Source of the DNA: Clostridia bacterium | GTDB taxonomy: Bacteria > Bacillota > Clostridia > UBA1212 > UBA1255 | Assembly (NCBI GenBank): GCA_017620915.1 | Contig: JAFZSK010000087.1 | Coordinates: 1-48,346, forward strand | Length of the DNA stretch: 48,346 nt | Direction of reading: 5' to 3' | In this document: positions 1 through 48,346 of the stretch, piece by piece | Position numbering within the stretch: the stretch's first letter is position 1 | Layout: each line of letters starts with the position of its first letter | Notes under the pieces: model-generated | Told to the model about the DNA's origin: nothing | What the model saw: only the letters and a program-made list of their open reading frames with translations | The model's database searches: none | Translations under genes and position numbers: made by a program

Positions 1-1353
1 TTCGTGGGTTACGCGGGCCGGTTCGGCTGGAATTTCGGCGTGTCCGCGGCCTGGATCGGACTGGCCAACGCGCTGATCGGCAGCTGCCTGGCGTGGCTGG
101 TGCTGGGGCGCCGCACGCGGGTAATGACCAAGCATCTGAACACTTCCACGATGCCCGAGTTTTTTGAAAAACGGTACGACAGCAAGGCACTGAAGCTGGT
201 GGCGGCGCTGATCATATTCATATTTTTAGTGCCGTATTCCGCGTCGATTTATAAAGGATTGTCCGGCATTTTCCAGATGGCGTTCAATATTCCGTTTGAG
301 TACTGCATAATCGGCATGGCGGTATTGACCGCGGTGTACGTCATACTGGGCGGGTACGTTGCCGCCGCGCTGAATGACTTCATTCAGGGCATCGTGATGC
401 TGATCGGTATCTCGGTGGTAGTATACAAAGTGCTGGCGGGGCAGGGCGGCTTTACCGCGGCGCTCGTGAAACTGTCGGCGCAGACCGCGGAGACATCGGC
501 CGGCACGCTGAACGGCGCGTTTACATCGTTGTTCGGCCCGGCGCCGCTGCAGCTGGTGGCGGTAATGATCCTGACGAGTCTGGGTACTTGGGGCCTGCCG
601 CAGATGGTGCACAAGTTCTATTCGATCAGTGATGAGAAAGCGATCCGCAAGGGCACGATAATCTCCACGCTGTTTGCGGTGGTCGTGGCCGGCGGCTCGT
701 ACTTCATGGGCGGTTTCGGCCGGCTGTACGTGACAGCCACGGAAGCCGGAACACCCGAGAGCGGGTTCGACGGTGTTGTCCCCGCGATGCTGTCGGGCAC
801 ATTGTCCGACCTGATGATCGGAATAATAGTGGTGCTGGTGTTGTCCGCGTCGATGTCCACACTCTCTTCGCTGGTGATCTCGTCGTCGTCAACGGTTACC
901 CTCGACCTGATCAAAGGCTTCTTCGCGCCGAAAATGAGCGAGAAAAAACAAATGTGGATCATCCGCATATTCTGCGCGTTCTTCATCGGCCTGTCGGTGA
1001 TACTGGCGCTGGACAAAGGCTCGCTGATCTCCAACCTGATGGCGATCTCCTGGGGCGCGCTGGCCGGTGCGTTCCTGGCGCCGTTCATGTACGGTCTCTT
1101 CAGCAAGCGGGTGACGAAGGCCGCGGTATGGGTCAGTTTCGCGTGCGGCGTAGGCCTGGTGACCTCCAACCTGTTCTTAAAATTTATGGACGGCACCGTG
1201 GCGGGCGCGCTGGCAATGGTAGGCACCCTCGTTATCGTGCCGCTGGTGAGCCTGATCACGCCGAAGCTCGATAAAGAGTACGTGGAGGAATGCTTCTCCT
1301 GCTACAACGAGCGCGTGGAAGCCAGCGTCACTCATTCACTTACGGATATTTAA
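1..1353 (+). CDS. Sodium:solute symporter (SSS family), 5' partial
   Basis: The frame is open from the first base, so the true start and probably the first helix lie upstream. About 450 codons are visible with roughly eleven hydrophobic helices. The stretch around bases 840-890 (residues reading ASMSTLSSLVISSSS) has the Ser/Thr-rich helix typical of the second sodium site in SSS transporters, and the early GYAGRFGWNFG region also fits the family. SSS proteins use the sodium gradient to import sugars, amino acids, nucleosides or carboxylates; the substrate cannot be read from the sequence. The stop is 3 bases before the next start, so the two genes are probably cotranscribed. Because that neighbour is a surface 5'-nucleotidase, nucleoside uptake is a reasonable but unproven guess. 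The family is secure, the substrate is not. Confidence 0.88.
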   Translation, partial: FVGYAGRFGWNFGVSAAWIGLANALIGSCLAWLVLGRRTRVMTKHLNTSTMPEFFEKRYDSKALKLVAALIIFIFLVPYSASIYKGLSGIFQMAFNIPFEYCIIGMAVLTAVYVILGGYVAAALNDFIQGIVMLIGISVVVYKVLAGQGGFTAALVKLSAQTAETSAGTLNGAFTSLFGPAPLQLVAVMILTSLGTWGLPQMVHKFYSISDEKAIRKGTIISTLFAVVVAGGSYFMGGFGRLYVTATEAGTPESGFDGVVPAMLSGTLSDLMIGIIVVLVLSASMSTLSSLVISSSSTVTLDLIKGFFAPKMSEKKQMWIIRIFCAFFIGLSVILALDKGSLISNLMAISWGALAGAFLAPFMYGLFSKRVTKAAVWVSFACGVGLVTSNLFLKFMDGTVAGALAMVGTLVIVPLVSLITPKLDKEYVEECFSCYNERVEASVTHSLTDI

Positions 1354-1356
1354 ATT

Positions 1357-4300
1357 ATGCGCGCGCGGAGGGGACAACGGGTCGTATTGACGGCGGTATG
1401 CCTCGGCGCGCTGTGTGTTTTAGTTGCGCTTTTAGCGTTGTGCGCAGGCCTTGCGGGTGCTGATCCGGCAGTTCGCGCGGCGGACACGGCGGTGCTGGCG
1501 GAGAAAGTATTGCCTTCGGAGCTTCAGCCCGGAGACGAGTTCTTGATCGTCAACGACGCCGGCGCCAACACCATTTCCGCCAACCCGGCCGGTTCCCGCC
1601 TCGCACCGGCGCAGGTCACGACCGGTTCGCGGGACGGCAAAACGGTGCTCATTTCGATCTCCGAGGAAGCGGTCGTGTTCCGGCTGGAGCAGGGCGAGGG
1701 CAGCGATATCCTTCTGCGCGCCCGGGACGGTTATCTGACTTCTGCGGAGACTGGCAACGGCCTGTATTTCAGTGAAACGCCCGTGCCCTGCAGCCAGTGG
1801 CGCTTCGAGGGCGACGATCTCCTGTACAATCCGAATTCGGCTTACACTTCCGGCGGCACCGTATACCGCAACGATTATCTCGAATATTATCCCAATTCGA
1901 ATTTCTACAGCACGTACGGCCGCAGTTCCGGCTCGGATCCGGGACTGTTCAAAATGAGCTTTTTCCGGCTCACGGCGGAAGGCAGAGCGGCGCGGAGCGC
2001 GGCGGGCTACCGGCTGGCGGTGTTTGAGACGTCGGACATTCACGGGTATATTGCCGACACGTCTTCCGGCGAGTACCAGTACCGGCTGGCGTATATTGCC
2101 GACAAAGTGAAGGACGTGCGCGGCTACGGCGACGCGTACCGGGCGGAGATGGCAATACTGGTAGACGGCGGCGATATTTATCAGGGCAATACGTTGTCCA
2201 ACCTCACGGAAGGCAGTTCAGTATCGGCGGCGTTCGAACTGATGGATTACGACGCGGTGACGGTGGGCAACCACGAATTTGACTGGGACATTGAAAACAC
2301 GGTGGACGCGGACGGTACCATGATCGATTACGAACTGGCCGGCAGCGTGCGGGTCAACGACGTGCCCATAGTCGTGTCCAATATGTACCTGAACGGTGAA
2401 AAAGTGCCTTTTGCCGCGGATTACGTGATCCTGGAAAAGACGGCGGTCGACGACGCGGGCAATGAACTGACCGTGCGGGTGGCGGTGATCGGTTTCGCGT
2501 CGGACTACGCCTCCAGCATCATGTACGCGCGGTTTACCGGCAGCGGGTACTCGGTCCGCGAAGATTACGCGGCGCTGAACCGGCTGGCGGCGGAACTGGA
2601 GCGGAGCGGGCAGTGCGACGCCACGATCATGCTCACCCACGGCGAGTCGAGTTCGGCCGCGTCGGCGCTGGGCAGCGCCAGCGTGATCGACCTGGTGCTG
2701 GGCGGCCATACGCATCAGAACCAGTGCGGCGAAACGTTCTGGGGGCTCCGGTATCTGCAGCCTTCGGGCAACGGCTCCGCGTACGCGTATTCCGAGTTGG
2801 TGTTCAATGTTGACGAATCCGGCCGGCCGGTGTTTGCGAAAGTCACGGCGGCGCGGAACGTTGCCCTCACGCAGCAGCCGGAAAAGCTGTACGACCGGCC
2901 GGCCAACGCGCAGGACCTGGATCCCGAACTGGTGTCGCTGACCAGCACTTATATCGACAGCATCGGGGACGCGCTGGAGGAGACGGTGGGGACAATTTCA
3001 GTTTCCTCGGACCGGTACACCGCGCTGCCGGGCAGCGGCGGCCGTTCGACCACCGCGGGCAACTGGATGGCATCGCTGCTGGCGCGGAGCGTTGACGCCC
3101 AGATCGGATTCGTAAACTCCGGCGGCATCCGCACCGAATTCTACACCCGCGCGGACGGCAAACGGGATATCACCGTTTCGGACATTTACGCGCTGTTTCC
3201 GTTCAGCAACAAAGTGTATTGCTTTGAATTGACCGGCGCGGAACTGCTTCGCTTGTTCGAGTACTCCCTTACGGAGAGCGGGGGCAGTCTGCTGTCGCGG
3301 GTCTACGGCATTGACTGCTATTACTCAGGCACGTCGGTGAACGCGCTGGTGCTGGACGGCGAACCGCTGTACGCGTACGGCCGCTGGGCCTCCGGCGCAC
3401 AGACGCGCAAATACCGGGTGGCGGTCAGCGATTATGTGGCGACCTCCAACCGCACCGCGAACGGCATGGACAACCCGCTGGTGGCCTGGAGCGCCACCGA
3501 ACGGCTGGTCAGCAGCGAGCTGGTGGACAATGAAGCCGCCCTCGCCGTGCTGCGCGCCGAGGCGAAAGCAAACAGCGGACAATTATTTATCGATACTCAC
3601 TCATACTATATCAACAAGCCGTACGACGGCAAACTGCCCGAACCGGATCCGGCGGATCCGGTGAACACGGATACACCAGACGCCGGACAGGTCCGGCAGA
3701 AAACGGGGGACAACAATATGTTCAGCACCAAACACATCATCCTGCTTGCCGCCTGCGTGGTCGTGTGCACGCTCATGTGCATTTTCCTGCGCAAACTCAG
3801 CCTGAAAAAATGGTTCCGGCTGCTGATGTACGTCGGCATCGTGTCGGAGACCATAAAGGTGTTCTACTACATTCTGGACAACGAAAAACTGTACGGCGGC
3901 TACCTGCCCAAAACGGACCTGCCGTTCCATCTGTGCTCCGTGCAGCTGATATTCATTGCCCTCCTCAACTTTACGAAGAGCGAGAAACTGCACCGCGCGC
4001 TGATGGCGTTCATGCTGCCCACGTGCCTGGTGGGCGGCTTCGCGGCGATCCTGATCCCCACGTCGTCCTCGCTGCATTCGCCCATAATCACGTTCCAGTA
4101 TTTCACGTACCACACGGTCATCGTGGCGTTTGCGATATGCCTGCTGCTCAAGAGCAAAGAGATCGGCTGGACGGTCAAGGATTATACCACCGCGCTTAAA
4201 ATGCTGGCGTTCATGGGTTTTGTGGCAATATACATCAACAGCATGGTGTACGATGTGGTGGAGTACAATGTGGCAGAGACCGGCGAGAAGACCGTAGAGT

Positions 4301-4533
4301 TCGTGCGGCGCGTCAATTTCATGTACGTGGTCGATCCGCCCATGGAGGGGCTGCCTTTCCTGAACAAAAACCACGGCTGGCTGGTTTATTTCGCGCACCT
4401 GGCGGGCACGGGCATTATCGCCGTGACGCTGTGCTATATCAAGCCCATAATAAACGCGATCCGCGGCGCGGGCAAGAAAAAATCGGCTGAGCCTGCGGAG
4501 AACGAAGCAGCAGACGCTGACGTCAATGCATAA
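1357..4533 (+). CDS. Surface 5'-nucleotidase/metallophosphatase fused to a TMEM164/YwaF-like membrane domain
   Basis: 1058 residues. An N-terminal signal helix (residues 8-35) precedes an unassigned beta-rich segment. A calcineurin-like metallophosphatase follows with DIHG (227-230), a GGD motif, GNHEFD (304-309) and GGHTH (449-453), and then the 5'-nucleotidase C-terminal domain with NSGGIR. This half should hydrolyse extracellular nucleotides or cyclic nucleotides. After an acidic Pro/Asp linker comes KTGDNN, which resembles the start of a wall-anchor tail. Instead of ending, the frame runs from Met788 into about seven transmembrane helices carrying the PFHLC motif of the TMEM164/YwaF family. 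The frame is uninterrupted, so this is a real fusion in this sequence, although Met788 could serve as an internal start. It lies directly behind a symporter with no clear ribosome-binding site, which suggests coupling. Nucleotidase assignment is strong; the role of the fused domain is unknown. Confidence 0.87.
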   Translation: MRARRGQRVVLTAVCLGALCVLVALLALCAGLAGADPAVRAADTAVLAEKVLPSELQPGDEFLIVNDAGANTISANPAGSRLAPAQVTTGSRDGKTVLISISEEAVVFRLEQGEGSDILLRARDGYLTSAETGNGLYFSETPVPCSQWRFEGDDLLYNPNSAYTSGGTVYRNDYLEYYPNSNFYSTYGRSSGSDPGLFKMSFFRLTAEGRAARSAAGYRLAVFETSDIHGYIADTSSGEYQYRLAYIADKVKDVRGYGDAYRAEMAILVDGGDIYQGNTLSNLTEGSSVSAAFELMDYDAVTVGNHEFDWDIENTVDADGTMIDYELAGSVRVNDVPIVVSNMYLNGEKVPFAADYVILEKTAVDDAGNELTVRVAVIGFASDYASSIMYARFTGSGYSVREDYAALNRLAAELERSGQCDATIMLTHGESSSAASALGSASVIDLVLGGHTHQNQCGETFWGLRYLQPSGNGSAYAYSELVFNVDESGRPVFAKVTAARNVALTQQPEKLYDRPANAQDLDPELVSLTSTYIDSIGDALEETVGTISVSSDRYTALPGSGGRSTTAGNWMASLLARSVDAQIGFVNSGGIRTEFYTRADGKRDITVSDIYALFPFSNKVYCFELTGAELLRLFEYSLTESGGSLLSRVYGIDCYYSGTSVNALVLDGEPLYAYGRWASGAQTRKYRVAVSDYVATSNRTANGMDNPLVAWSATERLVSSELVDNEAALAVLRAEAKANSGQLFIDTHSYYINKPYDGKLPEPDPADPVNTDTPDAGQVRQKTGDNNMFSTKHIILLAACVVVCTLMCIFLRKLSLKKWFRLLMYVGIVSETIKVFYYILDNEKLYGGYLPKTDLPFHLCSVQLIFIALLNFTKSEKLHRALMAFMLPTCLVGGFAAILIPTSSSLHSPIITFQYFTYHTVIVAFAICLLLKSKEIGWTVKDYTTALKMLAFMGFVAIYINSMVYDVVEYNVAETGEKTVEFVRRVNFMYVVDPPMEGLPFLNKNHGWLVYFAHLAGTGIIAVTLCYIKPIINAIRGAGKKKSAEPAENEAADADVNA

Positions 4534-4563
4534 ATAAAAGCAAAAATAAAAGCATTAATAAAA

Positions 4564-4609
4564 GGGACTGTTTGTTCGCCTCGCTGTTGCAAGGTTTTTA
4601 AACAGTCCC
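4564..4609 (-). terminator. Intrinsic terminator of the mscS unit (between convergent genes)
   Basis: GGGACTGTTT (4564-4573) pairs perfectly with AAACAGTCCC (4600-4609) across a 26-base loop. Read on the minus strand the stem is followed by TTTTATTAA and further T-rich blocks, so it fits termination of the minus-strand unit ending at 4642. It may also stop plus-strand transcripts, although no T-run follows in that direction. Confidence 0.72.
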
Positions 4610-4641
4610 CGCGCTTATTTCAAGCGATGTTCAGGCGGCGA

Positions 4642-5475
4642 TCATTCGGCCGCCTTTTCGTCATCATCTTCGTCTTTTACGAGACGTACGGCAATACGCT
4701 CCTCAGGATCATCGATGCCGTTCTCGGCCAGCGCGGAACTGCAGTTCTCGATGAGGTCAAAGTACACATCCCAGTAATTGGCCGTGTCGCACCAGGCACG
4801 CACGGTGAAGATGTACGTGTCGTCGTCCACCGCGGTGAGCCGCGCGAACGGAGCCGGTTCTTCCAGTACGCCATTGGTGGCTTTGGCCGCGGTCATCAGC
4901 ACGGAGCGCACCAGATCCTGGTCGATATCGTTGGTGATCTTGAAATCCTGATCGATGCGGCGCTTGTTTTCCGCGGTCAGGTTCGTGATGTTGGCGTTCA
5001 TCAGGTCACCGTTGGGGACGAGCACGCGCTTGTTGTCCAGCGTCAGGAGTTTGGTGTAGAAAATACTGATGTCGGTGACAACGCCCTCCGCCCCGGATGC
5101 CTGAATATAATCTCCGACTTTGAAGGGGTGGAAGATCAGTATCATGAGGCCGCCGGCCAGATTGGCGAGGGCGCCCTGGAACGCCAGGCCGACCGCCAGA
5201 CCGCAGGAGGCAATGATGGCGACCACGCTGGTCATGGGCACGCCGAGGATGCTGACGATACCGACGATCAGGACCACGTAAAGGATAACTTTCACCGTTT
5301 TGGTGATGATCAGTTTCACGGTGTCGTGGAGCTTGGATTTTTCCAGCGCTTTTTTGACCGCTTTGCCGATCAGTTTGATGATAAGCAGTCCGACGATCAG
5401 CGTCACTATGGCGAGAACTATCTTTCCGCCGTAGGAGCTGCCCATCTTGATAAGGTTTTCAATGAACTTATCCAT
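4642..5475 (-). CDS. mscS: MscS-family mechanosensitive channel
   Basis: 277 residues, close to E. coli MscS in length. Three N-terminal helices end in the Gly/Ala-rich pore helix (GLAVGLAFQGALANLAGG), followed by FHPFKVGDYI at the start of the beta domain and by VPNGDLMNANITN, all hallmarks of MscS. The C-terminus is acidic. An AAGGAG ribosome-binding site stands 8 bases before the ATG. In the membrane the channel opens under tension and releases solutes during hypo-osmotic shock. It is the last gene of a three-gene minus-strand unit, 17 bases after the stop of the preceding surface-protein gene and before a strong hairpin. The co-transcription with two paralogous surface proteins is unusual for mscS and may hint at envelope-stress regulation. 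Confidence 0.93.
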   Translation of the reverse strand: MDKFIENLIKMGSSYGGKIVLAIVTLIVGLLIIKLIGKAVKKALEKSKLHDTVKLIITKTVKVILYVVLIVGIVSILGVPMTSVVAIIASCGLAVGLAFQGALANLAGGLMILIFHPFKVGDYIQASGAEGVVTDISIFYTKLLTLDNKRVLVPNGDLMNANITNLTAENKRRIDQDFKITNDIDQDLVRSVLMTAAKATNGVLEEPAPFARLTAVDDDTYIFTVRAWCDTANYWDVYFDLIENCSSALAENGIDDPEERIAVRLVKDEDDDEKAAE

Positions 5476-5492
5476 AGATTACACTCCTTCTT

Positions 5493-6752
5493 TTATTTAT
5501 TTTTCTTTTTGGAGGCGGCCACAATGGCAATGACCGCGGCAACGGCTAACACTCCGGCGCCAATGAGTACCGGCACGAGCCATTTGTTTTCTTTCTTGCT
5601 TTCGTCGTTGGACTTGTTGCCTTCGTCCGTTGTCTTCGGAGCATCGGTGGGTTTCGGGGCGTCGGTGGGCTCCGGAGCTTCGGTGACTACCGGCGCTTCG
5701 GTAGGAGCTTCGGTCGCTACCGGTTCTTCCGTGGGTTCGGCGGTGGGTTTCTGTGTAGGTTTCTCGGTGGGAGCCGGCGGATTGGGGTCGGTCTTGATCG
5801 CCATCCGGACATGCGGCGTATTTTCGGCTTCCATGCCGTTGTAGAAGTACAGATAGGAATCAACGTAATCCGCGCTGACCTCGGTGGCCGTCCAGCCGCC
5901 GATATTGCCGGTGAAATCGGTAAGGTCGATCAGATATTCGCCTGCGGGTATATACTCGAATTCGATATCCAGATTGGAGCAGTCCTTGTGATCTTCCACG
6001 ATGCACTCGGCCAGGCTTTCGCCTTCTACTGTATCGTCATAGTCGCCGGTCCAGGTGTAGATGTTGGCGGTGAGGCCGATGCCGGTGGTAGGACCGTTCC
6101 AGGTTGGGGACTGGATGACGGTGAAGCGCACCAGCTGCTTGCCCTCGGGCACCACGATCTTGAACGCGACGCTGCTGGTGCCGTTGAAGTTGATGGGCGT
6201 GTCGTTTCTGTTGTCGGTGATGTTGATGTTGGTGGGTTTCTCTTCCTCAGCGGCGGCTTTGGTGGTATATTTCAAATTGAGATAAGTGGCCGCCAGCACC
6301 GTACCGTCTTCCAGCTTTGCCACCGGCATGATCGGCGTTTCTGCTTCGCCCAGCGCGGAGACATCCATGGTGATTATAAAGCGCTGCGCATATTCGCCGC
6401 CCGCGGCAAGAACTGCCTGCTCGGGCTCTTTGATGAAGCCGGGGTCGAACACGGGTTCGCCGTCGCCGATCACGTATCCGAATTCCAGTATAGGCTGGTC
6501 AACGCCGATCCAGCCCTGCAGGGTGATAGTATCGAATGGGCCGCGGATGATGTTATTGACATCGGCGAGGTAGTCGCCGGTGTAGCCGGGGGTGTAGAGA
6601 TCCGTACCGTTGCCTTTGATGACGTCCAGCGACTGAGGCGCGTTGACTTCGTACTCATTCTGGGTCATGTAGGAGGCGGCGCTCACGCCGAGGACGCCGA
6701 ACATGGTCGCGGCCAGGGTCAATGCAACTAATACTGCTGCGAGTTTCTTCAT
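5493..6752 (-). CDS. Membrane-anchored surface protein, paralogue 1
   Basis: 419 residues from the ATG at 6752, chosen because it begins a clean signal peptide (MKKLAAVLVALTL) behind AAAGGA; an open frame continues 37 codons upstream but has no signal. The middle is a predicted beta-sandwich, then a Pro/Thr/Glu-rich stalk with repeats such as PTDAPKPTDAPKTTD, one C-terminal helix and a KKKNK tail. About 140 residues before the stalk (from FNGTSSVAFKIVVPEG) match the next gene upstream in order and spacing (SPTW, ANIYTWTGDY, YIPAGEYLI, NIGGW), so the two are tandem paralogues; this one has about 120 extra N-terminal residues. It should project from the outer face of the membrane. No known catalytic or binding motif was seen, and the function is unknown. 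Confidence 0.82.
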   Translation of the reverse strand: MKKLAAVLVALTLAATMFGVLGVSAASYMTQNEYEVNAPQSLDVIKGNGTDLYTPGYTGDYLADVNNIIRGPFDTITLQGWIGVDQPILEFGYVIGDGEPVFDPGFIKEPEQAVLAAGGEYAQRFIITMDVSALGEAETPIMPVAKLEDGTVLAATYLNLKYTTKAAAEEEKPTNINITDNRNDTPINFNGTSSVAFKIVVPEGKQLVRFTVIQSPTWNGPTTGIGLTANIYTWTGDYDDTVEGESLAECIVEDHKDCSNLDIEFEYIPAGEYLIDLTDFTGNIGGWTATEVSADYVDSYLYFYNGMEAENTPHVRMAIKTDPNPPAPTEKPTQKPTAEPTEEPVATEAPTEAPVVTEAPEPTDAPKPTDAPKTTDEGNKSNDESKKENKWLVPVLIGAGVLAVAAVIAIVAASKKKNK

Positions 6753-6795
6753 TGTTTTAGACTTCCTTTCTGCGTCTGTTGGTAGTTGTTTATTA

Positions 6796-7683
6796 TCAGT
6801 CGGTTTGAGTGCTGTTTTTGTCTCTGCGGGCAATAACTGAGATGACCGCTGCGGTGGCGGCAATGGCGGCCGCGGCCACGATGATTCCCGCCCAAAGACC
6901 GCCGCGGTTCTTGACCGTGTTGCCGGCGGAAGGTGCTTCGGTGAGCCGCTCGCGCGCAGGCTGCAGGTTGTCCGCGTCCGTTGCCTCCGGCTCGGGAGTC
7001 ACGGTATCGTCCCCGCCCGGAGTCGCGGTAGGCGTGGCGCGCGCCGGCGCATGGGGATCGCGGTCCCGCGAGACGGAGATCTTCGTGCCGGGCAGATAAT
7101 CTTTGTTCTCCAGGCCGTCTTCATAGAACGCCCAGGTGAACGTGTATTCTTCGGGGAGACATATGGATTCCCAGCTCCCGATATTGTTGGTGAAATGGTG
7201 GATATGGATCAGGTATGATCCGGCGGGCACGTAGCCGAAGCTGAGCGTGATGCCGTAATTGTCGACGTGATTCGAGATGACGCAGCGTTCCGCAACCGGC
7301 CCCGCGGCCAGTGTTTCATTGTACGAACCGCGCCACTCATATATATCCGCTGTGAAGCCGGCGTTGTCCTGCATCCCCCAGGTCGGCGCGGCGATAATGA
7401 TGAACTCGTCCAGTTTGTATCCGTCGGGCACTTCGAACCGGAATCCCACGCTGGAAAACGCGTTGAACATGCGCGGATTGCCCTGATTCGTGCCGTCGCA
7501 GAATAAGATCTCCATATGCTCCGGCTGCGTATCGGCGCGGACAATGCCCGTTCTTCCGGCCCCGGCGGTCAATACCGCGGCTCCGATGCTCAACAACGCG
7601 ACCGCAAGCAGCACGGTCAATATCCTGCGGCTTCCCGCGCGTTTCTGTTTGTTTTCTTTAACGGTTTCGAATCCGACTGCCAT
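6796..7683 (-). CDS. Membrane-anchored surface protein, paralogue 2
   Basis: 295 residues. A basic N-terminus and signal helix lead directly into the same beta domain as paralogue 1 (FNAFSSVGFRFEVPDG, APTWG, ADIYEWRGSY, YVPAGSYLI, NNIGSW). A shorter Pro/Thr/Ala stalk, a C-terminal helix and a polar tail follow. It is the first gene of the minus-strand unit: its promoter is TTGAAA-N17-TATAAT at 7745-7717, and AAAGGG lies 12 bases before the ATG. Only 43 bases separate it from paralogue 1. The shared domain looks like a carbohydrate- or protein-binding beta-sandwich, but that is inference from predicted fold; no family could be named. Duplication followed by loss or gain of the extra N-terminal domain explains the pair. 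Confidence 0.8.
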   Translation of the reverse strand: MAVGFETVKENKQKRAGSRRILTVLLAVALLSIGAAVLTAGAGRTGIVRADTQPEHMEILFCDGTNQGNPRMFNAFSSVGFRFEVPDGYKLDEFIIIAAPTWGMQDNAGFTADIYEWRGSYNETLAAGPVAERCVISNHVDNYGITLSFGYVPAGSYLIHIHHFTNNIGSWESICLPEEYTFTWAFYEDGLENKDYLPGTKISVSRDRDPHAPARATPTATPGGDDTVTPEPEATDADNLQPARERLTEAPSAGNTVKNRGGLWAGIIVAAAAIAATAAVISVIARRDKNSTQTD

Positions 7684-7716
7684 TTCCGGCCAGGCCCTTT
7701 CGCTGTTTATACAAGA

Positions 7717-7745
7717 ATTATACGCCGCGGTCCGCTGTTTTTCAA
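7717..7745 (-). promoter_or_regulatory. Promoter of the surface protein-mscS unit
   Basis: On the minus strand TTGAAA (7745-7740) and TATAAT (7722-7717) are separated by exactly 17 bases, about 30 bases before the ATG at 7683. It is divergent from the secG promoter, with the two -35 boxes only 14 bases apart, so competition for polymerase is possible. Confidence 0.75.
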
Positions 7746-7759
7746 CTTAAAAAAAGTTC

Positions 7760-7788
7760 TTGACATCCTGCGCGCAAGAGAGTAAAAT
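7760..7788 (+). promoter_or_regulatory. secG promoter
   Basis: TTGACA (7760-7765), 17-base spacer, TAAAAT (7783-7788). This is the closest match to the housekeeping consensus in the window and lies about 30 bases before the secG start. Confidence 0.8.
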
Positions 7789-7821
7789 TCCGCTGTTACA
7801 CTTTTGGAGGTGTTACAGACA

Positions 7822-8079
7822 ATGGTTGCTTTGAAGTTTATATTAGGTATAGTGTTCATGCTGGTCAGCGTTGTGATGGTGATCGTCATCCTCATGCAGC
7901 GCACGAAAGAAGACGGACTTTCCGGTGCCATCACCGGCCAGTCTTCCGAGTCTTTCTATTCCCGCACGGGCGGCGGACTCAGCAAGGACAAGTTTCTGCT
8001 TCAGCTCACGATAGTGCTGGGCGTATGCTTTGCGGTGGTTGCCATCATCCTCAGCTTCCTGATGGGCATGGGGACCTGA
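7822..8079 (+). CDS. secG: Preprotein translocase subunit SecG
   Basis: 85 residues, the normal SecG size, with two helices (about 3-22 and 57-80) around a Gly/Ser-rich loop containing SGAITGQSSESFYSRTGGG, as in SecG. SecG associates with SecYE in the membrane and helps the SecA motor, whose gene lies at 35,350. The start is the ATG at 7822, 11 bases after GGAGG (7806-7810). A TTG at 7804 is in frame but would place the ribosome-binding site inside the gene. It has its own consensus promoter. As in many Bacillota it is followed by rnr, here with a strong hairpin in between. Confidence 0.93.
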   Translation: MVALKFILGIVFMLVSVVMVIVILMQRTKEDGLSGAITGQSSESFYSRTGGGLSKDKFLLQLTIVLGVCFAVVAIILSFLMGMGT

Positions 8080-8122
8080 AAGCCGGCTGAAGTTAAGAAA
8101 ACACAGCGGACAAGCGATTCAA

Positions 8123-8156
8123 AGCCGTGGCGCGTTCCGAGCGTCACGGCTCTTTT
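8123..8156 (+). terminator. Hairpin between secG and rnr (terminator or attenuator)
   Basis: An 11-bp stem with one G-U pair (8123-8133 against 8141-8151, starting AGCCGTG and ending CACGGCT) has a 7-base loop and is followed by CTTTTC. It would terminate or reduce read-through from secG into rnr. The short T-run makes partial termination more likely than a full stop, and no second promoter is evident before rnr. Confidence 0.65.
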
Positions 8157-8176
8157 CGGTATAAAGGATGGGTAGT

Positions 8177-9931
8177 ATGGCAGCACGAAACGGCGGCAAA
8201 GGCCGCAGACCCGCCGCGCAGAAGCGTGCGGCGGTCAGAAATAAACGCGCGGGGAGCGCGGGCAATAAGTACGTATCCGGCCGGCGCAGCACCGGTCATG
8301 TCCGGCGCGAAGCCGGCAAGACTGCCTCCGGCGGCAGCGCGCGTTCCCGCGCCGCTTCGGGCCGGATCCGCAAAACCTATGTGCCGGTGCGCACCGGCCG
8401 CAATTCCTGGGACGACGAGCAGAACGCGCAGCTGGAGGCAATGATATTTGACCGGCGCGAGTTCCCGGATGCCGCAAAGGCGGAAGCGGCGAAAATGCCG
8501 GCGAGATTGACCGACGTGGCCGTACAGAGAGAACTCGGCCGCGGGCGGCGCGATCTGCGGGATAAGGTGATAGTTACGATCGACGGCGCGGATACGCGGG
8601 ACGTTGATGACGGCGTATCGCTGGAGCGGGACGGTGACGGCAACTGGGTGCTGGGCGTGCATATTGCCGACGTGGCCCACTATGTGAAGCCAGGCAGCGC
8701 GCTGGACGATGAAGCGTACCGCCGCGGCACCAGCGTGTATTTCCCGGATATGGTGCTGCCGATGCTGCCGAAAGAGTTGTCCAACGGGATCTGCAGTCTG
8801 AACGTGTGCGAGGAGCGGCTGGCGCTCAGCGTGGTCATGCAGCTGGATCCGGAAGGACGGCAGCTCGACTATGAGATATTCGAAAGCCTCATTAACGTTC
8901 GCTACAAGATCACGTATGAGGACTATGCGGCGCTGTACCGGGAGACGGACGAGCGGCGCGAAGCGCTCCGGACGGAGTATGCGCCGTACCTCGGCATGCT
9001 GGAAGACATGAAGCAGCTGGCGGCGGTGCTGCGGGCGCGGCGGCACGCGCGGGGGGCGCTGGATTTTGAATTGCCCGAGACGAAAGTGGAGATAGGCTCA
9101 AACGGCGAGCCTGTTGAGATACACCCGTACGAATTGACCTTCGCCAACAACGTGATCGAAGAGTTCATGCTGGCGGCCAACGAGACTGTTGCCACCCGGT
9201 TCGCGGCGCTGGGCGTGCCGTTCATATACCGCAACCATCCCGCCCCGGAAGCGGAGAAACTGGACGCGCTGGAGAATGCGGTGCGGCGCTTCGGCTTTAC
9301 GCTCCGGAACCGCGGCGGCACGCTGATCCAAGGCGCGATACCGGAGATGCTGGAACGCTGCAAGGGGCACCGGGCGGAGGCGGTGATCCACAGGCTCACG
9401 CTGACGTCGATGGGCAAGGCGGTATATTCGGATATCTGCCGCGGCCATTTCGGACTGGCGTCGGAGCATTACACCCATTTTACGTCGCCGATCCGCCGCT
9501 ATCCGGATCTGTATATACACCGGATCATCAAAGAGACGCTGTGGGGCGCGAAGCCGGAGACGCTCGCCGCGCGGTACACGGACGCGGAGGCAGCCGCCGC
9601 GGACTGCTCGGACGCAGAGCGGGAAGCGGAAAAAGCGGAGTTTTTCTACACGGACAAGCTGGTGGCGCGCTACATGGCGGGCTACCTGGGCGAGACGTTC
9701 GTGGGCACGGTCACGGGCGTGACCTCCTTCGGGCTGTTCATTATGCTGGACAACTCCGCGGAAGGCCTGCTGTTCTACGCGGACATGCCGGACAATATGA
9801 TATTTGACCCCCGCCGCCTTTCCGCAAAAGGGCGGTTCACCGGCCGTACCTACGGGCTGGGGGACAGACTGGAAGTGCGCATTGCCGCCGCGGACGAAAA
9901 AACCGGACGCATACAGTTCGTTTTCGCGTGA
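8177..9931 (+). CDS. rnr: RNase R/RNase II-family exoribonuclease lacking the N-terminal cold-shock domains
   Basis: 584 residues from the ATG at 8177, preferred because AAAGGA lies 8 bases upstream; the ATG at 8168 overlaps that site. The RNB catalytic domain is complete: TIDGADTRDVDDGVSL supplies the metal-binding aspartates, and HFTSPIRRYPDLYIHR is the late signature. A C-terminal S1 domain follows (FVGTVTGVTSFGLFIML). Known RNase R proteins usually have 700-800 residues with a winged helix and two cold-shock domains before RNB. Here these are replaced by about 75 residues of Arg/Lys/Gly/Ala-rich low-complexity sequence. The basic tail may bind RNA in their place. The enzyme should degrade RNA 3' to 5'; the ability to open structured RNA cannot be judged. 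Confidence 0.9.
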   Translation: MAARNGGKGRRPAAQKRAAVRNKRAGSAGNKYVSGRRSTGHVRREAGKTASGGSARSRAASGRIRKTYVPVRTGRNSWDDEQNAQLEAMIFDRREFPDAAKAEAAKMPARLTDVAVQRELGRGRRDLRDKVIVTIDGADTRDVDDGVSLERDGDGNWVLGVHIADVAHYVKPGSALDDEAYRRGTSVYFPDMVLPMLPKELSNGICSLNVCEERLALSVVMQLDPEGRQLDYEIFESLINVRYKITYEDYAALYRETDERREALRTEYAPYLGMLEDMKQLAAVLRARRHARGALDFELPETKVEIGSNGEPVEIHPYELTFANNVIEEFMLAANETVATRFAALGVPFIYRNHPAPEAEKLDALENAVRRFGFTLRNRGGTLIQGAIPEMLERCKGHRAEAVIHRLTLTSMGKAVYSDICRGHFGLASEHYTHFTSPIRRYPDLYIHRIIKETLWGAKPETLAARYTDAEAAAADCSDAEREAEKAEFFYTDKLVARYMAGYLGETFVGTVTGVTSFGLFIMLDNSAEGLLFYADMPDNMIFDPRRLSAKGRFTGRTYGLGDRLEVRIAAADEKTGRIQFVFA

Positions 9932-9956
9932 CAAAACCGGCGCGATGTGATACAAT
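9928..9956 (+). promoter_or_regulatory. prfB promoter
   Basis: GTGACA (9928-9933), 17-base spacer, TACAAT (9951-9956) with an extended -10 TG one base upstream. The -35 box overlaps the rnr stop codon. The resulting leader of about 100 bases holds two GC-rich stem-loops (9987-10011 and 10032-10045, the latter CGGCC-GGGA-GGCCG) just before the ribosome-binding site. Confidence 0.6.
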
Positions 9957-10063
9957 TAAACTGCTGAAGAACGTGCCAATTACGACCGCCCGCAGGGACG
10001 GCAATCGGGCGCGCGGCGCAGCCGAATACCTCGGCCGGGAGGCCGGAACGGAGATGATATAAA

Positions 10064-11177
10064 ATGTTTGAACTGGATCAATACGCCCAGCAGATCGACG
10101 GGCTCCAGAAAAATTTATATGATTTGAGGGATTCACTTTGACACGGAGGGCATGTCGAATCTGATCGAAGAACTGGAAAACAAGGCCTCGGAACCGGATT
10201 TCTGGAACGATCCGGAGGCCTCGCAGGCCACGCTCAAGCACCTCAAAGTACTTAAGACCAAATTAGGCAAATTCCAGAACCTGGAAGCGCAGCTGGAGGA
10301 GATACAGCTGATGATCATGCTGGGCAACGAGGACAACGACGAGTCGATGCCCGCTCAGGTCGCCGAGGCGCTGGATAAATATAACGAAGAATTCGAAATG
10401 CTCCGGCTGGAGACGCTGCTCACGGGCGAGTACGACGCCAACAACGCCATTCTCTCCATCCATCCCGGCGCCGGCGGCACCGAGTCGCAGGACTGGGCGG
10501 AGATGCTGTTCCGCATGTACACCCGCTGGGGCGAGGCGCACGGTTTCGAGGTCAAGGTCGTTGACTACCTGGACGGCGACGAAGCCGGACTCAAGAGCGC
10601 CACTATACAGTTCAACGGGGACAACGCATACGGCTTCCTCAAGAGCGAACACGGCGTGCACCGGCTGGTGCGCATATCGCCGTTCGACGCCGCGGGCAGA
10701 CGGCACACGTCATTTGTCTCCGTGGAAGTCATGCCGGAAATTGACGACACCATCGAGATCGATATACGCCCCGAAGACCTGGACGTGGGCACATACCGCT
10801 CCTCCGGCGCCGGCGGCCAGAAGATCAACAAGACCGACACCGCCGTGCGTATCACGCACAAACCCACCGGCATCACCGTGTCCTGCCAGACCGAACGGTC
10901 GCAGCTGCAGAACAAGGAGACCGCCATGCGCATGCTGCGCTCCAAACTGTTTGAAATAAAACAGCGGGAGAACGTTGCCCGCATCGAGGACCTCAAAGGC
11001 GTACAGCTGGAGATCGCCTGGGGCAGCCAGATCCGGTCGTACGTTTTCTGTCCGTACACGCTGGTCAAAGACCACCGCACGTCCTACGAGGAGACCATGG
11101 TGGACAAAGTGATGGACGGCCACATCGACGGCTTCATCAACGCGTACCTGGCAGCGGAATTCAACAAAAACAAATAA
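10064..11177 (+). CDS. prfB: Peptide chain release factor 2, with programmed +1 frameshift
   Basis: The first 25 codons (ATG at 10064) end at CTT TGA (10136-10141). Reading continues in the +1 frame from GAC at 10140, giving about 370 residues. The product has SPF of the RF2 anticodon-like tripeptide (in RISPFDAAGRRHTSF) and GGQ at residues 250-252, the same position as in E. coli. RF2 releases peptides at UGA and UAA; the in-frame UGA lets low RF2 levels increase frameshifting and hence RF2 synthesis. A GAGG element lies upstream, but the distance to CTT is longer than the usual three bases (see findings). The gene has its own promoter and a GGAG site 10 bases before the ATG. It is not a pseudogene. 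Confidence 0.95.
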
Positions 11178-11201
11178 ATCAGCAGAAAGGGAACGATCCG
11201 T

Positions 11202-12167
11202 ATGAAATTAGGTGTTTTGACAGTTGTTTTAGGTGAGATGACCACCAAAGATGCGATGAAGTATCTGGCGGAGCAGGGCGTGCAGTGCGTGGAGATCGGC
11301 TGCGGCGGATATCCGGGCAAAGCCCACGCGGACCCGAAAGTGCTGCTTTCCGATCCGGTCAAGCTGGAAGAATTTAAAGCCGAGATATACGGCAACGGCC
11401 TGGAGATCTCCGCCTTCAGCTGCCACGGCAACCCGGTGCATCCGGACAAGAAAATTGCCGCCGCGTTCCACGAGGACTTCGTTGACGCCATACTGCTGGC
11501 CGAAAAGCTGGGCGTGAAGCGCATCGTCGGCTTCTCCGGCTGCCCCGGCGATTCGCCCGATTCGAAGTATCCCAACTGGGTCACCTGCCCCTGGCCGGAA
11601 GATTTCCTGAAGATCCTGGACTGGCAGTGGAACGAAGTGCTGATCCCGTACTGGAAGCGCATGGCGGAATTCGCGTCGGCGCACGGCATCGAAAAGATCG
11701 CGTTCGAAATGCACCCCGGTTTCTGCGTGTACAATCCCGAAACGCTGCTCAAACTCCGGGCGGCGGTGGGCGATATCATCGGCGCCAACGTTGACCCCAG
11801 CCACCTGTTCTGGCAGGGTATTGATCCGGTGGAAGCGATCCGCAAGCTGGGCGACGCGGTGTACTATTTCCACGGAAAGGACGTGGCGCTGGACGCGGCC
11901 AATATCTCCAAAGACGGCGTGCTGGACACCAAACACTACGGCAATGTGCTGGACCGCGCGTGGGTGTTCCGGACAATGGGCTACGGCCACGACTTCAAGG
12001 TCTGGAAAGATATCGTCAGCATGCTAAAGAAAGTGGGCTACGACGACGTGATCAGCATCGAACACGAAGACTCGCTCATGTCCCCGAAAGAAGGGCTCGC
12101 CAAGGCCATCAGCTTCCTCAAGGAAGTGCTGATCTTCGAGCAGCCGGGGGCAATGTGGTGGGCGTAA
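11202..12167 (+). CDS. Sugar phosphate isomerase/epimerase-like TIM-barrel protein
   Basis: 321 residues with the xylose-isomerase-like (AP endonuclease 2) barrel fold. Metal-ligand positions are recognisable in FEMHPGF, NVDPSHLFW, FHGKD and SIEHED, near the ends of successive strands, as in inosose dehydratase and tagatose/xylulose epimerase relatives. These enzymes isomerise or epimerise sugars or cyclitols in the cytoplasm with a divalent metal. The C-terminal EQPGAMWWA is distinctive but does not reveal the substrate. AAAGGGA precedes the ATG. It follows prfB by 24 bases and is probably cotranscribed, though no functional link is obvious. The stop is directly followed by a heptamer array. 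Confidence 0.82.
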   Translation: MKLGVLTVVLGEMTTKDAMKYLAEQGVQCVEIGCGGYPGKAHADPKVLLSDPVKLEEFKAEIYGNGLEISAFSCHGNPVHPDKKIAAAFHEDFVDAILLAEKLGVKRIVGFSGCPGDSPDSKYPNWVTCPWPEDFLKILDWQWNEVLIPYWKRMAEFASAHGIEKIAFEMHPGFCVYNPETLLKLRAAVGDIIGANVDPSHLFWQGIDPVEAIRKLGDAVYYFHGKDVALDAANISKDGVLDTKHYGNVLDRAWVFRTMGYGHDFKVWKDIVSMLKKVGYDDVISIEHEDSLMSPKEGLAKAISFLKEVLIFEQPGAMWWA

Positions 12168-12169
12168 TT

Positions 12170-12232
12170 AAGTTGCAAGTTTTAAGTTTTAAGTTGCAAG
12201 TTTTAAGTTGTAAGTTTTAAGTGGCAAATTAG
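12170..12232 (+). repeat. Intergenic heptamer array 1 (AAGTTTT type)
   Basis: Nine consecutive 7-base units: AAGTTGC, AAGTTTT twice, AAGTTGC, AAGTTTT, AAGTTGT, AAGTTTT, AAGTGGC, AAATTAG. The array begins two bases after the preceding stop codon and ends at the GGGAGG ribosome-binding site of dgt. It is strongly AT-rich in a GC-rich region. Confidence 0.88.
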
Positions 12233-12246
12233 GGAGGAATGATCCT

Positions 12247-13443
12247 ATGCCCGGAACCTGGCGCGATATCAGATTAAAGCAGGAAGAATCCCTGAGTCCC
12301 AGGGCAACACGTTCTATCAACAGCCGCGGCCGGGTCAATCCCGAACCCGAGTGCCCGGTGCGGTCCATCTTCGAACGCGACGCGAACCGCATACAGTATT
12401 CGGAGGATTTCCGCCGGCTCCGGCACAAGACGCAGGTGTTCTTCAACGCGAAAAACGACCACGTCTGCACGCGCATGGAGCACGTGATGTATGTGAATTC
12501 CATTTCGACCACCATTGGCCGCACGCTGGGGCTGAATCAGGACCTGATCTCCGCCATCGCGCTGGGGCACGACATCGGCCACGCGCCGTTCGGACACAGC
12601 GGCGAGCGGCGGCTGGACCGCTGCCTGAACAACGTCAATCCGGAACTGCGCTTCCGGCACGAGTATCACAGTCTGCGGGTGGTGGACCGGTTGTCCACGC
12701 GCATCTCTCATGAGAAGATATTGTCCAAATGCGGGCTGAATCTGACGTACGAGGTACGGGACGGCATTGTCAGCCACTGCGGCGAGAATTACGACGAATA
12801 TATACTGCGTCCCGATCCGCACAAGGACCCCGCCGCCATCTACACCAGCGAACACCGGCTGATGATGCCCGCGACGCTGGAAGGCTGCGTGGTGCGGCTG
12901 GTGGATAAGATCGCGTACGTCGGCCGCGATATCGAAGACGCGGTGCGCGCGAAAATGATGGATTACAACGAGATCCCTGCGGACGTGCGGCGCGTGCTGG
13001 GCGAGACCAACGGCCAGATCATCAATACGCTGGTAGTGGATCTGCTGGACAACAGCTACGACCGCGACGAGATCCGGCTGAGCGATGAGCGCGGCGAGGC
13101 GCTCCGGCGCATGATCATGGTCAACAACGAAAAGATCTACAAAAACCCGATGATCAAGCGGTACGAGGCCAATACGAACAACGTTGTCGACGGTCTGTTC
13201 GAGGCGGTGTACGGCCGCGTGTGCCGGATCTTTGACCGCGCGGAAGCGAAGGCCACGCCCGCCGGCGCCCTTGACACCACCGGCCTGGACGCGGAAGACC
13301 GCCTCGGCGGTCGCCTGATAAAGTACATCGCCGAAAAAGCGTACGAACCCGGCACGCTTCCGGAGCAGGTTACGGCGGACTATATCGCGGGAATGACGGA
13401 CGGCTACGCGCTGTCTATATTTGAGGAACTGTACTGGCTGTGA
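12247..13443 (+). CDS. dgt: Deoxyguanosinetriphosphate triphosphohydrolase-like protein (HD superfamily)
   Basis: 398 residues of the dNTPase branch of the HD family. The metal site is visible as His79 (RMEHVMYV), His108-Asp109 (ALGHDIGHAPFGH) and later acidic residues. The N-terminal RSIFERDANRIQYSEDFRRLRHKTQVF is the substrate-binding signature of bacterial dNTP triphosphohydrolases. These enzymes cleave dNTPs to deoxynucleoside plus tripolyphosphate and balance precursor pools in the cytoplasm. The ATG at 12247 follows GGGAGG closely. prfA starts 27 bases after the stop, so dgt probably heads a dgt-prfA-tsaC unit. Exact dNTP preference cannot be predicted. Confidence 0.9.
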   Translation: MPGTWRDIRLKQEESLSPRATRSINSRGRVNPEPECPVRSIFERDANRIQYSEDFRRLRHKTQVFFNAKNDHVCTRMEHVMYVNSISTTIGRTLGLNQDLISAIALGHDIGHAPFGHSGERRLDRCLNNVNPELRFRHEYHSLRVVDRLSTRISHEKILSKCGLNLTYEVRDGIVSHCGENYDEYILRPDPHKDPAAIYTSEHRLMMPATLEGCVVRLVDKIAYVGRDIEDAVRAKMMDYNEIPADVRRVLGETNGQIINTLVVDLLDNSYDRDEIRLSDERGEALRRMIMVNNEKIYKNPMIKRYEANTNNVVDGLFEAVYGRVCRIFDRAEAKATPAGALDTTGLDAEDRLGGRLIKYIAEKAYEPGTLPEQVTADYIAGMTDGYALSIFEELYWL

Positions 13444-13470
13444 CGCCGTGCCCGGCGCGATCGGTGACCG

Positions 13471-14550
13471 ATGATACTGGAAAAACTGGCGGCGGCGGAG
13501 AACCGCTATGAGGAATTGAATCTGAGACTGTCCGACCCGGAGTGCATCGCAAACCGGGAACTTTATGCTGCGCTGCTTTCCGAGCACGCGGGGCTGGAGG
13601 AGATCGTCACCGTTTACCGCAATTTCAAAAAAGCCGCGGCGGAGCGCGAAGAAGTGCTCGGGCTGCTGGACGGCGGCGGTGTTGACCCGGAATTCCGTGA
13701 GCTGCTGAAAACGGAGCTGGAGGACAAAAACCGTGAGACAAAAGAACTCGAACAACAGCTTAAAATACTGCTCACGCCCAAAGACCCCAACGACGCCAAG
13801 AACGTGTTCATAGAGATCCGTGCCGGGGCGGGGGGAGAGGAAGCCGCGCTGTTTGCCGCCGTGCTTTACCGGATGTACGTGCATTACGCCGAGGGCCGGG
13901 GCTGGAGCGTGGAGACCGTCGACGTCAGCGAGACCGAACTGGGCGGCATCAAAGAAATCGTGTTTTCCGTGGACGGCAAAGGCGCGTATTCCCGACTCAA
14001 ATACGAGAGCGGCGTGCACCGCGTGCAGCGCGTGCCGACGACCGAATCCTCCGGCCGCATCCACACCTCCACCGCGACGGTGGCGGTACTGCCCGAAGCG
14101 GAGGCGGCGTCCGTGCAGCTGGATCCCGACGACGTGGAAATCGATATTTTCCGCTCCAGCGGCGCCGGCGGGCAGCATATTAACAAGACCGATTCCGCGA
14201 TCCGCCTGACGCACAAGCCCACGGGCATCGTGGTGACCTGCCAGGATCAGCGTTCACAACTAAAGAATAAAGAAAAAGCGTTCAAAGTGCTGTACTCCCG
14301 GCTGTACGAGCTGGAGGTGCAGGCGAAAGAAGCGGCGGTGTCCGGCGAGCGGCGCGCACAGGTGGGTACCGGCGACCGTTCGGAGCGGATCCGCACGTAT
14401 AACTATCCGCAGAACCGGGTGACCGACCACCGCATTGACCTCACGCTGTACCGGCTGGAGGCGGTGCTGGAGGGGGACCTGGACGAGATCATTGACGCCC
14501 TGATCACCGACGATCAGGCGAGAAAGCTGGCCAAAGCCGATGAAAACTGA
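13471..14550 (+). CDS. prfA: Peptide chain release factor 1
   Basis: 359 residues, normal for RF1. The codon-recognition tripeptide PTT (PxT) lies in [17 protein letters not shown] and the catalytic GGQ is at residues 233-235. RF1 triggers peptide release at UAA and UAG. Its last 11 bases overlap the start of tsaC, implying translational coupling. In many bacteria prmC, the GGQ methyltransferase, lies between these genes; it is absent here and must be elsewhere or missing. Only a weak GGTGA precedes the ATG. Confidence 0.96.
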
Positions 14551-15610
14551 GATCATCCGTATCGATCCCGGGCAGCCGGAACAGTACAAGCTGGATTACT
14601 GCGGCGCGGTGCTGCGGTACGGCGGGCTGGTGGCGTTTCCCACCGAGACGGTGTACGGGCTCGGCGCCAGCGCGTTTTCGGACCGTGCGGTGAAGGGCGT
14701 GTTCGAGGCCAAAGGGCGGCCGGCGGACAATCCGTTGATCGTGCATGTGGCCGACTACGCCGCGGCGGAAGCGGCGGGCCGGTTCACCGGCCGGCGGCAA
14801 CGCGAACTGTTCTACGCCCTGGGCGCCGAATTCTGGCCCGGACCGCTCACGATGATAATCAAAAAGCGGCGGATCATCCCGGACAGCGTGTCCTGCGGTC
14901 TGGATACGGTGGGCATCCGCATGCCGTCGAACCGGATCGCCGCCGGGCTCATCCGCGCCGCGCGCGTGCCGGTAGCCGCGCCCAGCGCCAATTCTTCCGG
15001 CCGTCCGAGCCCCACATGCTTCGAACACGTGCTGGAGGATATGTACGGCAAAGTGGACGTTATAATTGACGGCGGCGAGTGCAGCGTGGGCGTGGAGTCA
15101 ACGGTGCTGGACCTCAATTCGGAAGAACCCACGGTATTGCGGCCCGGCGCGGTGACGCGGGAGGAAATCGCCCGCGTGGCGGGCGAGTGCGGCGAATACG
15201 GCTGGTTCACGGCGGACGTCAACATCGACAAGCCCCGCAGCCCCGGCATGAAATACCGCCACTACGCGCCGAAGGCGCGGATGCTGATGTTCAGCGGCGC
15301 GCCGGAAGCGGTGCGGCGGACAATACTCTCGCGTCTCCGTACGGAAAAATCTGCCGGAAAACGCGTGGGAGTCCTTGAAACCGAGGAGCAGATTTGTTAT
15401 TATAACGAGGCGGACATACTGTTGTCGCTGGGGCCGGAAAACGCGCCCGAAGCGCACGCGCAGGCGCTGTTCGGCGCGCTCCGGGAGTTCGACGCGGCGG
15501 GCGTTGACGTCATATTCGCCCGGGCGTTAAAGGCGGAAGGCGTTGACGACGCTGTAATGAACCGGATGTTCCGGGCGGCCGGGGGAACGGTATTGCCCGC
15601 GGAACAATAA
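14540..15610 (+). CDS. tsaC: Threonylcarbamoyl-AMP synthase (Sua5/TsaC type)
   Basis: 356 residues: an N-terminal YrdC domain with [26 protein letters not shown] and [13 protein letters not shown], followed by the [11 protein letters not shown] linker and the Sua5 C-terminal domain. The extended Sua5 form is therefore present rather than the short TsaC. It makes threonylcarbamoyl-AMP from threonine, bicarbonate and ATP for t6A37 in ANN-decoding tRNAs. The start overlaps prfA by 11 bases. The link to release-factor genes is conserved in many Bacillota. Confidence 0.94.
15375..15403 (+). promoter_or_regulatory. Possible internal promoter for upp within tsaC
   Basis: TTGAAA (15375-15380), 17-base spacer, TATTAT (15398-15403) inside the 3' part of tsaC, in a locally AT-rich patch about 260 bases before upp. 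Match and spacing are good, but the site lies in coding sequence and may be accidental. Confidence 0.3.
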
Positions 15611-15664
15611 CACACAGAACCGAACGGACACTGAATAGATCAGACACAGAAAAGGGGTATTTTT

Positions 15665-16294
15665 ATGGGACAGGTTTTAGCTTTTGATCATCCGCTTATC
15701 CAGCACAAGATCGCGATGCTGAGAGACAAGGACACCAACACCAAAGATTTCAGAGATCTGGTGTCGGAGATCGCCATGCTGATGTGCTACGAGGTCACCC
15801 GCGGCCTCAAGACCGTGGAAAAAGACGTAGAGACGCCGGTGGGCACCGCACACTGCAACGTGCTGGCGGGCAAAGACGTCTGCTTCGTGCCGGTACTGCG
15901 CGCGGGCCTGGGAATGGTGGACGGCGTGCTGAAGCTGATCCCGATGGCGAAAGTGGGTCACATCGGCCTGTACCGCGACCCCGAGACGTTCGAACCGGTA
16001 GAATATTACTGCAAGCTGCCGCTGGATATCGCGGAGCGCGAAGTGGTGGTGCTGGATCCGATGCTGGCCACGGGCGGCAGCGCTTCGGCGGCGATCAATT
16101 TCATCAAACAGCGCGGCGCTAAGAAGATCAAACTGATGAACCTGATCGCGGCGCCCGAGGGCATACAGCGCATTTTGAAGGATCACCCTGACGTTGACAT
16201 TTTCTGCGCGGCGATCGACGACCGCCTGAACGACCACGCGTACATCGTGCCCGGCCTGGGCGACGCGGGCGACCGGCTGTTCGGTACGAAGTAA
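15665..16294 (+). CDS. upp: Uracil phosphoribosyltransferase
   Basis: 209 residues, the usual size. The PRPP-binding loop reads [14 protein letters not shown], and [12 protein letters not shown] and the C-terminal [12 protein letters not shown] are family signatures. It converts uracil and PRPP to UMP in pyrimidine salvage. AAAAGGGG lies before the ATG, 54 bases after tsaC. No convincing terminator follows the stop; the T-run at 16,300 lacks a stem. It fits with the PRPP synthetase at 39,774 and the surface nucleotidase at 1,357 in nucleotide recycling. Confidence 0.96.
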
Positions 16295-16330
16295 AATCTT
16301 TTTTCGGCAGATCGATATCCGGCGGCACGG

Positions 16331-16993
16331 TCAGCATTCGGAGGCGGTCAATATTGCCCCCGCAGCGCGCAGTGCCGCCAGTTCGAGCGATGAGTATCGT
16401 CCCGCCGCCTTCGATACGGCGAGGGTCAATGTCTCTTTCGAAAGCCGCCCGTACGCCGTCCGGAGTTTCCGGCCCCGTCCTGCGGCCGCCGGACCGTTTA
16501 TAATACCCGAGAGAAAGATCGCCCGTATGGCGAGATTTCTCCCGGGTGTTTTGTTTTCGGCGGTATCGGCTGTCCGGTCCGCGGCGTCCGGCTCCGGGCT
16601 CAGCGTGCTTTCCCGCGCGCAGACCCGCAGCGCCACCGCGCCGGCGTACTGTTCAAACGCTTCATCCGGAAACGGAATTTCCGGCAGGGGGTCAGACCCC
16701 GTGTTGAATGCGGCCGCGGCGCACTCCGCGCACGCCTGCTCGAGCAGCGTGTCCGAGAGGCGAATGTTGACGAACTCGCGGTTTCCCGCCGCGGGGGAGC
16801 GCAGCAGATAATTGGTGTAGAGCGTCAATTGACCGCGGCTTTCCCGCAAAAGCAGATGCGGGGTGTCACTGTTGTCCGTTTCGTCTTTGCCTGACGGTCC
16901 CGCCAGCGCCGCGATGCGCGCCAGAATGAAGGCGTATACGCCGCGGTCAACGTGATACTTCGCGTATTCAGTTTCGGTAAGATAAAGTTCCAT
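16331..16993 (-). CDS. Protein of unknown function
   Basis: 220 residues, not recognised. It has no signal peptide or membrane helix. The N-terminal half begins MELYLTETEYAKYHVDRG and includes strand-like LLLRESRGQLTLYTNYLL; the middle is acidic and Ala-rich; the C-terminal 60 residues are basic and helical (GRGRKLRTAYGRLSKETLTLAVSKA), possibly nucleic-acid binding. It is the only minus-strand gene in a long plus-strand stretch and has a strong promoter (17,088-17,060), but no good ribosome-binding site directly before the ATG. Codon use is like that of its neighbours, which supports it as a real gene. It borders the palindrome-rich gap, which may or may not be relevant. Confidence 0.65.
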   Translation of the reverse strand: MELYLTETEYAKYHVDRGVYAFILARIAALAGPSGKDETDNSDTPHLLLRESRGQLTLYTNYLLRSPAAGNREFVNIRLSDTLLEQACAECAAAAFNTGSDPLPEIPFPDEAFEQYAGAVALRVCARESTLSPEPDAADRTADTAENKTPGRNLAIRAIFLSGIINGPAAAGRGRKLRTAYGRLSKETLTLAVSKAAGRYSSLELAALRAAGAILTASEC

Positions 16994-17059
16994 TGTTTAA
17001 ACATTTATAAATTTCTTCCTCATATGGAGGGCGGATCCGCTCGCCGGGCCCGCTTTGCA

Positions 17060-17088
17060 ATTATACTATTGCGCTGTATTGGCGTCAA
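17060..17088 (-). promoter_or_regulatory. Promoter of the orphan 220-residue gene
   Basis: On the minus strand TTGACG (17088-17083), 17-base spacer, TATAAT (17065-17060), about 67 bases before the ATG at 16993. Five of six and six of six matches to the housekeeping consensus. Confidence 0.7.
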
Positions 17089-17145
17089 ATCCTGTGAAGA
17101 CGGGTTATTCCTAATTTTTTCATTTTTCATGCGGTTTACCCGCCA

Positions 17146-17186
17146 AAATAAACAATAACTCTTGTAAATTACGATTTTGTTTATTT
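17146..17186. repeat. Imperfect palindrome, arms AAATAAACA/TGTTTATTT
   Basis: Nine-base perfect arms (17146-17154 and 17178-17186) around a 23-base centre. It is the outermost member of the palindrome cluster, and its arm sequence is related to that of the next copy (TAAACA/TGTTTA). Confidence 0.6.
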
Positions 17187-17200
17187 CCCCGGGTTTTTAT

Positions 17201-17329
17201 GCTCATTTTCATGTTCAATGTCCTTCTCGACAAGTGTATTTGTAAACAAAAACGGTCTGCTTGAGAACTTCCTGTTTATTTCTGCATTATTATACTGCTC
17301 GAGAAGGCGCCCATGGACTGAAAATGAGC
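17201..17329. repeat. Large nested palindrome of 129 bp
   Basis: The left arm 17201-17229 (starting GCTCATTTTCA, ending CCTTCTCG) is largely the reverse complement of the right arm 17300-17329 (starting CGAGAAGG, ending TGAAAATGAGC). Eleven bases at one end and eight at the other are identical, with a diverged middle. Between them sits a 36-bp palindrome (17243-17278, arms TAAACA/TGTTTA, TTGAG at positions 19-23). The layout resembles a short non-autonomous element with terminal inverted repeats or a REP/BIME-like unit. Confidence 0.65.
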
Positions 17330-17400
17330 GAGCACCGGCAGGCTGAGCGGAGCGGCCCTGAAAACCGGCTGCATCTGAGAACTGCGCGAAAACCCAAATG

Positions 17401-17436
17401 TAAGACAATTACGCCGGTTTGAGACGTATTGTCTTA
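17401..17436. repeat. 36-bp palindromic element, copy 1
   Basis: Arms TAAGACAA and TTGTCTTA are perfectly complementary around a 20-base centre with TTTGAG at positions 18-23. Length, arms and central word are shared with copies 2 and 3, while the rest of the centre differs. Confidence 0.7.
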
Positions 17437-17464
17437 GTTTTTGAAGGCTGGAGCGGGTAAAAAT

Positions 17465-17500
17465 AAGACAAAGCAACTCATTTGAACAACCTTGTCTTAT
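17465..17500. repeat. 36-bp palindromic element, copy 2
   Basis: Same arms as copy 1 (TAAGACAA/TTGTCTTA) with TTTGAA at positions 18-23. An additional outer pair, GGGTAAA (17455-17461) and TTTACCC (17514-17520), encloses it. Confidence 0.7.
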
Positions 17501-17537
17501 TATGACCATTGATTTACCCCTGAAATGAACGAGAATG

Positions 17538-17573
17538 ACAGACAAAAACTCTCGTTTGAGCGAATTTGTCTTA
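17538..17573. repeat. 36-bp palindromic element, copy 3
   Basis: Arms AGACAAA and TTTGTCT with TTTGAG at positions 18-23. The left end departs from copies 1 and 2 (ACAGACAA). Starts of copies 1-3 are 64 and 73 bases apart. Confidence 0.62.
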
Positions 17574-17665
17574 CTTTTCTGAAAACGCAGGCTGCAGGCG
17601 GGAATATATTTTTTTTGCGCATCCGTGTGTTCATGCGTATGTCCTGGCGCTGGCCGCCGTTCTGA

Positions 17666-17694
17666 TTGAATTGCCGTCCGATGCGGTGTATAAT
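17666..17694 (+). promoter_or_regulatory. Promoter of the GH99/WbsX-like gene
   Basis: TTGAAT (17666-17671), 17-base spacer, TATAAT (17689-17694), about 55 bases before the ATG at 17750. Confidence 0.6.
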
Positions 17695-17749
17695 GATCAG
17701 CAAGTTGCAGCCAATCACATTTCAATGTTTTTATAAGGCGGTTATTATT

Positions 17750-19858
17750 ATGAAGCGAACGGTGAAACTGATCATCCGGATCATGACTATGTGCGTATTG
17801 CTGCCGGCACTGTTAGCCGGAGTGGCCGGAGCGGGAATTGCCTCCGCCGCGGACACGGAAGCGGAGGCAGCCGGGCCGGAACCCGAGCGGTACGGCGGCG
17901 TGGACGGACTGGGGCGTATATTGCCCGCGTACGAAGACCTGTCAAAAGACCGGCCGCAGAAAAAGCGCTACGTCGGCATGTTTTTCTGGGACTGGCACAA
18001 TTTTTTCAGCGTGCACGTTCCCATGAACATCACCGAGATCATCGCGGCACATCCGGAGGCGGCCAACGACTTCAGCCACGAAGCCTGGGGCGGCAGGGAC
18101 AGCGGCACGCCGTATTTCTGGAACGAGCCGATCTATGGGTATTATTCTTCTACTGACGAGTACGTGCTGCGGAAACAGGCGGAACTGCTGGCCGATGCGG
18201 GCGTGGACGTACTGTTCTTGGATTGCACCAACGGCACCGAATTGTATCTGGCCGAGTTCAAGGCTATCGTGCGCGTGTTCGAGCAGGCGGCGGAGCAGGG
18301 CGTCAACGTCCCGAAGCTCGCATTCATGCTGAACATAAACCCCAACACGCTGTACGACAACAACCCCGTCGAACTGCGGCAGCTCTACCGCCAGATCTAC
18401 AAGAAGGAAGTGGGCAAAGACCTCTGGTTCTACTGGGAGGGGAAGCCGCTGGTATTATCGCCCGCGGACTGTCTGGACGCGGAAAAAGACCGCGACATTC
18501 TGGATTATTTCACGTTCCGGCGCAGCGACGACTCGTTCTTTACCGCGGATACCGACATCGGGGACAACATCTGGGGCTGGCTTTCCGTTTACCCCCAGAC
18601 CCGCTACGGCGTGCGGCCGGACGGCACGGTGGAGGAGATGGCCGTAGGCGTGGCGCAGAACGCCAATGAATTCGGCATGAAGGGCTCCGCGGATCAGAAG
18701 TACGGATTGACCGCCATGAACGACCCCCGGGGCACCGTGCACGGCCGTGCGTTCACCGAAGGCGAGTACGGATATGTGTTCAAGACCGACAGCGGCCGGA
18801 GCCGGGTGAGTACCGGCAGCCCCGACGCGCTGCTGTACGGACTCAACTTTCAGCAGCAGTGGGACCGGGCGATAGAAATTGACCCCGACATCGTATTTGT
18901 CACCGGCTGGAACGAATGGATCGCGGGGCGCTGGGACAAGTGGGGCGGCGGCGACGCCATCACCGAGAACGCGTTCCCGGATGAGTACACCGATGAATTC
19001 AGCCGCGACATCGAACCGTCCAAGGGCGTGCTGAAAGATCACTATTATTACCAGCTCGCGGCCAACATCCGCCGCTACAAGGGCGTGCCCGAAACGCGGC
19101 TTTACACCAAAGCGCATACGATCGACATCGGCGGCGCGCCGGAGCAGTGGGACGCGGTCGAGGCGGAATACGTACATTCCACGGGCAACACCCCGAAGCG
19201 CAGCAAGAGCGGCTACAAAGGCGTAAAATTCGAATCGGATACGATGCGCAACGACATTGTCCGCGCGAAGGTGACGTACGACGACGCCAACGTGTATTTC
19301 CTGGTCGAGACGGCGGAAACATTGACCGCGCCGGACGGCAATGCCTGGATGCGGCTGCTGCTCCGCACCGGCTCGAGCGGCGAGACCTGGGAAGGGTTCG
19401 ATTATATCGTGAACCGCGTTTCGCCTTCCGCGCCGGATGCGGCCGGGCAGGGCACCGCGACGCTGGAGCAGACCACCGGCGGCTGGAACTGGGCGCCGGC
19501 GGGCGAGGTGAGGTACCGGATCGCGGACAATACCCTCCAGCTGGAGATCCCCCGCACGCTGCTGGGGCTCGCCGACTGCGCGGTGAACCTGGAGTTCAAG
19601 TGGACGGACAATACCCAGACCGACGGCGACATAATGGACTTATATCTGTCCGGCGACGTTGCCCCCGGCGGGCGGTTCACGTACGTGTTCCGAAGCGAGC
19701 CGGTGCGTGAGGAATCCTACGAGGACGATACGGATGTCTCGACTGTGACAAAGCGCGGCAGCACGCTTCCGGCATATGTCTGGGTAGGCTTCGGCGCGGC
19801 CGCGGCGGCGCTGGCGGCAATGACGGTGGTGCTGATCCGGAACCGTAAAAAGAAATAG
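17750..19858 (+). CDS. Membrane-anchored GH99/WbsX-like barrel protein with CBM9-like domain
   Basis: 702 residues from the ATG at 17750, chosen because it starts a signal peptide (MKRTVKLIIRIM, then a helix) behind AAGGCGG; an in-frame extension upstream lacks a signal. The first 420 residues resemble the GH99/WbsX-type TIM barrel: KRYVGMFFWDWHNFF at the first strand, GVDVLFLDCTNG in the middle, and GWNEWIAGRWDKW near the end of the barrel. Residues about 460-640 resemble a CBM9/DOMON-type beta-sandwich (YTKAHTIDIGG, VKVTYDDANVYFLVET-like strands). A C-terminal helix and RNRKKK tail anchor it. It should act on glycans at the outer surface; specificity is unknown and the family call is from motifs only. 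Confidence 0.78.
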   Translation: MKRTVKLIIRIMTMCVLLPALLAGVAGAGIASAADTEAEAAGPEPERYGGVDGLGRILPAYEDLSKDRPQKKRYVGMFFWDWHNFFSVHVPMNITEIIAAHPEAANDFSHEAWGGRDSGTPYFWNEPIYGYYSSTDEYVLRKQAELLADAGVDVLFLDCTNGTELYLAEFKAIVRVFEQAAEQGVNVPKLAFMLNINPNTLYDNNPVELRQLYRQIYKKEVGKDLWFYWEGKPLVLSPADCLDAEKDRDILDYFTFRRSDDSFFTADTDIGDNIWGWLSVYPQTRYGVRPDGTVEEMAVGVAQNANEFGMKGSADQKYGLTAMNDPRGTVHGRAFTEGEYGYVFKTDSGRSRVSTGSPDALLYGLNFQQQWDRAIEIDPDIVFVTGWNEWIAGRWDKWGGGDAITENAFPDEYTDEFSRDIEPSKGVLKDHYYYQLAANIRRYKGVPETRLYTKAHTIDIGGAPEQWDAVEAEYVHSTGNTPKRSKSGYKGVKFESDTMRNDIVRAKVTYDDANVYFLVETAETLTAPDGNAWMRLLLRTGSSGETWEGFDYIVNRVSPSAPDAAGQGTATLEQTTGGWNWAPAGEVRYRIADNTLQLEIPRTLLGLADCAVNLEFKWTDNTQTDGDIMDLYLSGDVAPGGRFTYVFRSEPVREESYEDDTDVSTVTKRGSTLPAYVWVGFGAAAAALAAMTVVLIRNRKKK

Positions 19859-19862
19859 CCCG

Positions 19863-19890
19863 TTCTTTGTCCTTTGCCCTTTGCTATTTA
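19863..19890 (+). repeat. Intergenic heptamer array 2 (CCTTTGC type)
   Basis: Four 7-base units, TTCTTTG, TCCTTTG, CCCTTTG and CTATTTA, directly after the stop of the GH99-like gene and 8 bases before the -35 box of the cps-type promoter. Short, so weaker than the other arrays when taken alone. Confidence 0.6.
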
Positions 19891-19898
19891 AAAAGCAG

Positions 19899-19927
19899 TT
19901 GTCATCGCCTGCAAAATGTGATAAAAT
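19899..19927 (+). promoter_or_regulatory. Promoter of the CpsC-CpsD-CpsB unit
   Basis: TTGTCA (19899-19904), 17-base spacer, TAAAAT (19922-19927) preceded by AAAATGTGA, giving an extended -10. The same AAAATGTGA context precedes the -10 box at 34,529. Confidence 0.68.
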
Positions 19928-19990
19928 CCGACTGTGTCTTTGTGAGACACGTTCCATAATAATCGTTTACAGTTACCGGAGAGCTTAAAA

Positions 19991-20761
19991 TTGGAAGAGA
20001 AATCAAAAGAATCATATATTGACATCGGCAAGATACTGCTGGTGTTGTGGCAGCGCGCGATCTGGATCGTTGCCAGCACGGTGATCCTCGCGGCCCTGGC
20101 GTATGCCGTCACGCTGATCACGTGGAAACCTATCTACACGTCCGAAGTGCAGCTGTACACAGTCATGGAAGCCGGCGACGATAAAGCCACCGAGGTCACC
20201 ACGTCGCAGATCAGCATCCGCCGGAACGTAGCGGCGCTGTATGTGAAGGCCATCAAGAAACCCGACAGCCTGGCCAAAATGGCAAATCAGCTGAAAGCCG
20301 ACGGATACGACATAACCGAAAGCAAACTGAACAAGATGCTGGAGGCGTACATCGATTCCGATGCCTCTGAGATCATCCATGTAAGGGCGCGTACCGGAGA
20401 TAAGAAGCTTTCATTGCGGATCTGCGAGATCGTGGGCGCGGAAGCGGAAAATCTGGTCAAAGACGCGTACATCGGCTGTACGGTCGCCATTTTCAACAAT
20501 CCGCGCGAAGCGGTAAAACCGGACTCTTCCAAAGCGGTGCGGAACATGGTGCTGGGAGCGGCGGCCGGGTTTATCCTGAGCTGCATCGTGGTCATCGCCA
20601 TCTACCTGCTGGACCGCTCGATCAAGAACGGCGAGGATCTGGAGAAACTCAGCGGCGTACGTTATCTGGGCGAGATCCCCGATATCAATGAAACGTTCAA
20701 AGGCGGAGATAAATATTACAGCTCCTACGCCCGCGCAGGCGGAGAAAGGAGCGGTACCTGA
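19991..20761 (+). CDS. Wzz/CpsC-type polysaccharide co-polymerase, modulator of the tyrosine kinase
   Basis: 256 residues starting at TTG 19991, supported by GGAGAG about 8 bases upstream. Two membrane helices (about 20-40 and 185-205) flank an extracellular domain, the Wzz/CapA topology. There is no kinase domain; the BY-kinase is the next gene, as in Gram-positive capsule systems, where the C-terminal cytoplasmic tail of this protein activates it. It would control polysaccharide chain length or export and signalling at the membrane. It is the first gene of the unit behind a good promoter. Confidence 0.88.
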   Translation: MEEKSKESYIDIGKILLVLWQRAIWIVASTVILAALAYAVTLITWKPIYTSEVQLYTVMEAGDDKATEVTTSQISIRRNVAALYVKAIKKPDSLAKMANQLKADGYDITESKLNKMLEAYIDSDASEIIHVRARTGDKKLSLRICEIVGAEAENLVKDAYIGCTVAIFNNPREAVKPDSSKAVRNMVLGAAAGFILSCIVVIAIYLLDRSIKNGEDLEKLSGVRYLGEIPDINETFKGGDKYYSSYARAGGERSGT

Positions 20762-20763
20762 TC

Positions 20764-21633
20764 ATGGGCATTTTCAATTTTAAAAAGAAAGACAATATCA
20801 CTGAAAAAGAAAACCGCGCGGAAGACCTGATCAATGAGAATACCGCGTTCAATATCCGTGAAGCGTTCAACACGCTCCGCACCAACGTTGTGTTCGCGCT
20901 GGCGCCCTCCGGCGGCAAACGCCTGATGGTCACGTCTTCCAACCCCTCCGAAGGCAAGAGCACCACGTCCGTGAATCTGGCCGTAGTACTGGCACAGAAC
21001 GGCAACAAAGTGCTGCTTATCGACGGCGACCTGCGCAAACCGAAACTGCATCAGTTCTTCGAAGTGGACTACACGCACGGGTTGTCCCGCTTTCTCGTCG
21101 GGCAGGAGTCGCTTAACGAGGCGCTGGTACATACGCACATCAAAAACCTTGACCTGATCCCCGCGGGCGTGATCCCGCCCAACCCTTCCGAACTGCTGGG
21201 CAGCAACCGCATGAAGGTCTTCCTGGAGAAGGTCGAAGAGTATTATAACTACATCATCGTTGACACCCCGCCCATCAACGTGGTCACCGATGCCGCCGTG
21301 CTCTCCAAGTACGTCTCCGGCGTGCTGCTGGTGGTGCATTACGGCAGCACGAACCGTGACGATTTCCGCAGGTCGGTGAACCAGCTCAAGATCGCCGGGG
21401 CCAACATAATCGGCTTCTCGATGGTGGCGGTCAAATCCGAGCACAAGGGCTACTACAAAAACTACCGCGGCTATAAGAAAGACTATTACTCCGCGTACGG
21501 CTACGGCGCCCGCAGCACGAGATCGGGAAGCACGCGGAGCAACAGCGGTTCCGGCAGCGGGCGGTCCGGAAGCACCGGCGACGCAAACACACTGCAATTT
21601 AAAAGCGAAAGCGTCGACGATGACGAAGAGTAA
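20764..21633 (+). CDS. CpsD/YwqD-type protein-tyrosine kinase (BY-kinase)
   Basis: 289 residues. Walker A is SSNPSEGKSTT (58-68), Walker A' LLIDGDLRKPK (84-94), and Walker B is in YIIVDTPP. The tail from about 222 has many tyrosines (KGYYKNYRGYKKDYYSAYGY) for autophosphorylation and then a Ser/Gly/Arg-rich linker and an acidic end. BY-kinases phosphorylate themselves and regulate polysaccharide polymerisation with the CpsC partner, which ends 2 bases upstream. The cognate phosphatase is next. Confidence 0.94.
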   Translation: MGIFNFKKKDNITEKENRAEDLINENTAFNIREAFNTLRTNVVFALAPSGGKRLMVTSSNPSEGKSTTSVNLAVVLAQNGNKVLLIDGDLRKPKLHQFFEVDYTHGLSRFLVGQESLNEALVHTHIKNLDLIPAGVIPPNPSELLGSNRMKVFLEKVEEYYNYIIVDTPPINVVTDAAVLSKYVSGVLLVVHYGSTNRDDFRRSVNQLKIAGANIIGFSMVAVKSEHKGYYKNYRGYKKDYYSAYGYGARSTRSGSTRSNSGSGSGRSGSTGDANTLQFKSESVDDDEE

Positions 21634-21636
21634 TTA

Positions 21637-22377
21637 ATGATCGACATCCATACGCATATATTGCCCTGTATTGACGACGGGGCCAGAGACGCGGAGACCG
21701 CGGTGACGATGCTGCGGATGATGAAGGCGCAGGGCGTTGACCTGATCGGCGCGACACCGCATTATTACTGCCTCGACTGTACCCCGGAGGAGCATCGGGC
21801 CAATGCCGAAAAGGCATACGGAACACTGATGTACAGCTGGGAGAACGCCGCGGGCGAACGCGCGGCGGAACTGCCGGAAATACGCATCGGCGCCGAAATA
21901 TACCTGGCGGAAAGCCTGCAGGCGGTAGAAAAGCCGGAACTGCTCAAGATATCCGGTACCGATCTGATGCTGTTTGAACTGCCGTTCACCGGATTCACCC
22001 GCTGGATCCCCGCCGTGACGGAACTGGTGGCCGCCAAAGCGAAAGGCCGCCCGCTGTTCGCGCACATTGACAGATATATCCACCTGTACGGCCGGAGAGT
22101 AATGGACGCGCTGGAGGCATTGCCCGGCGCCGCGTTCCAGTTCAACTCCGACGCTTTCGATGACAGAGCGGTGCTGAAATACATGTATTCTCTGATCGAC
22201 CGGGGATATGCGGTATTTTTCGCCAGCGACTGTCACGGCGCGCACCGCCGCCCGCCGGATCTGGGAGAACGGCTGCCCGTGCTGGAGAAAAAGCTGACCA
22301 AAAAGTTTTCGGCGGAAGTTTACGCCGAGATCGTTCAGCGGCAGTACTCGCTGCTCAATTCGGACAGCGCCGCTTAA
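21637..22377 (+). CDS. CpsB/YwqE-type protein-tyrosine phosphatase (PHP family)
   Basis: 246 residues. The N-terminal MIDIHTHILPCIDDGA is the metal-binding PHP motif of manganese-dependent tyrosine phosphatases. Further motifs are ATPHYY, the LPFTGF region, FAHIDRYI and FASDCHGAHRRPPDL. It should dephosphorylate the adjacent BY-kinase. It starts 3 bases after the kinase stop. The set modulator-kinase-phosphatase is complete, but no glycosyltransferase or flippase follows, which is unusual for a capsule locus. Confidence 0.93.
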   Translation: MIDIHTHILPCIDDGARDAETAVTMLRMMKAQGVDLIGATPHYYCLDCTPEEHRANAEKAYGTLMYSWENAAGERAAELPEIRIGAEIYLAESLQAVEKPELLKISGTDLMLFELPFTGFTRWIPAVTELVAAKAKGRPLFAHIDRYIHLYGRRVMDALEALPGAAFQFNSDAFDDRAVLKYMYSLIDRGYAVFFASDCHGAHRRPPDLGERLPVLEKKLTKKFSAEVYAEIVQRQYSLLNSDSAA

Positions 22378-22418
22378 CTCATACCGCGTACGCATCGCGC
22401 AACTTACGGAGCAGACAT

Positions 22419-23948
22419 ATGAAAAACAGGGAACTGAAGTACCTTTTCAGCGTGAAAGGAATAATACTGACGGTGATCGCGGCCGCGGCGGCGGTCACGG
22501 CGGTCCTGTTCTGTCTGCGCGTCGAAAAGACGTACGGCGCCGCCCAGGAATACGGCAATCCGGTGGTGCTGCGATCCGGTGACCGCGATAATAACGAAAA
22601 CTCCTCGCCGATCATGAGTTATAAGGAACTGTCCTATACATATAAAGAGATCGGCGCGACCTGCACCGAATGGACGGACGAAGAGCCCGCCGAAGGCGCG
22701 ACGCCGGGACTGTATTTCATCTCGAAAGACAATCTGCAGTACTGTATATACGATACGGACGCGGCCGCGCTGTGCGGCGGGACACACACGCTTTCCGACT
22801 TCAATTACATGTGGCTGAATTCGGAAGATGACGGCTTTTACGTGCTGGTCAACTTGGCGGGCAAAGATGTTGACCTGTCCGGTTACTACGTTCTCGCGCG
22901 GGATAAAAGCTTTATGTACGCGTCCCGGGTGCTGATCAACTGCTATGAAGCGGAGACCGTTGACCTGAGCGGTACGATCCTTAACGGCACGCTGCTGGCT
23001 CCGTACGCCAAAGTTAAGTCCGACGCGGGAACATATATATTCGGACAGGTGCTGTCCGATTCCGCGGAAGGCGAGCCCCGGACGTACCGCGAGATCAAAT
23101 TTACCGGCTACTACAGCCTGTTAAACAGCCAGGACAGCGTTAGTTTCACCAACGACGCGGTGCGCGCGGAGGCGGTCAGATATCTGATGACGCACAACGA
23201 GGAAGGCCTGTACAGCGGCTACAACGAAAACAGCCGGCTGAAAAAATCGGACCTCGGCGCGGTCAAGGAACTGGACCTCAGCGGGCATATCCTGAAGGAT
23301 GGATTTGAGAAGGATCTAAGCCTGCTCACGGGCCTTGAAGTGCTGAAACTGAACGACACGAACCTGACGAAATTGACATTCACCGGCTTCGATTACCTGC
23401 GCGAGCTGGAGGCGAACAATACGCCGCTGGTCAGTGTTGACCTTTCCGGCGCGCCGGCGCTGATGCGGCTCTCGCTGGAGCATACGGCGCTGACTTCGCT
23501 GGACCTTTCGGGCAACACGCAGCTGCGCATCCTCTGCCTTGCCGGCAGCCATATCGGGCGGTTCCCGGACGTGAGGGAGCCGTTTCTGGAATACATTGAC
23601 GTTACCGATACCGCGCTCACGAACAATCTGCTCAACGGCACGAATCTCCCGGCGCTCAAGACGCTGCTGATTGCCGACAATCCGGCGTTCAGCGGTCTGA
23701 TATTGACCACGTTCCCCGTGCTGGAAACGCTGGATTGCTCGAATACCGCGATCAATGTCCTGGTATTGCCCGCGATGCCGCAGATCAAATACCTGCGGGT
23801 CAGCGGCACGCTGATCGAAAAACTGGATCTCACCGGGATCAAACACCTGTATGTATGCGAAGCATATTGCGACAATCTGAAAGAACTGAAGATCAACCGA
23901 TATGCCGACGCACTGTACACCAACATCGTACCCACCGTGGTCAACTAA
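22419..23948 (+). CDS. Membrane protein with extracellular leucine-rich repeats
   Basis: 509 residues. A short basic N-terminus and one helix (about 13-30) anchor it with the rest outside. An unassigned region of about 250 residues is followed by roughly ten irregular 20-22-residue leucine-rich repeats from about residue 285 (patterns such as LEVLKLNDTNLTKL, LRELEANNTPLVSVDLSG, LRILCLAGSHI). Extracellular LRRs usually mediate protein or glycan binding. A CGGAG site precedes the ATG. It lies between the tyrosine phosphatase and sortase B in the same direction with gaps of 30-40 bases, so it is probably part of the same unit. Ligand unknown. Confidence 0.8.
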   Translation: MKNRELKYLFSVKGIILTVIAAAAAVTAVLFCLRVEKTYGAAQEYGNPVVLRSGDRDNNENSSPIMSYKELSYTYKEIGATCTEWTDEEPAEGATPGLYFISKDNLQYCIYDTDAAALCGGTHTLSDFNYMWLNSEDDGFYVLVNLAGKDVDLSGYYVLARDKSFMYASRVLINCYEAETVDLSGTILNGTLLAPYAKVKSDAGTYIFGQVLSDSAEGEPRTYREIKFTGYYSLLNSQDSVSFTNDAVRAEAVRYLMTHNEEGLYSGYNENSRLKKSDLGAVKELDLSGHILKDGFEKDLSLLTGLEVLKLNDTNLTKLTFTGFDYLRELEANNTPLVSVDLSGAPALMRLSLEHTALTSLDLSGNTQLRILCLAGSHIGRFPDVREPFLEYIDVTDTALTNNLLNGTNLPALKTLLIADNPAFSGLILTTFPVLETLDCSNTAINVLVLPAMPQIKYLRVSGTLIEKLDLTGIKHLYVCEAYCDNLKELKINRYADALYTNIVPTVVN

Positions 23949-23979
23949 CGCGGCACAGCGTTAAAAAAACTGACAGATC

Positions 23980-25032
23980 ATGAAAAAAGACAAGAACCAA
24001 CTCAAACTGAAAACCGGAAAACCGCCCTTCGGCAGCCGCGCGCTGCGCGCCGGTAAAGACGCGGAGCGCCTAAATATATTGCCCGAATGGCCGGAAAAGT
24101 ACCGCCGCAACCTGAGTACCGAAGCCATCGGCATGAAAAAGCTCGAGGGGTTCAAGGAAGTTGACGCCGAAAAGCTCCGCCGGAAACGCGCCGAAAAAGA
24201 GCGCAAAAAACGCCGGAGCAAGATCGTATATATTGCTGTTCAGTCCGTACTGATCGCGGTGATGCTGTTCGCGGTGGCCAAACTCGGCGAAAACTACAAG
24301 AGCAATGTGGCGGGCAAAGAGCATCAGCAGCAGATCCGCGAACTCACCGGACGCACTTCCGCGCCGCAGGTGTACGTCACGCCGGATCGCGAAGTGCCGC
24401 CGTACCCGATGGCTACGCCCAAGCGCATCGAATATCCCGCGGACGAATTCACCAAGACCCGGGAGGATCTGCTGTTTTACAAGAACATGAACAGCGATTT
24501 CCAGTTCTGGCTGTACATTCCGGACTCCCAGGTGGATTATTACGTGATGCAGGGCAAGACTAATGACGACTACCTGCGCCGGGATATCACAGGGGAGTAC
24601 AATCACTCCGGCTGCCTGTTCCTGGATTACCGGAACAACGGCAAGACCATGGAAGGCCACACGATCATATACGGCCACACCATGAACGACCTGAGCATGT
24701 TCGGCGAACTGCGGGATTACATGGAGCAGGATTATTACGACACGCACCGCTATTTCTACACACTGTCGCCGGACACGGTGACCATGTGGCGCGTGTTCTC
24801 CGTATACATTACCACCGTGGACGAGTATTACATCGAAACGTATTTCAGAACGCCCACGGATTACCTCGATTACATTAACGGCTTTAAGAACTCCTCGATG
24901 CATCCCACGGACACCGTGCTGGTGGAGACGGACGACGTGCTGACGCTGTCCACCTGCTACCGTCTGTATCACGGCGCGGACGGCCGGCTGGTGGTGCACG
25001 CGGTGAAGGTCGGTACTTCGCCGATGTTCTGA
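23980..25032 (+). CDS. srtB: Class B sortase
   Basis: 350 residues. A long, basic cytoplasmic arm (1-80) precedes one helix (82-103) and the sortase domain. Catalytic His233 (YGHTM), Cys326 (LSTCYR) and Arg336 are visible, and the order and spacing and the FWLYIPDSQVDYYVMQG entry fit class B. Sortase B joins specific surface proteins to the peptidoglycan or to pilus partners. No matching NPQTN-like substrate was found in this window; the surface proteins here carry plain transmembrane tails. The highly charged arm is longer than usual and could dock to the cytoplasmic partners encoded upstream. Confidence 0.92.
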   Translation: MKKDKNQLKLKTGKPPFGSRALRAGKDAERLNILPEWPEKYRRNLSTEAIGMKKLEGFKEVDAEKLRRKRAEKERKKRRSKIVYIAVQSVLIAVMLFAVAKLGENYKSNVAGKEHQQQIRELTGRTSAPQVYVTPDREVPPYPMATPKRIEYPADEFTKTREDLLFYKNMNSDFQFWLYIPDSQVDYYVMQGKTNDDYLRRDITGEYNHSGCLFLDYRNNGKTMEGHTIIYGHTMNDLSMFGELRDYMEQDYYDTHRYFYTLSPDTVTMWRVFSVYITTVDEYYIETYFRTPTDYLDYINGFKNSSMHPTDTVLVETDDVLTLSTCYRLYHGADGRLVVHAVKVGTSPMF

Positions 25033-25049
25033 GGCCCGGAGACGATACG

Positions 25050-26003
25050 ATGAAAATTACCGGTGAAACAAGCAAAAAATTCGGCAGCGTGCCCGTGAGC
25101 AATCTGTTCATCAGCGATTTCCTGCCCGGCATCAGCGGGGACGCGGTGCGGGTATATCTTACACTTTTGTATTACGGCGGCCAGAATATCAAGTACGACG
25201 AAGCGGCGCTGGCCAATGTGCTGGGCGTCAATATTTCGGTCGTGGACGCCGGACTGATCGAACTGGAATCCCGGGGCCTGATCCTGCGCGAGGGCAAAGA
25301 TATTATTCTGCCGGATCTCGCGGAGAAGCACGTGCGGGACAACTACAATCCGCGCACCGCGCCCCGCAGCGACGCCGGCGCCAATGACCGCACCCACCTC
25401 CTGAGAGCCATCAGCGACCGTTTCTTCGGCGGCCAGATGTCCCAGTCCTGGTATAACGACATAGTGCTCTGGGCAGACACGTACGGCTTCTGTGACGAAG
25501 TAGTGTTCATGATCTTTCAGCAGAACACCGACCATTCCATGAGCCGCCCGTACATGAAAAAAGTGATGGAGTCTTATGGCGAGCGGGGGATCCGCACCGT
25601 GGATCAGATGAACAGCTGGCTGCAAAAGCGCGACACGTACGTAAAGATCCGTTCGAAGGTGGCGGCCAATCTGAAATTGAATCCGTTGTCTGTTTACCAG
25701 GAGAAGTATATTGAAAAGTGGTTCTACGAGTACGGATACGGGTTCGACGTGATCGACCTGGCGCTGAAGGAAGGCGCGGGCATGAAGAATCCGTCGTTTA
25801 ATCTGTACGATAAGATATTGACCGACTGGCACAACGCGGGGCTCGCGGATGTCGAGGCGGTCAAAGCGCATATTGCCGCCCGGCGCAAAGCGGCGCAGGG
25901 AAGTGCGGGCAAAACCGACCGGCAGAGCGGCAGCGGCCGCAACTACGACCAGCGTCAATACGGCGAAGGCTTTTACGACAGCGTTTACGGTGACGACAAA
26001 TGA
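25050..26003 (+). CDS. dnaD: DnaD-like primosomal replication protein
   Basis: 317 residues. An N-terminal winged-helix-like domain (about 12-95, DAVRVYLTLLYYGGQ, ANVLGVNISVVDAGLIELESRGLI) is followed by two DnaD C-terminal-type modules (about 130-185, YNDIVLWADTYGFCDEVVFMIF; and about 205-275, EKYIEKWFYEYGYGFDVIDLAL) and a basic tail. DnaD proteins remodel DNA and help load the replicative helicase at origins and stalled forks. The last 4 bases overlap the helicase-loader gene, so the two are coupled. Confidence 0.9.
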   Translation: MKITGETSKKFGSVPVSNLFISDFLPGISGDAVRVYLTLLYYGGQNIKYDEAALANVLGVNISVVDAGLIELESRGLILREGKDIILPDLAEKHVRDNYNPRTAPRSDAGANDRTHLLRAISDRFFGGQMSQSWYNDIVLWADTYGFCDEVVFMIFQQNTDHSMSRPYMKKVMESYGERGIRTVDQMNSWLQKRDTYVKIRSKVAANLKLNPLSVYQEKYIEKWFYEYGYGFDVIDLALKEGAGMKNPSFNLYDKILTDWHNAGLADVEAVKAHIAARRKAAQGSAGKTDRQSGSGRNYDQRQYGEGFYDSVYGDDK

Positions 26004-27052
26004 CGATCAGAGAAAACATCATCGCAGCGGCAGAAACTGAACTCGCGGCCCGCCGGCGGCGTGCGGAGCTCGCGTACGAGCAGCGCAAAGCGGCGCTCTA
26101 TAAAGACTGCCCCGAACTGGCGGAGATCCGGGCGCGGCTCAACTGCATCCGCGTCTGCGAGGATTATCTGTCGATGGAAATGCAGGCGCCGGCCGCGGTC
26201 CGCAAACAGGCGGGTGAGCAGTACGCGCCGCTGTTCGAACTGGATGACGCGGCGCTCGCCCGGGAGCGCAATAAGGCGGAAGCGGAATACGCGGACGCTG
26301 TAAAAACCGCGGACGAAGCCGGTCTGGCGCGGGAGAGGTTTTATTGTCCCCGCTGCCGCGACACCGGCTCTGTGACCGGCCCGGACGGCGAAACGGAACG
26401 CTGCGGGTGTTTCGGCGAGCTGCTTCGCGCCGAGATCGTGAAGGCATCCGGATTGCCCGCATGCAGTGTCGGTTTTGACGACCTCGACCTTGGAATATAC
26501 GGAAACGGCAAAGCCGCCGGAGACGCCGGCGAACCGCGCCGCACCGCGGAAAAAGCGTACAAGGCCGCGCGGGAGTTTGCCGCCGGGAACGGCGGGGACA
26601 ACAAGACCCGCATGTTCATCACCGGCAAAGTCGGCGTAGGCAAAACTTATCTCGCGTGCGCCGTCGGCCTCGAAGCGGCCGCCCGCGGTCAATTCGTTTT
26701 TTATGGCGGCATCTCGGACATCCTGGACGCGCTGCAGTTCCGGGTGTTCAATTCCGACGAGGAACGCGAAGCATACGACGCGCGCCGGGAGTATATCAAC
26801 GGCGCGGATCTGCTGATAATTGACGACCTCGGTGTGGAAAATATCACCGACAAACGTTTCGAAAACCTGATCACGCTGCTGGACCGCCGCACGGGCGACG
26901 GGCTCCGGACGGTGATCACCTCCAATCTCGGTCTCAACGAGATCGCCCGCGTATACGGCGAACGCCTCGCGTCCCGGTTCGCGGACCGCGACAACACATT
27001 AAATCTGCGCCTGACCGGCGACGACCTCAGGCTCATCAAAAAAAGTAAATAA
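26000..27052 (+). CDS. DnaC/DnaI-type replicative helicase loader (AAA+ ATPase)
   Basis: 350 residues. A helical N-terminal region, a probable zinc site (CPRCRDTG...CGCF, about 115-138) and an AAA+ domain with Walker A TGKVGVGKT, Walker B LLIIDDLG, sensor TSNLGLNE and an arginine finger region (YGERLASRFADR). The order matches DnaI of Bacillota. It loads DnaB helicase with ATP. Its start lies inside the end of dnaD (ATGA overlap), a common arrangement. Confidence 0.92.
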   Translation: MTIRENIIAAAETELAARRRRAELAYEQRKAALYKDCPELAEIRARLNCIRVCEDYLSMEMQAPAAVRKQAGEQYAPLFELDDAALARERNKAEAEYADAVKTADEAGLARERFYCPRCRDTGSVTGPDGETERCGCFGELLRAEIVKASGLPACSVGFDDLDLGIYGNGKAAGDAGEPRRTAEKAYKAAREFAAGNGGDNKTRMFITGKVGVGKTYLACAVGLEAAARGQFVFYGGISDILDALQFRVFNSDEEREAYDARREYINGADLLIIDDLGVENITDKRFENLITLLDRRTGDGLRTVITSNLGLNEIARVYGERLASRFADRDNTLNLRLTGDDLRLIKKSK

Positions 27053-27072
27053 CATTACAGGCTGGTGAATTC

Positions 27073-28782
27073 ATGGATCTTGAAACTATCCGAAACAAAA
27101 GCGTAGCGGACCTTCGGGAGATCGCGGCGATGCTGGGCATCAAGGTGCCGGACAAATGCACTAAAGCACAGCTGATCAAACTGATCGCCGGCGACGGCGG
27201 GGACAATAAAGAGGCACCTGCGGCGGAGACCGCGCCCGCACCCGCACCGGCGCCCGCCGCGGAACAGACTCCCGCGGCAGAGGCAACAACGGCCGCCTCC
27301 GACAAACCGCAAAAAACGGGTAAACGCGGCCGCCCGAAAGGCTCTTCGGGCAACAAGAACGCAGCGCCCGCCAAAGCCGAGCAGGCTGCCAAAGCGGAGC
27401 AGCCTGCCAAAGCCGAGCAGCCTGCCAAAGCGGAGCAGCCTGCCAAAGCCGAGCAGCCGGAATCTGCCCGGAAAGGCAAGCGCGGCCGTCCGCCTAAATC
27501 CAAACAGGAGGCACCTGCCGCTGAAAAAACCGAGGAGAAACCCGCCGAAAAGCCGGCGGAAAAGTCCGCGGAAAAACCCGCGGAGAAGGCCGGCGACAAG
27601 TCCGCCGAGGAGCCGAACGGGAACGGTGGAAACGGCCGTAAACTCGAATTCAGCGAGAATTCCGAAGAAGTCAGCGGCCTGCTGGACGTGATGCCCGAAG
27701 GGTACGGCTTCCTGCGCACCAACAAATACTACACCGGCAACAAAGACGTTTTCGTGGCGCCCAACTTCATCCGCAAGTACGCGCTGCGCACCGGCGACGA
27801 ACTCACCGGCCGCTCACGCCCGCAGCGCGACAACGACAAATACCAGGCCCTGTTCTACATCACCTCCATCAACGGGCGGCCCCCCGAGCAGGCGAATTCC
27901 CGGGTCGCGTTCGAGTCGTTGACGCCGATATATCCGGACGAGCAGCTGAAGCTTGAAACCACGCAGAATGAATTGTCCACACGACTTATCGACCTGATCG
28001 CCCCCATCGGCAAAGGTCAGCGCGGCATGATCGTGTCGCCACCCAAAGCCGGTAAGACCGTGCTGCTGAAGAAGATCGCCAACGCCATCACCGCTAATTA
28101 TCCCGAAGTCAAACTGATCGTGCTGCTGATCGACGAGCGCCCCGAGGAAGTTACGGACATGCGCGAATCTATCCAGGGCGAAGTGGTCTCTTCTACCTTC
28201 GACGAAATGCCGGAGCGCCACATCAAAGTAGCGGAAATGGTGTTTGAGCGCGCGCGGCGGCTGGTGGAATTCGGGCACGATGTGGTCATACTGATGGACA
28301 GCCTCACGCGCCTCGCCAGAGCGTACAACATCACGATCACACCCACGGGCCGGTCGCTTTCGGGTGGTCTCGATCCGGGCGCGATGTACAGTCCCAAGAA
28401 GTTCTTCGGCGCCGCCCGCAATATACGCGGGGGAGGGAGCCTGACTATCGTTGCCACCGCGCTGATCGACACCGGCAGCAAGATGGACGACGTGATTTTT
28501 GAAGAGTTCAAGGGCACGGGCAACATGGAACTGCACCTGGACCGCAAATTGTCCGAAAAGCGCGTGTTCCCGGCCATCGACATCAATAAATCCGGCACGC
28601 GTAAAGAGGAACTGCTGCTTTCGGAGGCGGCCATGAACGCCGTATATTCCATCCGCAAAGCCATCGCGGCGGCGGGCGGCGCGGACGTAACCGAGGCCAT
28701 TGTCAGCAAGATGCTGAAGACGCAGGACAACGACGAATTTATAAAACTTGTGAAGGTCGGCATTGACCGGCCCGGCAACTGA
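27073..28782 (+). CDS. rho: Transcription termination factor Rho with long disordered N-terminal insert
   Basis: 569 residues against about 420 for E. coli Rho. Residues 1-40 form the Rho N-terminal helical domain (SVADLREIAAMLGIK). Residues about 42-185 are low-complexity Ala/Glu/Lys/Pro with RGRP and KRGRPPK AT-hook-like patches and tandem AKAEQP repeats. Then come the cold-shock RNA-binding domain (SGLLDVMPEGYGFLR) and the ATPase core (SPPKAGKTVLLKK, LIDERPEEVTDM, GSLTIVATALIDTGSKMDD, GTGNMELHLDR). Rho binds C-rich RNA and terminates transcription. Few intrinsic terminators were seen here, consistent with an active Rho. The insert is encoded partly by an 18-bp minisatellite. Confidence 0.96.
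   Translation: MDLETIRNKSVADLREIAAMLGIKVPDKCTKAQLIKLIAGDGGDNKEAPAAETAPAPAPAPAAEQTPAAEATTAASDKPQKTGKRGRPKGSSGNKNAAPAKAEQAAKAEQPAKAEQPAKAEQPAKAEQPESARKGKRGRPPKSKQEAPAAEKTEEKPAEKPAEKSAEKPAEKAGDKSAEEPNGNGGNGRKLEFSENSEEVSGLLDVMPEGYGFLRTNKYYTGNKDVFVAPNFIRKYALRTGDELTGRSRPQRDNDKYQALFYITSINGRPPEQANSRVAFESLTPIYPDEQLKLETTQNELSTRLIDLIAPIGKGQRGMIVSPPKAGKTVLLKKIANAITANYPEVKLIVLLIDERPEEVTDMRESIQGEVVSSTFDEMPERHIKVAEMVFERARRLVEFGHDVVILMDSLTRLARAYNITITPTGRSLSGGLDPGAMYSPKKFFGAARNIRGGGSLTIVATALIDTGSKMDDVIFEEFKGTGNMELHLDRKLSEKRVFPAIDINKSGTRKEELLLSEAAMNAVYSIRKAIAAAGGADVTEAIVSKMLKTQDNDEFIKLVKVGIDRPGN
27370..27459 (+). repeat. In-frame 18-bp minisatellite within rho
   Basis: Five tandem 18-bp units encode AKAEQ(A/P). 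The glutamate-preceding alanine codon alternates GCC, GCG, GCC, GCG, GCC, so a 36-bp double unit was probably duplicated. It lies in the disordered insert and could vary in copy number without breaking the frame. Confidence 0.88.
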
Positions 28783-28823
28783 CGCAGTTGCCGCACGCGA
28801 GGCACGCACGGGGAGCATCCGAA

Positions 28824-30182
28824 ATGAGAGTAGTTATCGTAGGCGTGGGTAAGATAGGACAATACATGGTCCACAGCCTGGTGGCCGAAGACCACGACGT
28901 GGTGGTCGTCGACAACGACGTAAAAGTCGTGGAAGAGATCACCAACCAGTACGACGTCATGGCGGTCTGCGGCAACGGCGTCGACTGGGAAACGCTGGAA
29001 GAAGCCGGCGTGGCCCAGGCGGAACTGGTGGCGGCGGTCACGGACTCGGACGAGAAAAACATGTTGTCCTGCTTCATGGCGCGCAAACTGGGCGCGAAGC
29101 ATACTATTGCCCGTATCCGCAATCCCGAATATAACGACAACAGCCTGGGCTTCATTAAAGAACAACTGGGCCTGTCCATGGCCATAAACCCGGAGCAGCT
29201 GGCGGCAGAGGAGATCTATAACCTGCTGAAGCTGCCATCCGCGGTCAAAGTCGAATACTTCTCCCGGCGCAATTTCGAAATGGTGGAGCTTAAGCTGCCC
29301 CCGGACTCGCCGCTGGACGGCATGAAACTGTCGGATATGCGCCAGGAGTACAAGGGGCAATATCTGGTCTGCATCGTCCAGCGCGGCGATAAAGGCTATA
29401 TCCCGGACGGCAGCTTCGTGCTCAAGGCGGGCGACCGCATCGGCATCAGTGCCACCCGCAGCGAGATCATCCGGCTGTTCAAAGTGCTGGGCGAGCGGCG
29501 CAAGCAGGTGCGCAGCGTGATGATCCTGGGCGGCAGCCGCACGGCGTTCTATCTGGCAAAGATGCTGCTGGCGGCGGGCAACCAGGTCAAGATCATCGAA
29601 CGCGACCGCGAGATCTGCCGCGAATTATGCGACGCGCTGCCCAAAGCGGTGGTGCTGCAGGGCGACGGCGCGCAGCAGGAACTGCTGATGGAAGAAGGTC
29701 TGGAGCAGCAGGACGCGTTCGTGGCGCTGACGGGCATTGACGAAGAAAACATTCTGATGTCCATATTTGCCGTCACCCATAAAGTGCCCAAAGTAATTTC
29801 CAAAGTCAATCGCGACGAAATGGGCCGCCTGGCCGAAAAAATGCAGCTGGACTGCATCGTCTCGCCCCGCAAACTGGTGGCGGACATCATCGTGCGGTAC
29901 GCCCGCGCGCTGCACAATTCCGAGGGCAGCAACATCGAAGTGCTGTACCATCTGATGGACGGCTACGCCGAAGCGCTGGAGTTCCACGTGAACGAAGGCT
30001 CCCCGGTCATAGGCACGCTGCTCCGCGACCTTCGTACCAAACCGGGCACGCTGATCGCGGGCATCATCCGCGACCGCAAGGCGATGATTCCCTCAGGCAA
30101 CGACATGATCCTGGCCGATGACAACGTAGTGATCATCGGCCGCAGCGGCCGCATCGCGGACGTGGCGGATATTCTGGAATAA
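28824..30182 (+). CDS. trkA: Trk potassium uptake system NAD-binding subunit TrkA
   Basis: 452 residues from the ATG at 28824, selected because GGGGAG lies 8 bases upstream and MRVVIVGVGKIGQ starts the Rossmann fold; a longer in-frame TTG start is not needed. There are two RCK-N domains (GVGKIGQ near residue 6; MILGGSRTAFYLAKML near 232), each followed by a TrkA-C domain, the full-length duplicated TrkA form. It binds NAD(H) or nucleotides and gates the TrkH channel encoded 45 bases downstream. Confidence 0.95.
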   Translation: MRVVIVGVGKIGQYMVHSLVAEDHDVVVVDNDVKVVEEITNQYDVMAVCGNGVDWETLEEAGVAQAELVAAVTDSDEKNMLSCFMARKLGAKHTIARIRNPEYNDNSLGFIKEQLGLSMAINPEQLAAEEIYNLLKLPSAVKVEYFSRRNFEMVELKLPPDSPLDGMKLSDMRQEYKGQYLVCIVQRGDKGYIPDGSFVLKAGDRIGISATRSEIIRLFKVLGERRKQVRSVMILGGSRTAFYLAKMLLAAGNQVKIIERDREICRELCDALPKAVVLQGDGAQQELLMEEGLEQQDAFVALTGIDEENILMSIFAVTHKVPKVISKVNRDEMGRLAEKMQLDCIVSPRKLVADIIVRYARALHNSEGSNIEVLYHLMDGYAEALEFHVNEGSPVIGTLLRDLRTKPGTLIAGIIRDRKAMIPSGNDMILADDNVVIIGRSGRIADVADILE

Positions 30183-30227
30183 GGCCGGCGGGCGCGCGGT
30201 CAACGACGAACGGGTAAGGTACTGTCA

Positions 30228-31676
30228 ATGAACAGGCGAATGGTTATCTACACACTGGGAATACTGCTGGATATCGAGGCGGTGCTGATGTTATTGCCCG
30301 CCGCGGTGTCGTTCATGTTCGGCGAGCTGCGTACGGGAGCGATGCTCGTCGTTGCCTCCGGCGCAGCCGCGATGGTCGGCACGCTCGGGCTGTTCCTGTG
30401 CCGCAAGCACGACCGCACGATCTACGCCAAAGAAGGTTTCGTGATCGTTTCGCTGGCGTGGCTGGCAATGACGCTCTTCGGCGCACTGCCCTTCGTATTT
30501 GCCGGGGAGCTGGGCTTTGTTGACGCAATATTTGAGATCGCCAGCGGCTTCACGACCACCGGAGCTTCGATCATCACCGATCTGGACAAGATCAGCCGCG
30601 GCCTGATGTTCTGGCGCAGCTTCACTCACTGGATCGGCGGCATGGGTGTGCTGGTGCTGATGATGGCGATATTGCCCTCCGACACCGACGGTTCCGTCCA
30701 CATCCTGAAAGCGGAGATGCCCGGTCCCACTTTCGGCAAACTGGTCCCCAAACTGCGCAAGACCGCAATGATCCTGTACCTGATCTACATCGGCATTTCG
30801 GCCACCGAAGCGATCCTGCTGATGTGCGGCGGCCTGAATCTGTACGAGGCCCTGATCTATACTTTCGGCACCGCGGGCACCGGCGGTTTCGGCCTCAAGG
30901 GCGACAGCCTTACCACCTACACGCCGTACGTGCAGTGGGTCATCGCGATATTTATGATGCTGTTCGGCGTCAATTTCAATCTGTACTACCTGGCGCTGAT
31001 GGGCAAAGTCAAAAGCGCGGTCAAGAGCCGCGAACTGTGGCTGTACCTGAGCATCATCGCGGTCAGCATCTGCATCGTGGGCTTCCATATCCGGACGCTG
31101 TATACGAATTTCGGCGACACCGTGCGCACATCCACGTTCCAGGTGGCCTCGATCGTGACCACTACCGGCTATTCTACCGCGGATTTCGATTCCTGGAACG
31201 GAGTGGCCAAGGGCATGCTGTTCCTGCTGTATTTCGTGGGCGGCTGCGCGGGGTCAACGGCCGGCGGCATCAAGATCTCCCGCCTTATCCTGCTGGGCAA
31301 GACCATCCGCCGCGACCTGCGCCACATGGTGCACCCGCATTCGGTGGGTGTCGTGAAATTCGAGGGCAAGCGCGTCAGCGACCAGACGCTGAACGGCGTC
31401 ACATCGTTCTTCCTCCTGTACTGCGCCATACTGGCGGGGGTGTTCCTGCTGCTCAGCGTATTCGAGCCGTCGGTCAACGTAGAGACCAACCTCACGGCCA
31501 CGATGGCAACGCTCAACAACGTCGGCCCCGGCTTCGGCAAAGTCGGCCCCTATCTCAGCTACGCGTTTTATTCGCCGTTCTCCAAACTGGCGCTCACGCT
31601 GTCAATGCTCTTCGGCCGCCTGGAGATCTACCCGCTGATATTGATATTGTCGCCGAACACCTGGAAAAGAAGATAG
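30228..31676 (+). CDS. trkH: Trk potassium uptake system membrane subunit TrkH
   Basis: 482 residues with about ten to twelve helices. The four pore-loop filters typical of TrkH/KtrB are visible: TTTGAS, GTAGTGGFG, TTTGYST and NNVGPGFG, and GCAGSTAGGIK follows loop three. It conducts potassium inward and is regulated by TrkA just upstream. The stop codon is followed within 4 bases by a heptamer array. Confidence 0.95.
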   Translation: MNRRMVIYTLGILLDIEAVLMLLPAAVSFMFGELRTGAMLVVASGAAAMVGTLGLFLCRKHDRTIYAKEGFVIVSLAWLAMTLFGALPFVFAGELGFVDAIFEIASGFTTTGASIITDLDKISRGLMFWRSFTHWIGGMGVLVLMMAILPSDTDGSVHILKAEMPGPTFGKLVPKLRKTAMILYLIYIGISATEAILLMCGGLNLYEALIYTFGTAGTGGFGLKGDSLTTYTPYVQWVIAIFMMLFGVNFNLYYLALMGKVKSAVKSRELWLYLSIIAVSICIVGFHIRTLYTNFGDTVRTSTFQVASIVTTTGYSTADFDSWNGVAKGMLFLLYFVGGCAGSTAGGIKISRLILLGKTIRRDLRHMVHPHSVGVVKFEGKRVSDQTLNGVTSFFLLYCAILAGVFLLLSVFEPSVNVETNLTATMATLNNVGPGFGKVGPYLSYAFYSPFSKLALTLSMLFGRLEIYPLILILSPNTWKRR

Positions 31677-31680
31677 GCTG

Positions 31681-31729
31681 TTTGCATTTTGCCCCTTTGA
31701 ATTTGCCATTTGCCATTTGCAATTTGCCA
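31681..31729 (+). repeat. Intergenic heptamer array 3 (TTTGCCA type)
   Basis: Seven 7-base units: TTTGCAT, TTTGCCC, CTTTGAA, TTTGCCA twice, TTTGCAA, TTTGCCA. The sixth unit provides the TTGCAA -35 box of the next promoter. It starts 4 bases after the trkH stop. Confidence 0.88.
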
Positions 31730-31746
31730 TTAAAATGTGGTATACT
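31717..31746 (+). promoter_or_regulatory. Promoter overlapping heptamer array 3
   Basis: TTGCAA (31717-31722), 18-base spacer, TATACT (31741-31746) with extended context AAAATGTGG. The -35 hexamer is a unit of the repeat array. It should drive the membrane-protein genes from 31,813. Confidence 0.6.
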
Positions 31747-31812
31747 TCCCGTTGCCGCAAGGCCGTAAACGCTTAGCAGAACGATCCGCAGACAGATCGG
31801 CAGAGGAATTGC

Positions 31813-32451
31813 ATGAAAAACTGGCTGGAAAGATTCAAAGACTTTATATTGCCCGGCAGCGCTAAAAATAAAGAGACTGACGGGGAGCCCGCGCCTGTGC
31901 CCGCGTCCGAACGCACGGGGAAGAACTCGGTGCGCTCCGGTTCGTATTTTGCCGGCGCCGGGAAGGCCAAGCATCCGCTGGGCATGACGGAGCGGCAGGT
32001 GAACATGTGGTCGTTGGCGACGCTGGCCATCGTGCTGCTGGATCTGATCGCGTTCGGGTTTATTGCCGGCCGGCTGCTGTACGGGTTTACCGAACGGATC
32101 TGTTACGCGTTCGGGCTGGACAGCGTAAGTTTTGTCAACCACAGTTTTAAACAAGTTGAACTTATGATCGCGTACGCCGTGGATTTCATTCTGGGCGGAT
32201 TACTGGTGTGGCTGACGCTGGGCATTGCCTCGGTACTGGCGGACGAAGCGTTCCTGAAGATCCGGCGGCGGCATATACTGCTGATCGTGGCGGGGTTCGC
32301 GGTGCTGTTTTTGATATTGACCCTGATCAGTGCGGCGGCGGGACACAGATATGATTCGTATTACACGTACCGGTTCATGGCGCCGATGCTGTGCTACGCG
32401 GGCGGAGCGGCGTTTCTGGGATTGGCCTCGCTGCGGCTGGACGTGAAATAG
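31813..32451 (+). CDS. Four-helix membrane protein of unknown function
   Basis: 212 residues. About 65 cytoplasmic, charged residues precede four predicted helices (about 68-92, 118-142, 156-176 and 190-207). No conserved motif or family was recognised. GAGGA lies just before the ATG, and a promoter stands 70 bases upstream. It is followed by the GT-C-like gene after 43 bases and may be cotranscribed with it. Function unknown. Confidence 0.72.
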   Translation: MKNWLERFKDFILPGSAKNKETDGEPAPVPASERTGKNSVRSGSYFAGAGKAKHPLGMTERQVNMWSLATLAIVLLDLIAFGFIAGRLLYGFTERICYAFGLDSVSFVNHSFKQVELMIAYAVDFILGGLLVWLTLGIASVLADEAFLKIRRRHILLIVAGFAVLFLILTLISAAAGHRYDSYYTYRFMAPMLCYAGGAAFLGLASLRLDVK

Positions 32452-32494
32452 ACCGGTGTAAAACATTTTTAACGGAGCGCGGGGAGGCGGCCGG

Positions 32495-34489
32495 ATGCTC
32501 GGGTATTTGCTGTTTTTGATATATCTGGTGCTGGGCGTGATGATGGCGGCGTACCTGCTGCCGGAAAAGCGCCTGCTGGTGCGGCTGTGGGCCGGTTTCG
32601 TGCTGGGCATAATTGCCCTTATGTGGTCGAATATCCCGTTCTCATTTCTGCTGGGCTTCGGCAAAGCGTCGCATCTGTGCGGCCTGGGGCTCACGGTGCT
32701 GCTCACGTTCGGATTGTATTTCTACCGCGCCAAAAGAGATAAAAAGCCTTTGTTTGAAAAACACGGTATGGCTGCGCGCATTTTCGGCGATTTTGCCGGC
32801 GGATTCACGCACGATGACCGGCGGCTGCTGTTACTGGTATTGCCCTTCATGCTGTTCGCGGCGATCTGCCTGGGCAACCATTCGTTTTATAACGTTGACG
32901 GCAGCCTGTACACCGGGCAGTGCACCTACGGCGACATGAACTTCCACCTGGGCATCATCACCAGCATGAAAGAGCAGGGCACGTTCCCGCCGGAATACAG
33001 CATCTGTCCGGGCAACCAGCTGGATTACTACTTCCTGTGCGACTCGGTATCGTCGTCGCTGTACTTATTCGGAATGGGGCTGCGCGCGGCGTACGTGCTG
33101 CCCATGATGTTCGGCTTCCTGCTGGTGTTCCTCGGCTTCTGGCTGCTGGCGGAGGCGGTGCTGGGCAAGTTCTCCAAAGCCTCCATCGCGTTCGTACTGT
33201 TCTTCCTGAACGGCGGTTTCGGCACGTTCTATTTCCTGGACAATCTGCGCAAGGATCCCAAAAACTTCACTCAGATATTTACGGAGTACTACCATACTCC
33301 GACCAACTACGTCAATTCCCAGGGCGGCACCAGCAATATCTGCTGGACCAATACAGTGGTGGATATGATGCTGCCGCAGCGGGCAACGCTCTTCGGCTGG
33401 ATGCTGCTGTTCCTGGTGCTGTACCTGCTGTATAATTCCGTCTTCGAGAGCGAGAAGGCGCCGTGGAACCGGCATTTTATTGCCGCCGGTGTGCTGGCGG
33501 GCCTCGCGCCGATGGTGCAGACGTACACCTACTTCACGATCGGGCTGGCCGCAGCGGCGTGGCTGGTGTACTCGGTGATCCGCGATAAATTCTCCAAAAA
33601 GACACTGCTGTCGTGGGTGACGTTCGGGGTGCCCGCGCTGGCGTTGTCGATACCGCAGCTCAAGATCTGGATATTCGGCGCGGTGGGGGGCAAGAGCTTC
33701 ATCAGCATCGCGTTCAACGCGTACAACGAGACGGACAACTGGCTCTGGTTCTGGGTCAAGAACGTGGGCCTGGTGTTTATCCTGCTGTTGCCTGCGTTCC
33801 TGAGCGTGCCGAAGAAACTGAAGCTGATGTATTCGGCGGGACTGTTGATATTCGTTGTCACCGAATTCGTGAAATTCCAGACGTTCGCGTACGACAACAA
33901 CAAACTCTACCTGATGTGGTACGCGTTTTCCACGCTGATCGTGGCGGATTTCCTGGTGGAATGCTACCGCAAACTGGAGGGTGTGCGCGGGCGCGCAGTG
34001 ATCGCCGTGATCCTGCTGGTGATCGCCACCAACGCCGCGGTGCTGACAATGGGCCGCGAGATGTACTCCGGCTTCCGCCCGCAATCCTATTCGCTCTACG
34101 ACGCCAAAGCCGTGCGCGCCGCGGAGTTCATCGAGGAGAACACTCCTTCCGACGCGTTGTTCATCTGCCACAATAACCACAACAACGTCATTGCCTGCCT
34201 CACCGGCCGCAATATATTCGTGGGCTCCGGCACGTTCCTGTACTCCCACGACGTGGGCTACCAGGAGCGCCAGAACGCGCTGTATTCGATCTTCAACGAT
34301 CAGGTCGATTTCGAGAAGTACCGCGAAGAATACGGCTTCGACTACGCGTACATTTCGGAGTGGGAGCGCGCCAACCTGGACAAGGGCAGCTTCATTTCCG
34401 ACTACCTGAGGGACACCTACACGCTGGTGTATGATCAGGACAACATCCAGATCTACGACCTTAACGCGCCGCTTTCGGCGACGCCGTGA
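32495..34489 (+). CDS. Polytopic membrane protein, possible GT-C-type glycosyltransferase
   Basis: 664 residues with about twelve to fourteen helices. After the first four helices a large loop holds GDMNFHLGIITSMKEQGTFPPEYS and later NQLDYYFLCD; an acidic residue followed by FH and a FPP motif in the first big external loop is common in GT-C glycosyltransferases that use lipid-linked sugars. The C-terminal 120 residues form a soluble domain (AAEFIEENTPSDALFICHNNHNNVIACLTGR), also seen in such enzymes. GGGGAGG stands 8 bases before the ATG. It could glycosylate lipids or surface proteins, which would fit with the surface proteins encoded here, but this is inference. Confidence 0.7.
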   Translation: MLGYLLFLIYLVLGVMMAAYLLPEKRLLVRLWAGFVLGIIALMWSNIPFSFLLGFGKASHLCGLGLTVLLTFGLYFYRAKRDKKPLFEKHGMAARIFGDFAGGFTHDDRRLLLLVLPFMLFAAICLGNHSFYNVDGSLYTGQCTYGDMNFHLGIITSMKEQGTFPPEYSICPGNQLDYYFLCDSVSSSLYLFGMGLRAAYVLPMMFGFLLVFLGFWLLAEAVLGKFSKASIAFVLFFLNGGFGTFYFLDNLRKDPKNFTQIFTEYYHTPTNYVNSQGGTSNICWTNTVVDMMLPQRATLFGWMLLFLVLYLLYNSVFESEKAPWNRHFIAAGVLAGLAPMVQTYTYFTIGLAAAAWLVYSVIRDKFSKKTLLSWVTFGVPALALSIPQLKIWIFGAVGGKSFISIAFNAYNETDNWLWFWVKNVGLVFILLLPAFLSVPKKLKLMYSAGLLIFVVTEFVKFQTFAYDNNKLYLMWYAFSTLIVADFLVECYRKLEGVRGRAVIAVILLVIATNAAVLTMGREMYSGFRPQSYSLYDAKAVRAAEFIEENTPSDALFICHNNHNNVIACLTGRNIFVGSGTFLYSHDVGYQERQNALYSIFNDQVDFEKYREEYGFDYAYISEWERANLDKGSFISDYLRDTYTLVYDQDNIQIYDLNAPLSATP

Positions 34490-34505
34490 CCCCGCCCGAT
34501 TACAG

Positions 34506-34534
34506 GTGACAACTGCCGCAAAATGTGATATAAT
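34506..34534 (+). promoter_or_regulatory. Promoter of the yfbR-like gene and secA
   Basis: GTGACA (34506-34511), 17-base spacer, TATAAT (34529-34534) with AAAATGTGA before it. Its design is nearly the same as the prfB promoter (GTGACA, 17 bases, TGTGA-TACAAT). Confidence 0.72.
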
Positions 34535-34619
34535 GCTACCATCCCCGGTTTCCGCCGCGGAGGGCAAAGCATGCCTTATTGACGGAAACGCGGTCAATTA
34601 AGCATTTGGAGTGTTACAA

Positions 34620-35291
34620 GTGAAAAAAGAAACAGTTGTCCCCGCGAAAAATGAGCCGGCCGGCGAAGCGCCGGTGAAAGTTGCCCGCAGCAAGACCTTT
34701 TTCGCGTATATATCCCGCATGAAATACATCACCCGCTGGGGCCTGATGCGTAACACCGAAACGGAGAACATCCAGGAGCACAGCCTGCAGGTGGCGATGC
34801 TGGCCCACGCGCTGGCGATCATCCACAATGACCTCAACAACGGCGAACTGTGGGAGACCGTGCTGGACCCCGAAAAAGCGTGCCTGTACGGCGTGTTTCA
34901 CGACTGCGACGAGATCATCACCGGTGACCTGCCGACGCCGATCAAATACGCGAATCCGGTCATCCGGGACAATTACCACGACATCGAATCCCAGTCCAAA
35001 AACAAACTGCTGGGCATGCTGCCCGAGTCGCTCCGGCCGGTATACAAAGACATCCTGTTCTTTGAGTCGCTGGATCCCGAGTACCGCGCGATCGTGAAGG
35101 CGGCGGACCGGCTCTCCGCGTATATCAAGTGCGTGGAGGAGTGCAAGGCGGGCAATTCCGAATTCTTCCGCGCGCGCGACAGCGTGAGGGACAGCATGCG
35201 GGCAATGAAGCTGCCGGAGCTGGATTACTTTATTGACAACTACCTGCCGGCGTACTCGCTCACGCTGGACGAGCTGGAAAACACGAAATAG
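34620..35291 (+). CDS. YfbR-type 5'-deoxynucleotidase (HD domain)
   Basis: 223 residues from the GTG at 34620; GGAG at 34608-34611 is correctly spaced for it and would overlap the alternative GTG at 34611. FFAYISRMKYITRWGLMRN is the YfbR entry motif. The metal site is in QEHSLQVAM, FHDCDEIITGDLPTPIKY and the later KAADRLSAYIKC. The enzyme removes phosphate from deoxynucleoside monophosphates and complements the dNTPase at 12,247 in dNTP turnover. Its own promoter lies about 85 bases upstream. Confidence 0.92.
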   Translation: MKKETVVPAKNEPAGEAPVKVARSKTFFAYISRMKYITRWGLMRNTETENIQEHSLQVAMLAHALAIIHNDLNNGELWETVLDPEKACLYGVFHDCDEIITGDLPTPIKYANPVIRDNYHDIESQSKNKLLGMLPESLRPVYKDILFFESLDPEYRAIVKAADRLSAYIKCVEECKAGNSEFFRARDSVRDSMRAMKLPELDYFIDNYLPAYSLTLDELENTK

Positions 35292-35303
35292 TTGCAAGCT
35301 AAT

Positions 35304-35338
35304 AAGTTTTAAGTTATAAGTTTTAAGTTTTAAGTTAA
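35304..35338 (+). repeat. Intergenic heptamer array 4 (AAGTTTT type)
   Basis: Five units, AAGTTTT, AAGTTAT, AAGTTTT twice and AAGTTAA, lie between the yfbR-like stop and the AAGGATG ribosome-binding site of secA. It is the same unit as array 1, 23 kb away, with the same placement between stop codon and ribosome-binding site. Confidence 0.85.
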
Positions 35339-35349
35339 GGATGTAGATT

Positions 35350-38181
35350 ATGGGTTTATTTGACAAGATCTTCGGAACATACAGCGAACGTGCCATCAAG
35401 CAGATCAAGCCGGTGGTGGCCGAGATCAACGCCCTTGAGCCGGAAATGGAAAAAAAGACCGATGCGGAACTGCGCGGGATGACCGACGCGTTCAAAGCGC
35501 GGCTGGCGGCGGGCGAGGAGCTGGACGATATATTGCCCGAGGCGTTCGCCGTGGTGCGGGAAGCCGCCAAGCGCGTGCTGGGGCAGCGGCATTACGACGT
35601 GCAGCTGATCGGCGGCATTGTCCTCCACCAGGGGCGGATCGCTGAGATGAAGACCGGTGAAGGCAAGACGCTGGTATCTACATTGCCCGCGTACCTGAAC
35701 GCGCTCACCGGCAAAGGCGTGCACCTGGTCACGGTCAACGACTACCTGGCCAAACGCGACAGCGAATGGATGGGCAAGATATACACGTTCCTGGGCCTGA
35801 CGGTAGGCTGCATCGTACACGACCTCACGCCCGACGAACGCCGCGCCGCGTACAACTGCGACATCACCTACGCCACCAATAACGAGCTGGGTTTCGACTA
35901 CCTGCGGGACAACATGGTGATCTACAAGCAGCAGCTCGTGCAGCGCGACCTGAACTTCGCCATCGTGGACGAAGTCGACAGTATCCTGATCGACGAGGCG
36001 CGTACGCCGCTGATCATTTCGGGTGCGGGCAACAAATCCAGCGAACTTTACGAGCGCGCCGACGGCTTCGTGAGCAATCTCAAAGCGCTGGTCATCAAGG
36101 AAACGGACAACAAGGACCTGATGGAGGACGTCACCGAGGATTATATCGTTGACGAAAAAGCGCGCACCGCCACCCTCACCACCGTGGGCGTGCAGAAAGC
36201 CGAAAAATACTTTAACCTGACCAACCTGTCCGACCCCGAGAACGCCGAGATCTCCCACCACATCAACCAGGCGCTCAAAGCGTACGGCACGATGAAGCGG
36301 GATATCGACTACGTGGTCAAAGACGATCAGATCATCATTGTCGACGAATTTACCGGCCGTCTGATGTTCGGTCGCCGTTACAATGAGGGCCTGCACCAGG
36401 CCATCGAGGCCAAGGAGCACGTCAAGATCCAGAAAGAGAGCATGACGCAGGCCACGATCACGTTCCAGAACTATTTCCGCATGTATCATAAACTGTCCGG
36501 CATGACCGGTACCGCGCAGACGGAGGAAGCAGAGTTCAACGACATTTATTCGCTGGATGTTATCGTCATTCCCACCAACAAGCCGGTGATCCGTATCGAC
36601 TACCCGGACAGCGTGTACAAGACCGTGGCGGCGAAATACAAAGCGCTTCTGCGGGATGTGCAGGAAGTGCACGAAAAAGGGCAGCCTATCCTGATCGGTA
36701 CGGTGTCGATCGAGAAATCCGAATACCTCAGCAAGATGCTCGGCCGCAGCGGCATCCGGCACAATGAGCTGAACGCCAAGAACCACGAGCGCGAGGCGGA
36801 GATCATCGCGCAGGCGGGCAAATACGGCACGGTCACCATAGCGACCAACATGGCCGGCCGCGGTACCGATATAGTGCTGGGCGGCAACAGCGAATACATG
36901 GCCAAACAGGACCTGCGCCGCGAAGGCTACAACGAGGAGCAGATCGCCGCGGCGGACAGCTACGCGGATACTGATGACGAGAACGTGCTGAAGCTGCGGG
37001 CGCATTACCGCGAGCTGGTGGCGGAGCACGACGTTGACACCAGGGCGGACCGGGAGAAAGTGCTGGCCGCCGGAGGCCTGTTCATAATGGGCACCGAGCG
37101 CCACGAATCCCGGCGTATCGACAACCAGCTGCGCGGCCGTTCCGGCCGGCAGGGCGACCCCGGTATGTCGCGGTTCTATATTGCCCTCGAAGACGACCTG
37201 ATGCGGCTGTTCGGTTCGGAACGTATGATGAACATGATCGACGCGCTGGGCATGGGAGAGGATTACGCCATCGAGCACAAGCTGCTCTCCAACGCCATCG
37301 AGACCGCGCAGAAACGCGTGGAAGGCCGCAACTTCGATGCCCGCAAAAACGTGCTGCAGTACGACGACGTGATGAACCAGCAGCGCGAGATCATATACGC
37401 GGAGCGGCGGCGCGTGCTGGACGGCGAGAACCTGAAAGACAGCTTCCACGGCATGATCAAGAGCCGCATCCGGGATACGGTGGAACTGTACTGCAACAAG
37501 GACGTGGAGCCGGAATTCTGGAATCTGGATTCGGTAGAAGCGGATCTGGTGGGTATCGTGGATCCGGCGATCGTGGACAAATACCGCGCCGCGGGCAAAC
37601 ATATCAAACCCGATGAGCTGATCAAAGAATTGACCGACGACGCCATCGTGCGCTACGACGCCAAAGAGGCAGAATTGACGCCCGAACTGATGCGTGAAGC
37701 GGAGCGCGTGATACTGCTGCGCAGCGTGGACGAAAACTGGATGACGCATATCGACGCGATCGATCAGATGAAATACGGCGTGGGTCTGATGGCGTACGCC
37801 CAGAAGGATCCGATCGTGGAGTACAAGTTTCAGGCGTTCCAGATGTTCGAAGACATGAACAAGACGATCCAGGACGAGGCGGTGCGGCGCATGTTCAGCC
37901 TGCAGCTCCGGCAGAATACGCGGCTGGAGCGCAAGAGCGTGGCGGGTCCGGGCCGCGCGGGCTTCGAAGGCGAGGCGGAGCGGGCGAGAGCGGCAAAGCA
38001 TATTGCCGCCGCCAGATCTGCCGAATCGGGCCGGTCGGGAGGCGGGGACAACGCCGGCGCTCCGGCCAGTCCGGGCAAACCCACGACGTTTGTCCGTAAA
38101 ACTGCCAAAGTAGGGCGCAACGACCCCTGTCCGTGCGGCAGCGGGAAGAAGTATAAAGATTGCTGCGGGATAGATGATTAA
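35350..38181 (+). CDS. secA: Preprotein translocase ATPase SecA
   Basis: 943 residues, a full-length SecA. Walker A is MKTGEGKT (100-107), the DEVD box is at 207-210, and [25 protein letters not shown] and the helical-scaffold/wing regions are intact. The C-terminal zinc site is Cys927-x-Cys929-x8-Cys938-Cys939, used with SecB or phospholipids. SecA drives export through SecYEG (secG is at 7,822). An AAGGATG site precedes the ATG, and the last base of its stop codon is the first base of the next gene's ATG. Confidence 0.97.
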
Positions 38182-39035
38182 TGGCAACGCTGAAGGAAGA
38201 AGCGGCAAAATTTAAACCGGTGGACATCTCCAAATTGATGGCGGATGACAACAACGTGACCGACGCGATGCGCACGGCCTGCAGTTTGTATAATTCCGCA
38301 CTGCGGGAGATCGCCGGCGGCAGCGTCAACGAGGCGCGCAGCGACCTGCGTAAGGCCGCGGCGTTGTGCCCCGAGTTCAACTATGCCATTATTCTGTACG
38401 GCATTTGCACGTTTTACACCGGCGACCGCACCGGCGCCATGCGCATCTTCAATTCCGTCAAATCGACCGCGGAACGCAGCCGCGCGATGCGGATATACGA
38501 CCGGCTGGTGGACGAGGAATTGTCCGTGAACTCCGCTGAAGTGGCAGGCGCGCGGCTCCGGAAGTCGCTGGACTCTTTTGACGACGGCATCGAGAGCGTG
38601 TACAAACGGCGCGATCAGCAGCTGGCGGACAATGAGATTATCCGCCCCCGCAGTCTGTTTATTGACGGCGAGGAGACCGGCGACGGCAGCGGCGTCAAGA
38701 TCACCACTTCCGGCTGGTCCGGGAAGCGCGGCAATACCTCCGGCGCGGGCAGTTCCGGCTCCGGCTCCGCCGCGGACGACCCCACCGAGGTGCGCAGGCG
38801 TAAGACCGTGGTAACGGTGCACAAACTTCCGGAACTGGAAGAAGAGCCGCCCAAAAAGCGCCGCAAGCCCGGACTGTACGTGCTGCTGATCATTATTTTA
38901 CTGGCCGCGCTGCTCATTGCCCTCGTCGGCTGGGGCGTGACCTACGCGCGCTACCGGGCGCTGAAGAAACAGGCGGAACCGAAAGCCGCTGTCGCGGCAA
39001 TTAGACTTTGTTCCTTTTGTGAATTAGGGAATTAG
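38181..39035 (+). CDS. TPR-like protein with C-terminal membrane helix
   Basis: 284 residues. The ATG shares one base with the secA stop codon. The N-terminal 150 residues are helical with a TPR-like pair (SALREIAGGSVNEARSDLRKAAALCPEFNYAII, CTFYTGDRTGAMRIFNSV). A Ser/Gly linker with basic and acidic clusters leads to a helix at about 235-258 (VLLIIILLAALLIALVGWG). The last 12 or so residues (IRLCSFCELGN) are encoded by the tandem repeat array that begins at 39,000, so the original stop seems to have been overrun. Coupled to secA, it may be involved in secretion, but no function is known. Confidence 0.75.
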   Translation: MATLKEEAAKFKPVDISKLMADDNNVTDAMRTACSLYNSALREIAGGSVNEARSDLRKAAALCPEFNYAIILYGICTFYTGDRTGAMRIFNSVKSTAERSRAMRIYDRLVDEELSVNSAEVAGARLRKSLDSFDDGIESVYKRRDQQLADNEIIRPRSLFIDGEETGDGSGVKITTSGWSGKRGNTSGAGSSGSGSAADDPTEVRRRKTVVTVHKLPELEEEPPKKRRKPGLYVLLIIILLAALLIALVGWGVTYARYRALKKQAEPKAAVAAIRLCSFCELGN

Positions 39036-39077
39036 ACTTTTTTCTTGAGTGAATTAGGGAATTAGAGAATTGGGGAG
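39000..39077 (+). repeat. Tandem array 5 (AATTAGGG/AATTAGAG type)
   Basis: Two copies of a 30-31-bp unit (39000-39030 and 39031-39060), each starting ATTAGACTTT and ending GAATTAGGGA, are followed by period-8 units AATTAGAG, AATTGGGG. It encodes the end of the upstream protein and its last unit supplies the GGGGAG ribosome-binding site for the next gene. Confidence 0.85.
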
Positions 39078-39083
39078 TTGGAT

Positions 39084-39608
39084 ATGGAGATCACCGGCAG
39101 CAGTGTGTTTGACCGCGAAACGGTTGAAACCACTTACAAAATGGCACTTTTTACAGAAGATCACAAAAAGGGAATGGTCAAAGTGACCATTTTATATGCG
39201 GTCCTGTTTACTTTGTGGCTTGCACTGTTGCTGATCACACGGCCTGCCAGCGGTTTTGAGCGGTTTTTCCTTATTTCCATGACGGCGTTGACGGTTTTGC
39301 TTTACGGATTGATGTGTTATTCATACTATGTTTTACCGCGCAAACAGTACAATAATATGGGCAGCATGAAAGATGTGGTCAATGACTTCCTTTTCAACGA
39401 CGATGAGATCCGCGTCCGGAGCAAAGGCGAAAAAATCGAGGGCAAATCGGTCATTAAATACGAAAGCGTGATAAAAACTAAAGAGAACGACCGGTATCTG
39501 CTTTTTTACCAGACAAAGCGGCAGTTTTTAGTTGTGGACAAGACAACGCTCTCAGGCGGCACTGCGGCAGATATCGTGAATAAGATACGTCAGGCAACCC
39601 GCGCTTGA
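39084..39608 (+). CDS. YcxB-like membrane protein in AT-rich cassette
   Basis: 174 residues from the ATG at 39084, 6 bases after GGGGAG. Two adjacent helices (about 33-53 and 60-80) precede a C-terminal domain (FLFNDDEIRVRSKGEKIEGKSVIKYESVIKTKENDRYLLFYQTKRQFLVVDK) typical of YcxB-like proteins, whose role is unknown. Codons are clearly more AT-rich than in neighbouring genes (many TTT, AAA and TTA codons). It is flanked by octamer arrays in opposite orientation, which suggests that gene and arrays arrived together. The family call rests on the pattern of the C-terminal domain. Confidence 0.75.
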   Translation: MEITGSSVFDRETVETTYKMALFTEDHKKGMVKVTILYAVLFTLWLALLLITRPASGFERFFLISMTALTVLLYGLMCYSYYVLPRKQYNNMGSMKDVVNDFLFNDDEIRVRSKGEKIEGKSVIKYESVIKTKENDRYLLFYQTKRQFLVVDKTTLSGGTAADIVNKIRQATRA

Positions 39609-39627
39609 TAATATTGCTCCAGACCTC

Positions 39628-39703
39628 AATTCTCAAATTTTCTAATTTCCTGATACTCTAATTCTCTAATTAGTTCAAGGAAAAAGGCCTGATTCTCTAA
39701 TTA
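39628..39703 (+). repeat. Tandem array 6 (AATTCTCT type, inverted relative to array 5)
   Basis: Octamers AATTCTCA, AATTTTCT, AATTTCCT, GATACTCT, AATTCTCT (39628-39667) are followed by AATTAG, and another GATTCTCTAATTA lies at 39691-39703. CTCTAATT is the reverse complement of the AATTAGAG unit of array 5 on the other side of the YcxB-like gene. Confidence 0.8.
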
Positions 39704-39710
39704 AAAAATG

Positions 39711-39740
39711 TTGCCAACCCCCTCCGCGAAGTGGTATAAT
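39711..39740 (+). promoter_or_regulatory. Promoter of the PRPP synthetase gene
   Basis: TTGCCA (39711-39716), 18-base spacer, TATAAT (39735-39740) with GTGG directly upstream of the -10. It begins 7 bases after array 6. The predicted start of transcription is about 27 bases before the ATG. Confidence 0.7.
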
Positions 39741-39773
39741 CCAATTGAAAAAACTACCGGAGGTTTTTGTTAT

Positions 39774-40931
39774 ATGAGTCCCGAAAGAGCGCCATTCTCG
39801 GATCTGACACATCAGGTGGGGCCTATAGGCCTTATTGTCATGGAAAGCTGCCGCGACCTCGGTCAGCGGGTGGATAAGCACTTAAAAGCACTGCACGAAG
39901 AGCAGAATGAGATCATACCGGAAACGTTTATTATTAAGAGCCGTTGTCCGCGCTTCAGCAACGGTGAGGCCAAGGGTATAATTGACGAATCTGTGCGCGG
40001 CAAAGATATCTACATTCTGGTGGACGTGGGCAATTACAGTTTGACCTACAACATCATGGGCATCCAGAACCACATGTCGCCGGACGACCACTACGCGGAC
40101 CTGAAACGCGTGATCCAGGCCATTGGCGGCAAGGCCAAGCGTATCAACGTCATCATGCCGTTCCTGTACGGCGGCCGCCAGCACAAACGCGCCGCGCGCG
40201 AATCTCTGGACTGCGCCAGCGCCATGATCGAGCTGCAGAACCTGGGCGTGACCAACATCATCACCTTCGACGCCCACGACTCCCGGGTATCCAACGCCAT
40301 ACCGCTCACCGGCTTCGAGAACGTGCATCCGTACTACCAGCTGATGAAATCCATACTGCGCTCTGTGCCCGACATTCAGGTGGACAAAGAGCATCTGATG
40401 ATGATCTCCCCGGACGAAGGCGGCATCCACCGCAACCTGTACTACTCCACGCTGTTCGGACTGGACTTAGGCATCTTCGTCAAACGCCGCGACTTCTCGC
40501 GGATCGTCAACGGGCGCAATCCTATCGTTGCCCACGAGTTCATCGGTTCTTCGGTGAAGGGCAAGGACGTGCTGATCATGGACGACATGTTGTCCTCGGG
40601 CGATTCGATCCTTGACATCGCAAAAGAACTCAAGCGCCGCAAAGCGAACCGCGTGTTCGCGGGCGTGACGTTCGCGATGTTTACCGACGGCATCAAGCAA
40701 TTCGACCAGTATTACAAAAAGGGCCTGATCGACAAGATCTTCTCCACCAACCTGACGTACCGCCGTCCCGAACTGGCGGAGCGGCCCTGGTTCGTGGAAG
40801 TGAGCATGTCGAAATACATTGCCAAACTGGTGGACGCGCTCAACTACGATGAGTCCATCAGCGCACTGCTGGATCCGCAGCAGCGTATCATGAACCTGCT
40901 GGAGCGGCACAACCGCGGCGAAAAGATCTAA
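39774..40931 (+). CDS. prs: Ribose-phosphate pyrophosphokinase, divergent long form
   Basis: 385 residues from the ATG at 39774, with GGAGG 11 bases upstream; an earlier in-frame ATG overlaps the promoter. The PRPP-binding loop is VLIMDDMLSSGDS, and SPDEGGIHRN, FVKRRDF and PFLYGGRQHKRAARES are recognisable. It makes PRPP from ribose 5-phosphate and ATP. It is 60-70 residues longer than classical Prs, and the usual DLHA signature is replaced by TFDAHDSRVSNAIP, so it belongs to a divergent branch. PRPP feeds upp and purine synthesis. Its stop overlaps that of the convergent gene by 4 bases, and its terminator lies within that gene. Confidence 0.9.
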   Translation: MSPERAPFSDLTHQVGPIGLIVMESCRDLGQRVDKHLKALHEEQNEIIPETFIIKSRCPRFSNGEAKGIIDESVRGKDIYILVDVGNYSLTYNIMGIQNHMSPDDHYADLKRVIQAIGGKAKRINVIMPFLYGGRQHKRAARESLDCASAMIELQNLGVTNIITFDAHDSRVSNAIPLTGFENVHPYYQLMKSILRSVPDIQVDKEHLMMISPDEGGIHRNLYYSTLFGLDLGIFVKRRDFSRIVNGRNPIVAHEFIGSSVKGKDVLIMDDMLSSGDSILDIAKELKRRKANRVFAGVTFAMFTDGIKQFDQYYKKGLIDKIFSTNLTYRRPELAERPWFVEVSMSKYIAKLVDALNYDESISALLDPQQRIMNLLERHNRGEKI

Positions 40932-42145
40932 GCCGGCACTTTTTCATAATCATCAAGGTCTTCAAGACGGCCGAAAATAAAGCGATCTTTGAGTGTTGAC
41001 CCGGAGGAAACGTTATTCTTTAAAACGTTTCCTCCTTTGTTTTCGAGGAGGGCGAGATCCTCCGGAGACGCAGCGCCGGCAGCGCGCAGTGTGCGGATAA
41101 TGATGTTGCCGTCGGGCAGATCGACGCCAAACTCCGCAGAATAGCAGCCGTTTTTCACTTCCACCGTGGTGACTGCGATCAGTTTAGAAGCCGACGTCAA
41201 TTTGTAAATATCAATATATACTCCATCGACCGGCTGCCGGCTGCCGTTGTCGTCTAAATATTCCACTGTTCCGGTGATCGTCATACGTCCCGAAGCATCG
41301 TTTGCCGGACCCGGAGCATACACCGTGCCGTATTCGGTGCCGCCATGATTTACGTACAATCCTGCCAGTTCCATCGCCGTCTCCATGCTCGCGGTGCTGA
41401 TGAACGTCTTATCTGCGGAATTGGCCGTGTAGATCGTGCGGCTTAAGCCGTTGGGGATGTGTGTCTCGTTCTCTGTGGGAATAAGACTGACAGTGAGGCT
41501 GCCGTTCGCGTCGGGGGAAGCGTAGAACATGACGTCAAAGCATTGTCGCCCTTCAACTTCATACGTCCGGTACACGCGCGAGTAGGTATTAACGGCGTCA
41601 ACGAACTCCAGACCATAATGCGGATCCTGCAAATATTCGATGATAAAGCTGACAATTATGGGCGAATTCTTTTCGAAACAGCAGTTATCTGTTATGCCGA
41701 CAGGAATCCAGGACAGAAAGCCGTCTTTTACGGTATGTGCTTCGAAAAACTCATCATCAGGCAGCGCTTTGATGAAGCCGCCGTCGTCGGGGAATACGAG
41801 TTCCGGGTGATCCGGTATTGGGGTTGTATTGCCGCCGGGGGTGACCACGGGCGGTTGTTCTGTCTCTGATATGATCACAGGGTCAGCCACGGCGTTGCCG
41901 GTCTGTCCGCTGCTTTTTTGTCCGCGCCCTTTCAGCGTAAGCACCGCCACGACGGCAATCAGGAACACCACCGCCAGCGCGGCGGCCGAAATTGCGGACA
42001 TGGCGCGCAGACTGATCACGGAGCGGGAGCCTCCGGTCCGAGTGTCTGCGTTGACGCGGCGTGCGTTGTTGCGGAGATTGTCCGCGCTTTCTATAAATTG
42101 ATCATCGAGCTGTGTAACTGCATCATAGATATCACGATTTTTCAT
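40928..42145 (-). CDS. Membrane protein, probable anti-sigma-type partner of the XRE/sigma fusion
   Basis: 405 residues. A short cytoplasmic N-terminus (MKNRDIYDAVTQLDDQFIESADNLR) of the type seen in anti-sigma-like proteins precedes one helix (about 50-72), a Pro/Thr linker and a large extracellular region. The last 100 residues (MTITGTVEYLDDNGSRQPVDGVYIDIYKL) look like a carboxypeptidase-regulatory or Ig-like beta domain. The start overlaps the end of the regulator gene by 14 bases, so their amounts are coupled. Sensing of the envelope and sequestration of the regulator is inferred from the arrangement. The 3' end holds the terminator of prs on the opposite strand. Confidence 0.75.
   Translation of the reverse strand: MKNRDIYDAVTQLDDQFIESADNLRNNARRVNADTRTGGSRSVISLRAMSAISAAALAVVFLIAVVAVLTLKGRGQKSSGQTGNAVADPVIISETEQPPVVTPGGNTTPIPDHPELVFPDDGGFIKALPDDEFFEAHTVKDGFLSWIPVGITDNCCFEKNSPIIVSFIIEYLQDPHYGLEFVDAVNTYSRVYRTYEVEGRQCFDVMFYASPDANGSLTVSLIPTENETHIPNGLSRTIYTANSADKTFISTASMETAMELAGLYVNHGGTEYGTVYAPGPANDASGRMTITGTVEYLDDNGSRQPVDGVYIDIYKLTSASKLIAVTTVEVKNGCYSAEFGVDLPDGNIIIRTLRAAGAASPEDLALLENKGGNVLKNNVSSGSTLKDRFIFGRLEDLDDYEKVPA
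41003..41044 (+). terminator. prs terminator embedded in the opposing gene
   Basis: GGAGGAAACGTT (41003-41014) pairs perfectly with AACGTTTCCTCC (41024-41035) around a 9-base loop, followed by TTTGTTTTC. It lies 72 bases after the prs stop, inside the coding sequence of the convergent membrane-protein gene, where the stem is part of its C-terminal codons. Confidence 0.82.
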
Positions 42146-42587
42146 CGTTATTCCTCCTTACAAACGACTTTAGGCGGGCGCGCAGGCGGGACAACCGCAT
42201 TCTGACGTTTCCGCTGCTGATCCCGAACCGGTCCGCAATTATGTCCGTCTCTTCGAAGAAATAATAGCGCAGCACGAAAATATCGCGTTCCCGTTCGGGG
42301 AGCTGTTTCAGGAAGTCGTTCAGGCATCCGGCGAAGCAGGCGCTGCTCATGCCCTCCGGAAGGCATGCACGCAGTTCGTCCAGTGTTCTGCTGCCTGATT
42401 CAGTGAGTTCGTCTTCCGTCACTCCGAAGATGCCTGCCATGGCCCGGACGCTCTGGTAGTCCGGGATCCGCCTGCCGTTTTCCCACTTCGAAATGAGTTC
42501 GGGGGAGACAAACAACTGCTCCGCGAGCTGTTTCTGAGTCAGACCGCATTGACTTCTGTATTTGCTTATGGATTCGCCAATCGTCAT
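42132..42587 (-). CDS. XRE helix-turn-helix fused to sigma-70 region 4-like domain
   Basis: 151 residues. Residues about 5-58 form a Cro/CI-type HTH (KYRSQCGLTQKQLAEQLFVSPELISKWENGRRIPD). Residues about 88-145 form a sigma region 4-like HTH (LKQLPERERDIFVLRYYFFEETDIIADRFGISSGNVRMRLSRLRARLK). Region 2, needed for -10 recognition, is absent and replaced by the XRE domain, so it is a regulator or partial sigma factor rather than a normal ECF sigma. The promoter is at 42,638-42,610 and TAAGGAGG precedes the ATG. It overlaps the downstream membrane protein, a typical sigma/anti-sigma arrangement. Confidence 0.87.
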   Translation of the reverse strand: MTIGESISKYRSQCGLTQKQLAEQLFVSPELISKWENGRRIPDYQSVRAMAGIFGVTEDELTESGSRTLDELRACLPEGMSSACFAGCLNDFLKQLPERERDIFVLRYYFFEETDIIADRFGISSGNVRMRLSRLRARLKSFVRRNNDEKS

Positions 42588-42609
42588 TGCCGGCCTCCTT
42601 ACGCCCGTG

Positions 42610-42638
42610 ATTATATCACGCGGCGCAGCCGTTGTAAC
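42610..42638 (-). promoter_or_regulatory. Promoter of the XRE/sigma regulator
   Basis: On the minus strand GTTACA (42638-42633), 17-base spacer, TATAAT (42615-42610), with CGTGA just before the -10. The weak -35 and extended -10 match the style of the prfB and yfbR promoters. Confidence 0.6.
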
Positions 42639-42655
42639 TTGACAAAACGAAACAG

Positions 42656-42687
42656 CGCTCCGGCCCTGATAAAGCGGAGCCGGAGCG
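42656..42687 (-). terminator. Terminator of the phosphohexomutase-GH2 unit
   Basis: CGCTCCGGC (42656-42664) pairs with GCCGGAGCG (42679-42687) across a 14-base loop. On the minus strand it is followed by CTGTTTCGTTTTG. It lies 10 bases after the stop of the GH2 gene and upstream of the regulator's promoter. Confidence 0.7.
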
Positions 42688-42696
42688 TTAATAAGG

Positions 42697-45600
42697 TCAG
42701 TTATGATGCTTATTCCTGATAATAATGATCGCTGCTGCGGCCCCGCACAATGCCAGCACGATCCCGCCGATGAGCCACGGCAGTATGCGGGCGAACTTCG
42801 TGTTGCCGCTGTTGTCGCAGTCTATTGTTTCGCCGGGGTCAACACTCAGATATTCTTTCCGTACATATTCGTGCGGAAGTTCGTTTGTGTAGAGCCAGCT
42901 GTATTTCGGCAGATCGCCGCCGGACAGCTTCGCGGACTCCATTGTCCACTTGCGCTGCGAAAACACCGTGCGGCCGTCCCGTGTGTAGAACGCCTGCACC
43001 AGCAGTTCTTTGCCTTCGCCGCAATATTTTTTGTATGCGGGAACAGACAGTTCGAACAGCTCGGTGGCAGTGCCGGGATCGTCCGGGGAGAAGGCCGCGA
43101 CGCTCATTGTCCGCCGCTCCGCCCATAGCACCGTGCCGTCCGAAGCGCGGATCACCAGAGTGACGGGGAGGTCGTTGACCGGTGCGCCGGTGTCGTTGAC
43201 CAGCGTGACCGGAACGGAAATAACATCGCCGGGCGTGCGCGCTTCGGTGTATGTATCGACAACGATGCCCAGCGGCGCGTTGGTATTCTCCATCAGATAT
43301 TTGAAATACGGATGCAGCGAAAGCGTGCGGGCGCTGGAAACAGCCGGCTCCAGCACGTCGGAGGTGACGCCCAGCGCCGCGGAGTTGGACGAGCCCAGGC
43401 CGCAGAAAAACAGCAGCCCGGTGTACGCCCGGCCGGCGCGGAACGCCTCTAACTGCGCGGACATCAGGTCGCAATAATATGTGATCCGCTCCGCATCGGT
43501 TAGATTCGGCTGCGCCTGGGCCCAGATGGCCGCGGTGCCGCTCATCGGCTTGCCTTCGCGGTTGATCCAGTACTCGCCGTGTTCGTTCAGAATAAACGCG
43601 TGGCCGATATATTTATCCGCCTTCCAGCCTATATCCGCCGTGGTGACGATCGGGCGGTTTTTCGTCATGTCTTCAATGCCGGAAATGCCGCCGGTGCCGA
43701 GGATGTACGGGTGGCATTCGATGGGGTCGTTGTCATCTACCGGCGGACGCCAGCCGTTGTCCCAGGGGCGATGCTGGAGGTCGTACTCGCGGCCCAGCTT
43801 GATGATGCGGTCGGGGAGGTCGTAGGTAGCCTCGTTCTGCGCATCGAATACGATCAGGGAAGGGTGGCTGCCCCGGTCGTCGATCCAGCGTTTGATCTCC
43901 GGCGTGATGGTCTTAATGGTGTCATCGCCGGCGTTGCCCCAGATCGGATACTCGTCGAAGATCATCATTCCGACCTCGTCGGCAATATCAAACCACTTGC
44001 TGTTGGCGTGGCCCAGATGCGTGCGGAAACAGGTCCAGTTGATGCTGCGGTACTCCGCGTACAATTTGCGGATCCAGGCTTCATCCCACGGCGTAGTGCC
44101 GCACAGCGCGTCGTCGAAATACCGCTCGATAGCCACATTCGTGCCGAACAGGAACCGCCGCTCGCCGTTGAGCAGCGCCATGCCGGTGCCGGCTTCGAAC
44201 TCGAAGGTGCGCATGCCGAACCGCACGGAGTATGTGTCGCCGGAAGTTTCAACTTCCAGCCGGTACAGGTACGGATTTTCCGGAGTCCAGCATTTGTCCT
44301 TCGACCAGTCCGACAGCGTGATGGCCCCGGTGGTGAGTTCGGCGGTATCGTTCGCGGCGATGGTTATGCCGGCGGTGAAGAGCTCGCCGACTTTGCGCTC
44401 TGCCGTGTCCGGGCTGCCGTCGATGAACCGGCCGAGCTCGTACACGGTGAGCTTCATGTCGGTGACAATATCCTGATCCTTCCGGTTGAGCAGCCGGATC
44501 TTCGCGGTCACAGCGCCGCGGTCAATATCCGCCGCGGTCTGCACGGCGTCAACTTCCGCTCCGCCGTTGAAGATCAACTCCACCGAGTCGGTGATCCCCG
44601 GCTCGTCGTCGCTGGATTCGCCGTCGTACAGCACGTGCGCAGGCGTGTCCGGATTGTTGAACTGATTCGAGAATGACCCCAGCATGATCACGATCCGGTT
44701 CTCGCCTTTGTGCAGGAATCCGGTTATATCTGTCACCGAAGACGAATAGTTGTATTCATAGCTGCCGGCAAACGCGCCGTTGACGTATATATACCGCCCG
44801 TACATTGCGCTGCCGATGCGCAGCAGCACCTGGCCGGAAGGCTCTTCTTCCAGCACGACCCGGCGCATCAGCCACATTTTGGAGTTGCTGTAGCTGCCCA
44901 GCGAATACGCCGCGTCGCCCCACAGCCCCGGCACCGGCACCGCGTCCGCGAAGAACAGTTCCGGCACGGTCGCGGGTACTTCCCACTGCGAGTACTGTTC
45001 GCCGCACGCGTCCCAGATCCCGTCCAGCGGCACCGTGAGCCGCGCGCTGCCCGCAGGCAGATCGCTAACTGTGACCGTGCTGCTTTCCGGCGCGTACGCG
45101 GGGGTGAAGCAGGCGATGCGCAGTTCGCCGCCGGTGGACGTAAACGTCAAGGTTTCGCCGTCTTTAAAGTCTCCCAGCCGGATCCCCGCTTCGGAATACG
45201 AGCGGCGGGGCGTAGCGGGAAGCGCGAATTCGGTGGAATTGCCGCCTGCGGCAGTGACAGAGAGAGTAGCGCCATTGTCCGCGGAATACGTGATGCTGAG
45301 CACATTGAATTGTCCGTTGCCGGCGACTTTTGCGGTGAACGACTGCCCTTCGGTGAGCCGCACGCTGGAGCCGTACGGGGCCATGACGTCCGGTTCAGCG
45401 CTAACCGAAAAACTGTCCGCGCTCACCGTGCCTTTCGGCGGTTCCTGTCCGCCCGCGGCACTTTCCTGCGTGAAATACAAGTAATCCAGATTCACGTCCA
45501 CGGCGGGCCTGACCATGATATCCGAACCTTCCGGGATGTACACGATAGGGGAGACGGCAATATACGACGACTTCATATCCCACGAATTCGACGTGGAAAA

Positions 45601-45996
45601 GTCGATCACGCACAGCGGAATGAATTCTTCCGCATCGGGGTAGCGGATCGTGACCTGCATCGTGGCGGTGTTGTAAGTGGCGTAGGCAATGTGAATGACG
45701 TTGGCCTCCGGCGTATTCTCAAACAGAAAGTTTTTGCCGCCGGTGGAACCCGCCACCGCGCCGCCCGAAGCGTCTTTATCGCTGACCTGCGTATTTGTGA
45801 TCTTCTTTTTGCCGGTGGCGTCGTAGCACTTTGCTTTTTCACACTCGTACCGGTTTTCCGGGCCAAGGCCCAGCCCGGAACTCTCCGCGCGGGCGGTCGA
45901 ATTTGTATTTTGGGGCAACACGGACAACGCCATCACTCCTCCCAACACTATCACGGCGGCAATGACGGCAACTCTGCCGGCAAAAGATCTTTTCAT
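42697..45996 (-). CDS. Membrane-anchored glycoside hydrolase family 2 protein
   Basis: 1099 residues. A signal peptide is followed by two beta-rich regions resembling carbohydrate-binding modules (about 45-180 and 190-310). Then come the GH2 sugar-binding jelly roll (GIWDACGEQYSQWEVPATVPELFF, about 328-460), an Ig-like domain and the TIM barrel (GMALLNGERRFLFGTNV, TCFRTHLGHANSKWFDIADEVGMMIFDEYP). The acid/base Glu is in FDAQNEATYD and the likely nucleophile in ILNEHGEYW. A C-terminal helix and RNKHHN tail anchor it. It should cleave beta-linked galactosyl, glucuronyl or mannosyl residues outside the cell; specificity cannot be read. AGGAG precedes the ATG. It follows the phosphohexomutase gene by 15 bases. 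Confidence 0.88.
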   Translation of the reverse strand: MKRSFAGRVAVIAAVIVLGGVMALSVLPQNTNSTARAESSGLGLGPENRYECEKAKCYDATGKKKITNTQVSDKDASGGAVAGSTGGKNFLFENTPEANVIHIAYATYNTATMQVTIRYPDAEEFIPLCVIDFSTSNSWDMKSSYIAVSPIVYIPEGSDIMVRPAVDVNLDYLYFTQESAAGGQEPPKGTVSADSFSVSAEPDVMAPYGSSVRLTEGQSFTAKVAGNGQFNVLSITYSADNGATLSVTAAGGNSTEFALPATPRRSYSEAGIRLGDFKDGETLTFTSTGGELRIACFTPAYAPESSTVTVSDLPAGSARLTVPLDGIWDACGEQYSQWEVPATVPELFFADAVPVPGLWGDAAYSLGSYSNSKMWLMRRVVLEEEPSGQVLLRIGSAMYGRYIYVNGAFAGSYEYNYSSSVTDITGFLHKGENRIVIMLGSFSNQFNNPDTPAHVLYDGESSDDEPGITDSVELIFNGGAEVDAVQTAADIDRGAVTAKIRLLNRKDQDIVTDMKLTVYELGRFIDGSPDTAERKVGELFTAGITIAANDTAELTTGAITLSDWSKDKCWTPENPYLYRLEVETSGDTYSVRFGMRTFEFEAGTGMALLNGERRFLFGTNVAIERYFDDALCGTTPWDEAWIRKLYAEYRSINWTCFRTHLGHANSKWFDIADEVGMMIFDEYPIWGNAGDDTIKTITPEIKRWIDDRGSHPSLIVFDAQNEATYDLPDRIIKLGREYDLQHRPWDNGWRPPVDDNDPIECHPYILGTGGISGIEDMTKNRPIVTTADIGWKADKYIGHAFILNEHGEYWINREGKPMSGTAAIWAQAQPNLTDAERITYYCDLMSAQLEAFRAGRAYTGLLFFCGLGSSNSAALGVTSDVLEPAVSSARTLSLHPYFKYLMENTNAPLGIVVDTYTEARTPGDVISVPVTLVNDTGAPVNDLPVTLVIRASDGTVLWAERRTMSVAAFSPDDPGTATELFELSVPAYKKYCGEGKELLVQAFYTRDGRTVFSQRKWTMESAKLSGGDLPKYSWLYTNELPHEYVRKEYLSVDPGETIDCDNSGNTKFARILPWLIGGIVLALCGAAAAIIIIRNKHHN

Positions 45997-46011
45997 TTTA
46001 ATGCTCCTGTG

Positions 46012-47538
46012 TCAACCGGCGAATCCCGCGATGGAACTGCTGTCCAGCTTCTCGAACTGCTTGAAGAACGGCACAAGTTTTCCGGCGATGGCCAGGTTGC
46101 CGCCTGCTACGTCGGACTCGATGTTCAGCGGCAGCAGCGGGTCGTGGAGCGAGAGCCGGAGCAGGAACCAGCCGCGCTCGTCGGCGTTCTCGCAGCGGAC
46201 GCGGAGGCCTTCGTAATTGACCGCTTCCGGCGCCCAGCCGGCCTGCGTTTTGACGTATTCGCCCAGCGCGTCGATCACGCCTTGACCGTAGGTCTTGAAA
46301 TCGTTGTCCGCGATGTTCAGCCGGAATTCAATGGCTTCCGCGGGCTCTTCCAGCCGGTCGATCAGTTCGTCGATATGACGGCCGTCCCTGCGCATCAGCG
46401 CCAGCTGGATCAGCAGTTTCGCGATCAGGTACGCGCCGTCGTCCAGGAAGTAGTTCTCCTTCAGCGCGCCGTGTCCGGACGTCTCGATGGCCACCGGCGT
46501 GTAGATGCCTTCGTTGTTGAGGCGGATGGCTTCGTTGATGACGTTTTTGTAGCCTCTCTTGAAGCGGTGATGTACGCCGCCCAGATCCTGTTCTATGAAC
46601 TTTTTGAGGCCGGAGGAGGTGATGGACTCGGTAACGATCGTTGCTCCCGGATGTTCGGCGATGGCAATGGCGGCGATCATGGCGATGATGCGGTTGCGGT
46701 TGATCTCCTTGCCGTGGCGGTCAACGGCCCCCGCCCGGTCCACGTCGGTGTCGAATATAATGCCGAAGTCCGCGTGGTTGTCCAGCACCGCCTTCTGAAT
46801 CGAATCCATGGCGGTCTTGTCCTCGGGGTTCGGAATGTGGTTGGGGAACGTGCCGTCGGGCTCCAGGAACTGGCTGCCCGTGGTGTCTGCGCCCAGCGGT
46901 TTCAGTACTTTTTCGGCGTAGAAGCCGCCGGCGCCGTTGCCCGCGTCTACGATGATGCGGGTGCCTTCAAGAGGCTTCAGCGTGCCGGTAGCCTTACGGA
47001 TCTTGCTGACCAGTCCGGCCGCGTATATCGTGATGAAATCGATCTTTATCTCGCTGCCTTCCGCGCCGGGCGTGGCCGGATGCAGACCGTCTTCGATCTC
47101 GTCCGCCAGTTCCAGCACCGCGGTGATGTCCGCTTTCTCAAGGCCGCCTTCTGGCGTGAAGAACTTGAGGCCGTTGCGATTGAAAGGCAGGTGGCTCGCG
47201 GTGAGCATCACCGAGCCGTCGTAGCGGTAGCCGTCTGTCACGGTGGTCATGAACATGGCGGGCGTCGAAGCGAGACCGCAGTTGACAACATTCACGCCCC
47301 GCGCTTTCATAGCCTTGACCACGCTTTCCGCCAGCGCCGGACCGGATATCCGCGAGTCTCTGCCGACGGCAATGGTCAACTGCTCTTTCCCGCTCTTTTT
47401 GCGCAGCCACAGTACGAATGCGGCGGCGATCATGCCCGCGGCCTCCGCCGTCAGATTAACGCTCTGTCCTTCGATACCTTCCAGCGCTACGCCGCGCACG
47501 TCGCTGCCGTTCTGCAGCTTTTTCCACTTGTCTTTCAT
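46012..47538 (-). CDS. Phosphoglucomutase/phosphomannomutase family enzyme
   Basis: 508 residues with the four-domain alpha-D-phosphohexomutase layout. The entry motif is NGSDVRGVA, the catalytic serine is Ser115 in TASHLPFNRNG, the metal loop is DTDVDRAGAVDR (canonical DGDADR, so slightly varied) and the sugar-binding loop is ETSGHGAL. It interconverts hexose 1- and 6-phosphates for sugar nucleotide or glycogen synthesis. AGGGGG precedes the ATG. It is the first gene of a two-gene unit with the GH2 hydrolase, so sugar released outside may be funnelled through it, an inference. Glucose or mannose preference is not predictable. Confidence 0.92.
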   Translation of the reverse strand: MKDKWKKLQNGSDVRGVALEGIEGQSVNLTAEAAGMIAAAFVLWLRKKSGKEQLTIAVGRDSRISGPALAESVVKAMKARGVNVVNCGLASTPAMFMTTVTDGYRYDGSVMLTASHLPFNRNGLKFFTPEGGLEKADITAVLELADEIEDGLHPATPGAEGSEIKIDFITIYAAGLVSKIRKATGTLKPLEGTRIIVDAGNGAGGFYAEKVLKPLGADTTGSQFLEPDGTFPNHIPNPEDKTAMDSIQKAVLDNHADFGIIFDTDVDRAGAVDRHGKEINRNRIIAMIAAIAIAEHPGATIVTESITSSGLKKFIEQDLGGVHHRFKRGYKNVINEAIRLNNEGIYTPVAIETSGHGALKENYFLDDGAYLIAKLLIQLALMRRDGRHIDELIDRLEEPAEAIEFRLNIADNDFKTYGQGVIDALGEYVKTQAGWAPEAVNYEGLRVRCENADERGWFLLRLSLHDPLLPLNIESDVAGGNLAIAGKLVPFFKQFEKLDSSSIAGFAG

Positions 47539-47579
47539 TGAAAATATCCCCCTGTTTGATCAGTCTGGTGTTCAGGGAG

Positions 47580-47608
47580 ATTATACGCCCGGAAGGGGTA
47601 AAGGGCAA
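47580..47608 (-). promoter_or_regulatory. Promoter of the phosphohexomutase-GH2 unit
   Basis: On the minus strand TTGCCC (47608-47603), 17-base spacer, TATAAT (47585-47580), about 40 bases before the ATG. The -35 box is a unit of the heptamer array. Confidence 0.65.
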
Positions 47609-47630
47609 GGGGGAAATGGCAAAGGGCAAG
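47596..47630 (-). repeat. Intergenic heptamer array 7 (TTTGCCA type)
   Basis: Read on the minus strand: CTTGCCC, TTTGCCA, TTTCCCC, CTTGCCC, TTTACCC. It is the same unit family as array 3 and again supplies a -35 box. Its outer end touches the left arm of the inverted repeat at 47,631. Confidence 0.8.
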
Positions 47631-47653
47631 CGGGCTCTACTCCCGATTTCGTA
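47631..47653. repeat. Left arm of 23-bp inverted repeat
   Basis: CGGGCTCTACTCCCG plus 8 further bases. It is the reverse complement of 48146-48168 with one mismatch; the outer 15 bases are perfect. The two arms bound a 538-bp block. No target-site duplication is apparent. Confidence 0.85.
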
Positions 47654-47702
47654 ACGCTGTCAGGCCGCGCGACCGGCAGCGCCCGGTCGTTTAACATGCG
47701 GA

Positions 47703-47740
47703 TTAGGACAAAAATGAATTTTTCATGTTCTCTTATACTA
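47703..47740. repeat. 38-bp element A
   Basis: Starts TTAGGACAAA and ends TTATACTA, with an internal ATGAA/TTCAT palindrome. It is followed by a 15-base linker ending GGGCGCCTTCT. Confidence 0.7.
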
Positions 47741-47787
47741 CGCTGGGCGCCTTCTAAGGCAATTTGCATACCTAATTGTATTGCCTC

Positions 47788-47825
47788 TTAGGATAAAACT
47801 ATAATTATATAATCATTTGATACCA
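47788..47825. repeat. 38-bp element B
   Basis: Starts TTAGGATAAA and ends TGATACCA; its centre contains ATTATATAAT. It begins exactly 85 bases after element A and is followed by a linker with the same GGGCGCCTTCT word. Confidence 0.72.
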
Positions 47826-47872
47826 GATCGGGCGCCTTCTCGCGTTTGCCAGCTCTATCGAATCTTGAGCGA

Positions 47873-47910
47873 TTAGGATAAAATAGCTTTGGATTTAATT
47901 TCATATACCA
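47873..47910. repeat. 38-bp element C
   Basis: Starts TTAGGATAAA and ends ATATACCA. It begins 85 bases after element B. Confidence 0.72.
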
Positions 47911-47925
47911 AGAGCGTTCAAAAAG

Positions 47926-47963
47926 ATAGGATTAATTTAATCTAGAACTATTTTTTTATACCA
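47926..47963. repeat. 38-bp element D
   Basis: Starts ATAGGATTAA and ends TTATACCA. It begins 53 bases after element C, which is 85 less the 32-base variable part. Confidence 0.65.
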
Positions 47964-48010
47964 TTATTTCAATTTCGCGTTTTTGAAAATGAGCGAGAGC
48001 AAAGAAAAAC

Positions 48011-48048
48011 TGGTATAAAACTAAGCGAGTTCAGATCGATTATACTAA
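48011..48048. repeat. 38-bp element E (opposite orientation)
   Basis: On the minus strand it starts TTAGTATAAT and ends TTATACCA. It begins 85 bases after element D; the 47-base spacer contains TGAAAATGAGCGAG, also found at 17,319. Confidence 0.65.
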
Positions 48049-48082
48049 ATATGGCTAAAAAAATGAAAAGGAAGCGGCCACA

Positions 48083-48178
48083 ATGAAAAAGGCGAGCGTA
48101 CAGGTAAAACGGATGAGCGCTGCCGGTCACGCAGACAAGGATTTCTACGAAAACGGGAGTAGAGCCCGAACCGGGTGA
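48083..48178 (+). CDS. 31-codon open frame truncated at the inverted repeat
   Basis: ATG at 48083 behind AAAAGGA encodes a basic peptide (MKKASVQVKRMSAAGHADKD and 11 more residues) and stops at TGA 48176. The right arm of the inverted repeat lies within its last codons. It may be the remaining 5' end of a gene cut by the repeat, or a chance frame. Not recognised. Confidence 0.25.
   Translation: MKKASVQVKRMSAAGHADKDFYENGSRARTG
48146..48168. repeat. Right arm of 23-bp inverted repeat
   Basis: Reverse complement of the arm at 47631-47653 with one mismatch, ending in CGGGAGTAGAGCCCG. Confidence 0.85.
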
Positions 48179-48346
48179 TGACGCCGCATTTCTGAGGGAA
48201 CGAAATTGGAGTTGTATTGCCGGCTTAAGTCTGCTACAATAATTAACGCTAGAAATAATAAATCAATATGGAATCAACGCGGATTTTTTGCGTCTATATA
48301 TGTGAGAGCGGGTCATGAATTGAGATCGACCGGAACGGGAGGAAAA

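Follow-up and report, generated by a model that had tools for sequence, protein, structure and literature searches.

Helically phased arrays of putative protein-binding sites in MITE-like elements with ISL3-type ends in a Clostridia bacterium

In plant CACTA (En/Spm) elements the outer terminal inverted repeat (TIR) is conserved and the inner repeats vary from family to family, and TnpA binds the subterminal repeats of these elements to synapse their ends. The same arrangement was found in the elements described here, which differ from CACTA elements in transposase class, in the persistence of their arrays after loss of the TIRs, and in phasing to the DNA helix.

Among bacterial repeats, REP/BIME are GTAG- and CGTC-tagged palindromes (PMC3733652). 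The present arrays resemble them in consisting of 20-40 bp palindromes clustered between genes, in the CGTC start of two arm families, and in being entered by insertion sequences (compare PMC1525189). Unlike REP/BIME, which lie between tandem or convergent genes, the arrays are enriched between divergent genes and have fixed spacing, about ten unrelated arm sequences and ISL3-type ends; in the approximately ten arm sequences read, no unpaired GTAG or CGTC tag was present, and CGTC, where it occurred, was paired. Correia elements carry an IHF site, a MITE-borne protein site altering nearby promoters (PMC10969869), whereas four to five phased putative sites with many alternative specificities are found here. 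Bacterial ISL3-derived MITEs share the short, non-coding, multicopy and intergenic character of the elements, the TIRs in common with ISL3 and the 8-9 bp duplication signal, but the interior here is made of ordered, helically phased palindromes with exchangeable arms, and a literature search returned no description of such a MITE interior. Judged from its sequence and copies, the array is probably a mobile, helically phased platform of putative dimeric protein-binding sites within an ISL3-type MITE.

The array and its copies

The window, i.e. the whole 48,346-nucleotide stretch of DNA that was analysed, contains five 38-bp units within a longer non-coding element (Table 1). Each unit is composed of a left GGAYAAAA box, a variable centre of ca. 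15 bp, and a right box TTTATACCA. The alpha form of the unit, GGAYAA-N21-TTATACCA, was retained across copies, even in those hardly alignable, with a left-to-right box distance of 27 nt in nearly all units of all alpha copies, and with half-sites that are imperfectly symmetric by a 1-nt offset. In 67 distinct alpha units, the conserved arm positions reached 1-2 bits per base and the centre mostly 0-0.6 bit, the low-information centre being the informative part of this contrast, as the arms were partly used to select the units.

The initial annotation had described five 38-bp units with shared ends, which was borne out at 47703-48047, at a spacing of 85/85/53/85, of which the first three values stood and the last became 84 when taken on the right-hand box (85/85/53/84). 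Inverted repeats had also been reported for the inserts between units. They are visible in the window copy, but are not a conserved feature, because the hairpin propensity of the linkers was weak over 15 copies (mean z -0.48, -0.10 and -1.28). That annotation covered the units only, and included neither the TIRs nor the second array of the window, which is located upstream of the minus-strand gene 16331-16993. Intergenic short tandem repeats of GGGCAAA-like or TTAAGTT-like 7-mers were additionally observed at 47591-47634, 31681-31731 and 12168-12227 of the window.

Table 1. Coordinates of the element, its units and motifs, and the second array in the window.
Feature	Position	Strand	Remark
Whole element, 536 bp, non-coding, putative ISL3-type MITE with alpha array	47632..48167	+	Homology to other copies begins and ends here; terminal inverted repeats
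Left terminal inverted repeat GGGCTCTACTCCCGATTTCGTAA	47632..47654	+	Same sequence class as ISL3 element end in related genome
Right terminal inverted repeat	48146..48167	-	
Unit 1 (GGACAA...TTATACTA)	47703..47740	+	
Unit 2	47788..47825	+	
Unit 3	47873..47910	+	
Unit 4	47926..47963	+	
Unit 5, left arm TGGTATAAAA in place of GGAYAAAA	48010..48047	+	
Box A, linker 1 (GGGCGCCTTCTA)	47745..47756	+	Kept across arm families
Box A, linker 2 (GGGCGCCTTCTC)	47830..47841	+	Kept across arm families
Box B (AAAATGAGCGAGAGC)	47986..48000	+	Kept across arm families
Second array, beta arms (ATAAACA.../...TTTGTTTA)	17147..17312	-	Box A at 17301-17312; unit coordinates approximate

In the genome of the window (G000), ca. 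14 near-full alpha copies (69-83% identity) and 7 divergent ones were identified, together with dozens of sister arrays, the counts being obtained by pattern searches in a draft of 121 contigs with gene calls by a simple codon model. Alpha copies retaining all five units had identical spacings within 1 bp. A chance origin of the regularity, for which the initial annotation had allowed, was not upheld in view of these copies and their fixed spacing. The alpha element was found in none of 38 relatives and in none of a class-level set of 391 genomes; the contigs of species-level genomes returned seven single-motif chance matches, none with a second unit, and the alpha signature gave chance single matches only in viral contigs.

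Arm exchange and helical phasing

Searches with box B (AAAATGAGCGAGAGC) brought up loci with the same linker motifs but other palindromes, and box A (GGGCGCCTTCTC, searched as GGGCKCCTTCTC) gave 61 matches in G000 against 3 for its reversed control. About ten arm families were found on one scaffold, with the linker motifs GGGCGCCTTCTC and AAAATGAGCGAGAGC common to them; arrays without box A or B would be missed, because the arrays were found by these shared motifs. The arm pairs in G000 include ATAAACAAAAA/TTTTTGTTTAT, GTCATAGCAAA/TTTGCTATGAC, GTCTAGCAAA/TTTGCTAGAC, GTTCAACGATTTT/AAAATCGTTGAAC and GTGGGACAAAAAT/ATTTTGTCCCAC, among others, and most of the arm families are perfect palindromes. 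G003, another species of the genus, had 47 motif matches and its own arms, of which the pair GTCTAACAAAA/TTTTGTTAGAC was in tandem at 84 bp, and additional arm types were present within the same terminal repeats in G001, G004 and G006. In G003, some arrays (L229, L233, L240) are followed by tandem repeats of ca. 20 bp (ATGAGCGAGAATGCGGTTGA) derived from box B.

Unit spacings across the families were near 53, 63.5, 74, 84.5, 94.5, 116.5, 148 and 178 bp, and the centre-to-centre distances pooled over families formed clusters at 53/54, 63/64, 73-75, 82-86 and 93-95 bp, and also at 116/117, 137, 148 and 178 bp. Nine arm families were fitted, each spacing class of a family contributing a single value and the class means being picked by hand; the spacings followed n x 10.54 bp (intercept -0.1, residual SD 0.86), covering n = 5 to 9, 11, 13, 14 and 17 turns. 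The Rayleigh p-values, ~5e-9 for all classes and 8e-6 when the 8-turn class is omitted, are to be read as indicative, and the independent spacing values are fewer than the arrays because arrays of one family share their spacing by descent. Spacings of 78, 121 and 126 bp fitted poorly. The proximity of the window spacings to whole helical turns, pointed out in the initial annotation, accordingly holds across unrelated arm families.

Whole-turn spacing argues for selection on double-stranded DNA, and disfavours RNA or cruciforms, as neither has reason to keep it. That the array is transcribed into a structured RNA of consecutive hairpins is very improbable. The arms do co-vary as complementary pairs between families, which would fit RNA stems too, but the alpha units and linkers fold weakly, Rfam searches of the array gave no match, and the spacing is quantised by the B-DNA turn, so that the structural-RNA option of the initial annotation is not supported on these three grounds; at several loci a promoter-like sequence is located downstream of the array, which also speaks against it.

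Mobility, persistence and genomic position

The outer terminal repeats are common to arrays of many arm types. Several full elements with TIRs were found in five members of the genus, most arrays no longer have the full pair, and the elements, of 136-536 bp, are without coding capacity. The TIR GGCTCTACTCCC(A)TTTTCGT, the same as in the arrays, was located ca. 20-40 nt after the stop codon of an ISL3-family transposase in G001 (PF01610, E 6.8e-63), whose element ends in GGCTCTACTCCCATTTTCGT a few tens of bases past the stop, as seen at the end on the transposase C-terminal side, the N-terminal end being off the contig. Elements of other ISL3 transposases of the class likewise end in GGCTCT, and no PF01610 match was detected in G000. 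In G004 an IS256-like transposase lies close to a TIR; it was discarded as a candidate mover on account of its different ends.

In the flanks of 12 complete element pairs, which include two with one shared right flank and two at an orthologous locus, the mean identity of the flank duplication exceeded permutation at just two lengths, 8 and 9 bp, and the target-site duplication was clear in two elements (L179, L280). This signal agrees with the 8 bp target duplication documented for the ISL3-type Tn7546 (PMC9782665). The core of the ackA promoter is conserved between G000 and G002, and the array is present in G000 only. At an insertion that is orthologous in G004 (L266) and G001 (L269), one species has one unit and the other two, which indicates that unit number changes in place. 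By these sequence features the elements have the character of MITEs that belong to an ISL3-type insertion sequence.

Two apparent multicopy insertion sequences cut beta and delta arrays (L163, L168, L184 and L157, L170, L162), entering arm or linker, and contigs break there; one of the two matches the ends of a G004 element (L294) with a 423-aa transposase. At L052 (C55, about 7610-9600), a 281-aa gene has a divergent alpha array on either side, the two being inverted relative to each other. It was tested as a possible autonomous element, without a Pfam match.

Old copies show how the arrays decay. In six divergent alpha copies (L029, L031, L032, both L033 arrays and L034), the centres were 25-40% identical to the consensus, i.e. 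at random level, and no TIR was detectable above random level, yet the right arms were 82-96% identical and the spacing was 85/85/53/84 within +-1 bp. In 11 copies (three of the 14 aligned being left out), the gaps within the alpha core were nearly all of 1 bp, with one 3-bp gap and one exact loss of an 85-bp unit as exceptions, and the element flanks had gaps of many lengths, three times commoner than in the core. Since arrays are kept after TIR loss, selection would act on the array itself, and the best reading is that the array is selected independently of transposition.

These copies bear on two other explanations. The main rival regards the units as enhancer-like accessory transposition sites, at which the transposase or a helper synapses the element ends and the arms differ by subfamily helper. 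We consider this unlikely, even though the elements are mobile and arrays with a variety of arms are all bounded by a single TIR type: it leaves the TIR-less arrays unexplained, with arms and spacing outlasting the TIRs in old copies, no ISL3 transposase is detectable in G000, and the literature search gave no bacterial precedent. A plain functionless MITE, in which the geometry of an ancestral tandem duplication has not yet eroded, would account for mobile, multicopy and lineage-specific elements, but is hardly credible when old copies with fully eroded centres and TIRs have intact arms and spacing, and when the differing spacings of the families all fall on whole turns.

The arrays lie near genes: among 43 arrays with both neighbours, 27 were in divergent, 15 in tandem and one in convergent regions, against 17% divergent by length in a small non-array control of 63 intergenic regions drawn around the arrays. 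The enrichment could reflect insertion preference or tolerance instead of function. A fixed orientation to the downstream gene was apparent by eye and failed a systematic check, with no bias in the tandem regions (8 against 7). Neighbouring genes, named by reading the sequences, were unrelated in function (citrate synthase, isoleucyl-tRNA synthetase, acetate kinase, ruvA and rpsL), and such lack of common function would be odd for a regulon.

Negative supercoils build up between divergent genes, and the palindromes may instead be DNA structure, either cruciforms or gyrase/topoisomerase sites, that absorbs supercoiling between divergent promoters or triggers its relaxation, in the manner of BIMEs. 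The strong enrichment in this position and the perfect palindromes of most arm families are in line with such a role. It is nevertheless improbable, as each family conserves its own arm sequence, the palindromes of the alpha units are imperfect and their asymmetry is conserved, and a cruciform does not depend on helical phasing.

A putative platform for DNA-binding proteins

If the array is a platform of protein-binding sites, the block would represent five sites at which a dimeric protein binds DNA sequence-specifically, and in which each 38-bp unit would consist of two half-sites (the arms) around a centre of fixed length and free sequence. Whole-turn spacing would place the bound dimers on the same face of the DNA, able to touch or loop, and boxes A and B may be a shared second component. 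As the arms differ, the arrays probably address different proteins. A MITE-like element with ISL3-family ends would have spread the platform into intergenic regions, mainly between divergent promoters. Both the multi-site protein-binding geometry and the modular mobile element suggested in the initial annotation gained support, and they apply jointly; we infer protein binding, a dimeric state, interaction between bound units, and an action of the retained function on nearby promoters or on local DNA structure.

A wider reading is tentative and goes further than we would expect to be borne out. According to it, the arrays are interchangeable, helically phased operator arrays on mobile modules, read by diversified DNA-binding proteins, and ordered protein filaments, assembled by the modules between divergent promoters, would provide insulation, silencing or local organisation of the chromosome: an addressable architectural element without a described bacterial counterpart.

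The arrays constitute a natural experiment in DNA geometry, with dozens of copies in one genome in which the sequence is free and the helical phase fixed, and with some ten exchanges of the half-site sequence on a common scaffold. They also offer a clean test of whether the interior of a MITE can be selected independently of mobility. If a protein family reads the arrays, its matched site specificities would be at hand as a ready set, and it would be shown that small mobile elements can spread ordered nucleoprotein platforms between promoters.
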